From positions 1 through 36,135 of IMG/VR virus record IMGVR_UViG_3300032333_000065: DNA of 36,135 bases. One strand, 5' to 3'. A program made the position numbers and the translations under genes. Of the stretch, positions 1 through 36,135 are shown piece by piece; position 1 is the stretch's first letter, and the number at the start of each line of letters is the position of its first letter. The notes beneath the pieces are model-generated. The model saw only the letters and a list, made by a program, of their open reading frames with translations, was not told where the DNA came from and searched no databases. Source of the DNA: a virus.

Positions 1-123
1 AACATCTCAACTACATCGCTATACAGAGCACCTAACTCAGCAGGGCTTTGGTAGACCATAATCTCCCTGATCTCCTTCTGTAGCTTCTCCATCTCTTTCA
101 TAGCCACTACGTGATCTAGAGAG
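1..123. repeat. Terminal repeat, copy 1 (circular overlap)
   Basis: These 123 bases are identical to 36013-36135. The repeat lies inside a coding sequence that continues in frame across the join. It is therefore best read as the overlap of a circularly assembled contig, giving a unit genome of about 36,012 bp. A true short terminal repeat cannot be excluded from sequence alone. Confidence 0.95.
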
Positions 124-539
124 ATGTCCAGTAGCTCATCAGGTTCAATATACTGAGTGTCTATCCTTAACTGCTGATCAGCTATCTTCTTCCTCATAGC
201 TATCATCGCTTTAAAGAAGATCTTCAAGTTCTTTATGAGATCAGCTTTAATGTCCTGTTCACTATGTACTACTTTAGCAATGCGGTGATTAGGGGCCTTA
301 TTCACCTCAGAAACTGAGGCGATTGTTTCCGTCACTGAAGGCTTATCAGGCTTTTTCGACGGAAACAACTTAGATTTAATGAACCCCCATATACCTAGTA
401 CTTCATCTACGTGCTCTTTAGCCTCATCAAAGGTCTCTTTAGCTTTAAGGACTACACCTTTGTATTCTTTGTATAGCTCACATCCCTGCTGGATAGCCTC
501 AACAGCCTTGAGAGCACCAGCAAGGATTATTAGAGGCAT
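1..539 (-). CDS. Conserved phage protein, N-terminal part of a 243-aa protein split by the contig ends
   Basis: Reading leftward from ATG at 539 the frame is open to base 1 and continues in frame at 36012-35820 once the circle is closed, giving 243 residues. The protein starts MPLIILAGALKAVEAIQQGC, is rich in Lys and Glu with long predicted helices, and ends with one hydrophobic segment in the 35820-36135 part. It starts 3 bases after the TAA of the 498-aa internal protein and precedes the lysis genes. I do not recognise a function. It resembles unnamed proteins found between internal virion proteins and holins of marine podoviruses; a membrane-linked virion or lysis role is only inferred from position. 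Confidence 0.8.
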   Translation of the reverse strand, partial: MPLIILAGALKAVEAIQQGCELYKEYKGVVLKAKETFDEAKEHVDEVLGIWGFIKSKLFPSKKPDKPSVTETIASVSEVNKAPNHRIAKVVHSEQDIKADLIKNLKIFFKAMIAMRKKIADQQLRIDTQYIEPDELLDISLDHVVAMKEMEKLQKEIREIMVYQSPAELGALYSDVVEM

Positions 540-542
540 ACA

Positions 543-2039
543 TTACTGGCCTTCTGGGGGTACTAGGCCTGTTGAGAGTAAACCACGATAGGCTAAGTTA
601 GGAGGAGTAGGCATAGCCTGTCCTGAAGCAATCTGATTTGCAGCTTGTTGGGCAGCTCGTCTACGCATCAAACCTTGAAGAGTATCAGCAGCATAACCAG
701 TCACACCTACACCACCAGCAACCAGCGGTGCTTGGGTAGCTCCAAAGGTATAAGCTGCGGCAGACATCTTAGAACGTGTGGGATTAAACTGAGCAGCGAA
801 GCTCAATAAAGGATCTAAGCTACCACCTTTGATAACAGACTTAATGATATTCTGTTCTTGCTCACTGAACATATTCATCTTGTTTTTGTTAGCTGCAATG
901 TTAACAAAACCTCGACGGATAAGTTCACTCTCAGAAGCGTTAGGCATCTCTTTCTTGATCTCAGCTACGTTAAGAGCGTCTTCTAAGACCTGAGCACGAG
1001 AGGCATTACGCCAATCCTTACGAGCGTCCATTACCTTCTTAACAGCATCATCTAAACCTGCTTTACCAGCAATCAAGTCACGACCATTGAGCTTAGTAAT
1101 GTAGTTGTCGATTGAGTCTACCGCCACAGAACCTAAACGAGCTTCCTTAGGATCAGCACTGCCTTTAAGATTGTTAGCTAGTTGACGCAGACGGTCTACA
1201 GTGGAGAAGGGTACTCGTTGTGTGCCGATAATCTTTTCCATCTGTGCCAATGTACGCTCAACAGCAGCTGCTTCTGGAGATCCGGGAATCATGTTTGCAC
1301 TGTCTAAAGACTTACGGATGTCTCCAACCATATTCAGTGCGCTCTGAGGCTTAACAGCAATACCAGCGTCATCCACAGCTTTGTAGGAACGCGAAGCACG
1401 TTGCTTAACTTCCTCCATCGTAAAGACTGGCTTGTTCTCTTTAATTGCTGCACCAATAGCGCGGCCTGATGCACCTGCTGCCAAAGTACCTGCACCGACA
1501 GCTGCAATAGTAGCTGCTAGATCGCTACCTGTGTAGTCTTTAATAACTTCAGCAGTAGGTTGAGACACTAAGCCAGCAACAGCGGATACTGGAATCTGAC
1601 GAGCCATGTCAGCTGCCAATGCGGGGACATTAGGCGCTAACTTAGCAAGACCAGCCGTACCCATCATAGCTTGAGCACCAGCTTGGACAGCACGTTCACC
1701 CGTTGTCTGAGGTTCAGGTATACCCGCTTGTGTCAATGCCTGACTCTGTGCTTGAGCGAAACTAGGGATACGGCTTTCTGAGCCAATCAAATTAGCACCA
1801 ATATTGTACAAACCGCGACCAGCTTCTAATACCGCAGTAGCAGGAGCTGTGAAGCCTTCAATAGCGGCACGACCTGTTAGACCTAGCTGACGACCTAACC
1901 CACCTTGTTGTTGTTGAGGTTGTTGTTGCTGAGGAGTTGGTTGTGTCTTACCTGATAAGATGTTACCAATTTCATCGTCGCTCATGGTTTCAGGAAAGGC
2001 AACCACATTGTTACCTACCTGTATAAATTTTTCAGCCAT
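543..2039 (-). CDS. Putative internal virion / DNA-ejection protein (498 aa)
   Basis: A 498-residue protein whose start is fixed by a TAATG overlap with the preceding gene. Residues 1-30 form a short module containing VGNNVVAFP and MSDDEIG, seen at the start of many phage internal proteins. A Gln-rich tract follows (about residues 33-46), then Ala/Gly-rich helices (about 50-200) with amphipathic character, and a helical domain with many charged residues (about 210-420). It is the last of three consecutive large Ala/Gln-rich genes after the tail genes, where T7-like phages encode proteins ejected with the DNA. No lysozyme or transglycosylase motif is visible. The role is inferred from position and composition. 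Confidence 0.6.
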   Translation of the reverse strand: MAEKFIQVGNNVVAFPETMSDDEIGNILSGKTQPTPQQQQPQQQQGGLGRQLGLTGRAAIEGFTAPATAVLEAGRGLYNIGANLIGSESRIPSFAQAQSQALTQAGIPEPQTTGERAVQAGAQAMMGTAGLAKLAPNVPALAADMARQIPVSAVAGLVSQPTAEVIKDYTGSDLAATIAAVGAGTLAAGASGRAIGAAIKENKPVFTMEEVKQRASRSYKAVDDAGIAVKPQSALNMVGDIRKSLDSANMIPGSPEAAAVERTLAQMEKIIGTQRVPFSTVDRLRQLANNLKGSADPKEARLGSVAVDSIDNYITKLNGRDLIAGKAGLDDAVKKVMDARKDWRNASRAQVLEDALNVAEIKKEMPNASESELIRRGFVNIAANKNKMNMFSEQEQNIIKSVIKGGSLDPLLSFAAQFNPTRSKMSAAAYTFGATQAPLVAGGVGVTGYAADTLQGLMRRRAAQQAANQIASGQAMPTPPNLAYRGLLSTGLVPPEGQ

Positions 2040-3325
2040 TAAAGAGCCTCCACACGACCTGTTGCAGGGTTAAAACGATGAGTTGCTTTAGGCGCAGAAG
2101 GCGCTGGTTGTAATTGAGGATTAGCTCCTGACATTGAACTCTTCTTAGGTGCAATATCGCCTGCGCCTAGACCGGGAATAGCCGGAATACCAGAAGAAGT
2201 CAAAGTAGCGCGTTTAGCTTTCAAAGCTTCTTGGGTATTAGTCAAAGTTGCTTTTAAATCATCAAAAGCAGATGTTAGCAGTTCACGGTTTTTCCATGTG
2301 TCCTCATCTGCAATCTGATCACGAGCACGTTGTGCGTCACCTTCAGTTTGAGTTCCTTTAGCGAGTAACAATAGGTTATTAGCTTGCTCAAGGACTGCGC
2401 GTCTAAGTTGTTTAAACTCTTTAGTATCCGCTGTAGGTCTACCTAAGAAAGCTGATACACCGCGCTCCACGTTTTGATATAGTCCCAGATTAAGGTTTTC
2501 AATCTTAGGTGTCAAAGCATTAATTTTAGTAATCGATGAATTCAAAATAGTCATCTGCTCATCAACAGTACCTACTTCTTTCTGGATAGACGATGGTAGT
2601 CTAGTTGCAGGGGTTGTAGTAATTGTTCCTGTAACACCTCTTGTTGTTGTTGGAGCTGTTGTTGCTGTTGCGGGAGCTGTGGTGGTAGCGCCACCTTCTG
2701 TAGATGGTTGAGCAGCTTGTCTACCTACTAAAGCAGCAAGATTAGGCGCTGATGTCATCAAGTCGATAGGTTCAATAGTAGTAATCTGACCTGTATCCGC
2801 ATCACGGAAGATCTTAGGTTTGTTTTCTTGGCCTATCAGCCAACGAACTCGTGCTTCTTCTTCAGGAGACAACGTTTCCTTCTTAGCTAATTTAATCTCA
2901 GCATTGGCAATCATTTCACGATTACGCTCAGACACAGTAGTAGCTCCTGCTGTACGCAAAGCTTTGTCTGTTTGAGCTTTCTTTAGAGCTGCTGCACGAG
3001 ACATTTCAGCAAGCCGAGACGCATTAGCAGGATCAATAGAAGCCAAGCGTTGAGCTGCTTGCATAATGGATTCAGGATCAGTAGGATCCATGCCTTGCAC
3101 AGCTTGTTGACGCATAGTCTGAAGCTTCAACTGAGGATCTTGAGTACCTAACACGCCACCAGCAAGCTTACCTAGACCGTAACCTGACATACCAGCTAAG
3201 TAGTTAACTCGCTGATAAGGATCCATCGAAGCTTCTTGAGCTAACTGAGCTTGTACTTGTTGTCGTTGAGCTTGTTGGTATTGTTCAGGCGTAGTGAATA
3301 AACCCATTATAGAATCTGTTGCCAT
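2039..3325 (-). CDS. Putative internal virion protein (428 aa)
   Basis: A 428-residue protein. The N-terminal third is Gln/Ala-rich and helical, with MDPYQRVNYLAGMSGYGLGKL near residue 34. The middle (about 205-245) is a Thr/Ala/Pro low-complexity linker. The C-terminal part (250-375) is a predicted coiled-coil region, and the last 45 residues are Pro/Ala-rich. It lies 25 bases after the 312-aa protein and is coupled to the 498-aa protein by TAATG. This matches the second of three internal proteins in podoviruses. No enzymatic motif was found; the assignment rests on order and composition. Confidence 0.55.
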   Translation of the reverse strand: MATDSIMGLFTTPEQYQQAQRQQVQAQLAQEASMDPYQRVNYLAGMSGYGLGKLAGGVLGTQDPQLKLQTMRQQAVQGMDPTDPESIMQAAQRLASIDPANASRLAEMSRAAALKKAQTDKALRTAGATTVSERNREMIANAEIKLAKKETLSPEEEARVRWLIGQENKPKIFRDADTGQITTIEPIDLMTSAPNLAALVGRQAAQPSTEGGATTTAPATATTAPTTTRGVTGTITTTPATRLPSSIQKEVGTVDEQMTILNSSITKINALTPKIENLNLGLYQNVERGVSAFLGRPTADTKEFKQLRRAVLEQANNLLLLAKGTQTEGDAQRARDQIADEDTWKNRELLTSAFDDLKATLTNTQEALKAKRATLTSSGIPAIPGLGAGDIAPKKSSMSGANPQLQPAPSAPKATHRFNPATGRVEAL

Positions 3326-3350
3326 ATAATTAAGTATCTTTCTAGTGTGA

Positions 3351-4289
3351 TTAAGCTATGTAGCTACCGTAATCTGCGGCAGTTCCATAGGGTGAAGCAC
3401 TTTGACTAAATAAACCCTTAGTCCAATCGACCACAGCTTGATCAGCAGCTTGTCCAAAAGGAGACCTAGCGAATCCTGACATGGCTGAAGAGAAAGGACT
3501 CAAGGAGTTAGCCTTGAACATTGTATTAGCTGCGTTAGTGCCGCCTTGCAACAGAGCATTAGCAGCTTGTGCACCGCCTTGCATAGTCCTACCACCTAAG
3601 TTAGAGCCTATAGTCAGAGCGTCTTGACCTAAGCCTTCCACTGTACCCATCAAACCTAACGATGTCTGGAATGGGCTATAAGCACTAGACAATAAACCTT
3701 GACCGAAAGCTAATTGTTGTTGTCCTGCCTGTTGAGCATTAGCAGCTAACTGAAGGTCTTGCATGGCACGAGCATTTGCTAGAGCTTGATACTCAGGATT
3801 AGCCATACCTAAGTTACCACCTTGAGCGACTGACAAGCCTGTACGACCTGTGTTGCTCAACTGGTTCATCAAGTTAGCTGACTGTTGTTCACGACTAGGA
3901 GCCAACAGAGCTTGTTGACTAGCCATGTACTTCTGAGCTACTTCTTGAGGTGACTCAGAGATATACTGTCTACCTAAACTCAACAGCCTCGATGTGTCAC
4001 CTAAACCTGCTTGTGTCTGACCTGAGAGATATTCTTGGTATCGTTGAAGCTCAGGAGAGAGTGTGTAACTAGCACTAGACAACGCCCCTGATGGATCAAA
4101 TCCGAACTGAGAAGCTCCAAAACGTGATGTTACTCCTACAGGACGAAAACGAGCAGCATCAGCAGCCATCTGAGAAGCAGCTAACTGAGCATTAGCGGAG
4201 GTCTGAGCAGCCGATGTAGTTGCCTCAGCTTGTCGACTCGCAGGGCCTAAACCGAATAGGTCAGCTGTTGAGTTAATTATGTCACCCAT
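3351..4289 (-). CDS. Putative internal virion protein (gp14-like position, 312 aa)
   Basis: The start is set at ATG 4289, giving MGDIINSTADLFGLGPASRQ. A longer reading from 4361 overlaps the upstream gene by 70 bases and is unlikely. The protein has an N-terminal hydrophobic, Gly-rich stretch, then an Ala/Gln/Ser-rich helical body with repeated NAQQAGQQQLA-like segments. This composition is typical of short internal virion proteins that insert in the host envelope during DNA entry. It begins 2 bases after the stop of the 95-aa gene, within a tightly packed tail/internal-protein operon. Confidence 0.55.
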   Translation of the reverse strand: MGDIINSTADLFGLGPASRQAEATTSAAQTSANAQLAASQMAADAARFRPVGVTSRFGASQFGFDPSGALSSASYTLSPELQRYQEYLSGQTQAGLGDTSRLLSLGRQYISESPQEVAQKYMASQQALLAPSREQQSANLMNQLSNTGRTGLSVAQGGNLGMANPEYQALANARAMQDLQLAANAQQAGQQQLAFGQGLLSSAYSPFQTSLGLMGTVEGLGQDALTIGSNLGGRTMQGGAQAANALLQGGTNAANTMFKANSLSPFSSAMSGFARSPFGQAADQAVVDWTKGLFSQSASPYGTAADYGSYIA

Positions 4290-4291
4290 TT

Positions 4292-4579
4292 TTAGTACCC
4301 CAATCCGTAAATGTAGCCTGTCACGTTTCCGTCTTTCATAACTGTTTCCTTTTTTGTCCACCCTAAGGTCTTACCGAACTTAGCTAGTTTCTTGTTGTCT
4401 TTTTGCACGAAGGCTATTAAAGGCATTCCAACTAGATCTAATAATTTGTAGAGATCACTTTTAAAGTTTCTCTTAATCTCTATAGACCACTTCTTAACAT
4501 CTGTATGGAACCATAGAAGATCATCGTATAGTTCCAAGTACATGATGTAGTTATCTCGTAGTACTACAGGTGTCTTCAT
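4292..4579 (-). CDS. Small conserved virion-region protein, possibly a reduced GNAT-like fold
   Basis: A 95-residue protein with a Trp/His-rich start (YDDLLWFHTDVKKW, residues 17-30) and a C-terminus containing LIAFVQKDNKKLAKFGKTLGW (about 54-74) followed by a short beta-like tail. The second half resembles the end of acetyltransferase-like phage proteins placed next to tail fibre and internal protein genes (T7 gp13 position). Catalytic residues cannot be identified and the protein is shorter than a full GNAT domain. It starts 2 bases after the 46-aa gene. Confidence 0.55.
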   Translation of the reverse strand: MKTPVVLRDNYIMYLELYDDLLWFHTDVKKWSIEIKRNFKSDLYKLLDLVGMPLIAFVQKDNKKLAKFGKTLGWTKKETVMKDGNVTGYIYGLGY

Positions 4580-4581
4580 TG

Positions 4582-4722
4582 TTACTCATCTGCAGGTTCA
4601 GGCGTGTTGCCTTCTTCCAACCATTTTAAATAGGCTTGGTAGTCTGTGTTGGCGGGGTCGAAAGGGATGAAGGCGTTGTCTGTAATACGAATAACATTGT
4701 CTCGGCTTGTTAATTTATACAT
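4582..4722 (-). CDS. Tail fibre partner protein (46 aa)
   Basis: A 46-residue gene starting directly after the tail fibre stop (TAAATG). It contains [19 protein letters not shown] and ends in GNTPEPADE. This pattern is typical of small proteins encoded just after phage tail fibres, whose motif recurs at the end of tail-fibre assembly proteins. It may be a fibre chaperone or fibre-tip protein. Adjacency, conserved motif and absence of gaps on both sides support real coding. Confidence 0.75.
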
Positions 4723-5682
4723 TTACAGCTCCGCACTTAAAGTAATAGATGTTGTAAAACTACCAGCACCTGTTCCACTGGCTCTGCGTCTGTCGTAGAT
4801 TGATCGTGAATCAACAGCATTTAAAGTTCCTGCAGAAGATGGGAAATTAAATGCAGAGGTACTTGTTCCTGCTACTGTTGGTGTTGCCCTCATCTGCGTT
4901 GCCCCATACGCCATAGCAGCATAATCAGAACCAGAGGATACTACACCTTCAAAATAAGCAGAGGTGGTCTGATAATAACGCTGACATAGCATCAACTCAG
5001 TACCATACGGGCGGTAGTCAAAGCTCGTTGCTGTTGAACTTTTTTCTAGTTGTGGTAAAGACAGTGTACCTGTATTAAATTCAATGTTGGTATTTGTTCC
5101 ACCAGTTATTGACCCTGTAACACCAGATGCGGAGAACGAACCAGCTCCAATTTTTCCTTGCGCTGTTCCTGTCCAACTAAGTGCATAAGTGCCTGACTCA
5201 AGATTTAAACCTTCAACAACTTGAATCAAAGAACCAGCACTAATTGTAAATGTGGTGACATTGTTAGAAGTAGCGAATGTGTAGGTGCATCCAGAAGCGC
5301 CAGCTTTAAATCGATCGTGTCCATATACTCCAGCTGATAAACTGACGGTTCCGGACACTGCACGTTGGTTAATCAATCCTTGACCATTGATGATGCGGTT
5401 CTTGAAGCCAAAAGTATTACCTAAAGCGCCAACAGCAGTAGACACAGCAGTACTTACAAAAGCTGTAGTAGCAATAGATGTATCATTATCGCCCGCTGTA
5501 GGCGTAGGAGCTGTAGGGGTTCCTGTCAGAGCTGGACTAGCTAAATCAGCTTTAGTAGCCACCGCCGTAGCAATGTTGTTAAACTCGGTATCGATCTCAG
5601 TGCCGCGAACAATCTTTAAAGCACTGCCCGGTGAGAGGGTGTCCTTTGAAGCAAAGTTAGTACTTTTTGTATAGTCTGTCAT
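4723..5682 (-). CDS. Tail fibre protein
   Basis: A 319-residue fibre. Residues 1-40 form an attachment-type domain with GTEIDTEFNNIATAVATKAD. A linker of the type LTGTPTAPTPTAGDN...IATTAFV (52-75), common in phage fibres, precedes a short helix. From about residue 92 there is a beta-rich receptor-side domain with NRIINGQGLINQRAVSG, and a YYQ motif near 237. Shorter than T7 gp17 but complete. It follows the nozzle gene by about 20 bases and is coupled to a 46-aa partner. Host range is expected to depend on residues after about 150. Confidence 0.85.
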   Translation of the reverse strand: MTDYTKSTNFASKDTLSPGSALKIVRGTEIDTEFNNIATAVATKADLASPALTGTPTAPTPTAGDNDTSIATTAFVSTAVSTAVGALGNTFGFKNRIINGQGLINQRAVSGTVSLSAGVYGHDRFKAGASGCTYTFATSNNVTTFTISAGSLIQVVEGLNLESGTYALSWTGTAQGKIGAGSFSASGVTGSITGGTNTNIEFNTGTLSLPQLEKSSTATSFDYRPYGTELMLCQRYYQTTSAYFEGVVSSGSDYAAMAYGATQMRATPTVAGTSTSAFNFPSSAGTLNAVDSRSIYDRRRASGTGAGSFTTSITLSAEL

Positions 5683-5701
5683 TTTGTGTGCATCTTTCCT
5701 A

Positions 5702-7246
5702 TTACGCTATTTTACCATTTTTTGCGTGAATTTCAAGTTTCTGGATACTTAATAAGTAGCCTTTTACTTCAGTCTCATACCCTGTCTGAATAACTTTACC
5801 GCTGCCTGTAGGATAGACAGTGATGGTTTGTAAGGCTATGCCATCAGTGTAGTAAGCTATGTTATATTCACCAACACCATAGTAACTCACAGCTTGATCT
5901 GTAATAGTCACGTTCTGAGACTGAAAAGCACCTGTGAAATCATAGGCCCATTTAACAGTAACTACTTGGTCAGTACCGCCGATGACAACTACTTTGAGTT
6001 TCTTCAAGATAGAAGTTACGTTAGGAGTCCCTAAGTCAGTATGCTGAGTGTAGTACTGCATCCGATACGTCACATCATCATTGTCGAAGTAACCTGTATA
6101 CTTACAGATGAAGCCGGGACGACCTAATAACAAACTACCGTCTGAACGCTGACAGAAGCTCTCAGGCTCCATAGTGTCCCATGTCGTAACTCGTAAGCTA
6201 CCATCAGGAAGAGCTGCCTTAGCATCGAAGCAATATACTTGCTTAGTCAGAGGCAGAGACAGTAAGTAGAAACCCTCACGAGGAGAGTACACTGACTTAA
6301 TATCAGCGGCTACTTCACCTGAGACAGCTGTAATGAGGTCGTTACGTACATTTTTAGACAAGTCGTTCAAAGGAGCTGACTTCTCTTGGATAGTACGAGA
6401 GATAGAGCGTAAGCCTGTTTCAGACAAGAAGATAACATCTGTGCCTGTGTTAGCCACTGAGTCACGAGCGATACAGCCAATACCTGTCACGACATCAGCA
6501 AGAGTCATTGTCGCTGGTGTATTAGCACCTTGATAAATCAGGATGTTACGCTTACCGAAGATGTACAGGAAGTTGTTATGAGCAGCTAAGGCAACAATGG
6601 TGTCTCCACCCTTAGGCCACACAGTAGTCGTATCCAATGTACCCGCTGTGCCTGATCCCCACTTATGAGGGTTCTTAGTGTCAGACCATTGAACAGTTAC
6701 TTTGTCTGTCGTGGTATCAGCATTCCACATACGTCCATAGGCGCTGATAATAATATTAGCCAGTTGGACTGTACCGTTATAACCTGATTCTTGGTCTACA
6801 CGATAGTAAGTAGTCGTAGAAGTTCCGGGATCAAATCCGATAGGGACATGGCCTCGTTGGAAGAAGTACAAGTCACCATCGAGATAAGCTGTAGACCAGT
6901 TACTGTCTGTGATTGTCGGAGCTGTACCTACGCCATTAAAGGTAACTTCAGAGAGAGTAGTACCTACTAACTTAAAGATCTTGTTGTTACCTGCACACAA
7001 GGTATATGAAGTACCGTCTTTATCAATCAGTTCGGTGATAACTTTAACATCAGCAGTACCTAAAGCAGCTAAGGTGCTATGCTGCTTAGTGTAGCCTTTA
7101 CGAGCACCGATACGTCCATACTGATCGATAACACAGTTGTTAGCTACTAAGGCCCATCCCTTATCTAAATCTAAACTGCTATCCTGCGTGTTCAGGCCGA
7201 AGAAGCCCGGAGCAGTGATCGAGAAGGCTTGAATCTGTTGTGCCAT
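5702..7246 (-). CDS. Tail nozzle / tail tubular protein B-like
   Basis: A 514-residue protein starting at ATG 7246 by a TAATG overlap with the adaptor gene; a start 15 bases upstream is less likely. The N-terminus contains ITAPGFFGLNTQDSSLDLD followed by ANNCVIDQYGRIGARKGY, a signature of beta-propeller nozzle proteins in marine podoviruses. The rest is beta-rich with repeated short Trp/Tyr strands, as in T7 gp12-type nozzles (T7 gp12 is larger). The position between adaptor and fibre supports the role. Confidence 0.8.
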   Translation of the reverse strand: MAQQIQAFSITAPGFFGLNTQDSSLDLDKGWALVANNCVIDQYGRIGARKGYTKQHSTLAALGTADVKVITELIDKDGTSYTLCAGNNKIFKLVGTTLSEVTFNGVGTAPTITDSNWSTAYLDGDLYFFQRGHVPIGFDPGTSTTTYYRVDQESGYNGTVQLANIIISAYGRMWNADTTTDKVTVQWSDTKNPHKWGSGTAGTLDTTTVWPKGGDTIVALAAHNNFLYIFGKRNILIYQGANTPATMTLADVVTGIGCIARDSVANTGTDVIFLSETGLRSISRTIQEKSAPLNDLSKNVRNDLITAVSGEVAADIKSVYSPREGFYLLSLPLTKQVYCFDAKAALPDGSLRVTTWDTMEPESFCQRSDGSLLLGRPGFICKYTGYFDNDDVTYRMQYYTQHTDLGTPNVTSILKKLKVVVIGGTDQVVTVKWAYDFTGAFQSQNVTITDQAVSYYGVGEYNIAYYTDGIALQTITVYPTGSGKVIQTGYETEVKGYLLSIQKLEIHAKNGKIA

Positions 7247-7908
7247 TACGCTGGAATCCAAGCATCATTTTCAGGGGAACGAGCCAGCTCAATAGCGATC
7301 ACATCAGCCAAAGCTTTCTTAGCTAATCCGTAGCACTCAGATACAGACAATCCACCATCTTCACCACGATCCACCAAAGCCCTAGCGAGAGCACCTAAGA
7401 CGATAGGTTCTTTAGGCAGCTTAGTTGTGTCTGAGTCAGCAGTCATGTCAGATTCTGGAACGACCAAGCTAAAACGAATGCTATTAGTACCTACTGGAAT
7501 AGGCCAGAGCATGACTTGAGTGTCACCGTTGCTATCTACACCGTTGAAGGCATATTCACTAGGATCAGCATTCTGAGGAGATGCGGAACTGTACACCCTA
7601 CGTTCAATTTTATCGACAGTAGTAGGTGTTAATGAACCGTAGTCAGTAATGTCTAGTACGTTAGTGACACGGAAACGAGTACCAGCGCCTGTCAAGGTAT
7701 AACCAGTATATTGACTAGCTGTGGTAGTGATTGTCACAGAAGTGTTGAAGGCATCCCAATCGTAAGCATCAGCGCACTCACGTTTAGCATCGTTAACAAA
7801 CTTACCTACGAGAGTACTCAAAGTAGTGTCTGTTACAGCATTCACCTGTGGCTCACGAAGACGTACTAGAACGTCATTCACGAGAGAGAGGAAAGTCGGT
7901 AATGCCAT
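7246..7908 (-). CDS. Head-tail adaptor / tail tubular protein A-like
   Basis: A 220-residue protein. It opens with MALPTFLSLVNDVLVRLREP, a helix typical of podovirus adaptor proteins (T7 gp11, P22 gp4 type). The middle is beta-rich and contains DWDAFNTS. The C-terminal helices contain EPIVLGALARALVDRGEDGG, which recurs in this family. It would bind under the portal and carry the nozzle encoded just downstream (TAATG overlap). Length is close to T7 gp11 (about 196 aa). Confidence 0.8.
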   Translation of the reverse strand: MALPTFLSLVNDVLVRLREPQVNAVTDTTLSTLVGKFVNDAKRECADAYDWDAFNTSVTITTTASQYTGYTLTGAGTRFRVTNVLDITDYGSLTPTTVDKIERRVYSSASPQNADPSEYAFNGVDSNGDTQVMLWPIPVGTNSIRFSLVVPESDMTADSDTTKLPKEPIVLGALARALVDRGEDGGLSVSECYGLAKKALADVIAIELARSPENDAWIPA

Positions 7909-7910
7909 GA

Positions 7911-8111
7911 TTACTTATTCTTCTTGTTAGCTTTGTTCTTCATGGTGCGCTGACCACGCATGGGCATCTTAGCTTCAGACATGGCAATGGCGATAGCCTG
8001 TTTACGGTCTTTAACGACAGGGCCACCTTTACCGCTATGGAGAGTACCTTCTTTGTACTCACCCATAACCTTACCGATTTTCTTAGTTTGTTTCTTTGTT
8101 GAAGTAGCCAT
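7911..8111 (-). CDS. Small basic DUF6496-like protein
   Basis: A 66-residue, strongly basic protein (many Lys). It contains GKVMGEYKEGTLHSGKGG and then RKQAIAIAMSEA, the pattern I associate with DUF6496, found in phages and bacteria without known function. It sits between capsid and adaptor genes, 2 bases upstream of the adaptor start. The charge suggests nucleic-acid or virion association. Confidence 0.7.
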   Translation of the reverse strand: MATSTKKQTKKIGKVMGEYKEGTLHSGKGGPVVKDRKQAIAIAMSEAKMPMRGQRTMKNKANKKNK

Positions 8112-8122
8112 GTCTTGATTCC

Positions 8123-8326
8123 TTACTTAAATACTCTATCCATGAAGAATGTGATACCACCGCCAACTAAAGATGCAATAGTCATCCCCATCCAGAAACC
8201 ACCTTTAGACTTGTTGGCTAACTCTAAAAGGCTTCTTACGTCTTTACGTAAGTCGGATACTTCGCCTTGGAGGGCTTCAACCTGTGCTTCTAGCTTACCA
8301 AACTCACGAGCTGAAACCTCATCCAT
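8123..8326 (-). CDS. Coiled-coil single-pass membrane protein
   Basis: A 67-residue protein. Residues 5-40 are a heptad-rich coiled coil (REFGKLEAQVEALQGEVSDL), followed by one transmembrane segment (about 43-62, Gly-rich) and a short basic tail. It resembles XhlA-type haemolysin-associated or accessory holin proteins, but it lies among head genes rather than lysis genes. The start overlaps the previous stop as TAATG. Confidence 0.65.
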   Translation of the reverse strand: MDEVSAREFGKLEAQVEALQGEVSDLRKDVRSLLELANKSKGGFWMGMTIASLVGGGITFFMDRVFK

Positions 8327-8517
8327 TACTCCACCTCTGGTGTGTCAGCAGTAACTTTCTTAGGACGGCCTACAGTCTTCTTAGGCTCTTCTGTATCGAC
8401 AGGGGCCTCATCAACCACGAGTTCGTAGTCAGGATGGTTCTTCATCGAGTCAATATCGACTTGGTGTTCAAAAGTAACGGTGTTACCGCTGAGTAGGCAT
8501 TTAAAGGTTGCAGACAT
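8326..8517 (-). CDS. Hypothetical protein with AT-hook-like tail (63 aa)
   Basis: Start chosen at ATG 8517 because AGAGGA lies about 9 bases upstream on the coding strand; a longer frame to 8550 lacks this. The protein reads as a small beta domain (FKCLLSGNTVTFEHQVDID), an acidic linker and an AT-hook-like GRPKK near the end. Similar short proteins with a GRPKK tail occur beside capsid genes in aquatic phages. Function unknown. Confidence 0.65.
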   Translation of the reverse strand: MSATFKCLLSGNTVTFEHQVDIDSMKNHPDYELVVDEAPVDTEEPKKTVGRPKKVTADTPEVE

Positions 8518-8549
8518 ATAAAGGTTATCCTCTGTTAGTAGATACACCA

Positions 8550-8576
8550 AAGGAGATCCCTTGTGAGGATCCCCTT
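8550..8576 (-). terminator. Hairpin after the capsid gene (partial terminator or processing site)
   Basis: Arms 8550-8559 and 8567-8576 pair over 10 positions with one G-U wobble in the leftward RNA, around a 7-base loop. It begins 14 bases past the capsid stop. There is no U-tract, so a leaky terminator, RNA-end stabiliser or processing site is more likely than a full stop. Confidence 0.55.
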
Positions 8577-8590
8577 CAGTTTAGCTACTA

Positions 8591-9529
8591 TTAGACTGGT
8601 ACTGCCAATGCAACAGAAGCGTAGTCACGCAACTCAGCAACGCCGTACAGAGTGTCAGCAGTAAACAGAGTACCGAGGTATTCTTGTTTGTACTGAGTCT
8701 GTGCGCGGATACCAACTTGCTCCACCAAGACCATAGAGTCACGGTGTGCCATCAAACAGATACGTGCTGGTTGAGCTGTACCTGAACCATCGTTAGCGTC
8801 TGTAGGTGTGTCAGCGTTGGTAGACACATACACTTTAACGCCATACACATCACCAATTTCACCGTTACGGATGGTGTTGTTACCGCCTTGTTCACCCACG
8901 AAAGCTTGCTCAGTGAAACGAGCCAAACCCATCAGAGTGTTACGAGTCGATGGAGGAACGATGAAGAAACGGTTGTCCATAGGCACATCAGAGTCATCCA
9001 AACGCTGGATAGAACGACGAATTGCAGCGTCAGTCAAAGCAGCTTGGTTGTCAGTGGTGTAGTCATAAGCGGTAGTACCGTTAGAACCGATGAAAGCACC
9101 AGCGTAACGAGCACCAGCGCCGCCTTGAGCCAAACGACCCAAACGGATGATGTCGGTATCAACTTGCTTGCCCAGAGCGTAACCAGCATCATCAGTGTAG
9201 AACTGACGCAGGCTAGACAAAGCTTGAGCTTCTGTGATGTCTTCGATCAAGCGGCTGTATTCGTAGTGCTTGTTGATCAAGACTTGCACTTCAGATTCAG
9301 TTGCGGCGATCAGGTTAACTTGAGTAGATGCAGCCTTGATAGAAGCATCGCCACGAGTAGGGCTAGGAATGTGAACGGTGTCACCTTTCTTGCCTTTGAA
9401 GCTCATCTTCTTAACGAGGTTGGCAGCGACCAAGCTCTTCTTATAAGCAGCTACAATTTCATCACTCCAAATTTCAGGAATGAACGTGTTAGCTGTGGTA
9501 TTGGTTACGTGTGCGGTTCCGAGTCCCAT
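8591..9529 (-). CDS. Major capsid protein
   Basis: A 312-residue HK97-fold-type coat protein. The N-terminus contains TFIPEIWSDEIVAAYKKSLV, followed by a beta-rich domain and the long segment HYEYSRLIEDITEAQALSSL of the spine helix. The C-terminal part includes DVYGVKVYVSTNAD and MAHRDSMVLVEQVG, patterns found in podovirus capsid proteins. It lies directly downstream of the scaffold, as expected. The leader at 9530-9574 is very AT-rich with TAGGAG before the ATG, suiting high expression. The hairpin just past the stop would limit transcription of downstream genes. Confidence 0.9.
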   Translation of the reverse strand: MGLGTAHVTNTTANTFIPEIWSDEIVAAYKKSLVAANLVKKMSFKGKKGDTVHIPSPTRGDASIKAASTQVNLIAATESEVQVLINKHYEYSRLIEDITEAQALSSLRQFYTDDAGYALGKQVDTDIIRLGRLAQGGAGARYAGAFIGSNGTTAYDYTTDNQAALTDAAIRRSIQRLDDSDVPMDNRFFIVPPSTRNTLMGLARFTEQAFVGEQGGNNTIRNGEIGDVYGVKVYVSTNADTPTDANDGSGTAQPARICLMAHRDSMVLVEQVGIRAQTQYKQEYLGTLFTADTLYGVAELRDYASVALAVPV

Positions 9530-9574
9530 TTTAAATACTCCTAGATATAAATATACAAATTAATAAAAATTAAA

Positions 9575-10348
9575 TTACCGAACTCGTCCATCAGCGTAGG
9601 CTTGCATGATTTCAGGCTCTAACGCTTCGTAACGATCCGGATCACTCATTCGCAGCCGAATAAGGTCGGCCCGACGATAAACTCTCTTCGATGATTCACC
9701 AGTACCTCCGGTATCGACAGTAGCAGCTTTTAAGTTCTGCTTTAAGGTCTCTTTACCTTTGGTCGCTACCTGCTGCGTCTTAACTTGTTTAAGTTGCTTA
9801 AAGGTAGACAACAATTCATTTGCGCTGTCGTAATCAAACTCAGCATCGGCTTTAGCGTACAACTGAGTGCGAACGGGAGATTGTTTTACCCACTCCGCAA
9901 ACTCAGGATCTTGAACAATAGCACCGAAGTCAGGATGTTCTTGACTTAGCTTCTGTTGAATCTGCATCTTCTTAAATTCTTGAGCACTTTGTCGTGCAGC
10001 GAGAACATCTGGATGCTTGTCAATAGAATTACGAATTGCCTTCTGAGGATCTTCAAAGAAGTCAATTTCAGGCTCTACTTCAGTAGGTGCAGCAGTTTTA
10101 CTCGATAGACTTTGTTTCAACAATTCATCAGCAAGTTTACGAACCTCGCCAACTTCTTGTGCTTGTTTACCAATGAGCTTCTCAGCCTCTTGGTGCATCT
10201 TGATGATCTCTTGTGCGGACTTCCCTTTATATTTCTCAGGGATTGTGTCTTCAACTACGTGATCTTCTTCAATCTTGGGCGGTGAGGTGAGTTGTTCAAC
10301 TACGTCGAGTTCACCTACAGTACTATCTTCGTTATCATCTACTAACAT
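9575..10348 (-). CDS. Scaffold (capsid assembly) protein
   Basis: A 257-residue, highly charged, Gln/Lys/Glu-rich protein with an acidic N-terminus, long helical stretches (about 45-185), and a basic C-terminal segment (SKRVYRRADLIRLRMSDPDR). That C-terminus is typical of scaffolds that bind the inside of the coat shell. It contains IPEKYKGKSAQEIIKMHQEA near residue 37, widespread in podovirus scaffolds. Position immediately before the capsid gene supports the role. Confidence 0.85.
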   Translation of the reverse strand: MLVDDNEDSTVGELDVVEQLTSPPKIEEDHVVEDTIPEKYKGKSAQEIIKMHQEAEKLIGKQAQEVGEVRKLADELLKQSLSSKTAAPTEVEPEIDFFEDPQKAIRNSIDKHPDVLAARQSAQEFKKMQIQQKLSQEHPDFGAIVQDPEFAEWVKQSPVRTQLYAKADAEFDYDSANELLSTFKQLKQVKTQQVATKGKETLKQNLKAATVDTGGTGESSKRVYRRADLIRLRMSDPDRYEALEPEIMQAYADGRVR

Positions 10349-10428
10349 ATACTAATTCCTTTTCCTGCCACACGTATAAAGTGTATGGTTCTAGGAGTCT
10401 ATTTAAAATATGAACCCGGTATCTCTAC
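10349..10428 (-). other. Short gap upstream of the scaffold gene
   Basis: About 80 bases without a gene. AGGAA precedes the scaffold ATG. An imperfect inverted repeat (CCACACGTATAAAGTGTATGG on the plus strand is shorter than a typical terminator stem) sits near 10360-10385. No convincing promoter pair is visible. Confidence 0.4.
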
Positions 10429-10662
10429 TTATGAGTTCTGCTTTCTTTCTTGGGCGAGCTTTTCAGATCGCTTGCGTTCCCATGAGTCATAAGCTGTCGG
10501 AAAAGAGCCTGTCCAGCCTTCTAACTTCATGGTAGGTGCGCTAATTACTCTCTTAGAATCAGAACCACATTCCCTACAGGGAGTTGCGTGGCACTCTGCA
10601 TCTACAAAAGCATCAGTGCGATGACCGTTCTCACATAAGAATTCAAAGATACGACGAGGCAT
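10429..10662 (-). CDS. Small FmdB-like zinc-ribbon protein
   Basis: A 77-residue protein beginning MPRRIFEFLCENGHRTDAF, with CENGH (about 10-14) and CRECG (about 29-33). Two Cys/His pairs can bind zinc as in the FmdB family. Small ribbons of this type are common near portal/scaffold genes of aquatic phages; their role is unknown. It starts 2 bases after the 85-aa gene. Confidence 0.65.
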   Translation of the reverse strand: MPRRIFEFLCENGHRTDAFVDAECHATPCRECGSDSKRVISAPTMKLEGWTGSFPTAYDSWERKRSEKLAQERKQNS

Positions 10663-10664
10663 TG

Positions 10665-10922
10665 TTACACCTCACCAGTCTCTTGTAAATCCTTATAAGT
10701 ACGGCTGTAGGCTTCCTTCAAGCCATATAACCAGTTCAAAATATCCATCTGTCCACGACGAAAGTCTAAGTTGTGTGTTTCCGTGACAGAAGATAGTTTG
10801 TCGTAGCTATTCTTTACTGTGAGGATGTCTTCCATGAGATCTTTCCACCCTTGAGTGGACATCATGTCGAAGGCATCATCGTAGAATTTCGATAAATCTT
10901 GTACAGTTAGTTCTTTATCCAT
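10665..10922 (-). CDS. Conserved helical head-region protein (85 aa)
   Basis: An 85-residue all-helical protein containing FDMMSTQGWKDLMED (about 18-32) and FRRGQMDILNWL (about 54-65). This pattern recurs in small genes between portal and scaffold in aquatic podoviruses. A sigma-70-type promoter lies at 10954-10982 just upstream, so this gene leads a transcript that would include scaffold and capsid. Function unknown. Confidence 0.65.
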   Translation of the reverse strand: MDKELTVQDLSKFYDDAFDMMSTQGWKDLMEDILTVKNSYDKLSSVTETHNLDFRRGQMDILNWLYGLKEAYSRTYKDLQETGEV

Positions 10923-10953
10923 ATAAGGAGAACCTCTTAGTTAATAAGTACGT

Positions 10954-10982
10954 AATGTATACTAAAAAGTACTCTTTGTCAA
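10954..10982 (-). promoter_or_regulatory. Sigma-70 promoter ahead of the capsid gene group
   Basis: On the minus strand TTGACA (10982-10977) and TACATT (10959-10954) are separated by exactly 17 bases. It lies in the 86-base gap between the 89-aa and 85-aa genes. Same architecture and -10 sequence as the promoters in front of the HNH genes. Confidence 0.75.
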
Positions 10983-11008
10983 TACCTTTTAGTAAATATT
11001 TTTAATTA

Positions 11009-11278
11009 TTATGCGTCTTGAGCGCCTTCAAACTCAGGCTTTTGCTTAATGATTGCATACAAGGCAGCACGATCAGCACCAGCAACGTACTCGTCACCAG
11101 CGATCTGTACCTTACCTGCGCTCAGGGGTTGCTTACCTGCGTCACGGGCTTCCTTAGAAGCGTAGCCGTAGAAGGTCACTTCAGTGCCTTGGCCTTTGAA
11201 GTCTTCTTGTACTGCTCCGATGTTCCAATATGTCGCGGGAATACCGAAGTCTGTGTCTACTGATTTAATAAGTGCCAT
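11009..11278 (-). CDS. Conserved hypothetical virion-region protein (89 aa)
   Basis: An 89-residue protein with YWNIGAVQEDFKGQGTEVTF (about 17-36) and YGYASKEARDAGKQPL (about 37-52). Similar small proteins accompany collagen-like or fibre genes in marine and freshwater phages; function unknown. AAAGGAAAATC precedes the ATG. Followed leftward by the capsid-group promoter. Confidence 0.65.
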   Translation of the reverse strand: MALIKSVDTDFGIPATYWNIGAVQEDFKGQGTEVTFYGYASKEARDAGKQPLSAGKVQIAGDEYVAGADRAALYAIIKQKPEFEGAQDA

Positions 11279-11298
11279 ATGATTTTCCTTTTAAAAAG

Positions 11299-12621
11299 TT
11301 AAGCGATAACAGCGAGTCTACGGGTTGTTCCACCGCTGTCTTTAATTTCAATGTAGCCTGTGATAGCTGCGTCAGCGGAGGCTGTACGAGTACCGAAACG
11401 AACCATACCTGTTCCCTTTGGTGTCAGGGTTAGGTCGATGTTTGTGTCTGAGCCAGCAACTCCAAATACAGGAGCAGAGCCAGCAGCAGAGCCAGTAACT
11501 GTTCCGTAATTTACAGCAGAAGATGTTGTATGTAACACCCTAAAGTTAATATTTGAGCCGCTTGCATTAGATGCAAAACGAATCTCACCAGAGCCTTTAG
11601 ATACAAAACCAAGGTTGACGTTTGTGTCACTTCCTTGCCCTGAAATAATTGGAGTGCCTGTTGTTGCGTTACCAGTAACCTGTACGTAGTTCACAGCAGA
11701 GGCTGTGTGGGCTACACGAAATTGTTCTAAACTACCTGCTGTTCTAAAACGGAAAGACCCTGACGCTCTGGAGTTAAAAACAAGGTCAATATTTCCAGAT
11801 GCTGCGTTTGCTGAAACGTGAACAGCAGTGCTAGAAACTGATTGAACATCTGCCCACACTCCTGTTACAGAAGGAACCAATACACGCAAAGATTCACTAC
11901 CAGCAGCACCACCCAAAGATGTCTGACCAGTAGCAGTCAACGTAGTAAACGCACCAGCAGCAGGGGTTGTAGCGCCTACTGTCGTGTTGTCAATCGTGCC
12001 GCCTTCAATGTCTACAGAGGTATCATCCTGTTGAGCCATCGTACCGAGCGTACCATCGATACCTGTTAGAGTATTGATTTGATCTTGGAGGCTAGTCAAG
12101 CTATCGAGGACAGACTGAGATGTACCACCACCGTTACCGATGATCTTGATCTTCTCAGCGACATCCATAGGCACTACTTCGCCTACGTTTAACTCCGTAC
12201 CGTCAGTCAGTTTAATGATTAATGAGCCATCGAAATCAATGTAAGCATCTTGTACGCCTACACCGTCTACACCATCAGCTCCATTGTCACCTTTAGGCCC
12301 AGTGATGGAGATACCATCCTTGCCATCTTTACCGTCTACACCGTTCTTACCATCTTTACCGTCTTTTCCGTCCTTACCTGAGGTAATGTCACGTACTTTA
12401 ACGTCTACGATACCGTTAAGCTCATCGAAACGAGCCTCTAAGCCCTCTTTGATCTTCTTAATAGCTTCAACAACCAAGTTAGCCTGTGTTTTAGCTTCTA
12501 AGACACGTTGTTCAGCCTTCAAAGCTGGAATATTAGCTTGGATGTCCTTAACTAGAGCGAGTTTCTCCTCCTCGCCCATGTTAGCGATACCTAATTTGGC
12601 TTCCAAGTCTTCTAATTTCAT
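11299..12621 (-). CDS. Collagen-like repeat protein with tandem beta repeats
   Basis: A 440-residue protein. Residues 1-75 are a helical coiled-coil-type start. Residues 82-121 are Gly-X-Y repeats (GKDGKDGKDGKNGVDGKDG and onward), a collagen-like triple-helix segment. A linker with GGTIDNTTVGATTPAAGAF, known from phage fibres, follows near 206. From about residue 250 two to three tandem units of about 58 residues recur, each with SAVNY...VTG...GSDTN(V/I)(N/D)L...KG(S/T)G...RF. Likely a trimeric surface fibre or head decoration. It overlaps the portal stop by 4 bases (ATGA). Confidence 0.75.
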   Translation of the reverse strand: MKLEDLEAKLGIANMGEEEKLALVKDIQANIPALKAEQRVLEAKTQANLVVEAIKKIKEGLEARFDELNGIVDVKVRDITSGKDGKDGKDGKNGVDGKDGKDGISITGPKGDNGADGVDGVGVQDAYIDFDGSLIIKLTDGTELNVGEVVPMDVAEKIKIIGNGGGTSQSVLDSLTSLQDQINTLTGIDGTLGTMAQQDDTSVDIEGGTIDNTTVGATTPAAGAFTTLTATGQTSLGGAAGSESLRVLVPSVTGVWADVQSVSSTAVHVSANAASGNIDLVFNSRASGSFRFRTAGSLEQFRVAHTASAVNYVQVTGNATTGTPIISGQGSDTNVNLGFVSKGSGEIRFASNASGSNINFRVLHTTSSAVNYGTVTGSAAGSAPVFGVAGSDTNIDLTLTPKGTGMVRFGTRTASADAAITGYIEIKDSGGTTRRLAVIA

Positions 12622-14681
12622 TTATTTAGACCTTCAGTCAGGCTTTTAAGGAATTCGTTGTCAGCTTTGTTCTGCTCTTGCTTACTCTGGCTCATCTGAA
12701 GCTCAACGATCTTAGATTTATTCTTGATGTCAGCTTCTTTGAGCATTAAGTCAGCAATTTTAACACGCCTATCGAACTCTTGTGCAGCTAATTGATCATT
12801 ATTTGGTAAATTTTGAGTAGTTGAGGAGATAATCTTAGCTTCAACTTCCTTAGGCTTCAACTGAGCGTCAACCATAGTGCTCATAGCCTCAGCTTTATTG
12901 CGTTCAGCTTGTGTAGTATTCACTGCAATCTGAGCCTGAGCAGCTTGGATAGCTAGTTGCTGCTGCATTTGCTCCATTTGCTGTGCTTCAGGATTAGGTT
13001 GAGCCATCTGATCGAGAGCTTCAATCATCTCAGCGCGGTTAGATAGAGAAGAGTTAGCAATCACACCCTTCAAGATCAAGGGCAACACAGGAGTATTCGG
13101 GCCTAAGGTCTGCAAGAGAGCGATGAACTGAGATTGTTCGTACTCACGAGCCATAATACCTAGGGTAGCCGTAGGTACGAAGTTCAAGTCAGCTGACGGA
13201 TAACGCTCAGGATCGAACTGCATGAAGCGGAAAGCTGCCTTCTTGATGAAAGGAGACAGGAAATCCTCTTGGAAGTTCGTTAAGGTACGCTTATTCTTCT
13301 TGATCAACGAAGCCACAGCCATCGAGATACCACCTTGGGAGGCATCACGAGAGACTTGGGAGATCATGCCATTGGTGTCCATCGTACCAGTAGCTTGCAG
13401 GAGCATACGCTCGAAGTTCTGAGCTGCCGCTGGTGCGTTACCATCTGTGCTACCGAACTTGAACGGCATCATGATCTCAGATGGATTACCGTTAGTGAGC
13501 AGTGCTTTACCGGGCTTAACTTCAAACTTAGCACCACGAGGCAAGCGAGTAGCATCCATAGCGATCATGGGCGATGTAGTCAACGCCAATGAGTCTAGGT
13601 AGGCACGATACTGAGCATCGATGGCCTTCTGCATATTGTAAGCCTTCTCAACGACACCGCGACCCAACAGACGGTTAGGTACTGTATCGTCTTGGTACGT
13701 CATGATAGGACGATCCTTCATCATGTAAGGATTCTCTTCAGCCTTCAGAAGGAGATTACCGTTACCGATAACGATGATAGCCTCTACCAAGTCAGAGTAG
13801 TCATCAGCTGCTGAGTCTTCAGGGAACAAGTCAACAACTTCCTTACCGTCACCTTCTAGTTGCATCAAGTACTCACGAGGCACTAAGCCGTAGTACGTGA
13901 GCATCGTAGCTTTACCGTCTTGGTACTGACGAAGTTCCTGAGTAGCCTCTAGAGAGTCATCGTCCATGTAAGGAGTGATGTCTACCTTGCGATAGATACC
14001 TGACTCCATACCAGCTACGATCTTATGCAAGCTCACAGGCTTCTCAATAGCTACACCCATACAGTCATCCACCGATGTACCGTTAGGGTCAAACAAGAAG
14101 TTCTTAGGGTTGATAGGGTTCAAGGAGACGGAGATACGATCCTTCTCAAAGACTCCAATGGCTGCTTGACCCATCACACCGGGGATAGCCTGAGTAGTTG
14201 GGATGTACTCTTTAACAGTCTTCACGACCAACTCACCGATACCTGTACCGTAGATCTTAGCCATCAAGCCAATCTGGTCGATACTCTTACGGATCTTGTC
14301 CTTGTTGAAGTCTTCCATCATCATGGCTTTCAACATGGATACATCGATAGGCTGACCGTTGATGTCCTTCACATCATCTTCAATGTCGAAGAACTCACCT
14401 TGACCGAACACAGCTTCCATGATCTCAGCATGGGATGTCTCAACAGCTTGCTGAGTAGCAGGGGAGATGATACGTGAACGCTCTGACTCACGAGTGGAAT
14501 CACTAGCTTGCCATTGACCACGGAAGATACGCTCGTACTCTTCGTAGTTGGACATATAGTTGGCATCACGCCAATCGCGCCATCTTTCGATATGATCCAT
14601 GACCCACGATACGAGTTCCTTATCGTTTTCGCTAGGTTCCTCGAATTGAAGTTCTTTTCCGTTTTCCATCTCAGATGACAT
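12618..14681 (-). CDS. Portal protein (head-to-tail connector)
   Basis: A 687-residue portal. It starts with a charged helix (WVMDHIERWRDWRDANYMSN, about 26-45) and FRGQWQ, both typical of large podovirus portals. The central region contains QDDTVPNRLLGRGVVEKAYN (about 333-352) and a Gly/Ser stretch near the channel. The C-terminus (about 570-687) is a long Gln/Lys-rich barrel helix. It would form the dodecameric ring at the packaging vertex, working with the terminase encoded upstream. The start lies inside the end of the HNH gene, with an 11-base overlap. Confidence 0.9.
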   Translation of the reverse strand: MSSEMENGKELQFEEPSENDKELVSWVMDHIERWRDWRDANYMSNYEEYERIFRGQWQASDSTRESERSRIISPATQQAVETSHAEIMEAVFGQGEFFDIEDDVKDINGQPIDVSMLKAMMMEDFNKDKIRKSIDQIGLMAKIYGTGIGELVVKTVKEYIPTTQAIPGVMGQAAIGVFEKDRISVSLNPINPKNFLFDPNGTSVDDCMGVAIEKPVSLHKIVAGMESGIYRKVDITPYMDDDSLEATQELRQYQDGKATMLTYYGLVPREYLMQLEGDGKEVVDLFPEDSAADDYSDLVEAIIVIGNGNLLLKAEENPYMMKDRPIMTYQDDTVPNRLLGRGVVEKAYNMQKAIDAQYRAYLDSLALTTSPMIAMDATRLPRGAKFEVKPGKALLTNGNPSEIMMPFKFGSTDGNAPAAAQNFERMLLQATGTMDTNGMISQVSRDASQGGISMAVASLIKKNKRTLTNFQEDFLSPFIKKAAFRFMQFDPERYPSADLNFVPTATLGIMAREYEQSQFIALLQTLGPNTPVLPLILKGVIANSSLSNRAEMIEALDQMAQPNPEAQQMEQMQQQLAIQAAQAQIAVNTTQAERNKAEAMSTMVDAQLKPKEVEAKIISSTTQNLPNNDQLAAQEFDRRVKIADLMLKEADIKNKSKIVELQMSQSKQEQNKADNEFLKSLTEGLNK

Positions 14682-15174
14682 AAAGGTTATTCTTTCTTAA
14701 ATTTTCAGTAGCGGGGATCACCCGTAAATTACTAGGGACATGCAATCCGCTCACTGTCTTACCTTGTAGTGGAATAATATGGTCTACGTGCCATGCATAG
14801 CCGCTTTCTCGTGTACGCATAGCAGCTACTTGGTACAAGCACTCGATCTTTAACTTGTCAAACTCAGTCAACCATGCAGGAATACGTTTCAATTTAGAGG
14901 CGTGGCGCTTACGTTCTAAACTTGTTCTTTTTGCTTTGTTTCGTTTTGCGTAAGCCTTAGCGTACTCTTTGTTGTATTCTTTATTTTCTTCACGCCATTG
15001 CTGCGTAATCTTATTCTTCTTTTCAATACGCTCAGGACTTGCTTTCTTGTAGGAAACAGCACAAGTGTGAACTCTACAAGCCTTACACTGGTACTGCAAT
15101 CCATCTTTATTTGACTTGTGTTTACCAAAATCAAACAAAGGCTTGGATGTCTTACATTTACTACAGGTTTTCAT
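14671..15174 (-). CDS. Free-standing HNH endonuclease (copy A)
   Basis: Start set at ATG 15174 (167 aa); the longer frame to 15387 runs through the promoter and the 90-aa gene. Cys 4, 7, 30 and 33 form an N-terminal zinc finger containing FGKHKSNKDGLQYQCKAC. A Lys/Glu-rich middle follows. The nuclease core WHVDHIIPLQGKTVSGLHV (128-146) with NLRVIPATEN is of the HNH type. It would nick DNA to spread itself (homing). It is paralogous to the HNH gene at 17314-17778. Its own promoter ends only 9 bases before the ATG, so the transcript would be nearly leaderless. Its 3' end overlaps the portal start by 11 bases. Confidence 0.85.
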   Translation of the reverse strand: MKTCSKCKTSKPLFDFGKHKSNKDGLQYQCKACRVHTCAVSYKKASPERIEKKNKITQQWREENKEYNKEYAKAYAKRNKAKRTSLERKRHASKLKRIPAWLTEFDKLKIECLYQVAAMRTRESGYAWHVDHIIPLQGKTVSGLHVPSNLRVIPATENLRKNNLYVI

Positions 15175-15183
15175 AAGTGAAAG

Positions 15184-15212
15184 AATGTACCACAAACGAA
15201 TACTTTTGTCAA
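15184..15212 (-). promoter_or_regulatory. Sigma-70 promoter of HNH gene A
   Basis: On the minus strand TTGACA (15212-15207) and TACATT (15189-15184) are separated by 17 bases. The predicted start is around 15177, about 3 bases from the HNH ATG. Transcription could continue into the portal gene. Confidence 0.75.
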
Positions 15213-15220
15213 CAATTATT

Positions 15221-15493
15221 TCACCACTTAATTTGGTCACTCCACCAAGCCGCTGACATCTTACCCTTGGCGATATTCTTAGCATGACGGTCTTTAAAAG
15301 CTTTATTACGGGCCGAGCCATCAGGACTGCCTTTAACGCCTTGTTGACCAAAACGGATAAGCTTAATCTCGTCACCTTCTTTGGCAACTACGACATGGCT
15401 CTTAGTTGGATGGTCAGGAGTGGCTTTAGGCTTGTTGTAACCTTCTACGCCAGCTCTCTCTAAACGAGCATCTTTTGGTTTCTTAGTAACCAT
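15221..15493 (-). CDS. Conserved phage protein, DUF5872-like (90 aa)
   Basis: A 90-residue basic protein with ARLERAGVEGYNKPKATPDH (about 9-28), KSHVVVAKEGDEIKLIRFGQ (31-50) and a C-terminus ARHAKNIAKGK-like segment ending SAAWWSDQIKW. I recall this pattern as DUF5872, found in many phages near terminase or portal genes; the number is from memory. Function unknown. It overlaps the 58-aa gene by 11 bases, and the HNH promoter follows its stop. Confidence 0.7.
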   Translation of the reverse strand: MVTKKPKDARLERAGVEGYNKPKATPDHPTKSHVVVAKEGDEIKLIRFGQQGVKGSPDGSARNKAFKDRHAKNIAKGKMSAAWWSDQIKW

Positions 15494-15659
15494 TCTTTTT
15501 AGCTTTCTTCGTAGGTTTCTTAGCAGTCTTAGCTGATTCCTTGAAGTCCATAGCTGTAGGAGCGCCTTTGCTGCCTACCTTACGCATGGTCTCACCTGAG
15601 CCAGCTTTGATGCGCTTACGTTTAGCGTTGATGTTAGCGTAGAGACCGGGTTTATTCAT
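15483..15659 (-). CDS. Small basic DUF6321-like protein (58 aa)
   Basis: A 58-residue basic protein beginning MNKPGLYANINAKRKRIKAG and containing MRKVGSKGAPTAMDFKESAK, followed by a Lys-rich tail. I recall this pattern as DUF6321, typical of small phage proteins beside the terminase. It starts 3 bases after the terminase stop and overlaps the next gene by 11 bases. Function unknown; the charge suggests DNA association. Confidence 0.75.
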   Translation of the reverse strand: MNKPGLYANINAKRKRIKAGSGETMRKVGSKGAPTAMDFKESAKTAKKPTKKAKKNGY

Positions 15660-15662
15660 AGT

Positions 15663-16922
15663 TTAGTATCCTGATATTACATCTAAAACTTCGTGATCGT
15701 CTTCTTCGTAGTCTTGCTGGTAGTTAGTCATAGCCAGTTGATCAACGTAAGACAAGGAGTCAATCAAGTCATCGTGAACCCCTGTGGCGGGAAACATAAT
15801 GAACTGATCCTCAAATTGCTTCCAATCCTCATCGACGTTCAAGGAGATACGTCCATGCTCGAAACGACCTTGTAAGGCCCATACGACCCTATCAGTCTTC
15901 TTCTTGTTACCGTGAGTGAGATCGTGGATGTGCGTATACACATTGTTCTTCCTCATCAAGTCTTGAAGGTAGTGCATCACAGCATTCTTCAAGGCTCCTC
16001 GTTCGATACCCACAGCGACAGGTTGATACTCTTTAACAGCTAGGAGGATCTTCGATGCAGTCTCCCTGATGTCCCAACGTCCGTGGATGATCTTCTTGAC
16101 CCACCAGTCACCGTTGTCTAGTATCTTGCAGACAGTGATCGCTGATTCATCCAAGCGTTTCTTAGAGGCTCCCGCGTTCTTAGCGACATCTTCAAAACCC
16201 GCCAAGTCGATAGCGATAACGTAGTCACCGTACTGAGGTTCTTCCTTGTACTTTAACCACTCCTCCTTGAACAGATCTGAACCAGCTGTATCGAAGCTAG
16301 ACAGGTATTCCTGCTTAAAGGCAAAGGAGCTTAGAGTCCTCTCAGCAGCTTCAATCTCCTTAGGATCGATAGTCTCATTATCCTTGGTGGTGAAGTGCCA
16401 TGATTGCCACTCCTCGTCCTTACCCTCTTGTCCTAGGTTGAAGACATCGTAGAACCAGTTACGTCCACTAGGGGTACTGATGAACAAGGCTCTACCCTTC
16501 TTGTCAGACAGGGAAGCTCGAATGATCTTCTGCCACGTGTCTTCTTTGATAAAGGCACATTCGTCTAAGACTACGTAAGTAAGAGATACACCCCGTAGAG
16601 AATCAGGATTATCAGCACCACGTACTAAGATTTTTCTACCGTTGATCAATGTGATCTCTAGGTTATTAACGTGAGATGACTTGATGACTGGTCTACCTAG
16701 GTCAAGTAACAAGTCCCACATAATGGTTCTAGCTTGTCCTAGGGTAGGTGCTATGTACATCACAGCGGAGCCTTCAGGACAGTTCAGAGCCTCTATGAGC
16801 AGGGTTACAGCTGAGAGCCTAGACTTACCACATCGTCGTCCTGCTGCTACGACCTTGAAGCGATGCTTATCAGCGAAGACGGCCTGCTGCCAACGTAGAA
16901 GCTTAAAGTTAAGTTCAGCCAT
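15663..16922 (-). CDS. terL: Terminase large subunit
   Basis: A 419-residue DNA packaging motor. The ATPase has Walker A AAGRRCGKS (26-34), Walker B VVLDE (117-121) and coupling motif STPSG (149-153). The nuclease domain shows IAIDLAG (D239), GIERGA (E307) and HDDLIDSLSY (D384/D385, D388), so all acidic positions appear present. It would pump DNA through the portal and cut concatemers. It is coupled to the small subunit by a TAATG overlap. Shorter than T7 gp19 (586 aa), close to the 420-470 aa of many other families. Confidence 0.92.
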   Translation of the reverse strand: MAELNFKLLRWQQAVFADKHRFKVVAAGRRCGKSRLSAVTLLIEALNCPEGSAVMYIAPTLGQARTIMWDLLLDLGRPVIKSSHVNNLEITLINGRKILVRGADNPDSLRGVSLTYVVLDECAFIKEDTWQKIIRASLSDKKGRALFISTPSGRNWFYDVFNLGQEGKDEEWQSWHFTTKDNETIDPKEIEAAERTLSSFAFKQEYLSSFDTAGSDLFKEEWLKYKEEPQYGDYVIAIDLAGFEDVAKNAGASKKRLDESAITVCKILDNGDWWVKKIIHGRWDIRETASKILLAVKEYQPVAVGIERGALKNAVMHYLQDLMRKNNVYTHIHDLTHGNKKKTDRVVWALQGRFEHGRISLNVDEDWKQFEDQFIMFPATGVHDDLIDSLSYVDQLAMTNYQQDYEEDDHEVLDVISGY

Positions 16923-17317
16923 TATTCGACATCCTTGACTTCTACGTCTTCAATCTCGTAATTAACTTCTTCAGCTTCAACCACAGGCGAAGACATACCA
17001 GACACATTAATGACAATGCTAGGAGTACCACCGCCTTGTTTAACTTGTTCAAAAGACGATACAGGGACAATCCTGTCTACAATTAGTTTCCATGCTGCAC
17101 TCTGGGCCTTGTGTTCAGGATCTAAGGCTGCATCGAAGATAGCTTCTAGTACCCTAGCACTTTTGGGTGAGTTAAGCATTCTAGCTTTGTACTCATCCAT
17201 GATAGCTTTGTCCCCTGCTGGACGACCTCGTAACTCTCTGTTACCCTTCTTCTTGGCGACTATCTCGCCTTTCTTGGGCCTTCCTGCCTTACGTTTAGTG
17301 ACTACTTCTTCTGTCAT
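16922..17317 (-). CDS. terS: Probable terminase small subunit
   Basis: Start taken at ATG 17317, which overlaps the HNH stop as ATGA (131 aa); a start 15 bases upstream is also open. The first 45 residues are very basic with two GRP-type motifs (AGRPKKGE, LRGRPAGD), suited to DNA contact. A helical segment (about 48-85) and an acidic C-terminal tail follow. Position directly before terL and this basic-to-acidic layout support the call, although no helix-turn-helix can be proven by eye. Confidence 0.75.
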   Translation of the reverse strand: MTEEVVTKRKAGRPKKGEIVAKKKGNRELRGRPAGDKAIMDEYKARMLNSPKSARVLEAIFDAALDPEHKAQSAAWKLIVDRIVPVSSFEQVKQGGGTPSIVINVSGMSSPVVEAEEVNYEIEDVEVKDVE

Positions 17318-17778
17318 ACCGTAGTCTCCCACATATCAGGCCAACTGCGATTGCTTTTACTAATGTTCTCAGAAGCAGGGATTACACGTAAATTCGCTTC
17401 TACATGAAGACCACAGACTGTTTTACCTTTTAAAGGAACGATATGGTCAACATGGTACGCCTCGTTCATGACATCAGTACACCACTGGGCTAAAGCGTAT
17501 TCTGTTTTGATTCTTTCTTTATCGGCCCACTTGGGTGTTGAAGACAGTTTAAGAGCTTTTCTTTTTGCTGTCTTAGCAACATCGTATTCTTTATGCTCAC
17601 TACGCCACTTCTTAGTACTTTGACGCGCTTCTTCTAAATGACTATCACGCCATGCTTTTACAAGCTTATTGTTACATTGTTTACAAATAGACTGTAAACC
17701 ATCCTTGGTTTTCTTATGTTTACCAAAAGACAATAAACCTAGGTCTTCATTACAAGACGTACATTTCTTAGTTTCCAT
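17314..17778 (-). CDS. Free-standing HNH endonuclease (copy B)
   Basis: A 154-residue HNH nuclease, paralogous to the 14671-15174 gene. Cys 6, 9, 32 and 35 make a zinc finger with FGKHKKTKDGLQSICKQC. The catalytic region is YHVDHIVPLKGKTVCGLHV (108-126) with NLRVIPASEN. The Lys-rich middle differs more between copies than the two ends. It is the first gene of the leftward block, directly in front of the terminase genes, overlapping terS by 4 bases. A weak promoter-like pair (TTGTCA at 17818-17813, 18-base spacer, TACTGA) lies just upstream. Confidence 0.85.
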   Translation of the reverse strand: METKKCTSCNEDLGLLSFGKHKKTKDGLQSICKQCNNKLVKAWRDSHLEEARQSTKKWRSEHKEYDVAKTAKRKALKLSSTPKWADKERIKTEYALAQWCTDVMNEAYHVDHIVPLKGKTVCGLHVEANLRVIPASENISKSNRSWPDMWETTV

Positions 17779-17831
17779 GTTTACCCTTTCAGTAAGGACA
17801 TAGACAGTAAATTGACAAAGACACTATAAAG

Positions 17832-17879
17832 TTACTTTAATGAACTTTAATGAAACTTAATTAAAGAGTATTAAAGTAA
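17832..17879. repeat. AT-rich inverted repeat
   Basis: TTACTTTAAT (17832-17841) and its exact reverse complement ATTAAAGTAA (17870-17879) are 28 bases apart. The flanks extend the match to 14 bases with one mismatch. Further ACTTTAATGAA copies lie between. It sits in the long leader of the leftward transcript. It could be an operator, an unwinding element or an RNA hairpin. Confidence 0.5.
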
Positions 17880-17996
17880 GTTTATAATTATAGAGTAGTA
17901 GTATTATAAATACCACACTATTGCTAATACACCTTGGTGAACACCTTAGTCACCTCGATTGAAACTTTAAAGTCATCCAGTATAACTTCATAGAGA

Positions 17997-18024
17997 ATTA
18001 TACAGTCCTTTTTAGGAATGTCAA
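17997..18024 (-). promoter_or_regulatory. Consensus sigma-70 promoter for the leftward (packaging/structure) block
   Basis: On the minus strand TTGACA (18024-18019) and TATAAT (18002-17997) both match the full consensus, with a 16-base spacer. Predicted start is near 17990, giving a leader of roughly 210 bases before the first HNH gene. It is the strongest sigma-70 match seen in the window. Confidence 0.85.
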
Positions 18025-18072
18025 GTCTTTTTTGTATTTATTTGTATCTTTTTTGTCTACTATCTTCATAGA

Positions 18073-18104
18073 CCTCTTGTGGACACTTTATAGACCTCAA
18101 GAGG
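18073..18104. repeat. Inverted repeat
   Basis: CCTCTTG (18073-18079) pairs with CAAGAGG (18098-18104) across an 18-base loop; both arms are preceded or followed by AGA/TCT, extending the match imperfectly. A possible operator or weak hairpin. Confidence 0.35.
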
Positions 18105-18148
18105 CTCTATGGCAGTCCTCCTGTGCACACTTTCTAGTCTGCATTAAT

Positions 18149-18164
18149 GTTGTATTAACACAAC
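18149..18164. repeat. Operator-like dyad
   Basis: GTTGTATTAACACAAC has perfect 5-base arms GTTGT/ACAAC around ATTAAC and is nearly self-complementary. Its size is that of a dimeric repressor site, but no regulator is identified. Confidence 0.35.
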
Positions 18165-18284
18165 AGATCTCTAGAGTCTCTATGTCCTTGATCTTTAATG
18201 TCTTTTTAGTTACTTTGTTGTCTTTTCTTCCATGCTCTTTTTTGTGTATTTCAGAGGGTACAGCAAAAGTAATCATCCAAGCAT

Positions 18285-18297
18285 CCCCCTCCCCCCC
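18285..18297. other. C-rich tract (C5-T-C7)
   Basis: A run of five C, one T and seven C on the plus strand, in otherwise AT-rich intergenic DNA. The minus strand is correspondingly G-rich. Meaning unknown; it lies about 60 bases before the first DnaA box. Confidence 0.4.
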
Positions 18298-18354
18298 TAT
18301 CAAGTTAGTTAGTAGTTACTTACATGATCACTAATGACCAGTGAGTCAGTAAAG

Positions 18355-18490
18355 TTATCCACAGCTTGTACACATGAGGGGCAATGAAGCACCTAAAATA
18401 AACACCTAAGACCTAAGGGTAAACACCTATCTCCGAAGTTATCCACAAAAGGCTGTCTATAACCTGTGCATAAGTACTGAGTTATCCACA
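18355..18490. other. Cluster of four DnaA boxes (putative origin element)
   Basis: TTATCCACA, the standard high-affinity DnaA box, occurs on the plus strand at 18355-18363, 18439-18447 and 18482-18490. A reverse-orientation match, TTATGCACA, is at 18465-18473. Four matches to TTATNCACA in 136 bases would be very unlikely by chance. Host DnaA binding could start replication or modulate the neighbouring promoter. No phage initiator gene is recognised. Confidence 0.7.
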
Positions 18491-18492
18491 GA

Positions 18493-18509
18493 GTAACCAA
18501 AGTGGTGCA
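18493..18509 (+). promoter_or_regulatory. NtrC-like enhancer site 1 (half-strong)
   Basis: The 17-mer GTAACCAAAGTGGTGCA matches TGCACCA-N3-TGGTGCA perfectly in its right half (7/7) and at 4 of 7 positions in its left half. Its centre lies about 187 bases upstream of the predicted sigma-54 start. Confidence 0.45.
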
Positions 18510-18515
18510 TGAAAG

Positions 18516-18532
18516 TGCATCATTCTAGTGCA
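18516..18532 (+). promoter_or_regulatory. NtrC-like enhancer site 2
   Basis: TGCATCATTCTAGTGCA differs from the NtrC dyad TGCACCA-N3-TGGTGCA at two of 14 fixed positions. Centre about 164 bases upstream of the predicted sigma-54 start. Confidence 0.5.
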
Positions 18533-18545
18533 TGAGTGTCCTTTC

Positions 18546-18562
18546 TGCATCACAATGGTGCA
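18546..18562 (+). promoter_or_regulatory. NtrC-like enhancer site 3 (best match)
   Basis: TGCATCACAATGGTGCA differs from TGCACCA-N3-TGGTGCA at one of 14 fixed positions. Its centre is about 134 bases upstream of the predicted sigma-54 start and 30 bases from site 2, a geometry like that of known NtrC enhancers. Confidence 0.6.
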
Positions 18563-18661
18563 TCATAAATGAATACTAATAGTTACAGTTTACATGGTCT
18601 GTACACCAGAGGTCTACAATGCCAACATAAATGTAACCTAAGAGTACTAATAAATCAGAGC

Positions 18662-18677
18662 TGGCACGGGGCTTGCA
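18662..18677 (+). promoter_or_regulatory. Sigma-54 (RpoN) -24/-12 promoter of the rightward block
   Basis: TGGCACG-GGGC-TTGCA has the invariant GG (18663-18664) and GC (18675-18676) 10 bases apart. Together with the flanking AGAGC before and ATA after, it fits every position of the published extended consensus mrNrYTGGCACG-N4-TTGCWNNw. Predicted start about 18688, 39 bases before the first ATG. This is the only such match I found in the window. It would need host RpoN and an activator ATPase. Confidence 0.8.
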
Positions 18678-18726
18678 ATATACAAAGCATGGCACAGTCG
18701 CCATGTCATCATCTAAGGATCAGATC

Positions 18727-18912
18727 ATGAACCAGACCACTCAGAACCTCTTACAAGAGATCGCACAGACAGGCCACGCTGTCGTCATCATCAGCAAGGC
18801 ACGTGAGGCACAGGCGGCTCACGCGCTCATCAAAGCTGGCATCTGCCACCAGTCCAGCACCCACGATGGCTACGTCATCATCAAGTTCGGTCGTCAGCCA
18901 GTCACCATCTAA
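18727..18912 (+). CDS. First rightward gene, small hypothetical protein (61 aa)
   Basis: Start taken at ATG 18727, preceded by AAGGATCA with a 4-base gap. An in-frame ATG at 18703 lacks a ribosome site. The 61-residue protein reads as a helix, a beta strand (GHAVVIIS), an Ala-rich helix (KAREAQAAHALIKAG) and a final strand (GYVIIKFG), an alpha/beta mini-fold. It is the first gene after the sigma-54 promoter and is followed by a long hairpin. I do not recognise the family. Host-takeover roles are common at this position, but that is inference. Confidence 0.65.
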   Translation: MNQTTQNLLQEIAQTGHAVVIISKAREAQAAHALIKAGICHQSSTHDGYVIIKFGRQPVTI

Positions 18913-18918
18913 AACCGA

Positions 18919-18958
18919 ATGTAGGTATTACTGTACAGAACCACAGTAGTACCTACAT
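18919..18958 (+). repeat. Long RNA hairpin after the first gene
   Basis: Arms 18919-18934 and 18943-18958 pair over 16 positions with a single U-G wobble around an 8-base loop. It starts 6 bases past the stop of the 61-aa gene and ends before the next ribosome site. No U-tract follows, so it is not a simple terminator. A stabiliser, RNase III-type site or binding site is possible. Confidence 0.7.
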
Positions 18959-18981
18959 ACCAAACACAAGGATCACTCACC

Positions 18982-19161
18982 ATGTCGTCAGCATCTTTTC
19001 TCTACCATGACCACCACACCATCACCTTGCATGGTGACAACACAGTCACCTGTGACACCTGTTCACTCCCTTTGACTGTCGCCAATGCGGTGCATTTCAT
19101 GGTGTCTAATAACGTCTATAAATTGATCATTGATGGCGCACCATTGAAGAGAGTCAACTAA
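18982..19161 (+). CDS. Small hypothetical protein with CxxC (59 aa)
   Basis: A 59-residue protein with HDHHTITLHG, then TCDTC (about 23-27) and a beta-rich remainder ending APLKRVN. The His-rich start and single CxxC could bind a metal. AAGGATCA precedes the ATG by 6 bases, as in neighbouring genes, and the next gene starts 1 base after its stop. Family not recognised. Confidence 0.6.
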   Translation: MSSASFLYHDHHTITLHGDNTVTCDTCSLPLTVANAVHFMVSNNVYKLIIDGAPLKRVN

Positions 19162-19162
19162 C

Positions 19163-19387
19163 ATGAAAACAATCATCCATGTGAACCAGCATGCAGTCAG
19201 GCGTAACATCAAGGCCATTGGAGACCCTGAACCAGTGCTGACAGTCAAGACATACAAGACCAACACCTACGCTCACGAGGTCTCTATTGATGGGGCATCA
19301 AGGGTCGTCTACAGTCCACACAAGCCACTCTCATGTGGTGCGCGTGTGTGGATTGAAACTGAGTCACCAGTCACAATCATTAAGTAA
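19163..19387 (+). CDS. Small hypothetical protein (74 aa)
   Basis: A 74-residue basic, beta-rich protein (MKTIIHVNQHAVRRNIKAIG; later VYSPHKPLSCGARVWIET). It begins 1 base after the preceding stop, implying translational coupling, and has no strong ribosome site of its own. Family not recognised. Confidence 0.6.
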   Translation: MKTIIHVNQHAVRRNIKAIGDPEPVLTVKTYKTNTYAHEVSIDGASRVVYSPHKPLSCGARVWIETESPVTIIK

Positions 19388-19401
19388 TAAGGGAAAACAC
19401 T

Positions 19402-19476
19402 ATGTCAACATTCACCGATCGTATTCTATACTGCCTGTACGCCATCGCCATCTTGGTCGTGTGGCTCACCCTGTAA
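19402..19476 (+). CDS. Tiny membrane peptide (24 aa)
   Basis: MSTFTDRIL followed by a hydrophobic segment (YCLYAIAILVVWLTL) forms a single membrane-spanning peptide of 24 residues. AAGGGA lies about 7 bases before the ATG. Very small early membrane peptides are common in phages, but coding here rests only on context and the ribosome site. Confidence 0.45.
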   Translation: MSTFTDRILYCLYAIAILVVWLTL

Positions 19477-19510
19477 TCAACCCTCTCAACTTCTTAAGGA
19501 TCAAGACACC

Positions 19511-19726
19511 ATGACACAAACAGTAAAATCTCAAGACTTCACTTCAATGAAGGGTCATGTCGCTGATGGGTGCATTGTTATCGCACCTAGTGGCAAACAG
19601 TTCACCATCAAAAACACAATGAAAGGTTGGCAGGTCTTAGGCTCTGATGGTCTGCCTGTCACAGGTAATCTGTCGTCAGCGTTTGACGTAGAATATTTCG
19701 TTGTTAATGGGCTCTGGTCTCATTAA
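19511..19726 (+). CDS. Small hypothetical protein (71 aa)
   Basis: A 71-residue, beta-rich protein containing GCIVIAPSGKQFTIKNTMKG and GWQVLGSDGLP, ending in an aromatic tail. It is preceded by AAGGATCA 7 bases before the ATG. The layout looks like a compact beta-barrel or SH3-like domain. Family not recognised. Confidence 0.6.
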   Translation: MTQTVKSQDFTSMKGHVADGCIVIAPSGKQFTIKNTMKGWQVLGSDGLPVTGNLSSAFDVEYFVVNGLWSH

Positions 19727-19762
19727 TCAACCATCAATTAACTTTCTAAGGATCAGAACATC

Positions 19763-20032
19763 ATGCAAGCTATACACACCAAATATATCCCTGCGACTGA
19801 CACCAAAGCCGCTAAGATCAAAGCCTACAATGAAAGCCATCCAAGGGGCGTGACTGTCTCCATTGATTACGATTTGAACGATGTAGGTCGTCACTTCAAA
19901 GCCGCTCAGGAATTCGTAAAAATTAAGCTTTCCGTTGATCAATTAGCGCCTACCATGGCCTATGGTGGCTCTGCCGATGGTAGGGGCTACGTCTTTTGTT
20001 TTGTGGATTCACTCATAACTTTGGAGGTCTGA
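19763..20032 (+). CDS. Conserved hypothetical protein (89 aa)
   Basis: An 89-residue protein starting MQAIHTKYIPATDTKAAKIK, then a helix (GRHFKAAQEFVKIKL) and a glycine-rich end containing GGSADGRGYVFCF. Proteins with the pattern AI-TKY-PATDT-..-RIKA and a final GYVF are frequent in proteobacterial phages and plasmids without known function. AAGGATCA precedes the ATG by 7 bases. Confidence 0.65.
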   Translation: MQAIHTKYIPATDTKAAKIKAYNESHPRGVTVSIDYDLNDVGRHFKAAQEFVKIKLSVDQLAPTMAYGGSADGRGYVFCFVDSLITLEV

Positions 20033-20035
20033 ACC

Positions 20036-20191
20036 ATGTCATATTATCAATACGAAATCAATCGCCTTGGTGATGCACCAAAGTCCGCAGACCTGAAACT
20101 ACAGAATGAACACGGGGAAACTCGTTGGATGAATGTATCGCCTGAGCAGATCGAGGCTATCTTGGCAATCTTGAAACAATCGGAGGATTGA
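20036..20191 (+). CDS. Small hypothetical protein (51 aa)
   Basis: A 51-residue protein (MSYYQYEINRLGDAPKSADL) with a C-terminal helix SPEQIEAILAILKQSED. TTGGAGG lies about 9 bases before the ATG, inside the end of the previous gene, and the next gene follows after 3 bases. Family not recognised. Confidence 0.6.
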   Translation: MSYYQYEINRLGDAPKSADLKLQNEHGETRWMNVSPEQIEAILAILKQSED

Positions 20192-20194
20192 ATC

Positions 20195-20464
20195 ATGTCA
20201 GTCTACACTATACGTCACGGCTCTATTGCGGCAGTTCAATGGGTAACTTTGCCCGATGGCTTAGAAGTCTCTGTGACTGATGCTAAGGACGGCTCAGAAC
20301 TGCGACTGCCTCGATTGCCTTTAGAGGTTCAAGCGGCAGTTAATCGACAATTTGGCACTATCTTCTCCCTGCCTTATGGTATGCGTGAGCAGTTTATTAA
20401 GGACTCTGTTCCGTTCACAGTAGAAGTACCTGACGAAGTGACACAGGAGGCCGACCAATGCTAA
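20195..20464 (+). CDS. Small hypothetical protein (89 aa)
   Basis: An 89-residue protein with a beta-rich half (VYTIRHGSIAAVQWVTLPDG) and a helical half (LPLEVQAAVNRQFGTIF). CGGAGG lies 9 bases before the ATG. It overlaps the next gene by 7 bases. Family not recognised. Confidence 0.6.
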   Translation: MSVYTIRHGSIAAVQWVTLPDGLEVSVTDAKDGSELRLPRLPLEVQAAVNRQFGTIFSLPYGMREQFIKDSVPFTVEVPDEVTQEADQC

Positions 20465-20703
20465 ACAATAATGATTTTATCGCTCTTGAACGCCGATTAT
20501 GGCGCGAAGGGAACCCATTATGTGACGAATTAGTGTCAACACGGGATGAACTGCTACATCTCTTGTCAGTATCTAAGAAGATACTACAAAAGTACTCACC
20601 AGTAATCAATGAATTGTCAACAGTAGATGATCTCGAATTCTTTAGAGAATGGGATAACTTCGGGGACACTTTGGACAATTTAACCTACCATATGGGAGAA
20701 TGA
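20458..20703 (+). CDS. Small helical hypothetical protein (81 aa)
   Basis: An 81-residue, mainly helical and acidic protein (FIALERRLWREGNPLCDELV; DDLEFFREWDNFGDTL). AGGAGG is about 8 bases before the ATG, within the previous gene. Family not recognised. Confidence 0.6.
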   Translation: MLNNNDFIALERRLWREGNPLCDELVSTRDELLHLLSVSKKILQKYSPVINELSTVDDLEFFREWDNFGDTLDNLTYHMGE

Positions 20704-20707
20704 CACT

Positions 20708-20950
20708 ATGACAGAATTAGAATTTGAGACTAAATTTGACAATGGCGACTTAGATTGTGCCTATTGTGATTTTATTTGTGATCGCTATGATGCAATCAAT
20801 AAAGAGCATATGCTGCGACTATGGGAGGATGATGGGGTATTTGCTGACTTTAAAGATTCAATGGTAACTACTGTGGTAGAAAAACAACAGTATTCTCTTG
20901 GGCCTAACCCATTAGATAAATTCCCATCTATGTGGGGGACACCTAAATGA
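20708..20950 (+). CDS. Small acidic hypothetical protein (80 aa)
   Basis: An 80-residue acidic protein with CAYCDFICDRYDAINKEHML (about 17-36), whose three Cys could bind metal, then LRLWEDDGVFADFKDSMV. It starts 4 bases after the previous stop. Helical acidic proteins of this shape can mimic DNA, but there is no direct evidence for that here. Confidence 0.6.
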   Translation: MTELEFETKFDNGDLDCAYCDFICDRYDAINKEHMLRLWEDDGVFADFKDSMVTTVVEKQQYSLGPNPLDKFPSMWGTPK

Positions 20951-21009
20951 CATTTATGATCATAGTTTTCTATACAATCGATTTAATTGTGGAGCATGAC
21001 CTATGGTAA
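20947..21009 (+). CDS. Tiny hydrophobic peptide (20 aa)
   Basis: A 20-residue reading frame (MTFMIIVFYTIDLIVEHDLW) coupled to the previous gene by an ATGA overlap and overlapping the following ATG. Hydrophobic and probably membrane-bound if made. Support is limited to the coupled start and stop. Confidence 0.35.
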   Translation: MTFMIIVFYTIDLIVEHDLW

Positions 21010-21146
21010 ACCCTAAGCCTGACCCTTATTGGCCTTTCCCGTCTGAAGTGCCACCTAAGCCTTGGGCACCTGAGGAAGTTAAACAATACGAGAAGTTACA
21101 AAGGCAGCAAGTACCAGATGCGCCAATGGTGCTAGGGCTTGTTTAA
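21003..21146 (+). CDS. Small Pro-rich peptide (47 aa)
   Basis: A 47-residue, Pro- and Trp-rich peptide (MVNPKPDPYWPFPSEVPPKP then WAPEEVKQYEKLQRQQ). It starts inside the end of the 20-aa frame, so coupling is likely. No ribosome site of good quality. Family not recognised. Confidence 0.45.
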   Translation: MVNPKPDPYWPFPSEVPPKPWAPEEVKQYEKLQRQQVPDAPMVLGLV

Positions 21147-21205
21147 TCGATCAGGAAGACACTTAAAACCATCAACTAAGGGCTAGATAGCCAAAGGGGT
21201 AAATA

Positions 21206-21472
21206 ATGCATTGTAGCTGTTGTGATAGATTACTGACTGCGTTTGAATCTACTCGTCGTAATGCTAATACTTTTCAGTTCATTGACCTTTGTAAGGTCTG
21301 TTTTGAGGATGTGAAGCCTTTTGTGCCTACCATCGACAGGGCTGACTTGATAACTGAGGCTGATCTCGATGAGGAACCAGATGAGAATGACAATCTGAAC
21401 ACAGGGGATTCCCTAGAAGACATTGAGACACTATATAGCTATGTAGTAGACTCTAGAGACTTAGATGATTAA
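21206..21472 (+). CDS. Small zinc-ribbon protein (88 aa)
   Basis: An 88-residue protein starting MHCSCCDRLLTAFESTRR, with a second pair CKVC (about 29-32): a four-Cys ribbon typical of small early proteins in T7-like phages. The second half is very acidic (DEEPDENDN). AAAGGGG precedes the ATG. A nucleic-acid or host-protein binding role is plausible but unproven. Confidence 0.7.
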   Translation: MHCSCCDRLLTAFESTRRNANTFQFIDLCKVCFEDVKPFVPTIDRADLITEADLDEEPDENDNLNTGDSLEDIETLYSYVVDSRDLDD

Positions 21473-21477
21473 GAGAT

Positions 21478-21557
21478 CATTAAAGTCATTAAAGCTACAT
21501 TATTGTAGTATTCTTATTGTTATTACTATATAAAGTAATACATTAAAGTCATTAAAG
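21478..21557 (+). promoter_or_regulatory. Repeat-flanked internal promoter region
   Basis: CATTAAAGTCATTAAAG occurs exactly at 21478-21494 and again at 21541-21557. Between them lie two small hairpins (21495-21508 and 21521-21540). A sigma-70-like pair, TTGTTA (21517-21522) and TACATT (21539-21544) with a 16-base spacer, points to the 53-aa gene. Confidence 0.5.
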
Positions 21558-21571
21558 ACAAAGGGGGAATC

Positions 21572-21733
21572 ATGGAAGAAATTGTAACTCAACACGAAGA
21601 TGATTATGTCTTGTTACAAAAAGAATCACATTACGTATACACGATTAATGCTTTTGTGGAATTGATTGTTGAATACGGGTGGGATAAAGTAACGTCTGAT
21701 CTAAGGACAGCCATGGGTAACAAAACATGGTAA
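21572..21733 (+). CDS. Small hypothetical protein (53 aa)
   Basis: A 53-residue acidic helical protein (MEEIVTQHEDDYVLLQKESH; INAFVELIVEYGWDKVTSDL). AGGGGG lies a few bases before the ATG. It is the first gene after the repeat-flanked promoter region. Family not recognised. Confidence 0.6.
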   Translation: MEEIVTQHEDDYVLLQKESHYVYTINAFVELIVEYGWDKVTSDLRTAMGNKTW

Positions 21734-21746
21734 ACGGAGTGTCCGT

Positions 21747-21803
21747 ATGGTGATGGCATTGATTGTCTTTGTCTTAACTTTAATCAAAGTGTCACTTAAG
21801 TGA
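21747..21803 (+). CDS. Possible tiny membrane peptide (18 aa)
   Basis: An 18-residue hydrophobic frame (MVMALIVFVLTLIKVSLK) with GGAG about 8 bases upstream. It fills the space between two better-supported genes. Single membrane segment with a basic end. Weak support. Confidence 0.3.
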   Translation: MVMALIVFVLTLIKVSLK

Positions 21804-21829
21804 CAACAACATCGAAAGGGTATTTTTAT

Positions 21830-22039
21830 ATGTCTGGTACAGCAACATTAACTTATGACTTGTCTAAACCTGAGCAGATCATGGCTCACAAGTATGCTCT
21901 GAAGGGCTTAGAAGCCTGTCAGATGCTCGAAAGTCTCAAGGCAGCAACGGCTGGCTACCAAGCCTACAAAGGCCTCTCTGAGAGCGTTCTAGCGGACATT
22001 ATCGCTGACTTGTCTAAGTGGGAGGATGTTAAGTTATGA
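21830..22039 (+). CDS. Small helical hypothetical protein (69 aa)
   Basis: Start taken at ATG 21830, preceded by GAAAGGG, rather than the in-frame GTG at 21800. The protein (MSGTATLTYDLSKPEQIMAH) has a short beta start followed by helices rich in Ala and Leu (KALKGLEACQML-like). It couples to the next frame by ATGA. Such proteins are frequent in the early region of T7-like phages; function unknown. Confidence 0.6.
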   Translation: MSGTATLTYDLSKPEQIMAHKYALKGLEACQMLESLKAATAGYQAYKGLSESVLADIIADLSKWEDVKL

Positions 22040-22098
22040 GCGTACTAAATTACATTCTCAATCTCTTGTTACCAACAAGACGGGAGCATAAACAATGA
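22036..22098 (+). CDS. Tiny peptide (20 aa)
   Basis: A 20-residue frame (MSVLNYILNLLLPTRREHKQ) with a hydrophobic start and basic end, linked at both ends by ATGA overlaps to its neighbours. Short, but the double coupling argues that ribosomes pass through it. Confidence 0.4.
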   Translation: MSVLNYILNLLLPTRREHKQ

Positions 22099-22256
22099 TA
22101 AAGACAGTACTAGCACCCAATGCACCATGGCCTAAGTGGGTTGAACCACCTGCTAAAGCAACTAAACGTACAAAACGAGCGAAGCCTAGCGAAGTAGACG
22201 CTAAGTTTGAACAATGGTTACAGGAGAACACACATGGTATCACTAGACGGCGGTAA
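22095..22256 (+). CDS. Small basic hypothetical protein (53 aa)
   Basis: A 53-residue basic protein (MIKTVLAPNAPWPKWVEPPA, then a Lys/Arg-rich middle and a helical end FEQWLQENTHG). ATGA overlap with the preceding frame and 23-base overlap with the next gene. Family not recognised. Confidence 0.5.
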   Translation: MIKTVLAPNAPWPKWVEPPAKATKRTKRAKPSEVDAKFEQWLQENTHGITRRR

Positions 22257-22515
22257 AGGCTCTGCAAGGCGTAAGGAAGACGCACAAGCAGTTCGAGATA
22301 ACTGGGACAGAATCTTTGGTAAGAAGAAAGAAACACCTATGATTGATGAAGACGATGACATTGACAATGACGAACGTGATCACGACGAGGAAGACGATAG
22401 TGAGTGGTGCTGTGATCGGTGTGGTGGCCCGATGTACAGACAACCTCATTGGGGTTATGCACGATGTGACGATTGCGGTGCGAGACAGGAGCTAATCAAT
22501 GACGACTACACTTAA
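22234..22515 (+). CDS. Zinc-ribbon protein before the primase (93 aa)
   Basis: Start taken at ATG 22234, 8 bases after AGGAG; a longer TTG-started reading is unlikely. The N-terminus MVSLDGGKGSARR...DNWDRIFGKK is a pattern repeated in the T7-like early region. A very acidic linker (DEDDDIDNDE) follows, then a four-Cys ribbon CCDRCGGPM...CDDCGA. It overlaps the primase-helicase start by 17 bases. A role with the replisome is plausible from position only. Confidence 0.65.
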   Translation: MVSLDGGKGSARRKEDAQAVRDNWDRIFGKKKETPMIDEDDDIDNDERDHDEEDDSEWCCDRCGGPMYRQPHWGYARCDDCGARQELINDDYT

Positions 22516-24112
22516 GGTAGCCTCTAAGTTCATCAAGCACGTAGAATGTTCCCATTGTGGTAGCAGTGACGCTAATGGGCTATACGATGATGGACACCAA
22601 TACTGCTTCGCCTGTAACAACTATGCAACAGGGGACGGAGATAGCATTACTAGTGTCAGCAGCAGACCACAAACAACGAAAGTATTTACAATGAAGACAC
22701 AAGGGGAAGTGAAGGCCATAGTGGACAGGGGTATCTCAAAGGATACATGTGAGTTCTTCGGTGTCACACAGGAGACAGGGAAGCACTACTACCCTTATTT
22801 CGATGAAACAGGCGCTAAAGTAGCTGAAAAGATCCGATCTGTAGAGAACAAGACATTCTCCATTGCAGGGAATTTCAACAAAGCTACTCTCTTTGGACAG
22901 TCTTTGTTTCAGAAAGAGGGTAAGTATATCACCATTGTCGAGGGTGAACTAGACGCACTTGCAAGCTACCAAATGACCGGATCAAAATGGCCTACTGTGA
23001 GCATCCGTAATGGAGCTTCAGCGGCTGTTAAAGACTGCAAGGCTCAGTATGAGTACCTAGATAGCTTCGAGACTATCGTGATCTGCTTCGATGCCGATGA
23101 GGTGGGACAGAAGGCAGCTAAGGATGTAGCTGAACTCTTCGGGAACAAGGTTAAAATATTCAAACACTTGAAAGGATTTAAAGATGCCTGCGATTATTTA
23201 TCTAACGGACGAGGAAGCGAATACGTTAACCAATGGTGGCGCAGTGAGTCGTACGTACCAGATGGGATCATCCAAGCCTCAACACTTTGGGACAGCGTAT
23301 CTGCACCTGAGCCAGTCGCTGAAGCCTTCTATCCGTTCAAAGGCCTTAACGAACTTCTATACGGTCTACGAAGCGCTGAACTCATTACAGTCACAGCTGG
23401 ATCAGGCCTTGGAAAGAGTCAGTTCCTTAGAGAAATCTTGTATCAGATACTCCGAACAACAAGCTGGTCAATCGGCGGTATGTTTCTGGAGGAGTCAGTG
23501 CGAAAGACTGCCAGATCAATTATGTCACTGCAAGCAAACAAAAAGCTGCACCTACCCGATACAGAAGTCACAGAACGAGAATTGAAGGAGGCCTTCGATG
23601 CTACTCTTGGTACTAATCGTGTCTTTCTCTTTGACCATTTTGGCTCTCTTGCCATTGACAATGTTCTTAACCGCATCCGTTACATGGCACGTGCCTGTGA
23701 TTGTCGTGTTGTTTTTCTTGACCATATCAGCCTCGTTGTCTCTGGTATGGATGGGAATGATGAGCGCAAGTCTATTGATGTCTTGATGACTCGACTGCGT
23801 ACGTTGGTACAGGAGACAGGTATTACCTTGATCTGTGTATCTCACTTGAAACGACCTAGCACTGACAAAGGACATGAAGATGGTTCAGCGGTATCCTTAT
23901 CTCAGCTACGTGGCTCTGGTGCTATCGCTCAGTTGTCTGACGCTGTTATCACTCTGGAGCGTAACTCCATGAGTCCTGATCCAAGTATTCGTAATCTCAC
24001 TAAGGTTGCTGTTGCAAAGAACAGGTACAACGGTTTAAGTGGCCCTGCTTGTAATCTGATGTACGATATGCAGACAGGCAGGATGATTGAAGTAACAATG
24101 GAGGAGCTATGA
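22499..24112 (+). CDS. DNA primase-helicase (T7 gp4-like)
   Basis: A 537-residue bifunctional replication enzyme. The primase zinc finger uses Cys 17, 20, 36 and 39. The Toprim domain shows VEGELDA (147-153) and FDAD (197-200). The helicase domain has Walker A AGSGLGKS (300-307), Walker B VVFLD (404-408) and motif VSHLKRP (about 448-454). Length is close to T7 gp4 (566 aa). It would unwind DNA and lay primers for the polymerase encoded downstream. It is coupled to the next gene by ATGA. Confidence 0.93.
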   Translation: MTTTLKVASKFIKHVECSHCGSSDANGLYDDGHQYCFACNNYATGDGDSITSVSSRPQTTKVFTMKTQGEVKAIVDRGISKDTCEFFGVTQETGKHYYPYFDETGAKVAEKIRSVENKTFSIAGNFNKATLFGQSLFQKEGKYITIVEGELDALASYQMTGSKWPTVSIRNGASAAVKDCKAQYEYLDSFETIVICFDADEVGQKAAKDVAELFGNKVKIFKHLKGFKDACDYLSNGRGSEYVNQWWRSESYVPDGIIQASTLWDSVSAPEPVAEAFYPFKGLNELLYGLRSAELITVTAGSGLGKSQFLREILYQILRTTSWSIGGMFLEESVRKTARSIMSLQANKKLHLPDTEVTERELKEAFDATLGTNRVFLFDHFGSLAIDNVLNRIRYMARACDCRVVFLDHISLVVSGMDGNDERKSIDVLMTRLRTLVQETGITLICVSHLKRPSTDKGHEDGSAVSLSQLRGSGAIAQLSDAVITLERNSMSPDPSIRNLTKVAVAKNRYNGLSGPACNLMYDMQTGRMIEVTMEEL

Positions 24113-24453
24113 GTAAAGAAACATTAAAGCTGGCGCTTGAGGCGTTGGATATGATGATTGTGCCTAGAAGTTTTCAGGCTCAAGTCCGTATCAAAGAAAT
24201 CTATGAAACCATTGAAGCAGAACTAGCCTCAGAGCAAGAGCAGCCAACTGTAAGAACAGGAAATTGTTTGCTCACGGGTGTATGCGCGTCCGAAGGCCAC
24301 AAGATTCAGTTAAAGCGAGAAACTATTAAATGGGTAGGCCTGTCTGTGGAAGACATCGACAAAGCGATTGAAAACAATCAACGTCTGGGTGGCTTTCGTA
24401 AGGTCGGATTTGCATATGACTTAGAACAAGTATTAAAGGAGAAGAACACATGA
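24109..24453 (+). CDS. Small phage protein with two modules (114 aa)
   Basis: A 114-residue protein. Residues 1-40 (MSKETLKLALEALDMMIVPR, ending in IEAELASEQEQ) form a helix common at the start of many phage early proteins. The C-terminal half (from about 60) is a separate helical domain containing KWVGLSVEDIDKAIENNQRL. ATGA overlaps link it to both neighbours. Function unknown. Confidence 0.65.
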   Translation: MSKETLKLALEALDMMIVPRSFQAQVRIKEIYETIEAELASEQEQPTVRTGNCLLTGVCASEGHKIQLKRETIKWVGLSVEDIDKAIENNQRLGGFRKVGFAYDLEQVLKEKNT

Positions 24454-24596
24454 TTGAGATGATTATCGTGGGGACTATCGGTATCGGTTACTCCGTTGTA
24501 GGTGTGCTACAGTGGCTCAAGGGAGACATGGGTGCTGGTATCATGTGGATCGGTTACTCATTCGCTCAAATCGGTCTGTTTATTAACTTGAAGTGA
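24450..24596 (+). CDS. Small two-pass membrane protein (48 aa)
   Basis: A 48-residue protein with two hydrophobic segments (MIIVGTIGIGYSVVGVLQ and MWIGYSFAQIGLFINL) separated by a short polar turn KGD. AAAGGAGAAG precedes the ATG, and the start overlaps the previous stop. Unknown membrane function. Confidence 0.55.
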   Translation: MIEMIIVGTIGIGYSVVGVLQWLKGDMGAGIMWIGYSFAQIGLFINLK

Positions 24597-24610
24597 TGGA
24601 ACAAAATAGC

Positions 24611-24639
24611 TTGACTTATTGTGTTCAATGTGTTACATT
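24611..24639 (+). promoter_or_regulatory. Sigma-70 promoter of the endonuclease VII-like gene
   Basis: TTGACT (24611-24616) and TACATT (24634-24639) are separated by 17 bases. They are followed by AAGGAG and the ATG at 24659. It would also feed the DNA polymerase gene. Confidence 0.75.
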
Positions 24640-24658
24640 CTAGTTTTAAGGAGCTATT

Positions 24659-25126
24659 ATGAAACGCAAAGAAGATGTAGATCACAAGGTATGTTCAAAG
24701 TGCGGGATAGACAAACCAATTAAAGATTATTGGAAAAGGGGATCCCCACGAAAAGACGGTACATACGCTTATAGAGATTATTGCAAAGAATGTGGAATAG
24801 CTTCACGTTTGCATATCTATCACAATGAAGGAGGTAAACAAAAACAAAAAGAACGTTCTTTTAAGCATAACATGAAACGTTATGGCATAACTCCTGAAAT
24901 TTACAAAGAACTTCACGAGAATCAGCAAGGAAAGTGTGCTATTTGCGAATCAGAAACTGTGTCAAGATCACGAGCAACTTACAATCTGTTTGTCGATCAC
25001 TGCCATACAACTGGGAAAGTGAGGGGCTTATTGTGCCATCATTGTAATGCGGGTTTAGGTTATTTCAAAGACAACGAAAAAACGCTTCAGAAAGCTATTG
25101 AGTATCTAAATGAGAATCGCTCTTGA
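24659..25126 (+). CDS. Free-standing recombination endonuclease VII-type nuclease
   Basis: A 155-residue nuclease. Cys 12, 15, 42 and 45 form an N-terminal zinc finger. The core CAIC (93-96), VDHCHTTGKVRGLLCHHCN (112-130) and GLGYFKDN is the endonuclease VII/HNH fold typical of homing or junction-cutting enzymes. It is AT- and Lys-rich compared with its neighbours, has its own promoter, and its last 17 bases overlap the polymerase start. These features fit an inserted mobile gene. Confidence 0.85.
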   Translation: MKRKEDVDHKVCSKCGIDKPIKDYWKRGSPRKDGTYAYRDYCKECGIASRLHIYHNEGGKQKQKERSFKHNMKRYGITPEIYKELHENQQGKCAICESETVSRSRATYNLFVDHCHTTGKVRGLLCHHCNAGLGYFKDNEKTLQKAIEYLNENRS

Positions 25127-26840
25127 TATAGAAACCACTATGGATCATGAAACTATTCATCTTTGCGTGACGCAGGATATAGATAGTAAAGAAGTCCGAG
25201 TGTGGAAAAAACCAGAAGGATTATGGGAGTATTTAAAAAACGCTTCAATAATCGTATCTCATAACGGTATAAATTTTGACTTTCCGATCTTAAACAAGCT
25301 CTGGAAGACCAAGATTGGACTGAAGCAAGCATACGACACACTCGTAGTGTCAAGGCTGATAGAGCCAACGAGGGACGGAGGTCACAGCCTAGACGCATGG
25401 GGAAAGACTCTCGGAACGGAGAAGATTGACTACAAGGCAACGTGGCAGTGGATGATGAACAGAAGGGAAGACTATGATGGGGAATGCTTTGATAAGCCTA
25501 TTGATTCCTTGCTTGAGTTTTATTGCTCTCGTGATGTGTTTGTGTTATGCAATCTATACAAAAGACTTTCCGATGATTGTACAAATCTTGGGTTTTCTTC
25601 TGATAGCGTCGATCTTGAATTTAGAGTAGCCTCTATCATAAACAAGCAAGAGAAGAATGGATTCAAACTAGACACCATTCACGCTACGTGCTTACTAGCT
25701 GAACTCAAGGGGAAGATGAGTGCCATCAATGACAAAATGCAGGATCTCTATCCACCATATGAGGTTGAGCGCATCTCTGAAAAGACAGGGAAGGTTCTCA
25801 AGCCTGAAGTGGTGGTATTCAATCCAGCTAGTAGACAACAAATAGCTGAGAAGCTCATTGGCCTTGGGTGGAAACCTAAGAAGTTCACTGAGCCTACAGC
25901 TAACTACCCACAAGGTCAGGCTATTGTCGATGAAGCTGTGTTGATGTCTCTGAAGTATCCTATCGCTCAGTTGATCGCTGAGTACATGATGCTCGGTAAA
26001 CGTATCGCTCAGATTGAATCGTGGTTAGAGGTCGTAGGAGCTGATGGTAGGGTACACGGTAGAGTCATCACCAACGGAGCTGTAACAGGCCGTATGACTC
26101 ACATGAAGCCTAACATGGCTCAGATCCCTAACTCAGGTTCACCCTATGGCCCTGAATGTCGTCAGTGCTGGACGGTTGAGGAAGGTAACGTATTGGTTGG
26201 AGCTGACGCTAGTGGCTTAGAGCTTCGGATGTTAGCCCATTACATGAAGGATGAGAAGTATGTCAAGACAGTCACCGAGGGAAGCTCTAAGGACGGAACG
26301 GATGTCCACACGGTTAATCAGAAAGCAGCCGGACTACAAACACGTGACCAAGCGAAGACGTTCATCTATGCGTTCCTCTACGGTGCAGGGCCAGCGAAGA
26401 TTGGCTCGATTGTCGGTGGTAGTGCTAGTGCTGGACAGAAGCTCATCGATGCCTTTCTTAAAGGGACTCCCTCGTTGCAGCGTCTACGTGATAAAGTATC
26501 CGTATATGCGTCCGAGGGCTATGTACCGGGGCTTGATGGTCGCAAGATTTGGGTTCGCAGTGAACATGCGGCACTCAATAGCTTACTTCAAGGCGCAGGT
26601 GCAATCGTTATGAAGAAAGCTCTCGTGATCTTAGATGAGAAGTTTAGACGTAACAAGATTGACGCTAAGTTCACAGCTAATGTTCACGATGAGTGGCAGA
26701 TAGAGTGTTCACCAGACGTAGCTGACACAGTTGGCAAAGCTGCTGTACAATCAATCAGAGAAGCTGGATTAGCGTATAATCTACGATGTCCTCTAGATGG
26801 GGAATACAAGGTTGGTAAGAACTGGAAGGAAACCCATTGA
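25110..26840 (+). CDS. Family A DNA polymerase (T7-like)
   Basis: A 576-residue replicative polymerase. The 3'-5' exonuclease has DIET (D6, E8), HNGINFD (51-57) and YCSRD (138-142). The polymerase motifs are A VGADASGLELR (D366), B RDQAKTFIYAFLYG (R412, K416, Y420, Y424) and C HDE (526-528). Motif B is nearly identical to T7's, and Tyr 420 corresponds to T7 Tyr 526. It is about 130 residues shorter than T7 gp5 (704), which may mean that the thioredoxin-binding insertion in the thumb is missing. The start overlaps the nuclease gene. Confidence 0.93.
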   Translation: MRIALDIETTMDHETIHLCVTQDIDSKEVRVWKKPEGLWEYLKNASIIVSHNGINFDFPILNKLWKTKIGLKQAYDTLVVSRLIEPTRDGGHSLDAWGKTLGTEKIDYKATWQWMMNRREDYDGECFDKPIDSLLEFYCSRDVFVLCNLYKRLSDDCTNLGFSSDSVDLEFRVASIINKQEKNGFKLDTIHATCLLAELKGKMSAINDKMQDLYPPYEVERISEKTGKVLKPEVVVFNPASRQQIAEKLIGLGWKPKKFTEPTANYPQGQAIVDEAVLMSLKYPIAQLIAEYMMLGKRIAQIESWLEVVGADGRVHGRVITNGAVTGRMTHMKPNMAQIPNSGSPYGPECRQCWTVEEGNVLVGADASGLELRMLAHYMKDEKYVKTVTEGSSKDGTDVHTVNQKAAGLQTRDQAKTFIYAFLYGAGPAKIGSIVGGSASAGQKLIDAFLKGTPSLQRLRDKVSVYASEGYVPGLDGRKIWVRSEHAALNSLLQGAGAIVMKKALVILDEKFRRNKIDAKFTANVHDEWQIECSPDVADTVGKAAVQSIREAGLAYNLRCPLDGEYKVGKNWKETH

Positions 26841-27532
26841 TGCAAGTCTTAGATCTTTTCAGCGGCGTGGGCGGTTTCAGTCTAGGCTTAGAACGAGCAG
26901 GAATGCAAACAAAAGCCTTTTGTGAAGTAGACAAGAAAGCTTGTTTGGTGCTTAAAAAGCATTGGCCTTCAGTACCTATTTTTGACGATGTAAAAACTCT
27001 TAAAGGAGATGATGTTGGAACAGTCGATGTTGTTTGCGGAGGATTCCCTTGTCAAGACTTGTCCACAGCAGGAACAGGTAAAGGCCTTGCAGGAGAACGC
27101 TCAGGATTGTGGTTTGAATTCTGTAGAATCATTAATGAAACAAAGCCAAAATATGCGATCATCGAAAATGTCTCAGTTCTTCGCTCTAGAGGATTGGAAA
27201 CAGTTCTCAGGTCACTCAATGAGATCGGGTATGATGCACAATGGCATTGTATCTCAGCTGCCTCCATTGGCGCTCCGCATCAAAGGGATCGAGTCTGGAT
27301 TATTGCCTACCCCAACATGTCATCTAGCAAAGGAGGGAGCCTATCCAGCAGAATTCACGAGGAACACGCCATCGTTGTCAGCAAGGATTGGTGGAAAAGC
27401 TCATCCTGTCTTCATCGAGTGGATGATGGGGTTCCCAAAAGGGTGGACAGACTTAAACAGCTAGGAAATGCAGTCGTTCCGCTTATCCCTGAACTCATTG
27501 GAAGAGCTATAATGAAAGTAGAGAATGATTGA
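26840..27532 (+). CDS. dcm: DNA cytosine-5 methyltransferase
   Basis: Start taken at ATG 26840, overlapping the polymerase stop as TGATG (230 aa). Motifs: SAM-binding DLFSGVGGF (5-13), catalytic GGFPCQ (C71), ENV (109-111), QRDR (148-151), and LGNAVVPLIPELIGRAI (208-224). The target-recognition part between QRDR and LGN is only about 55 residues, so the enzyme is short for its family. No restriction nuclease partner is visible, which fits a protective or regulatory orphan enzyme. A second long frame overlaps its central part (27009-27464). Confidence 0.92.
   Translation: MQVLDLFSGVGGFSLGLERAGMQTKAFCEVDKKACLVLKKHWPSVPIFDDVKTLKGDDVGTVDVVCGGFPCQDLSTAGTGKGLAGERSGLWFEFCRIINETKPKYAIIENVSVLRSRGLETVLRSLNEIGYDAQWHCISAASIGAPHQRDRVWIIAYPNMSSSKGGSLSSRIHEEHAIVVSKDWWKSSSCLHRVDDGVPKRVDRLKQLGNAVVPLIPELIGRAIMKVEND
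27009..27464 (+). CDS. Overprinted +1-frame ORF inside the methyltransferase gene (151 codons)
   Basis: An open frame of 151 codons shifted +1 relative to the methyltransferase. AAAGGAG (27002-27008) lies directly before it: ATG 27009 has no spacer and ATG 27012 has 3 bases. The product reads MLFAEDSLVKT, later FSGHSMRSGMMHNG, GLLPTPT, and near the end FIEWMMGFPKGWTDL. I recall the same ordered motifs from phage and metagenomic proteins. The catalytic GGFPCQDLS in frame 1 is the same DNA as AEDSLVKTC here. It may be a real overlapping gene, or the trace of an ancestral frame of the recognition domain. Confidence 0.45.
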   Translation: MMLEQSMLFAEDSLVKTCPQQEQVKALQENAQDCGLNSVESLMKQSQNMRSSKMSQFFALEDWKQFSGHSMRSGMMHNGIVSQLPPLALRIKGIESGLLPTPTCHLAKEGAYPAEFTRNTPSLSARIGGKAHPVFIEWMMGFPKGWTDLNS

Positions 27533-27710
27533 TAAAACAGACAAGATTAAAAGTCAGATCATGCTGAACATAAGTGATGAAACATTTATGATTCTCCACT
27601 CTGACGACATGGATATTCTCGACGTATACTTGGTGCTCTCAGCAGCCCTTGACTACATTGAGAATGAAGCAGAGGCTCTCTCCCGCAAAGAGGGTAGCTA
27701 TCTACAGTAA
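27525..27710 (+). CDS. Small helical hypothetical protein (61 aa)
   Basis: A 61-residue acidic protein (MIDKTDKIKSQIMLNISDET; DVYLVLSAALDYIENEAEAL). It overlaps the methyltransferase stop by 8 bases. Helical character only; family not recognised. Confidence 0.55.
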   Translation: MIDKTDKIKSQIMLNISDETFMILHSDDMDILDVYLVLSAALDYIENEAEALSRKEGSYLQ

Positions 27711-27764
27711 AGTGCGATGTTGCACGTAATAGGCGAAAGCCCAATCCTAAAAGGAAAAGAAAGT

Positions 27765-28184
27765 ATGTCAGATTTGAAACCAGTTAAAATTAGCGGTGAG
27801 TTGTTTTGGTCAAAGTGGATGGCTGAATTCAACAAAGCATTCAACACCGACAATGATCGCTACGAGTGCACCATCGGTAACATCTCCGATGACGATGCAG
27901 CGAAGCTCACTGGCTTAGGCATCAAAGTCAAGCACAAGGATGCAATGGGTAACTTCATCGTCGCTAAGAGCAAGTACTTGTTCAAGCCTACTGATGATAA
28001 GCTCCAAGAAGTTCCTATCGAAGCTCTCGGTAACGGTTCTAAGTGCGTAGCCATCGTAGGCTCGTACACACACCGTATGTCAGCTAAACACGGTAATGCT
28101 CCATCGCTGAAGACGATCATGGTCACTGAAGTTAAGACTTACGTGCCTGAGACAACCACAGGCGAAGATGACGACACCCTCTAA
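27765..28184 (+). CDS. Putative single-stranded DNA-binding protein (gp2.5-like)
   Basis: Start taken at ATG 27765, preceded by AAAGGAAAAG; an in-frame ATG at 27717 is less likely. The 139-residue protein has an OB-fold-like pattern: GELFWSKWMAEFNKAFNT, a Lys-rich middle with GIKVKHKDAMGNFIVAKSK, and LGNGSKCVAIVGSY...LKTIMVTEVKTYVPE. The acidic end GEDDDTL is typical of phage SSBs that recruit helicase and polymerase. Position between polymerase and exonuclease supports the role. Confidence 0.75.
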   Translation: MSDLKPVKISGELFWSKWMAEFNKAFNTDNDRYECTIGNISDDDAAKLTGLGIKVKHKDAMGNFIVAKSKYLFKPTDDKLQEVPIEALGNGSKCVAIVGSYTHRMSAKHGNAPSLKTIMVTEVKTYVPETTTGEDDDTL

Positions 28185-28191
28185 ATAAGTG

Positions 28192-28220
28192 TTGACTTTT
28201 CCTACTCTATATGCTACAGT
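28192..28220 (+). promoter_or_regulatory. Sigma-70 promoter of the HNH gene at 28248
   Basis: TTGACT (28192-28197) and TACAGT (28215-28220) are separated by 17 bases. Predicted start about 28227, giving a roughly 20-base leader that carries GGAGAAG. Confidence 0.7.
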
Positions 28221-28247
28221 GTTGGTGTTATAGTTTAGGAGAAGTTA

Positions 28248-28727
28248 ATGTTTACACGGTTAATTAAAGAACGAGACGAACAAGGGAAGATAAAGAGTTA
28301 CGAGTTGTTATTTGACGGGAAACCTATACCAGAAGGTAAAAAGTATTGCCCTTCATGTACACAGCTTTTAGATCTATCTTCCTTTTCAGCTAAAGGTAAT
28401 GCTTGTAAGGCTTGCGCTACGCAAAGAGCTAAGAATTGGAGAGTTGTTAAAGAAAACAATCCAGATTGGCGAAAAGAGCGTAACGCACAGATTGTAGAGA
28501 ATAACCGGAAGTTGAAACGTAAGATGGTTGAGTTGAAGGGAGATTGTTGCAGCGCTTGTGGTAACCAATATCCAGACGTTGTATACGATTTCCATCATCT
28601 TGATCCATCAGAGAAAGACTTTAACATTGGTCAGTCACGAAACTGGCCTAAGATTGAAAAGGAGTTAGCAAAATGTGTAATGTTATGTGCAAACTGCCAC
28701 CGTATCGAGCACTTTCATAATGGTTGA
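28248..28727 (+). CDS. Free-standing HNH endonuclease
   Basis: A 159-residue nuclease. The N-terminal zinc finger uses CPSC (34-37) and CKAC (53-56). A Lys/Arg-rich linker leads to the nuclease core CSAC (101-104), FHHLDP (115-120) and CANCHRIEH (147-155). It belongs to a different HNH subtype from the two leftward copies. It has its own promoter and a good ribosome site, and overlaps the exonuclease start by 8 bases. A homing role near an essential replication gene is inferred. Confidence 0.85.
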   Translation: MFTRLIKERDEQGKIKSYELLFDGKPIPEGKKYCPSCTQLLDLSSFSAKGNACKACATQRAKNWRVVKENNPDWRKERNAQIVENNRKLKRKMVELKGDCCSACGNQYPDVVYDFHHLDPSEKDFNIGQSRNWPKIEKELAKCVMLCANCHRIEHFHNG

Positions 28728-29436
28728 AAAACCAAAGCTGGCTATAATTGACGCAGATTTGATAACCTATCGTGTTGGGTTTGCCAGTGAAGACGTTGAT
28801 GAGGCTATCTGTTTGGCTCGTGTGACTCAGTTAGTTCATGAGATTGTTTACCAAGATCTGAAGTGCGATGACTACAAAGCGTACATCACAGGTCGAGGGA
28901 ACTTTCGCAATGAGATAGCAGTCACTGAGCCTTACAAAGGTAATCGTAAAGATGCTAAGAGGCCAGTGCATTACGAAGCTATCAGGAACCATCTCCAGCG
29001 CCTAGGGGCAGAACTGGTTGAAGGTCAAGAGGCAGACGATGCAGTGGCTATCGAGGCAACTAAGACGGGTGGATGGATTGTCTCCATTGACAAAGACCTA
29101 GATCAAGTCGCAGGTTGGCACTACAACTTCGTGAAGCATGAGGAATACTACGTTACTGAAGAGGAAGGTCTTCGTAACTTATTCACTCAGGTGCTCACAG
29201 GGGATCGTATTGACAACATCATTGGCTTGAAAGGCATTGGGCCTAAGAAGGCAGAGAAGCTTCTTAAAGATTGTAAAACTGCAAGGGAATACTATGACGC
29301 TTGTCTCAAAGCTTACGATGGTAATCAACTTCGTGTCGATGAAAACTTGATGTTGCTATGGCTACGAAGAACACCAAACCAAACGTGCCCTCATCTTTCT
29401 ATCTTGTTGGGTGTCAATGGACAGTCAAGTACGTAG
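28720..29436 (+). CDS. 5'-3' exonuclease (T7 gp6 / flap-nuclease type)
   Basis: Start taken at ATG 28720 (238 aa), inside the end of the HNH gene. Acidic metal ligands: DAD (11-13), EADD (104-107) and DKD (124-126). The helix-hairpin-helix segment GDRIDNIIGLKGIGPKKA spans 161-178. It would degrade host DNA and remove primers, as T7 gp6 does (T7 gp6 is about 300 aa). The last 79 bases overlap the following HExxH gene, so its C-terminal tail is shared coding DNA. Confidence 0.88.
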   Translation: MVEKPKLAIIDADLITYRVGFASEDVDEAICLARVTQLVHEIVYQDLKCDDYKAYITGRGNFRNEIAVTEPYKGNRKDAKRPVHYEAIRNHLQRLGAELVEGQEADDAVAIEATKTGGWIVSIDKDLDQVAGWHYNFVKHEEYYVTEEEGLRNLFTQVLTGDRIDNIIGLKGIGPKKAEKLLKDCKTAREYYDACLKAYDGNQLRVDENLMLLWLRRTPNQTCPHLSILLGVNGQSST

Positions 29437-29642
29437 AGGACTTGAGCGAGTACGGTAAATGTGATTGTGCTACATTTATGATTTATCTTCGCTCAGGTAT
29501 GAACAAGAACTTCACTGAACAAACATTCTGCCATGAACTCGTCCACGCTATCATGTTCGCTATGGGACATACTCAGCACGATGAGATCTTCGTAGATGCC
29601 TTCGGTGCTCTACTTCATCAATATGAACGGACAAAGCTGTAA
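29358..29642 (+). CDS. Small HExxH metallopeptidase-like protein (94 aa)
   Basis: A 94-residue protein with a zinc-protease motif HELVH in FCHELVHAIMFAMGHTQHDE (about 58-77) and downstream acidic residues (FVDAFGALLHQY) that could supply a third ligand. Small proteins of this form recur in phage replication regions. Their activity is unknown. The start lies 79 bases inside the exonuclease gene, the longest same-strand overlap of well-supported genes here apart from the overprinted methyltransferase frame. Confidence 0.75.
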   Translation: MATKNTKPNVPSSFYLVGCQWTVKYVEDLSEYGKCDCATFMIYLRSGMNKNFTEQTFCHELVHAIMFAMGHTQHDEIFVDAFGALLHQYERTKL

Positions 29643-29643
29643 G

Positions 29644-30090
29644 ATGGTTACAAGGAAGACAACAAGTGACGTAAGAGCTAACGCTATCAGACATGGTTGG
29701 CGTAGTGGCTTAGAGGAGAAGGTCGCTAATGCTCTCACTGAAGCGGGAATCCATTTCACGTATGAGAAGACCAAAGTTAAGTACATCAAGCCAGCGAGTG
29801 AACACCAGTACACACCTGACTTCGTACTTGACAACGGTATCATCATCGAGACTAAAGGGTTATTCACTGCTTTAGATCGTCAGAAGCACATACTCGTGAA
29901 GAGGCAGCATCCTCACTTAGACATTCGTTTCGTATTCTCGAATAGCAAACAGCGTCTAAGTAAGGCATCTCGTACAACGTATGCTATGTGGTGCGTCAAG
30001 AACGGGTATATGTACGCTGATAAAGTAATCCCTGAAGATTGGCTTAAAGAACGTAGAAGGAGTGTTCACAATGGACGTAAAATTGGTTAA
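29644..30090 (+). CDS. Endonuclease I (Holliday junction resolvase, T7 gp3-like)
   Basis: Start taken at ATG 29644, 1 base after the previous stop (148 aa; T7 gp3 is 149). Putative catalytic residues E24, D59, E69 and K71 have exactly the spacing of T7 E20, D55, E65 and K67, within YTPDFVL and IIIETKG. It would resolve branched DNA before packaging and help to break down host DNA. Operon position beside the exonuclease matches T7-like phages. Confidence 0.9.
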   Translation: MVTRKTTSDVRANAIRHGWRSGLEEKVANALTEAGIHFTYEKTKVKYIKPASEHQYTPDFVLDNGIIIETKGLFTALDRQKHILVKRQHPHLDIRFVFSNSKQRLSKASRTTYAMWCVKNGYMYADKVIPEDWLKERRRSVHNGRKIG

Positions 30091-30238
30091 GGAACATGAA
30101 GACGGTAGCGCAACTTATACGTTCGACATGAGCGATGAGGAACGTCTAGCTCTTCTGCACCTAGGTATCATCACGGCCTTGGAGAGAGGCATTGAAGAAG
30201 GGAAGAAGTACAATGGCGAAGCTAGTAGTTCACTATAA
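30071..30238 (+). CDS. Small acidic hypothetical protein (55 aa)
   Basis: A 55-residue protein (MDVKLVKEHEDGSATYTFDM; EERLALLHLGIITALERGIE). AAGGAG lies about 10 bases before the ATG, inside the endonuclease I gene. The pattern DGSA-Y-FD-s-eE-..-LL-LGI--ALE is common in small T7-like phage proteins of unknown function. It overlaps the next gene by 26 bases. Confidence 0.65.
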   Translation: MDVKLVKEHEDGSATYTFDMSDEERLALLHLGIITALERGIEEGKKYNGEASSSL

Positions 30239-30419
30239 GCCTCCTCCGTTCCATCCTGATTGGTTGGATGGATGCTACAAAGTCTACGTGACTGACCATC
30301 CTAGACTTGGATGTCGTTTAATTACAACATCTAAGGTCTTAAAAGATTACGACAATGGAATCTTTGAGACACAATGGGTGGTGTATCATCCAGTAGATGG
30401 AGACTTCAATGACACTTAA
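30213..30419 (+). CDS. Small hypothetical protein (68 aa)
   Basis: Start taken at ATG 30213 (MAKLVVHYKPPPFHPDWLDG), preceded by GAAGGGAAGAAG; an earlier in-frame start at 30192 is less likely. A 68-residue, aromatic- and Pro-rich protein with a beta-rich second half (GIFETQWVVYHPVDG). Family not recognised. Confidence 0.6.
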   Translation: MAKLVVHYKPPPFHPDWLDGCYKVYVTDHPRLGCRLITTSKVLKDYDNGIFETQWVVYHPVDGDFNDT

Positions 30420-30465
30420 TGAATACTTTCATGCAATCGTAAAGAACAAACCGAAGGAGTTAACT

Positions 30466-30903
30466 ATGTTTGAGAATCTAAAGACACACTTCATGTCCTT
30501 TTGGACTAAACCTGTAGCCTTCGTAGCGGAGGAAGACCATCCTAAGCTCATGGATGATGACTACTGGGCTTTCGAGATGGTAACTCACGAGTGGATTGAC
30601 GAAGAAGGCAATGTCCGACCTATCAAAGAATCCATCATTATCGAGCCTCATGATACTACTTGGATGGAAGTCCTAGATCGTATCCTAGACGAGATGAGCA
30701 AGCACTACGGATACAACATCAAAGAGCAAGTGTACTACGCCGTTGAGTTCCCTCTCAATGAAGTCGATGAGCGCACTGGTAAGCCTTTTGCTGGCTATGG
30801 ACGATGTCTCAACGATCAAATGCTTCAGCAACTCTTGTTGGCCTTCCCTGAGGTTTACGAGACACTCCCATTCCACAAGCCAACTAAGGATTTCTTCGCA
30901 TGA
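30466..30903 (+). CDS. Conserved hypothetical protein (145 aa)
   Basis: Start taken at ATG 30466, preceded by AAGGAG with a 6-base spacer. An ATG at 30409 with GGAG upstream would add 19 residues and is a fair alternative. The protein contains FWTKPVAFVAEEDHPKLMDD, then HEWIDEEGNVRPI and a helix WMEVLDRILDEMSKHYGYNI, ending with RCLNDQMLQQLLLAFPEVYE. A compact alpha/beta protein; function not known. It is coupled to the phosphoesterase by an ATGA overlap. Confidence 0.65.
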   Translation: MFENLKTHFMSFWTKPVAFVAEEDHPKLMDDDYWAFEMVTHEWIDEEGNVRPIKESIIIEPHDTTWMEVLDRILDEMSKHYGYNIKEQVYYAVEFPLNEVDERTGKPFAGYGRCLNDQMLQQLLLAFPEVYETLPFHKPTKDFFA

Positions 30904-31685
30904 GGATCTTAGTCATTCCAGACACACAAGCTAAACCAGATGCCCCACAAGAGCATCTCACATGGGCAGGGAAAGCAATCTGTGAGTACCGTCCTGATGT
31001 CGTAGTTCACCTCGGTGATCACTGGGACTTCCCTAGTCTCTCAAGCCACGATAAAGCAGGTAGCAAGTACTTTGAAGGTAAACGCTACTTAGCTGACGTA
31101 GCCGCAGGGAATACTGGGATGCTGACCTTGTTGAATCCTCTTCATGCTCTCCAGAAGAATCAGAAGGAGAACAAACAGAAGGTCTACAAGCCTCGTATGG
31201 TGTTCTTGAAGGGTAACCATGAGCATCGCCTCACAAGGGCTGTGAACAACAATCCCATGCTCGAAGGACTACTGACCTATGATGACCTCAACTTGAAAGA
31301 TTGGGAAGTACATGAGTTCTTACATCCTGTATTCATTAATGGTGTTGGCTTCAATCACTATTGGCCTGTTGGCGCTATGGGTAGACCTGCTGCTTCTCCC
31401 GCTGCTATTATCAGTAAGCTTCATATGTCTTGTGTGGCAGGACATCAACAGGGTAAGCAGATCGCTTATGGGAAACGTGCTGATGGCAAGCCTATATGCG
31501 CTATTGTCGCTGGTAGCTATTACCTTCATGATGAGGACTACATGGATCAACTAAGTAACCGTCACTGGCGAGGCTTACTGGTCATGAACGAAGTAGAGGA
31601 CGGACACTTCGATGAGATGTTCTTATCCATTGAATATTTAGAACGAAAGTACTCACATAATGAAACCAACGCTCAAAGAGATTGA
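30900..31685 (+). CDS. Calcineurin-like metallophosphoesterase
   Basis: A 261-residue enzyme. Metal-site motifs: PDTQ (7-10, replacing the usual DxH, so the first His is changed to Gln), GDHWD (39-43), GNHEH (105-109), and AGHQQGK (180-186). This set matches phage metallophosphoesterases of the replication region. Possible roles are nucleotide or RNA-end processing. It overlaps the previous gene by 4 bases and the next by 26. Confidence 0.85.
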   Translation: MRILVIPDTQAKPDAPQEHLTWAGKAICEYRPDVVVHLGDHWDFPSLSSHDKAGSKYFEGKRYLADVAAGNTGMLTLLNPLHALQKNQKENKQKVYKPRMVFLKGNHEHRLTRAVNNNPMLEGLLTYDDLNLKDWEVHEFLHPVFINGVGFNHYWPVGAMGRPAASPAAIISKLHMSCVAGHQQGKQIAYGKRADGKPICAIVAGSYYLHDEDYMDQLSNRHWRGLLVMNEVEDGHFDEMFLSIEYLERKYSHNETNAQRD

Positions 31686-31947
31686 GGAGTATATGTCAGG
31701 ATTGAACGGAACAACAGCTAAAGACCTAGTAATCAAGGGTGCTAATGCTAAACAAGTAAGTGGAAATCATTACAAGGAGAAAGAAATTCAGCCTTGGGAC
31801 TACATTTATGCAAATAACATTGGCTATTTTGAGGGAAACTGTGTAAAATACGTGTCCCGCTGGAAAGACAAGGGCGGTATAGCCGACCTCCAAAAGGCAA
31901 TCCATTACCTCGAAAAACTAATTGAACTAGAGAAAAGCAAACAATGA
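31660..31947 (+). CDS. DUF3310 protein (95 aa)
   Basis: A 95-residue protein with NAKQVSGNHYKEKEIQPWDY (about 28-47), CVKYVSRWKDKGG (about 61-73) and LQKAIHYLEKLIE, the DUF3310 signature common in phages beside nucleotide-metabolism genes. An alternative ATG at 31693 with GAGGAG close before it would remove 11 residues and end the 26-base overlap with the phosphoesterase. The ATGA overlap with nrdJ suggests coordinated dNTP supply. Confidence 0.8.
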   Translation: MKPTLKEIEEYMSGLNGTTAKDLVIKGANAKQVSGNHYKEKEIQPWDYIYANNIGYFEGNCVKYVSRWKDKGGIADLQKAIHYLEKLIELEKSKQ

Positions 31948-33845
31948 CAACAATGACACCCTACCAGACCTACATAGCGAAAAGCAGATATTCACGCTAC
32001 TTGGACGATAAAGGTCGCCGTGAACACTGGCACGAGACAACTAAACGCTACTTTGACTTCATGGAGAGTCACCTAAGTGACAAGCATAACTACACTTTGA
32101 CACCTGAGTTGCGTAGCCGCTTAGAGAATGCAGTGATCAACTTGGACGTTATGCCCTCGATGCGCTCAATCATGACCTCAGGTGAGGCTCTGGAGCGTCA
32201 GAACGTAGCTGGCTATAACTGTTCATTCCTGCCCATCGATGACCCTAAAGCCTTCGATGAGGCTATGTACATCCTCCTGTGTGGTACAGGTGTAGGTTTC
32301 TCTGTGGAGCGTAAGTATGTCAACCGTTTACCTGAAATTCCTGAGAAGCTTTATGAGTCTAATACTGTGGTTCACGTTAAAGACTCCAAGGAAGGATGGG
32401 CTAAGGCGCTACGACAGGTCATGGCACTCCTATGGGCTGGAGAAGTCCCTAAGTGGGATGTCTCTGCTGTGCGTCCTGCTGGTACACGCCTCAAGACCTT
32501 CGGGGGTCGTGCGAGTGGCCCAGAGCCGTTGGTCGAACTCTTTAAGTACGTGGTCGCTAAGTTTAAAGCTGCCCAAGGCCGCAAGCTCTTCTCGATTGAA
32601 GCACATGATATTCTCTGTAAGATTGGAGAAGTTGTGGTTGTCGGTGGAGTTCGTCGATCAGCAATGATCTCTCTGTCTGACTTAGACGATGATCGTATGG
32701 CTCACGCTAAAGCTGGTAACTGGTGGGACGGAAATGGTCAACGTGCCTTAGCTAACAATTCAGCTGTGTACGATGTCAAGCCCGATGTGGGTCAATTCAT
32801 GCGAGAGTGGAGCAATATCTATGAAAGTCATTCAGGAGAGCGTGGCATTTTTAACCGCTATGCGTCTGAGATTCAAGCGTCTAAGAATGGTCGTCGTGTA
32901 CTCGGTAAAGAATGGGGTACTAACCCTTGTTCTGAAATCATTCTCCGGCCTTACCAATTTTGCAACCTCAGTTCAGTTATTGTGCGTTCGGGGGATACAC
33001 TGGAGTCTCTTAAAGAAAAAGTCGCTATTGCGACAATCTTGGGAACCTTCCAATCGACCTTAACTAGCTTCCCGTACCTGCGTAAGGTGTGGCAGACTAA
33101 CACTGAGGAAGAGCGTTTGTTGGGTGTCTCCATGACTGGTATCCTAGACAATACATTGCTAAACAATGCTTACGACAAGGATCTACCAGCACGTTTGGAG
33201 GAGCTGAAGAATGTTGCTGTGGATACTAATAAGTCTCTTGCTGCTGAACTTGGCATCAATGCTTCTGCTGCAATCACCTGCGTCAAACCCGAAGGTACGG
33301 TTAGCCAGCTTACTGGTACTGCTAGTGGCATTCATCCTCAACACAGTGCTTATTTCATTCGTCGTGTACGCTCTGATGCCAAAGATCCGCTTACTCAGTT
33401 CTTGAAGGATGCTGGATTTCCTTGGGAGCCTTGTGTGATGAAGCCTGAGTCAACAGCTATCTTCTCCTTCCCGATGAAGACACCTGAGGGTGCTCGTCTA
33501 CGTGAGGACTTGTCAGCTATTGAACACTTGGACTTGTGGTTGACATTCCAGCGCCACTGGTGTGAACATAAGCCTTCAGTGACCATCTCAGTCAATGAGA
33601 ATGAGTGGCCTAAGGTAGGAGCGTGGACATGGGAGAACTTTGATGAGATTACTGGAGTTTCGTATCTGCCGATGGATGGTGGAAGTTACAGGCAAGCACC
33701 TTATTCCTCTTGTACCAAAGAAGAGTATGAGGAAGCCCTTGCTTTGACACCTACGGCAATCGACTGGGAAGCCATGAAAGAAGCCACCGATAATGTCGAA
33801 GGAGCCCAAACCTTAGCTTGCGTGGCAGGAATCTGTGAGCTTTAA
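31944..33845 (+). CDS. nrdJ: Class II (adenosylcobalamin-dependent) ribonucleotide reductase, monomeric
   Basis: A 633-residue reductase that makes dNTPs from ribonucleotides without oxygen or a second subunit. The redox pair is C93 (YNCSF) and C340. The radical cysteine is C329 in NPCSE, with N327 and E331. Their 11-residue spacing equals that of C408/C419 in the Lactobacillus leichmannii enzyme. The tail C626-x4-C631 (CVAGIC) matches its C731/C736 shuttle. It depends on host cobalamin. The downstream HNH gene begins 11 bases before its stop, over the end of the shuttle motif. Confidence 0.93.
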   Translation: MTTMTPYQTYIAKSRYSRYLDDKGRREHWHETTKRYFDFMESHLSDKHNYTLTPELRSRLENAVINLDVMPSMRSIMTSGEALERQNVAGYNCSFLPIDDPKAFDEAMYILLCGTGVGFSVERKYVNRLPEIPEKLYESNTVVHVKDSKEGWAKALRQVMALLWAGEVPKWDVSAVRPAGTRLKTFGGRASGPEPLVELFKYVVAKFKAAQGRKLFSIEAHDILCKIGEVVVVGGVRRSAMISLSDLDDDRMAHAKAGNWWDGNGQRALANNSAVYDVKPDVGQFMREWSNIYESHSGERGIFNRYASEIQASKNGRRVLGKEWGTNPCSEIILRPYQFCNLSSVIVRSGDTLESLKEKVAIATILGTFQSTLTSFPYLRKVWQTNTEEERLLGVSMTGILDNTLLNNAYDKDLPARLEELKNVAVDTNKSLAAELGINASAAITCVKPEGTVSQLTGTASGIHPQHSAYFIRRVRSDAKDPLTQFLKDAGFPWEPCVMKPESTAIFSFPMKTPEGARLREDLSAIEHLDLWLTFQRHWCEHKPSVTISVNENEWPKVGAWTWENFDEITGVSYLPMDGGSYRQAPYSSCTKEEYEEALALTPTAIDWEAMKEATDNVEGAQTLACVAGICEL

Positions 33846-34317
33846 CTTAGCTTGCCCTACTTGCGGTAAAGACAGGGAGTTCTCTAGAAAGTCAGCTTTA
33901 AATACAGCTGAAAAGAAAGGAACTTCTTGTTTTTCTTGTCGTTCAGTGGCTAACAACATTAAACGTACAGGAACTAAAACTAAAGAAAAGAATCCTGCTT
34001 GGAAAGGTTTTGGTGTAGTTCCCGGTAAAGTCTTCAGCAAACTTAAACGAGATGCTGAAAGGCGTAATCTACCTTTTGAAATAACTATTGAAGACCTTGC
34101 TCATCAATACAGTAAACAAAAGGAACGATGTGCTTTTACAGGCTTTGAAATCTTTTTCGGTATTGATGCGTCTGTAGATAGGATCGACAGCTCAAAAGGC
34201 TATACAACAGACAACATTCAAATCGTTCATAAGATTCTCAATATAATGAAACGTGATCTACCTAACGACGAGTTTATTCTGTGGTGTAGGTCTGTATACA
34301 TTCATAACTATGAGTAA
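33835..34317 (+). CDS. HNH-type endonuclease after nrdJ
   Basis: A 160-residue protein starting at GTG 33835, overlapping nrdJ by 11 bases. Zinc-finger Cys 7, 10, 32 and 35, a basic linker, then CAFTGFEI (99-106), VDRIDSSKGYTTDNIQIVH (114-132) and a C-terminal helix. The DRID...N pattern is of HNH nucleases of the His-Me superfamily, although the first His is not evident. Unlike three of the other nucleases it has no visible promoter and so depends on read-through from nrdJ. Confidence 0.75.
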   Translation: MSFNLACPTCGKDREFSRKSALNTAEKKGTSCFSCRSVANNIKRTGTKTKEKNPAWKGFGVVPGKVFSKLKRDAERRNLPFEITIEDLAHQYSKQKERCAFTGFEIFFGIDASVDRIDSSKGYTTDNIQIVHKILNIMKRDLPNDEFILWCRSVYIHNYE

Positions 34318-34396
34318 AGTAATGGTTCTCATGCGGGTGGTCGAGATGATCACCTGCGCTCATATTATCGCTAACACTTGGAGGCATTGGACATGA
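34310..34396 (+). CDS. Small peptide (28 aa)
   Basis: A 28-residue frame (MSKVMVLMRVVEMITCAHII) with a hydrophobic core, starting in the last codons of the HNH gene and overlapping the next gene by 4 bases. Coupling at both ends is the main support. Confidence 0.4.
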   Translation: MSKVMVLMRVVEMITCAHIIANTWRHWT

Positions 34397-34545
34397 TAGT
34401 AGACTTCTCATGGTCTGGAGGCTTTGTAGTCGGTATTAACCATACTGACCAAGCCATTGTAGAGACAGACGAAGATGAATACGAGATGGCTAGTGCTATC
34501 CTGATACATCTAGGATTCTTCACAATGGCAATCCTCTTCGTATAG
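34393..34545 (+). CDS. Small conserved phage protein (50 aa)
   Basis: A 50-residue protein starting MIVDFSWSGGFVVGINHTDQ, an acidic centre, and a hydrophobic end (ILIHLGFFTMAILFV). Similar short proteins of the form F-W--GF-FGI-H--, ending HLG-F-, occur in cyanophages and marine phages. Function unknown. Last gene of the rightward block, 8 bases before the terminator. Confidence 0.6.
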   Translation: MIVDFSWSGGFVVGINHTDQAIVETDEDEYEMASAILIHLGFFTMAILFV

Positions 34546-34552
34546 TAGATAC

Positions 34553-34576
34553 AAAAAAGCCCTCGAAAGAGGGCTT
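34553..34576. terminator. Bidirectional rho-independent terminator
   Basis: Perfect 8-bp stem 34557-34564 / 34569-34576 (AAGCCCTC and GAGGGCTT) with a GAAA loop. An A6 run (34553-34558) gives the leftward RNA a U6 tail, and TTCTTAGTTT serves the rightward RNA. It lies exactly between the converging rightward block and the leftward lysis genes. Confidence 0.9.
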
Positions 34577-34582
34577 CTTAGT

Positions 34583-35038
34583 TTAAGCTTTGTGATATTC
34601 CTCTTCAGTGAGGATACCTGCTTTGTACTTGTTCTCAGGTCTAAAGATAGTCAGTTCTTGTTGTCTCATCTCAGGTGCAAAAGAGATGTGCATCCAGCGA
34701 CCAAACTCATGGATCATCTGATCGAACTTGATACCAGCCTTCTTGACTTCTTGACACAGCTGATACGGAGTCAGCTTAGAGCTGGAGACATCAATAGCCC
34801 AACCGTCCATGTGCGAGGAGACCTTAGAGCCTCCAACAGCCACGTTAACGGCAGGTAGACGTAACCAAGAATTGATACGCAGGGGGCCAGTAACGGCTCT
34901 CAGTTGCTCTAGCTTCTGAGCTGCTGTCTTCATGTTCTCCAGTTGGACAGTAGAGGGTTGATTGTCGATACCATTACGTACAGCAGTTTCACTGTAGGTA
35001 GCCTCTTCAAGGGTAAAGTGCTCACTCAGCTGCGTCAT
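34583..35038 (-). CDS. Endolysin, M15 peptidase type
   Basis: Start taken at ATG 35038 (151 aa), 7 bases after GAGGAG; the longer reading from 35056 lacks a ribosome site. Zinc and catalytic residues: H76 and D83 in SSHMDGWAID, E111 in IHEFG, and H117 in WMHISF. This is the VanY/M15 D-Ala peptidase pattern of many phage endolysins that cut peptidoglycan cross-bridges. The N-terminal EHFTLEEATYSETAVRNGID is typical of the family. No signal peptide, so a holin is needed; two candidates lie directly upstream. Confidence 0.9.
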   Translation of the reverse strand: MTQLSEHFTLEEATYSETAVRNGIDNQPSTVQLENMKTAAQKLEQLRAVTGPLRINSWLRLPAVNVAVGGSKVSSHMDGWAIDVSSSKLTPYQLCQEVKKAGIKFDQMIHEFGRWMHISFAPEMRQQELTIFRPENKYKAGILTEEEYHKA

Positions 35039-35264
35039 TTGTCTTCTCCTCGTCACCGTTCATTTTGATAGCTGCAAGCCAGCCGATAAAGCCACCGACA
35101 ATCGTTGAGAATGCAGGAGCGATAATCGGGAAGATGTCCTTGTTGTCTACAACACTGTTAGGGAGGAACATAGCACCTAACAATGTCACAGTCATAGCGA
35201 CCATAACGAAAGCTAGAGTCCTAGCGATCATCCTTGCAATTTCAAATATAACTTGTTCTTTCAT
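35022..35264 (-). CDS. Two-pass membrane protein, possible holin or antiholin (80 aa)
   Basis: An 80-residue protein with two hydrophobic segments (about 13-34 and 47-68) and a charged tail GDEEKTNDAAE. It overlaps the endolysin start by 17 bases and the 3-TM holin stop by 4. The position inside the lysis cassette suggests a second holin, antiholin or accessory. The family is not recognised. Confidence 0.65.
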   Translation of the reverse strand: MKEQVIFEIARMIARTLAFVMVAMTVTLLGAMFLPNSVVDNKDIFPIIAPAFSTIVGGFIGWLAAIKMNGDEEKTNDAAE

Positions 35265-35716
35265 TTCTTAGCGACCTTATCAGCTAGTTTTTCCATCGTT
35301 CTGCCACCGAAGTAGAAGGACATAACCAACATACCCCATTGACCTAACAGCTCCACATAAGCCCCACGAGTCTCATACTCAAAGATGGAAGCTATAGCGA
35401 AACCACTATAAGCCACCAACAAGAAGATGAGAACCATAGGACGGATGTTCTTAGACAACCATGAGTCAGAAGACATATCAGCCTTCATGCGCTCAGTCAG
35501 GTTAGTCTGTTCAATTTCGTACTCTTTACAGTCGATCTCTTTGAGCTTCGCAGCTAACTCAGGATTGTCTTTGAGAGCTTGAGTGACTGCACTAGGTGAA
35601 GCCTCCACACCTAACTTAGCGGCAATAGCGTTCATAGCCATACCACCTAGAGGGCCTCCTACGGCAGTAGCTAGAGCAGGTGCTGCATTTTTAAGCAGAT
35701 TCATTAGTTCATTCAT
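35261..35716 (-). CDS. Holin, 3-TM (GTA-release type)
   Basis: A 151-residue protein. An N-terminal Ala/Gly-rich helix (ALATAVGGPLGGMAMNAIAA), a charged middle with MKADMSSDSWLSKNIRP (about 78-94), and two clear membrane segments (about 92-112 and 122-140) ending in FYFGGRTMEKLADK. This matches the three-transmembrane holin family found in gene-transfer agents and marine phages. Located just before the endolysin. It would open the inner membrane to release it. Confidence 0.82.
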   Translation of the reverse strand: MNELMNLLKNAAPALATAVGGPLGGMAMNAIAAKLGVEASPSAVTQALKDNPELAAKLKEIDCKEYEIEQTNLTERMKADMSSDSWLSKNIRPMVLIFLLVAYSGFAIASIFEYETRGAYVELLGQWGMLVMSFYFGGRTMEKLADKVAKK

Positions 35717-35865
35717 TTACTTGCCTTACACGCTTCAACAGCGTCCTTTACGATAATGTATAAGTAGAGTTCAAAAGGTAAAATGATGCAAAACAACAAG
35801 GTAAGCAGCACTAGGAAGCTTACGTAGAGTGTCTCGCTAGAAGTATCGCTGCTGTTAGTCCCCAT
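35713..35865 (-). CDS. Small single-pass membrane protein (50 aa)
   Basis: A 50-residue protein (MGTNSSDTSSETLYVSFLVL) with one hydrophobic segment (about 14-38) and a short basic C-terminus. It overlaps the end of the 243-aa gene by 46 bases and the holin start as ATGA. It could be a lysis accessory. No lipobox is seen, so an Rz1-type spanin is not supported. Confidence 0.55.
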   Translation of the reverse strand: MGTNSSDTSSETLYVSFLVLLTLLFCIILPFELYLYIIVKDAVEACKASK

Positions 35866-36135
35866 ATTTCCAATACCAATATAGCCATTACTACGACCAA
35901 TGCTATCCGTTTCCTTACCTTAGCGATAAGACGTTGTTTCTTTAATACTTCTTCTTTTCTATTCTTTATCGACAATAAGTGCGTTATCTCTTGCTTCTCT
36001 TGCACTATCCCGAACATCTCAACTACATCGCTATACAGAGCACCTAACTCAGCAGGGCTTTGGTAGACCATAATCTCCCTGATCTCCTTCTGTAGCTTCT
36101 CCATCTCTTTCATAGCCACTACGTGATCTAGAGAG
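35820..36135 (-). CDS. C-terminal part of the 243-aa protein split by the contig ends
   Basis: Continuation of the gene that starts at 539 and crosses the join; 35820-36012 plus 1-539 give 732 bases (243 codons and stop). A GTG at 36119 makes this part look like a separate 99-aa gene, but it is an artefact of the linear break. The segment here is helical and charged (KEMEKLQKEIREIMVY, later LKKQRLIAKVRKRI). It ends in one transmembrane segment ALVVVMAILVLEIWGLTAAI near the C-terminus. The basic stretch before the hydrophobic segment favours an N-in orientation. Confidence 0.8.
   Translation of the reverse strand, partial: SLDHVVAMKEMEKLQKEIREIMVYQSPAELGALYSDVVEMFGIVQEKQEITHLLSIKNRKEEVLKKQRLIAKVRKRIALVVVMAILVLEIWGLTAAILLARHST
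36013..36135. repeat. Terminal repeat, copy 2 (circular overlap)
   Basis: Identical to 1-123; the second copy of the contig overlap. Confidence 0.95.

Follow-up and report, generated by a model that had tools for sequence, protein, structure and literature searches.

In the glnAp2-type architecture an NtrC enhancer is combined with a sigma-54 promoter, and phosphorylated NtrC is the activator. Promoters of the sigma-54 type, which in bacteria are kept for nitrogen starvation and stresses like it, are silent until an activator spends ATP, and this gives a tight off state. Phages of the kind considered here usually start with sigma-70 promoters or with a polymerase of their own. NtcA, another regulator relevant to what follows, is a CRP-type activator with sites of the form GTA-N8-TAC. 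The published consensus for E. coli NtrC is the 17-bp dyad TGCACCA-N3-TGGTGCA (PMC8743547), and marine T4-like cyanophages carry predicted NtcA sites, through which their promoters would exploit this nitrogen-stress regulator of the host (PMC3037559).

The DNA analyzed here (the window) is a virus record of 36,135 bases from an uncultured phage: a podovirus-like genome with two divergent halves. The leftward half carries late genes (terminase, portal, head and fibre); the rightward half carries replication genes (T7-type primase-helicase, family A polymerase and, 3′ of the polymerase as far as position 33845, methylase, exonuclease, endonuclease and class II ribonucleotide reductase). A non-coding region of ∼925 bases separates the two halves and contains three NtrC-like dyads upstream of a sigma-54 promoter. 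We put at roughly 0.7 the probability that these form an NtrC enhancer and promoter that switch on the rightward early/replication operon under host nitrogen shortage; judged from sequence, NtrC control of phage replication appears well supported.

Organization of the control region

Features are given in window coordinates, with strand where one applies.

15663–16922, minus strand: large terminase gene of the divergent late operon
17825–17886: A+T-rich imperfect inverted repeat (arms of 30 nt, 83%) separating the late operon from the sigma-70 promoter
18024–17997, minus strand: perfect sigma-70 promoter, TTGACA-N16-TATAAT, reading left into HNH, terminase and late genes
18148–18165: palindrome TGTTG-N8-CAACA, which recurs in the control regions of relatives
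18355–18363, plus strand: perfect DnaA box, TTATCCACA
18439–18447, plus strand: perfect DnaA box, kept in class A relatives (see below) at −223 from the sigma-54 element
18482–18490, plus strand: perfect DnaA box abutting dyad 3, kept in class A at −180
18493–18509: NtrC-like dyad 3, GTAACCAAAGTGGTGCA, three mismatches with a perfect right half, centre ∼−187
18516–18532: NtrC-like dyad 2, TGCATCATTCTAGTGCA, two mismatches, centre ∼−164
18546–18562: NtrC-like dyad 1, TGCATCACAATGGTGCA, one mismatch, centre ∼−134
18662–18676, plus strand: sigma-54 promoter −24/−12 element, TGGCACggggcTTGC (TGGCACGGGGCTTGC), predicted start ∼18688
18703–22515, plus strand: leader operon made up of small early ORFs, most of which match no family; it follows the sigma-54 promoter directly, and its first ORF has its ATG at 18703 or 18727
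22499–24112, plus strand: T7-type primase-helicase gene
25110–26840, plus strand: family A DNA polymerase gene

The intergenic order from left to right is thus the A+T-rich inverted repeat, the leftward sigma-70 promoter, the TGTTG-N8-CAACA palindrome, the three DnaA boxes, the three dyads and the sigma-54 element. Mismatches were scored against the E. coli NtrC consensus; on this scale dyads 1 and 2 are the top two matches across the whole window. The sigma-54 element is a perfect TGGCAC-N5-TTGC that has the conserved GG-N10-GC and is itself conserved; when both strands of the 36-kb record were scanned for TGGC[AC]C-N5-TTGC it was the single match, with ∼0.06 expected per genome by chance. 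Taking its GC as −13/−12 sets the start at ∼18688, from which the dyad centres were counted. An NtrC enhancer would comprise at least two dyads with a 3-bp gap some 80–200 bases upstream, and three are found.

The initial annotation had described one 17-mer with one mismatch, a second with two and a third with a perfect half, lying about 134, 164 and 187 bases upstream of the predicted start of a sigma-54 promoter, and had suggested that the phosphorylated NtrC of a host starved of nitrogen activates phage replication genes. As far as sequence can tell, this interpretation is supported. A consensus scan returned the same sites, the distances came to the same values on recomputation, the promoter downstream of the dyads proved to be a perfect element unique in the genome, and the operon beyond it encodes replication proteins. 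The three DnaA boxes and the leftward sigma-70 promoter are additions to that description.

The dyads and promoter of the window are far beyond chance. Dinucleotide shuffles of the 925-base intergenic region (n = 2000) produced a dyad with at most one mismatch in 0.05% of cases and a pair or trio in none (0/2000), and whole-genome shuffles (n = 300) likewise gave none. The DnaA boxes are the only three perfect ones in the whole genome, a number reached in 0 of 100 shuffles. The leftward sigma-70 element recurs at ∼−560 to −680 in many relatives, and the A+T-rich inverted repeat at 17825–17886 is possibly an unwinding element or an operator. The TGTTG-N8-CAACA palindrome is ∼14-fold denser in the control regions of relatives than elsewhere; it is also present in L019, L024, L020, L117 (9000–9037), L123 (4200–4237) and L166, a set that includes unrelated phages.

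For the rightward replication operon there is no convincing sigma-70 promoter by simple scan, which returned weak 9/12 sites only, at 19353 and 19405; a second early promoter of the sigma-70 type may have been overlooked by a scan of this kind. Rightward sigma-70 sites obtained under a looser rule, ∼700 bases or more upstream of the sigma-54 element, were not counted as evidence. The GC-skew minimum, at ∼19.5–20 kb, may reflect gene orientation only. A match in 33835–34317 to the ‘decoy of host sigma70’ and Srd families was discounted because endonuclease VII scores higher.

Dyads and promoter in relatives and in other phages

Relatives were drawn from IMG/VR, 80 by way of the primase and further ones by way of a divergent member. 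The set used for counting consists of 43 loci (the window and 42 relatives) in which a sigma-54 promoter is kept before the T7-type primase-helicase gene. What qualified a locus was a sigma-54 match lying as far from the primase as expected, dyads playing no part in the choice; matches that fell within a coding sequence or had no DNA upstream of them, L012 and L029 for example, were excluded. Across these loci, which are mutually related, so that counts are not independent events and variety of layout is the better measure, the zone from −230 to −80 holds 67 dyads with up to three mismatches: 10.4/kb, against 0.060/kb in 614 kb of background (173-fold). With up to two mismatches the figures are 39 in the zone and three in the 614 kb. 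The 3-bp gap accounts for all 67, against no more than eight at any other spacer of 0–9 bp (spacers of 10–11 bp give higher counts, probably from neighbouring sites), and 300 permuted palindromes reached at most nine in the zone. Outside a group of eight loci designated class E, a dyad with up to three mismatches is present in 33 of 35 promoter-bearing loci, and the remaining two (L019 and L052) have four-mismatch sites.

Class A relatives can be aligned to the window along the entire element, their dyads starting at −169, −146 and −116 from the start of the sigma-54 element, which takes the form TTGGCAY/CTGGCAY-N5-TTGCAATA. The right arm of dyad 1 (TGGTGCA) shows no variation among the class A relatives that are in register, and a TAACYA-N3-TNGTGCA-like form of dyad 3 is retained across the class. 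Dyad arms and promoter core are better conserved than the 3-bp spacers and the interval between dyads 2 and 1, in figures that include L124, whose enhancer is shifted by ∼4 bases and lowers the arm values. Other layouts are −145/−124/−104 with ∼21-bp phasing (class B), −202/−171/−150 (class C), −165/−113 (class D) and −210/−193/−180 (L006); L038 and L040 combine class A-like dyads with TGGCAC-N5-TAGC, in which GG and GC stand at the right distance. At least five layouts, with dyads from ∼−88 to −210, are what would be expected of an enhancer. Conservation in relatives had been suggested at the outset as a check, and the dyads had been placed in the range used by NtrC enhancers: dyads and sigma-54 promoter are co-conserved across the family, and the distance between them stays within range while the layout changes.

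Class B loci (L018, L020, L026, L032, L039, L044, L046 and L049) also have, a few bases from the first dyad, another sigma-54-like element that points leftward, TGGCAT-N5-TTGC, whose spacer varies.

The family has exceptions. Class E (L059, L066, L067, L074, L077, L088, L095 and L098) has the sigma-54 promoter and no dyad; the corresponding zone (∼−80 to −230 from the sigma-54 element) holds 12 perfect TGTC-N8-GACA palindromes over the eight loci, in tandem. This suggests that the NtrC dyads were exchanged for another type of enhancer, TGTC-N8-GACA being a possible site for a different activator. Its spacing is that of TGT-N10-ACA, the NifA-type site; identity with NifA is not claimed. A sister branch (L105, L106, L109, L111 and L113; primase ∼72–73% identical) has neither dyad cluster nor sigma-54 promoter, and several of its members retain DnaA boxes. 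Because class E lacks the dyads and the sister branch lacks both elements, NtrC/sigma-54 control is not essential family-wide. A broader reading, which we offer tentatively and at somewhat less than even odds, is that in this lytic clade the replication operon is strictly dependent on host sigma-54, that lineages swap enhancer sites, most having NtrC dyads and some having TGTC-N8-GACA sites for another activator, and that replication would be held back until a particular stress signal arises in the host.

Beyond the family, an IMG/VR-wide pattern search for dyad plus sigma-54 element returned 6 and 18 contigs, against 0 for a permuted dyad. Distant relatives (L120 and L121; terminase 53–56% identical) have perfect or one-mismatch dyads ∼60–130 bases from a sigma-54 element, and in the L120 group a dyad with at most one mismatch occurs in the equivalent region in only 4 of 46 loci. 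In an unrelated T7-like lineage (L117 and L123) such perfect or one-mismatch dyads likewise accompany a sigma-54 element, here next to the terminase gene; Lau218, a named relative of L117, has no dyads and no sigma-54 element. The early region of Lau218 (L133, KJ183192) contains a Fur-box-like GCGAATGATTATCATTTAG at ∼2748–2765.

A large, separate second lineage (L087 and others) has dyads with at most one mismatch upstream of the terminase gene in 43 of 56 loci, a canonical sigma-54 element being present in only 10 of those 43. Since dyads in this lineage mostly lack the canonical element, a dyad alone is no proof of sigma-54 activation, and the case for the window rests on the tight link between dyads and promoter within its own family. 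The second-lineage arrays, which may serve host regulators as operators or decoys, include L087 (1100–1960), L084 (5050–5830), L082 (2570–2950), L150, L156, L162, L166, L180, L190, L198 and L207; several also hold Fur-box-like aatgataatgattatcattt, gtgagtactcac-type palindromes and tttcacattgtgaaa. A further contig, GC-rich, packs 13 TGGCAC-N5-TTGC elements into a stretch of under 1 kb, with both strands represented, and has three dyads as well (L086, 7749–8719).

The activator and rival readings

A profile search of the phage for a sigma-54 activator (Sigma54_activat, PF00158) found none, so the activator would have to come from the host. As to the host, the phage has no tRNA genes from which to assign one, and comparison of the primase with genome contigs found no relative. 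Terminase relatives are spread over nine bins from unrelated phyla; the closest, 68% identical, belongs to the bin of an uncultured betaproteobacterium, a match too weak to name a host; because related phage contigs sit in bins of unrelated phyla, binning is unreliable here. In the betaproteobacterial bin an ntrC gene is clearly present, as are three one-mismatch dyads (0 with a reversed control), one of which adjoins genes read as urease.

The GTGCA repeats might instead be iterons or operators of a replication origin, bound by a replication protein of phage or host, with the sigma-54 element incidental and the DnaA boxes and A+T-rich stretch forming the rest of the origin. DnaA boxes do indeed cluster close to A+T-rich DNA: three perfect boxes adjoin the dyads (two have positions that are fixed in class A), the inverted repeat at 17825–17886 is A+T-rich, and several GTGCAT half-sites share one orientation. 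The half-sites are nevertheless spaced specifically as 3-bp dyads, and in place of regular direct repeats there are inverted pairs at irregular spacing (GTGCAT at 18505, 18515, 18528 and 18558); no initiator gene was recognized near them. Dyads and DnaA boxes are moreover separable, because in class B, which keeps the dyads, perfect DnaA boxes are mostly missing from the region (L018 has the only one) and the 72–73% sister branch has DnaA boxes without dyads or sigma-54 element. Since sister phages keep the boxes without the dyads, the dyads are probably not iterons; they also track the sigma-54 promoter through changes of layout, and perfect dyads stand beside sigma-54 elements in unrelated lineages. 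The possibility that the repeats would turn out to be iterons, named by the initial annotation as a ground for giving up its reading, did not hold, given the dyad arrangement and this separability, and we regard this iteron reading, with an incidental sigma-54 element, as distinctly improbable.

It is unlikely, too, that the promoter is real and the dyads are read by some other host enhancer-binding protein with an NtrC-like site, the signal then not being nitrogen. The palindromes at the same place in class E do indicate that the family may use other activators as well, but in its arms as in its 3-bp gap the dyad is the 17-bp consensus published for NtrC (PMC8743547), and the betaproteobacterial bin combines ntrC with its three one-mismatch dyads, one beside putative urease genes. 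Least probable, and in our view remote, is that the dyads are decoys or repressor operators, titrating or responding to a host regulator without activating a promoter. Second-lineage arrays of dyads with at most one mismatch would fit such a role, being mostly without a canonical sigma-54 element and lying beside Fur-box-like and other palindromes; against it, dyads with up to three mismatches lie at enhancer distance in 33 of the 35 promoter loci outside class E, a set chosen by the sigma-54 element, so that only the dyad count is a test.

For an NtrC enhancer acting on the sigma-54 promoter the following course can be proposed. Direct results are the elements and their conservation together, the lack of an activator encoded by the phage, and the replication genes downstream; from these we infer NtrC as the binder, nitrogen status as the signal, and looping with ring assembly as the means. 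Host sigma-54 RNA polymerase would wait at TGGCACggggcTTGC (18662) as a closed complex; phosphorylated NtrC of the host would bind the dyads at −187, −164 and −134, assemble an ATPase ring and, with looping of the DNA, open the promoter; expression of the replication genes would thus follow nitrogen shortage in the host. The DnaA boxes may couple transcription to replication.

Comparison with known systems

A near-identity search in named phages gave two trivial matches only, and the control region had no match among them. Pelagibacter HTVC and Roseobacter CRP podoviruses are among the nearest named relatives by primase-helicase (44–49%), and more distantly by portal. The initial annotation knew of no described phage system of this kind. 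For NtrC and sigma-54 this stands in open-access PMC papers, in which we found no description of a phage promoter or operon so driven; it does not stand for nitrogen regulators at large, since the cyanophage NtcA sites, already predicted (PMC3037559), are the nearest precedent for phage use of a host nitrogen regulator.

If the NtrC reading is correct, a lytic phage responds to nitrogen starvation of its host through NtrC-coupled replication, and the timing of phage multiplication may be set by the nitrogen sensor of the host itself. The outcome of infection would be tied to nutrient status, and nitrogen control of infection would be directly testable. Enhancer types exchanged between close relatives would form a natural record of how phages retune themselves to the signals of their hosts.

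Unlike the cyanophage NtcA sites, the arrangement in the window involves a promoter that depends on sigma-54 together with an enhancer-binding protein that hydrolyses ATP, and this promoter heads a replication operon. The likeness is to the glnAp2 type of E. coli, with 17-bp TGCACCA-N3-TGGTGCA dyads upstream of TGGCAC-N5-TTGC and phosphorylated NtrC as the activator proposed here. It differs from that type in that the genes under the window's promoter serve phage replication and not nitrogen assimilation, its dyads are weaker, and DnaA boxes adjoin them.
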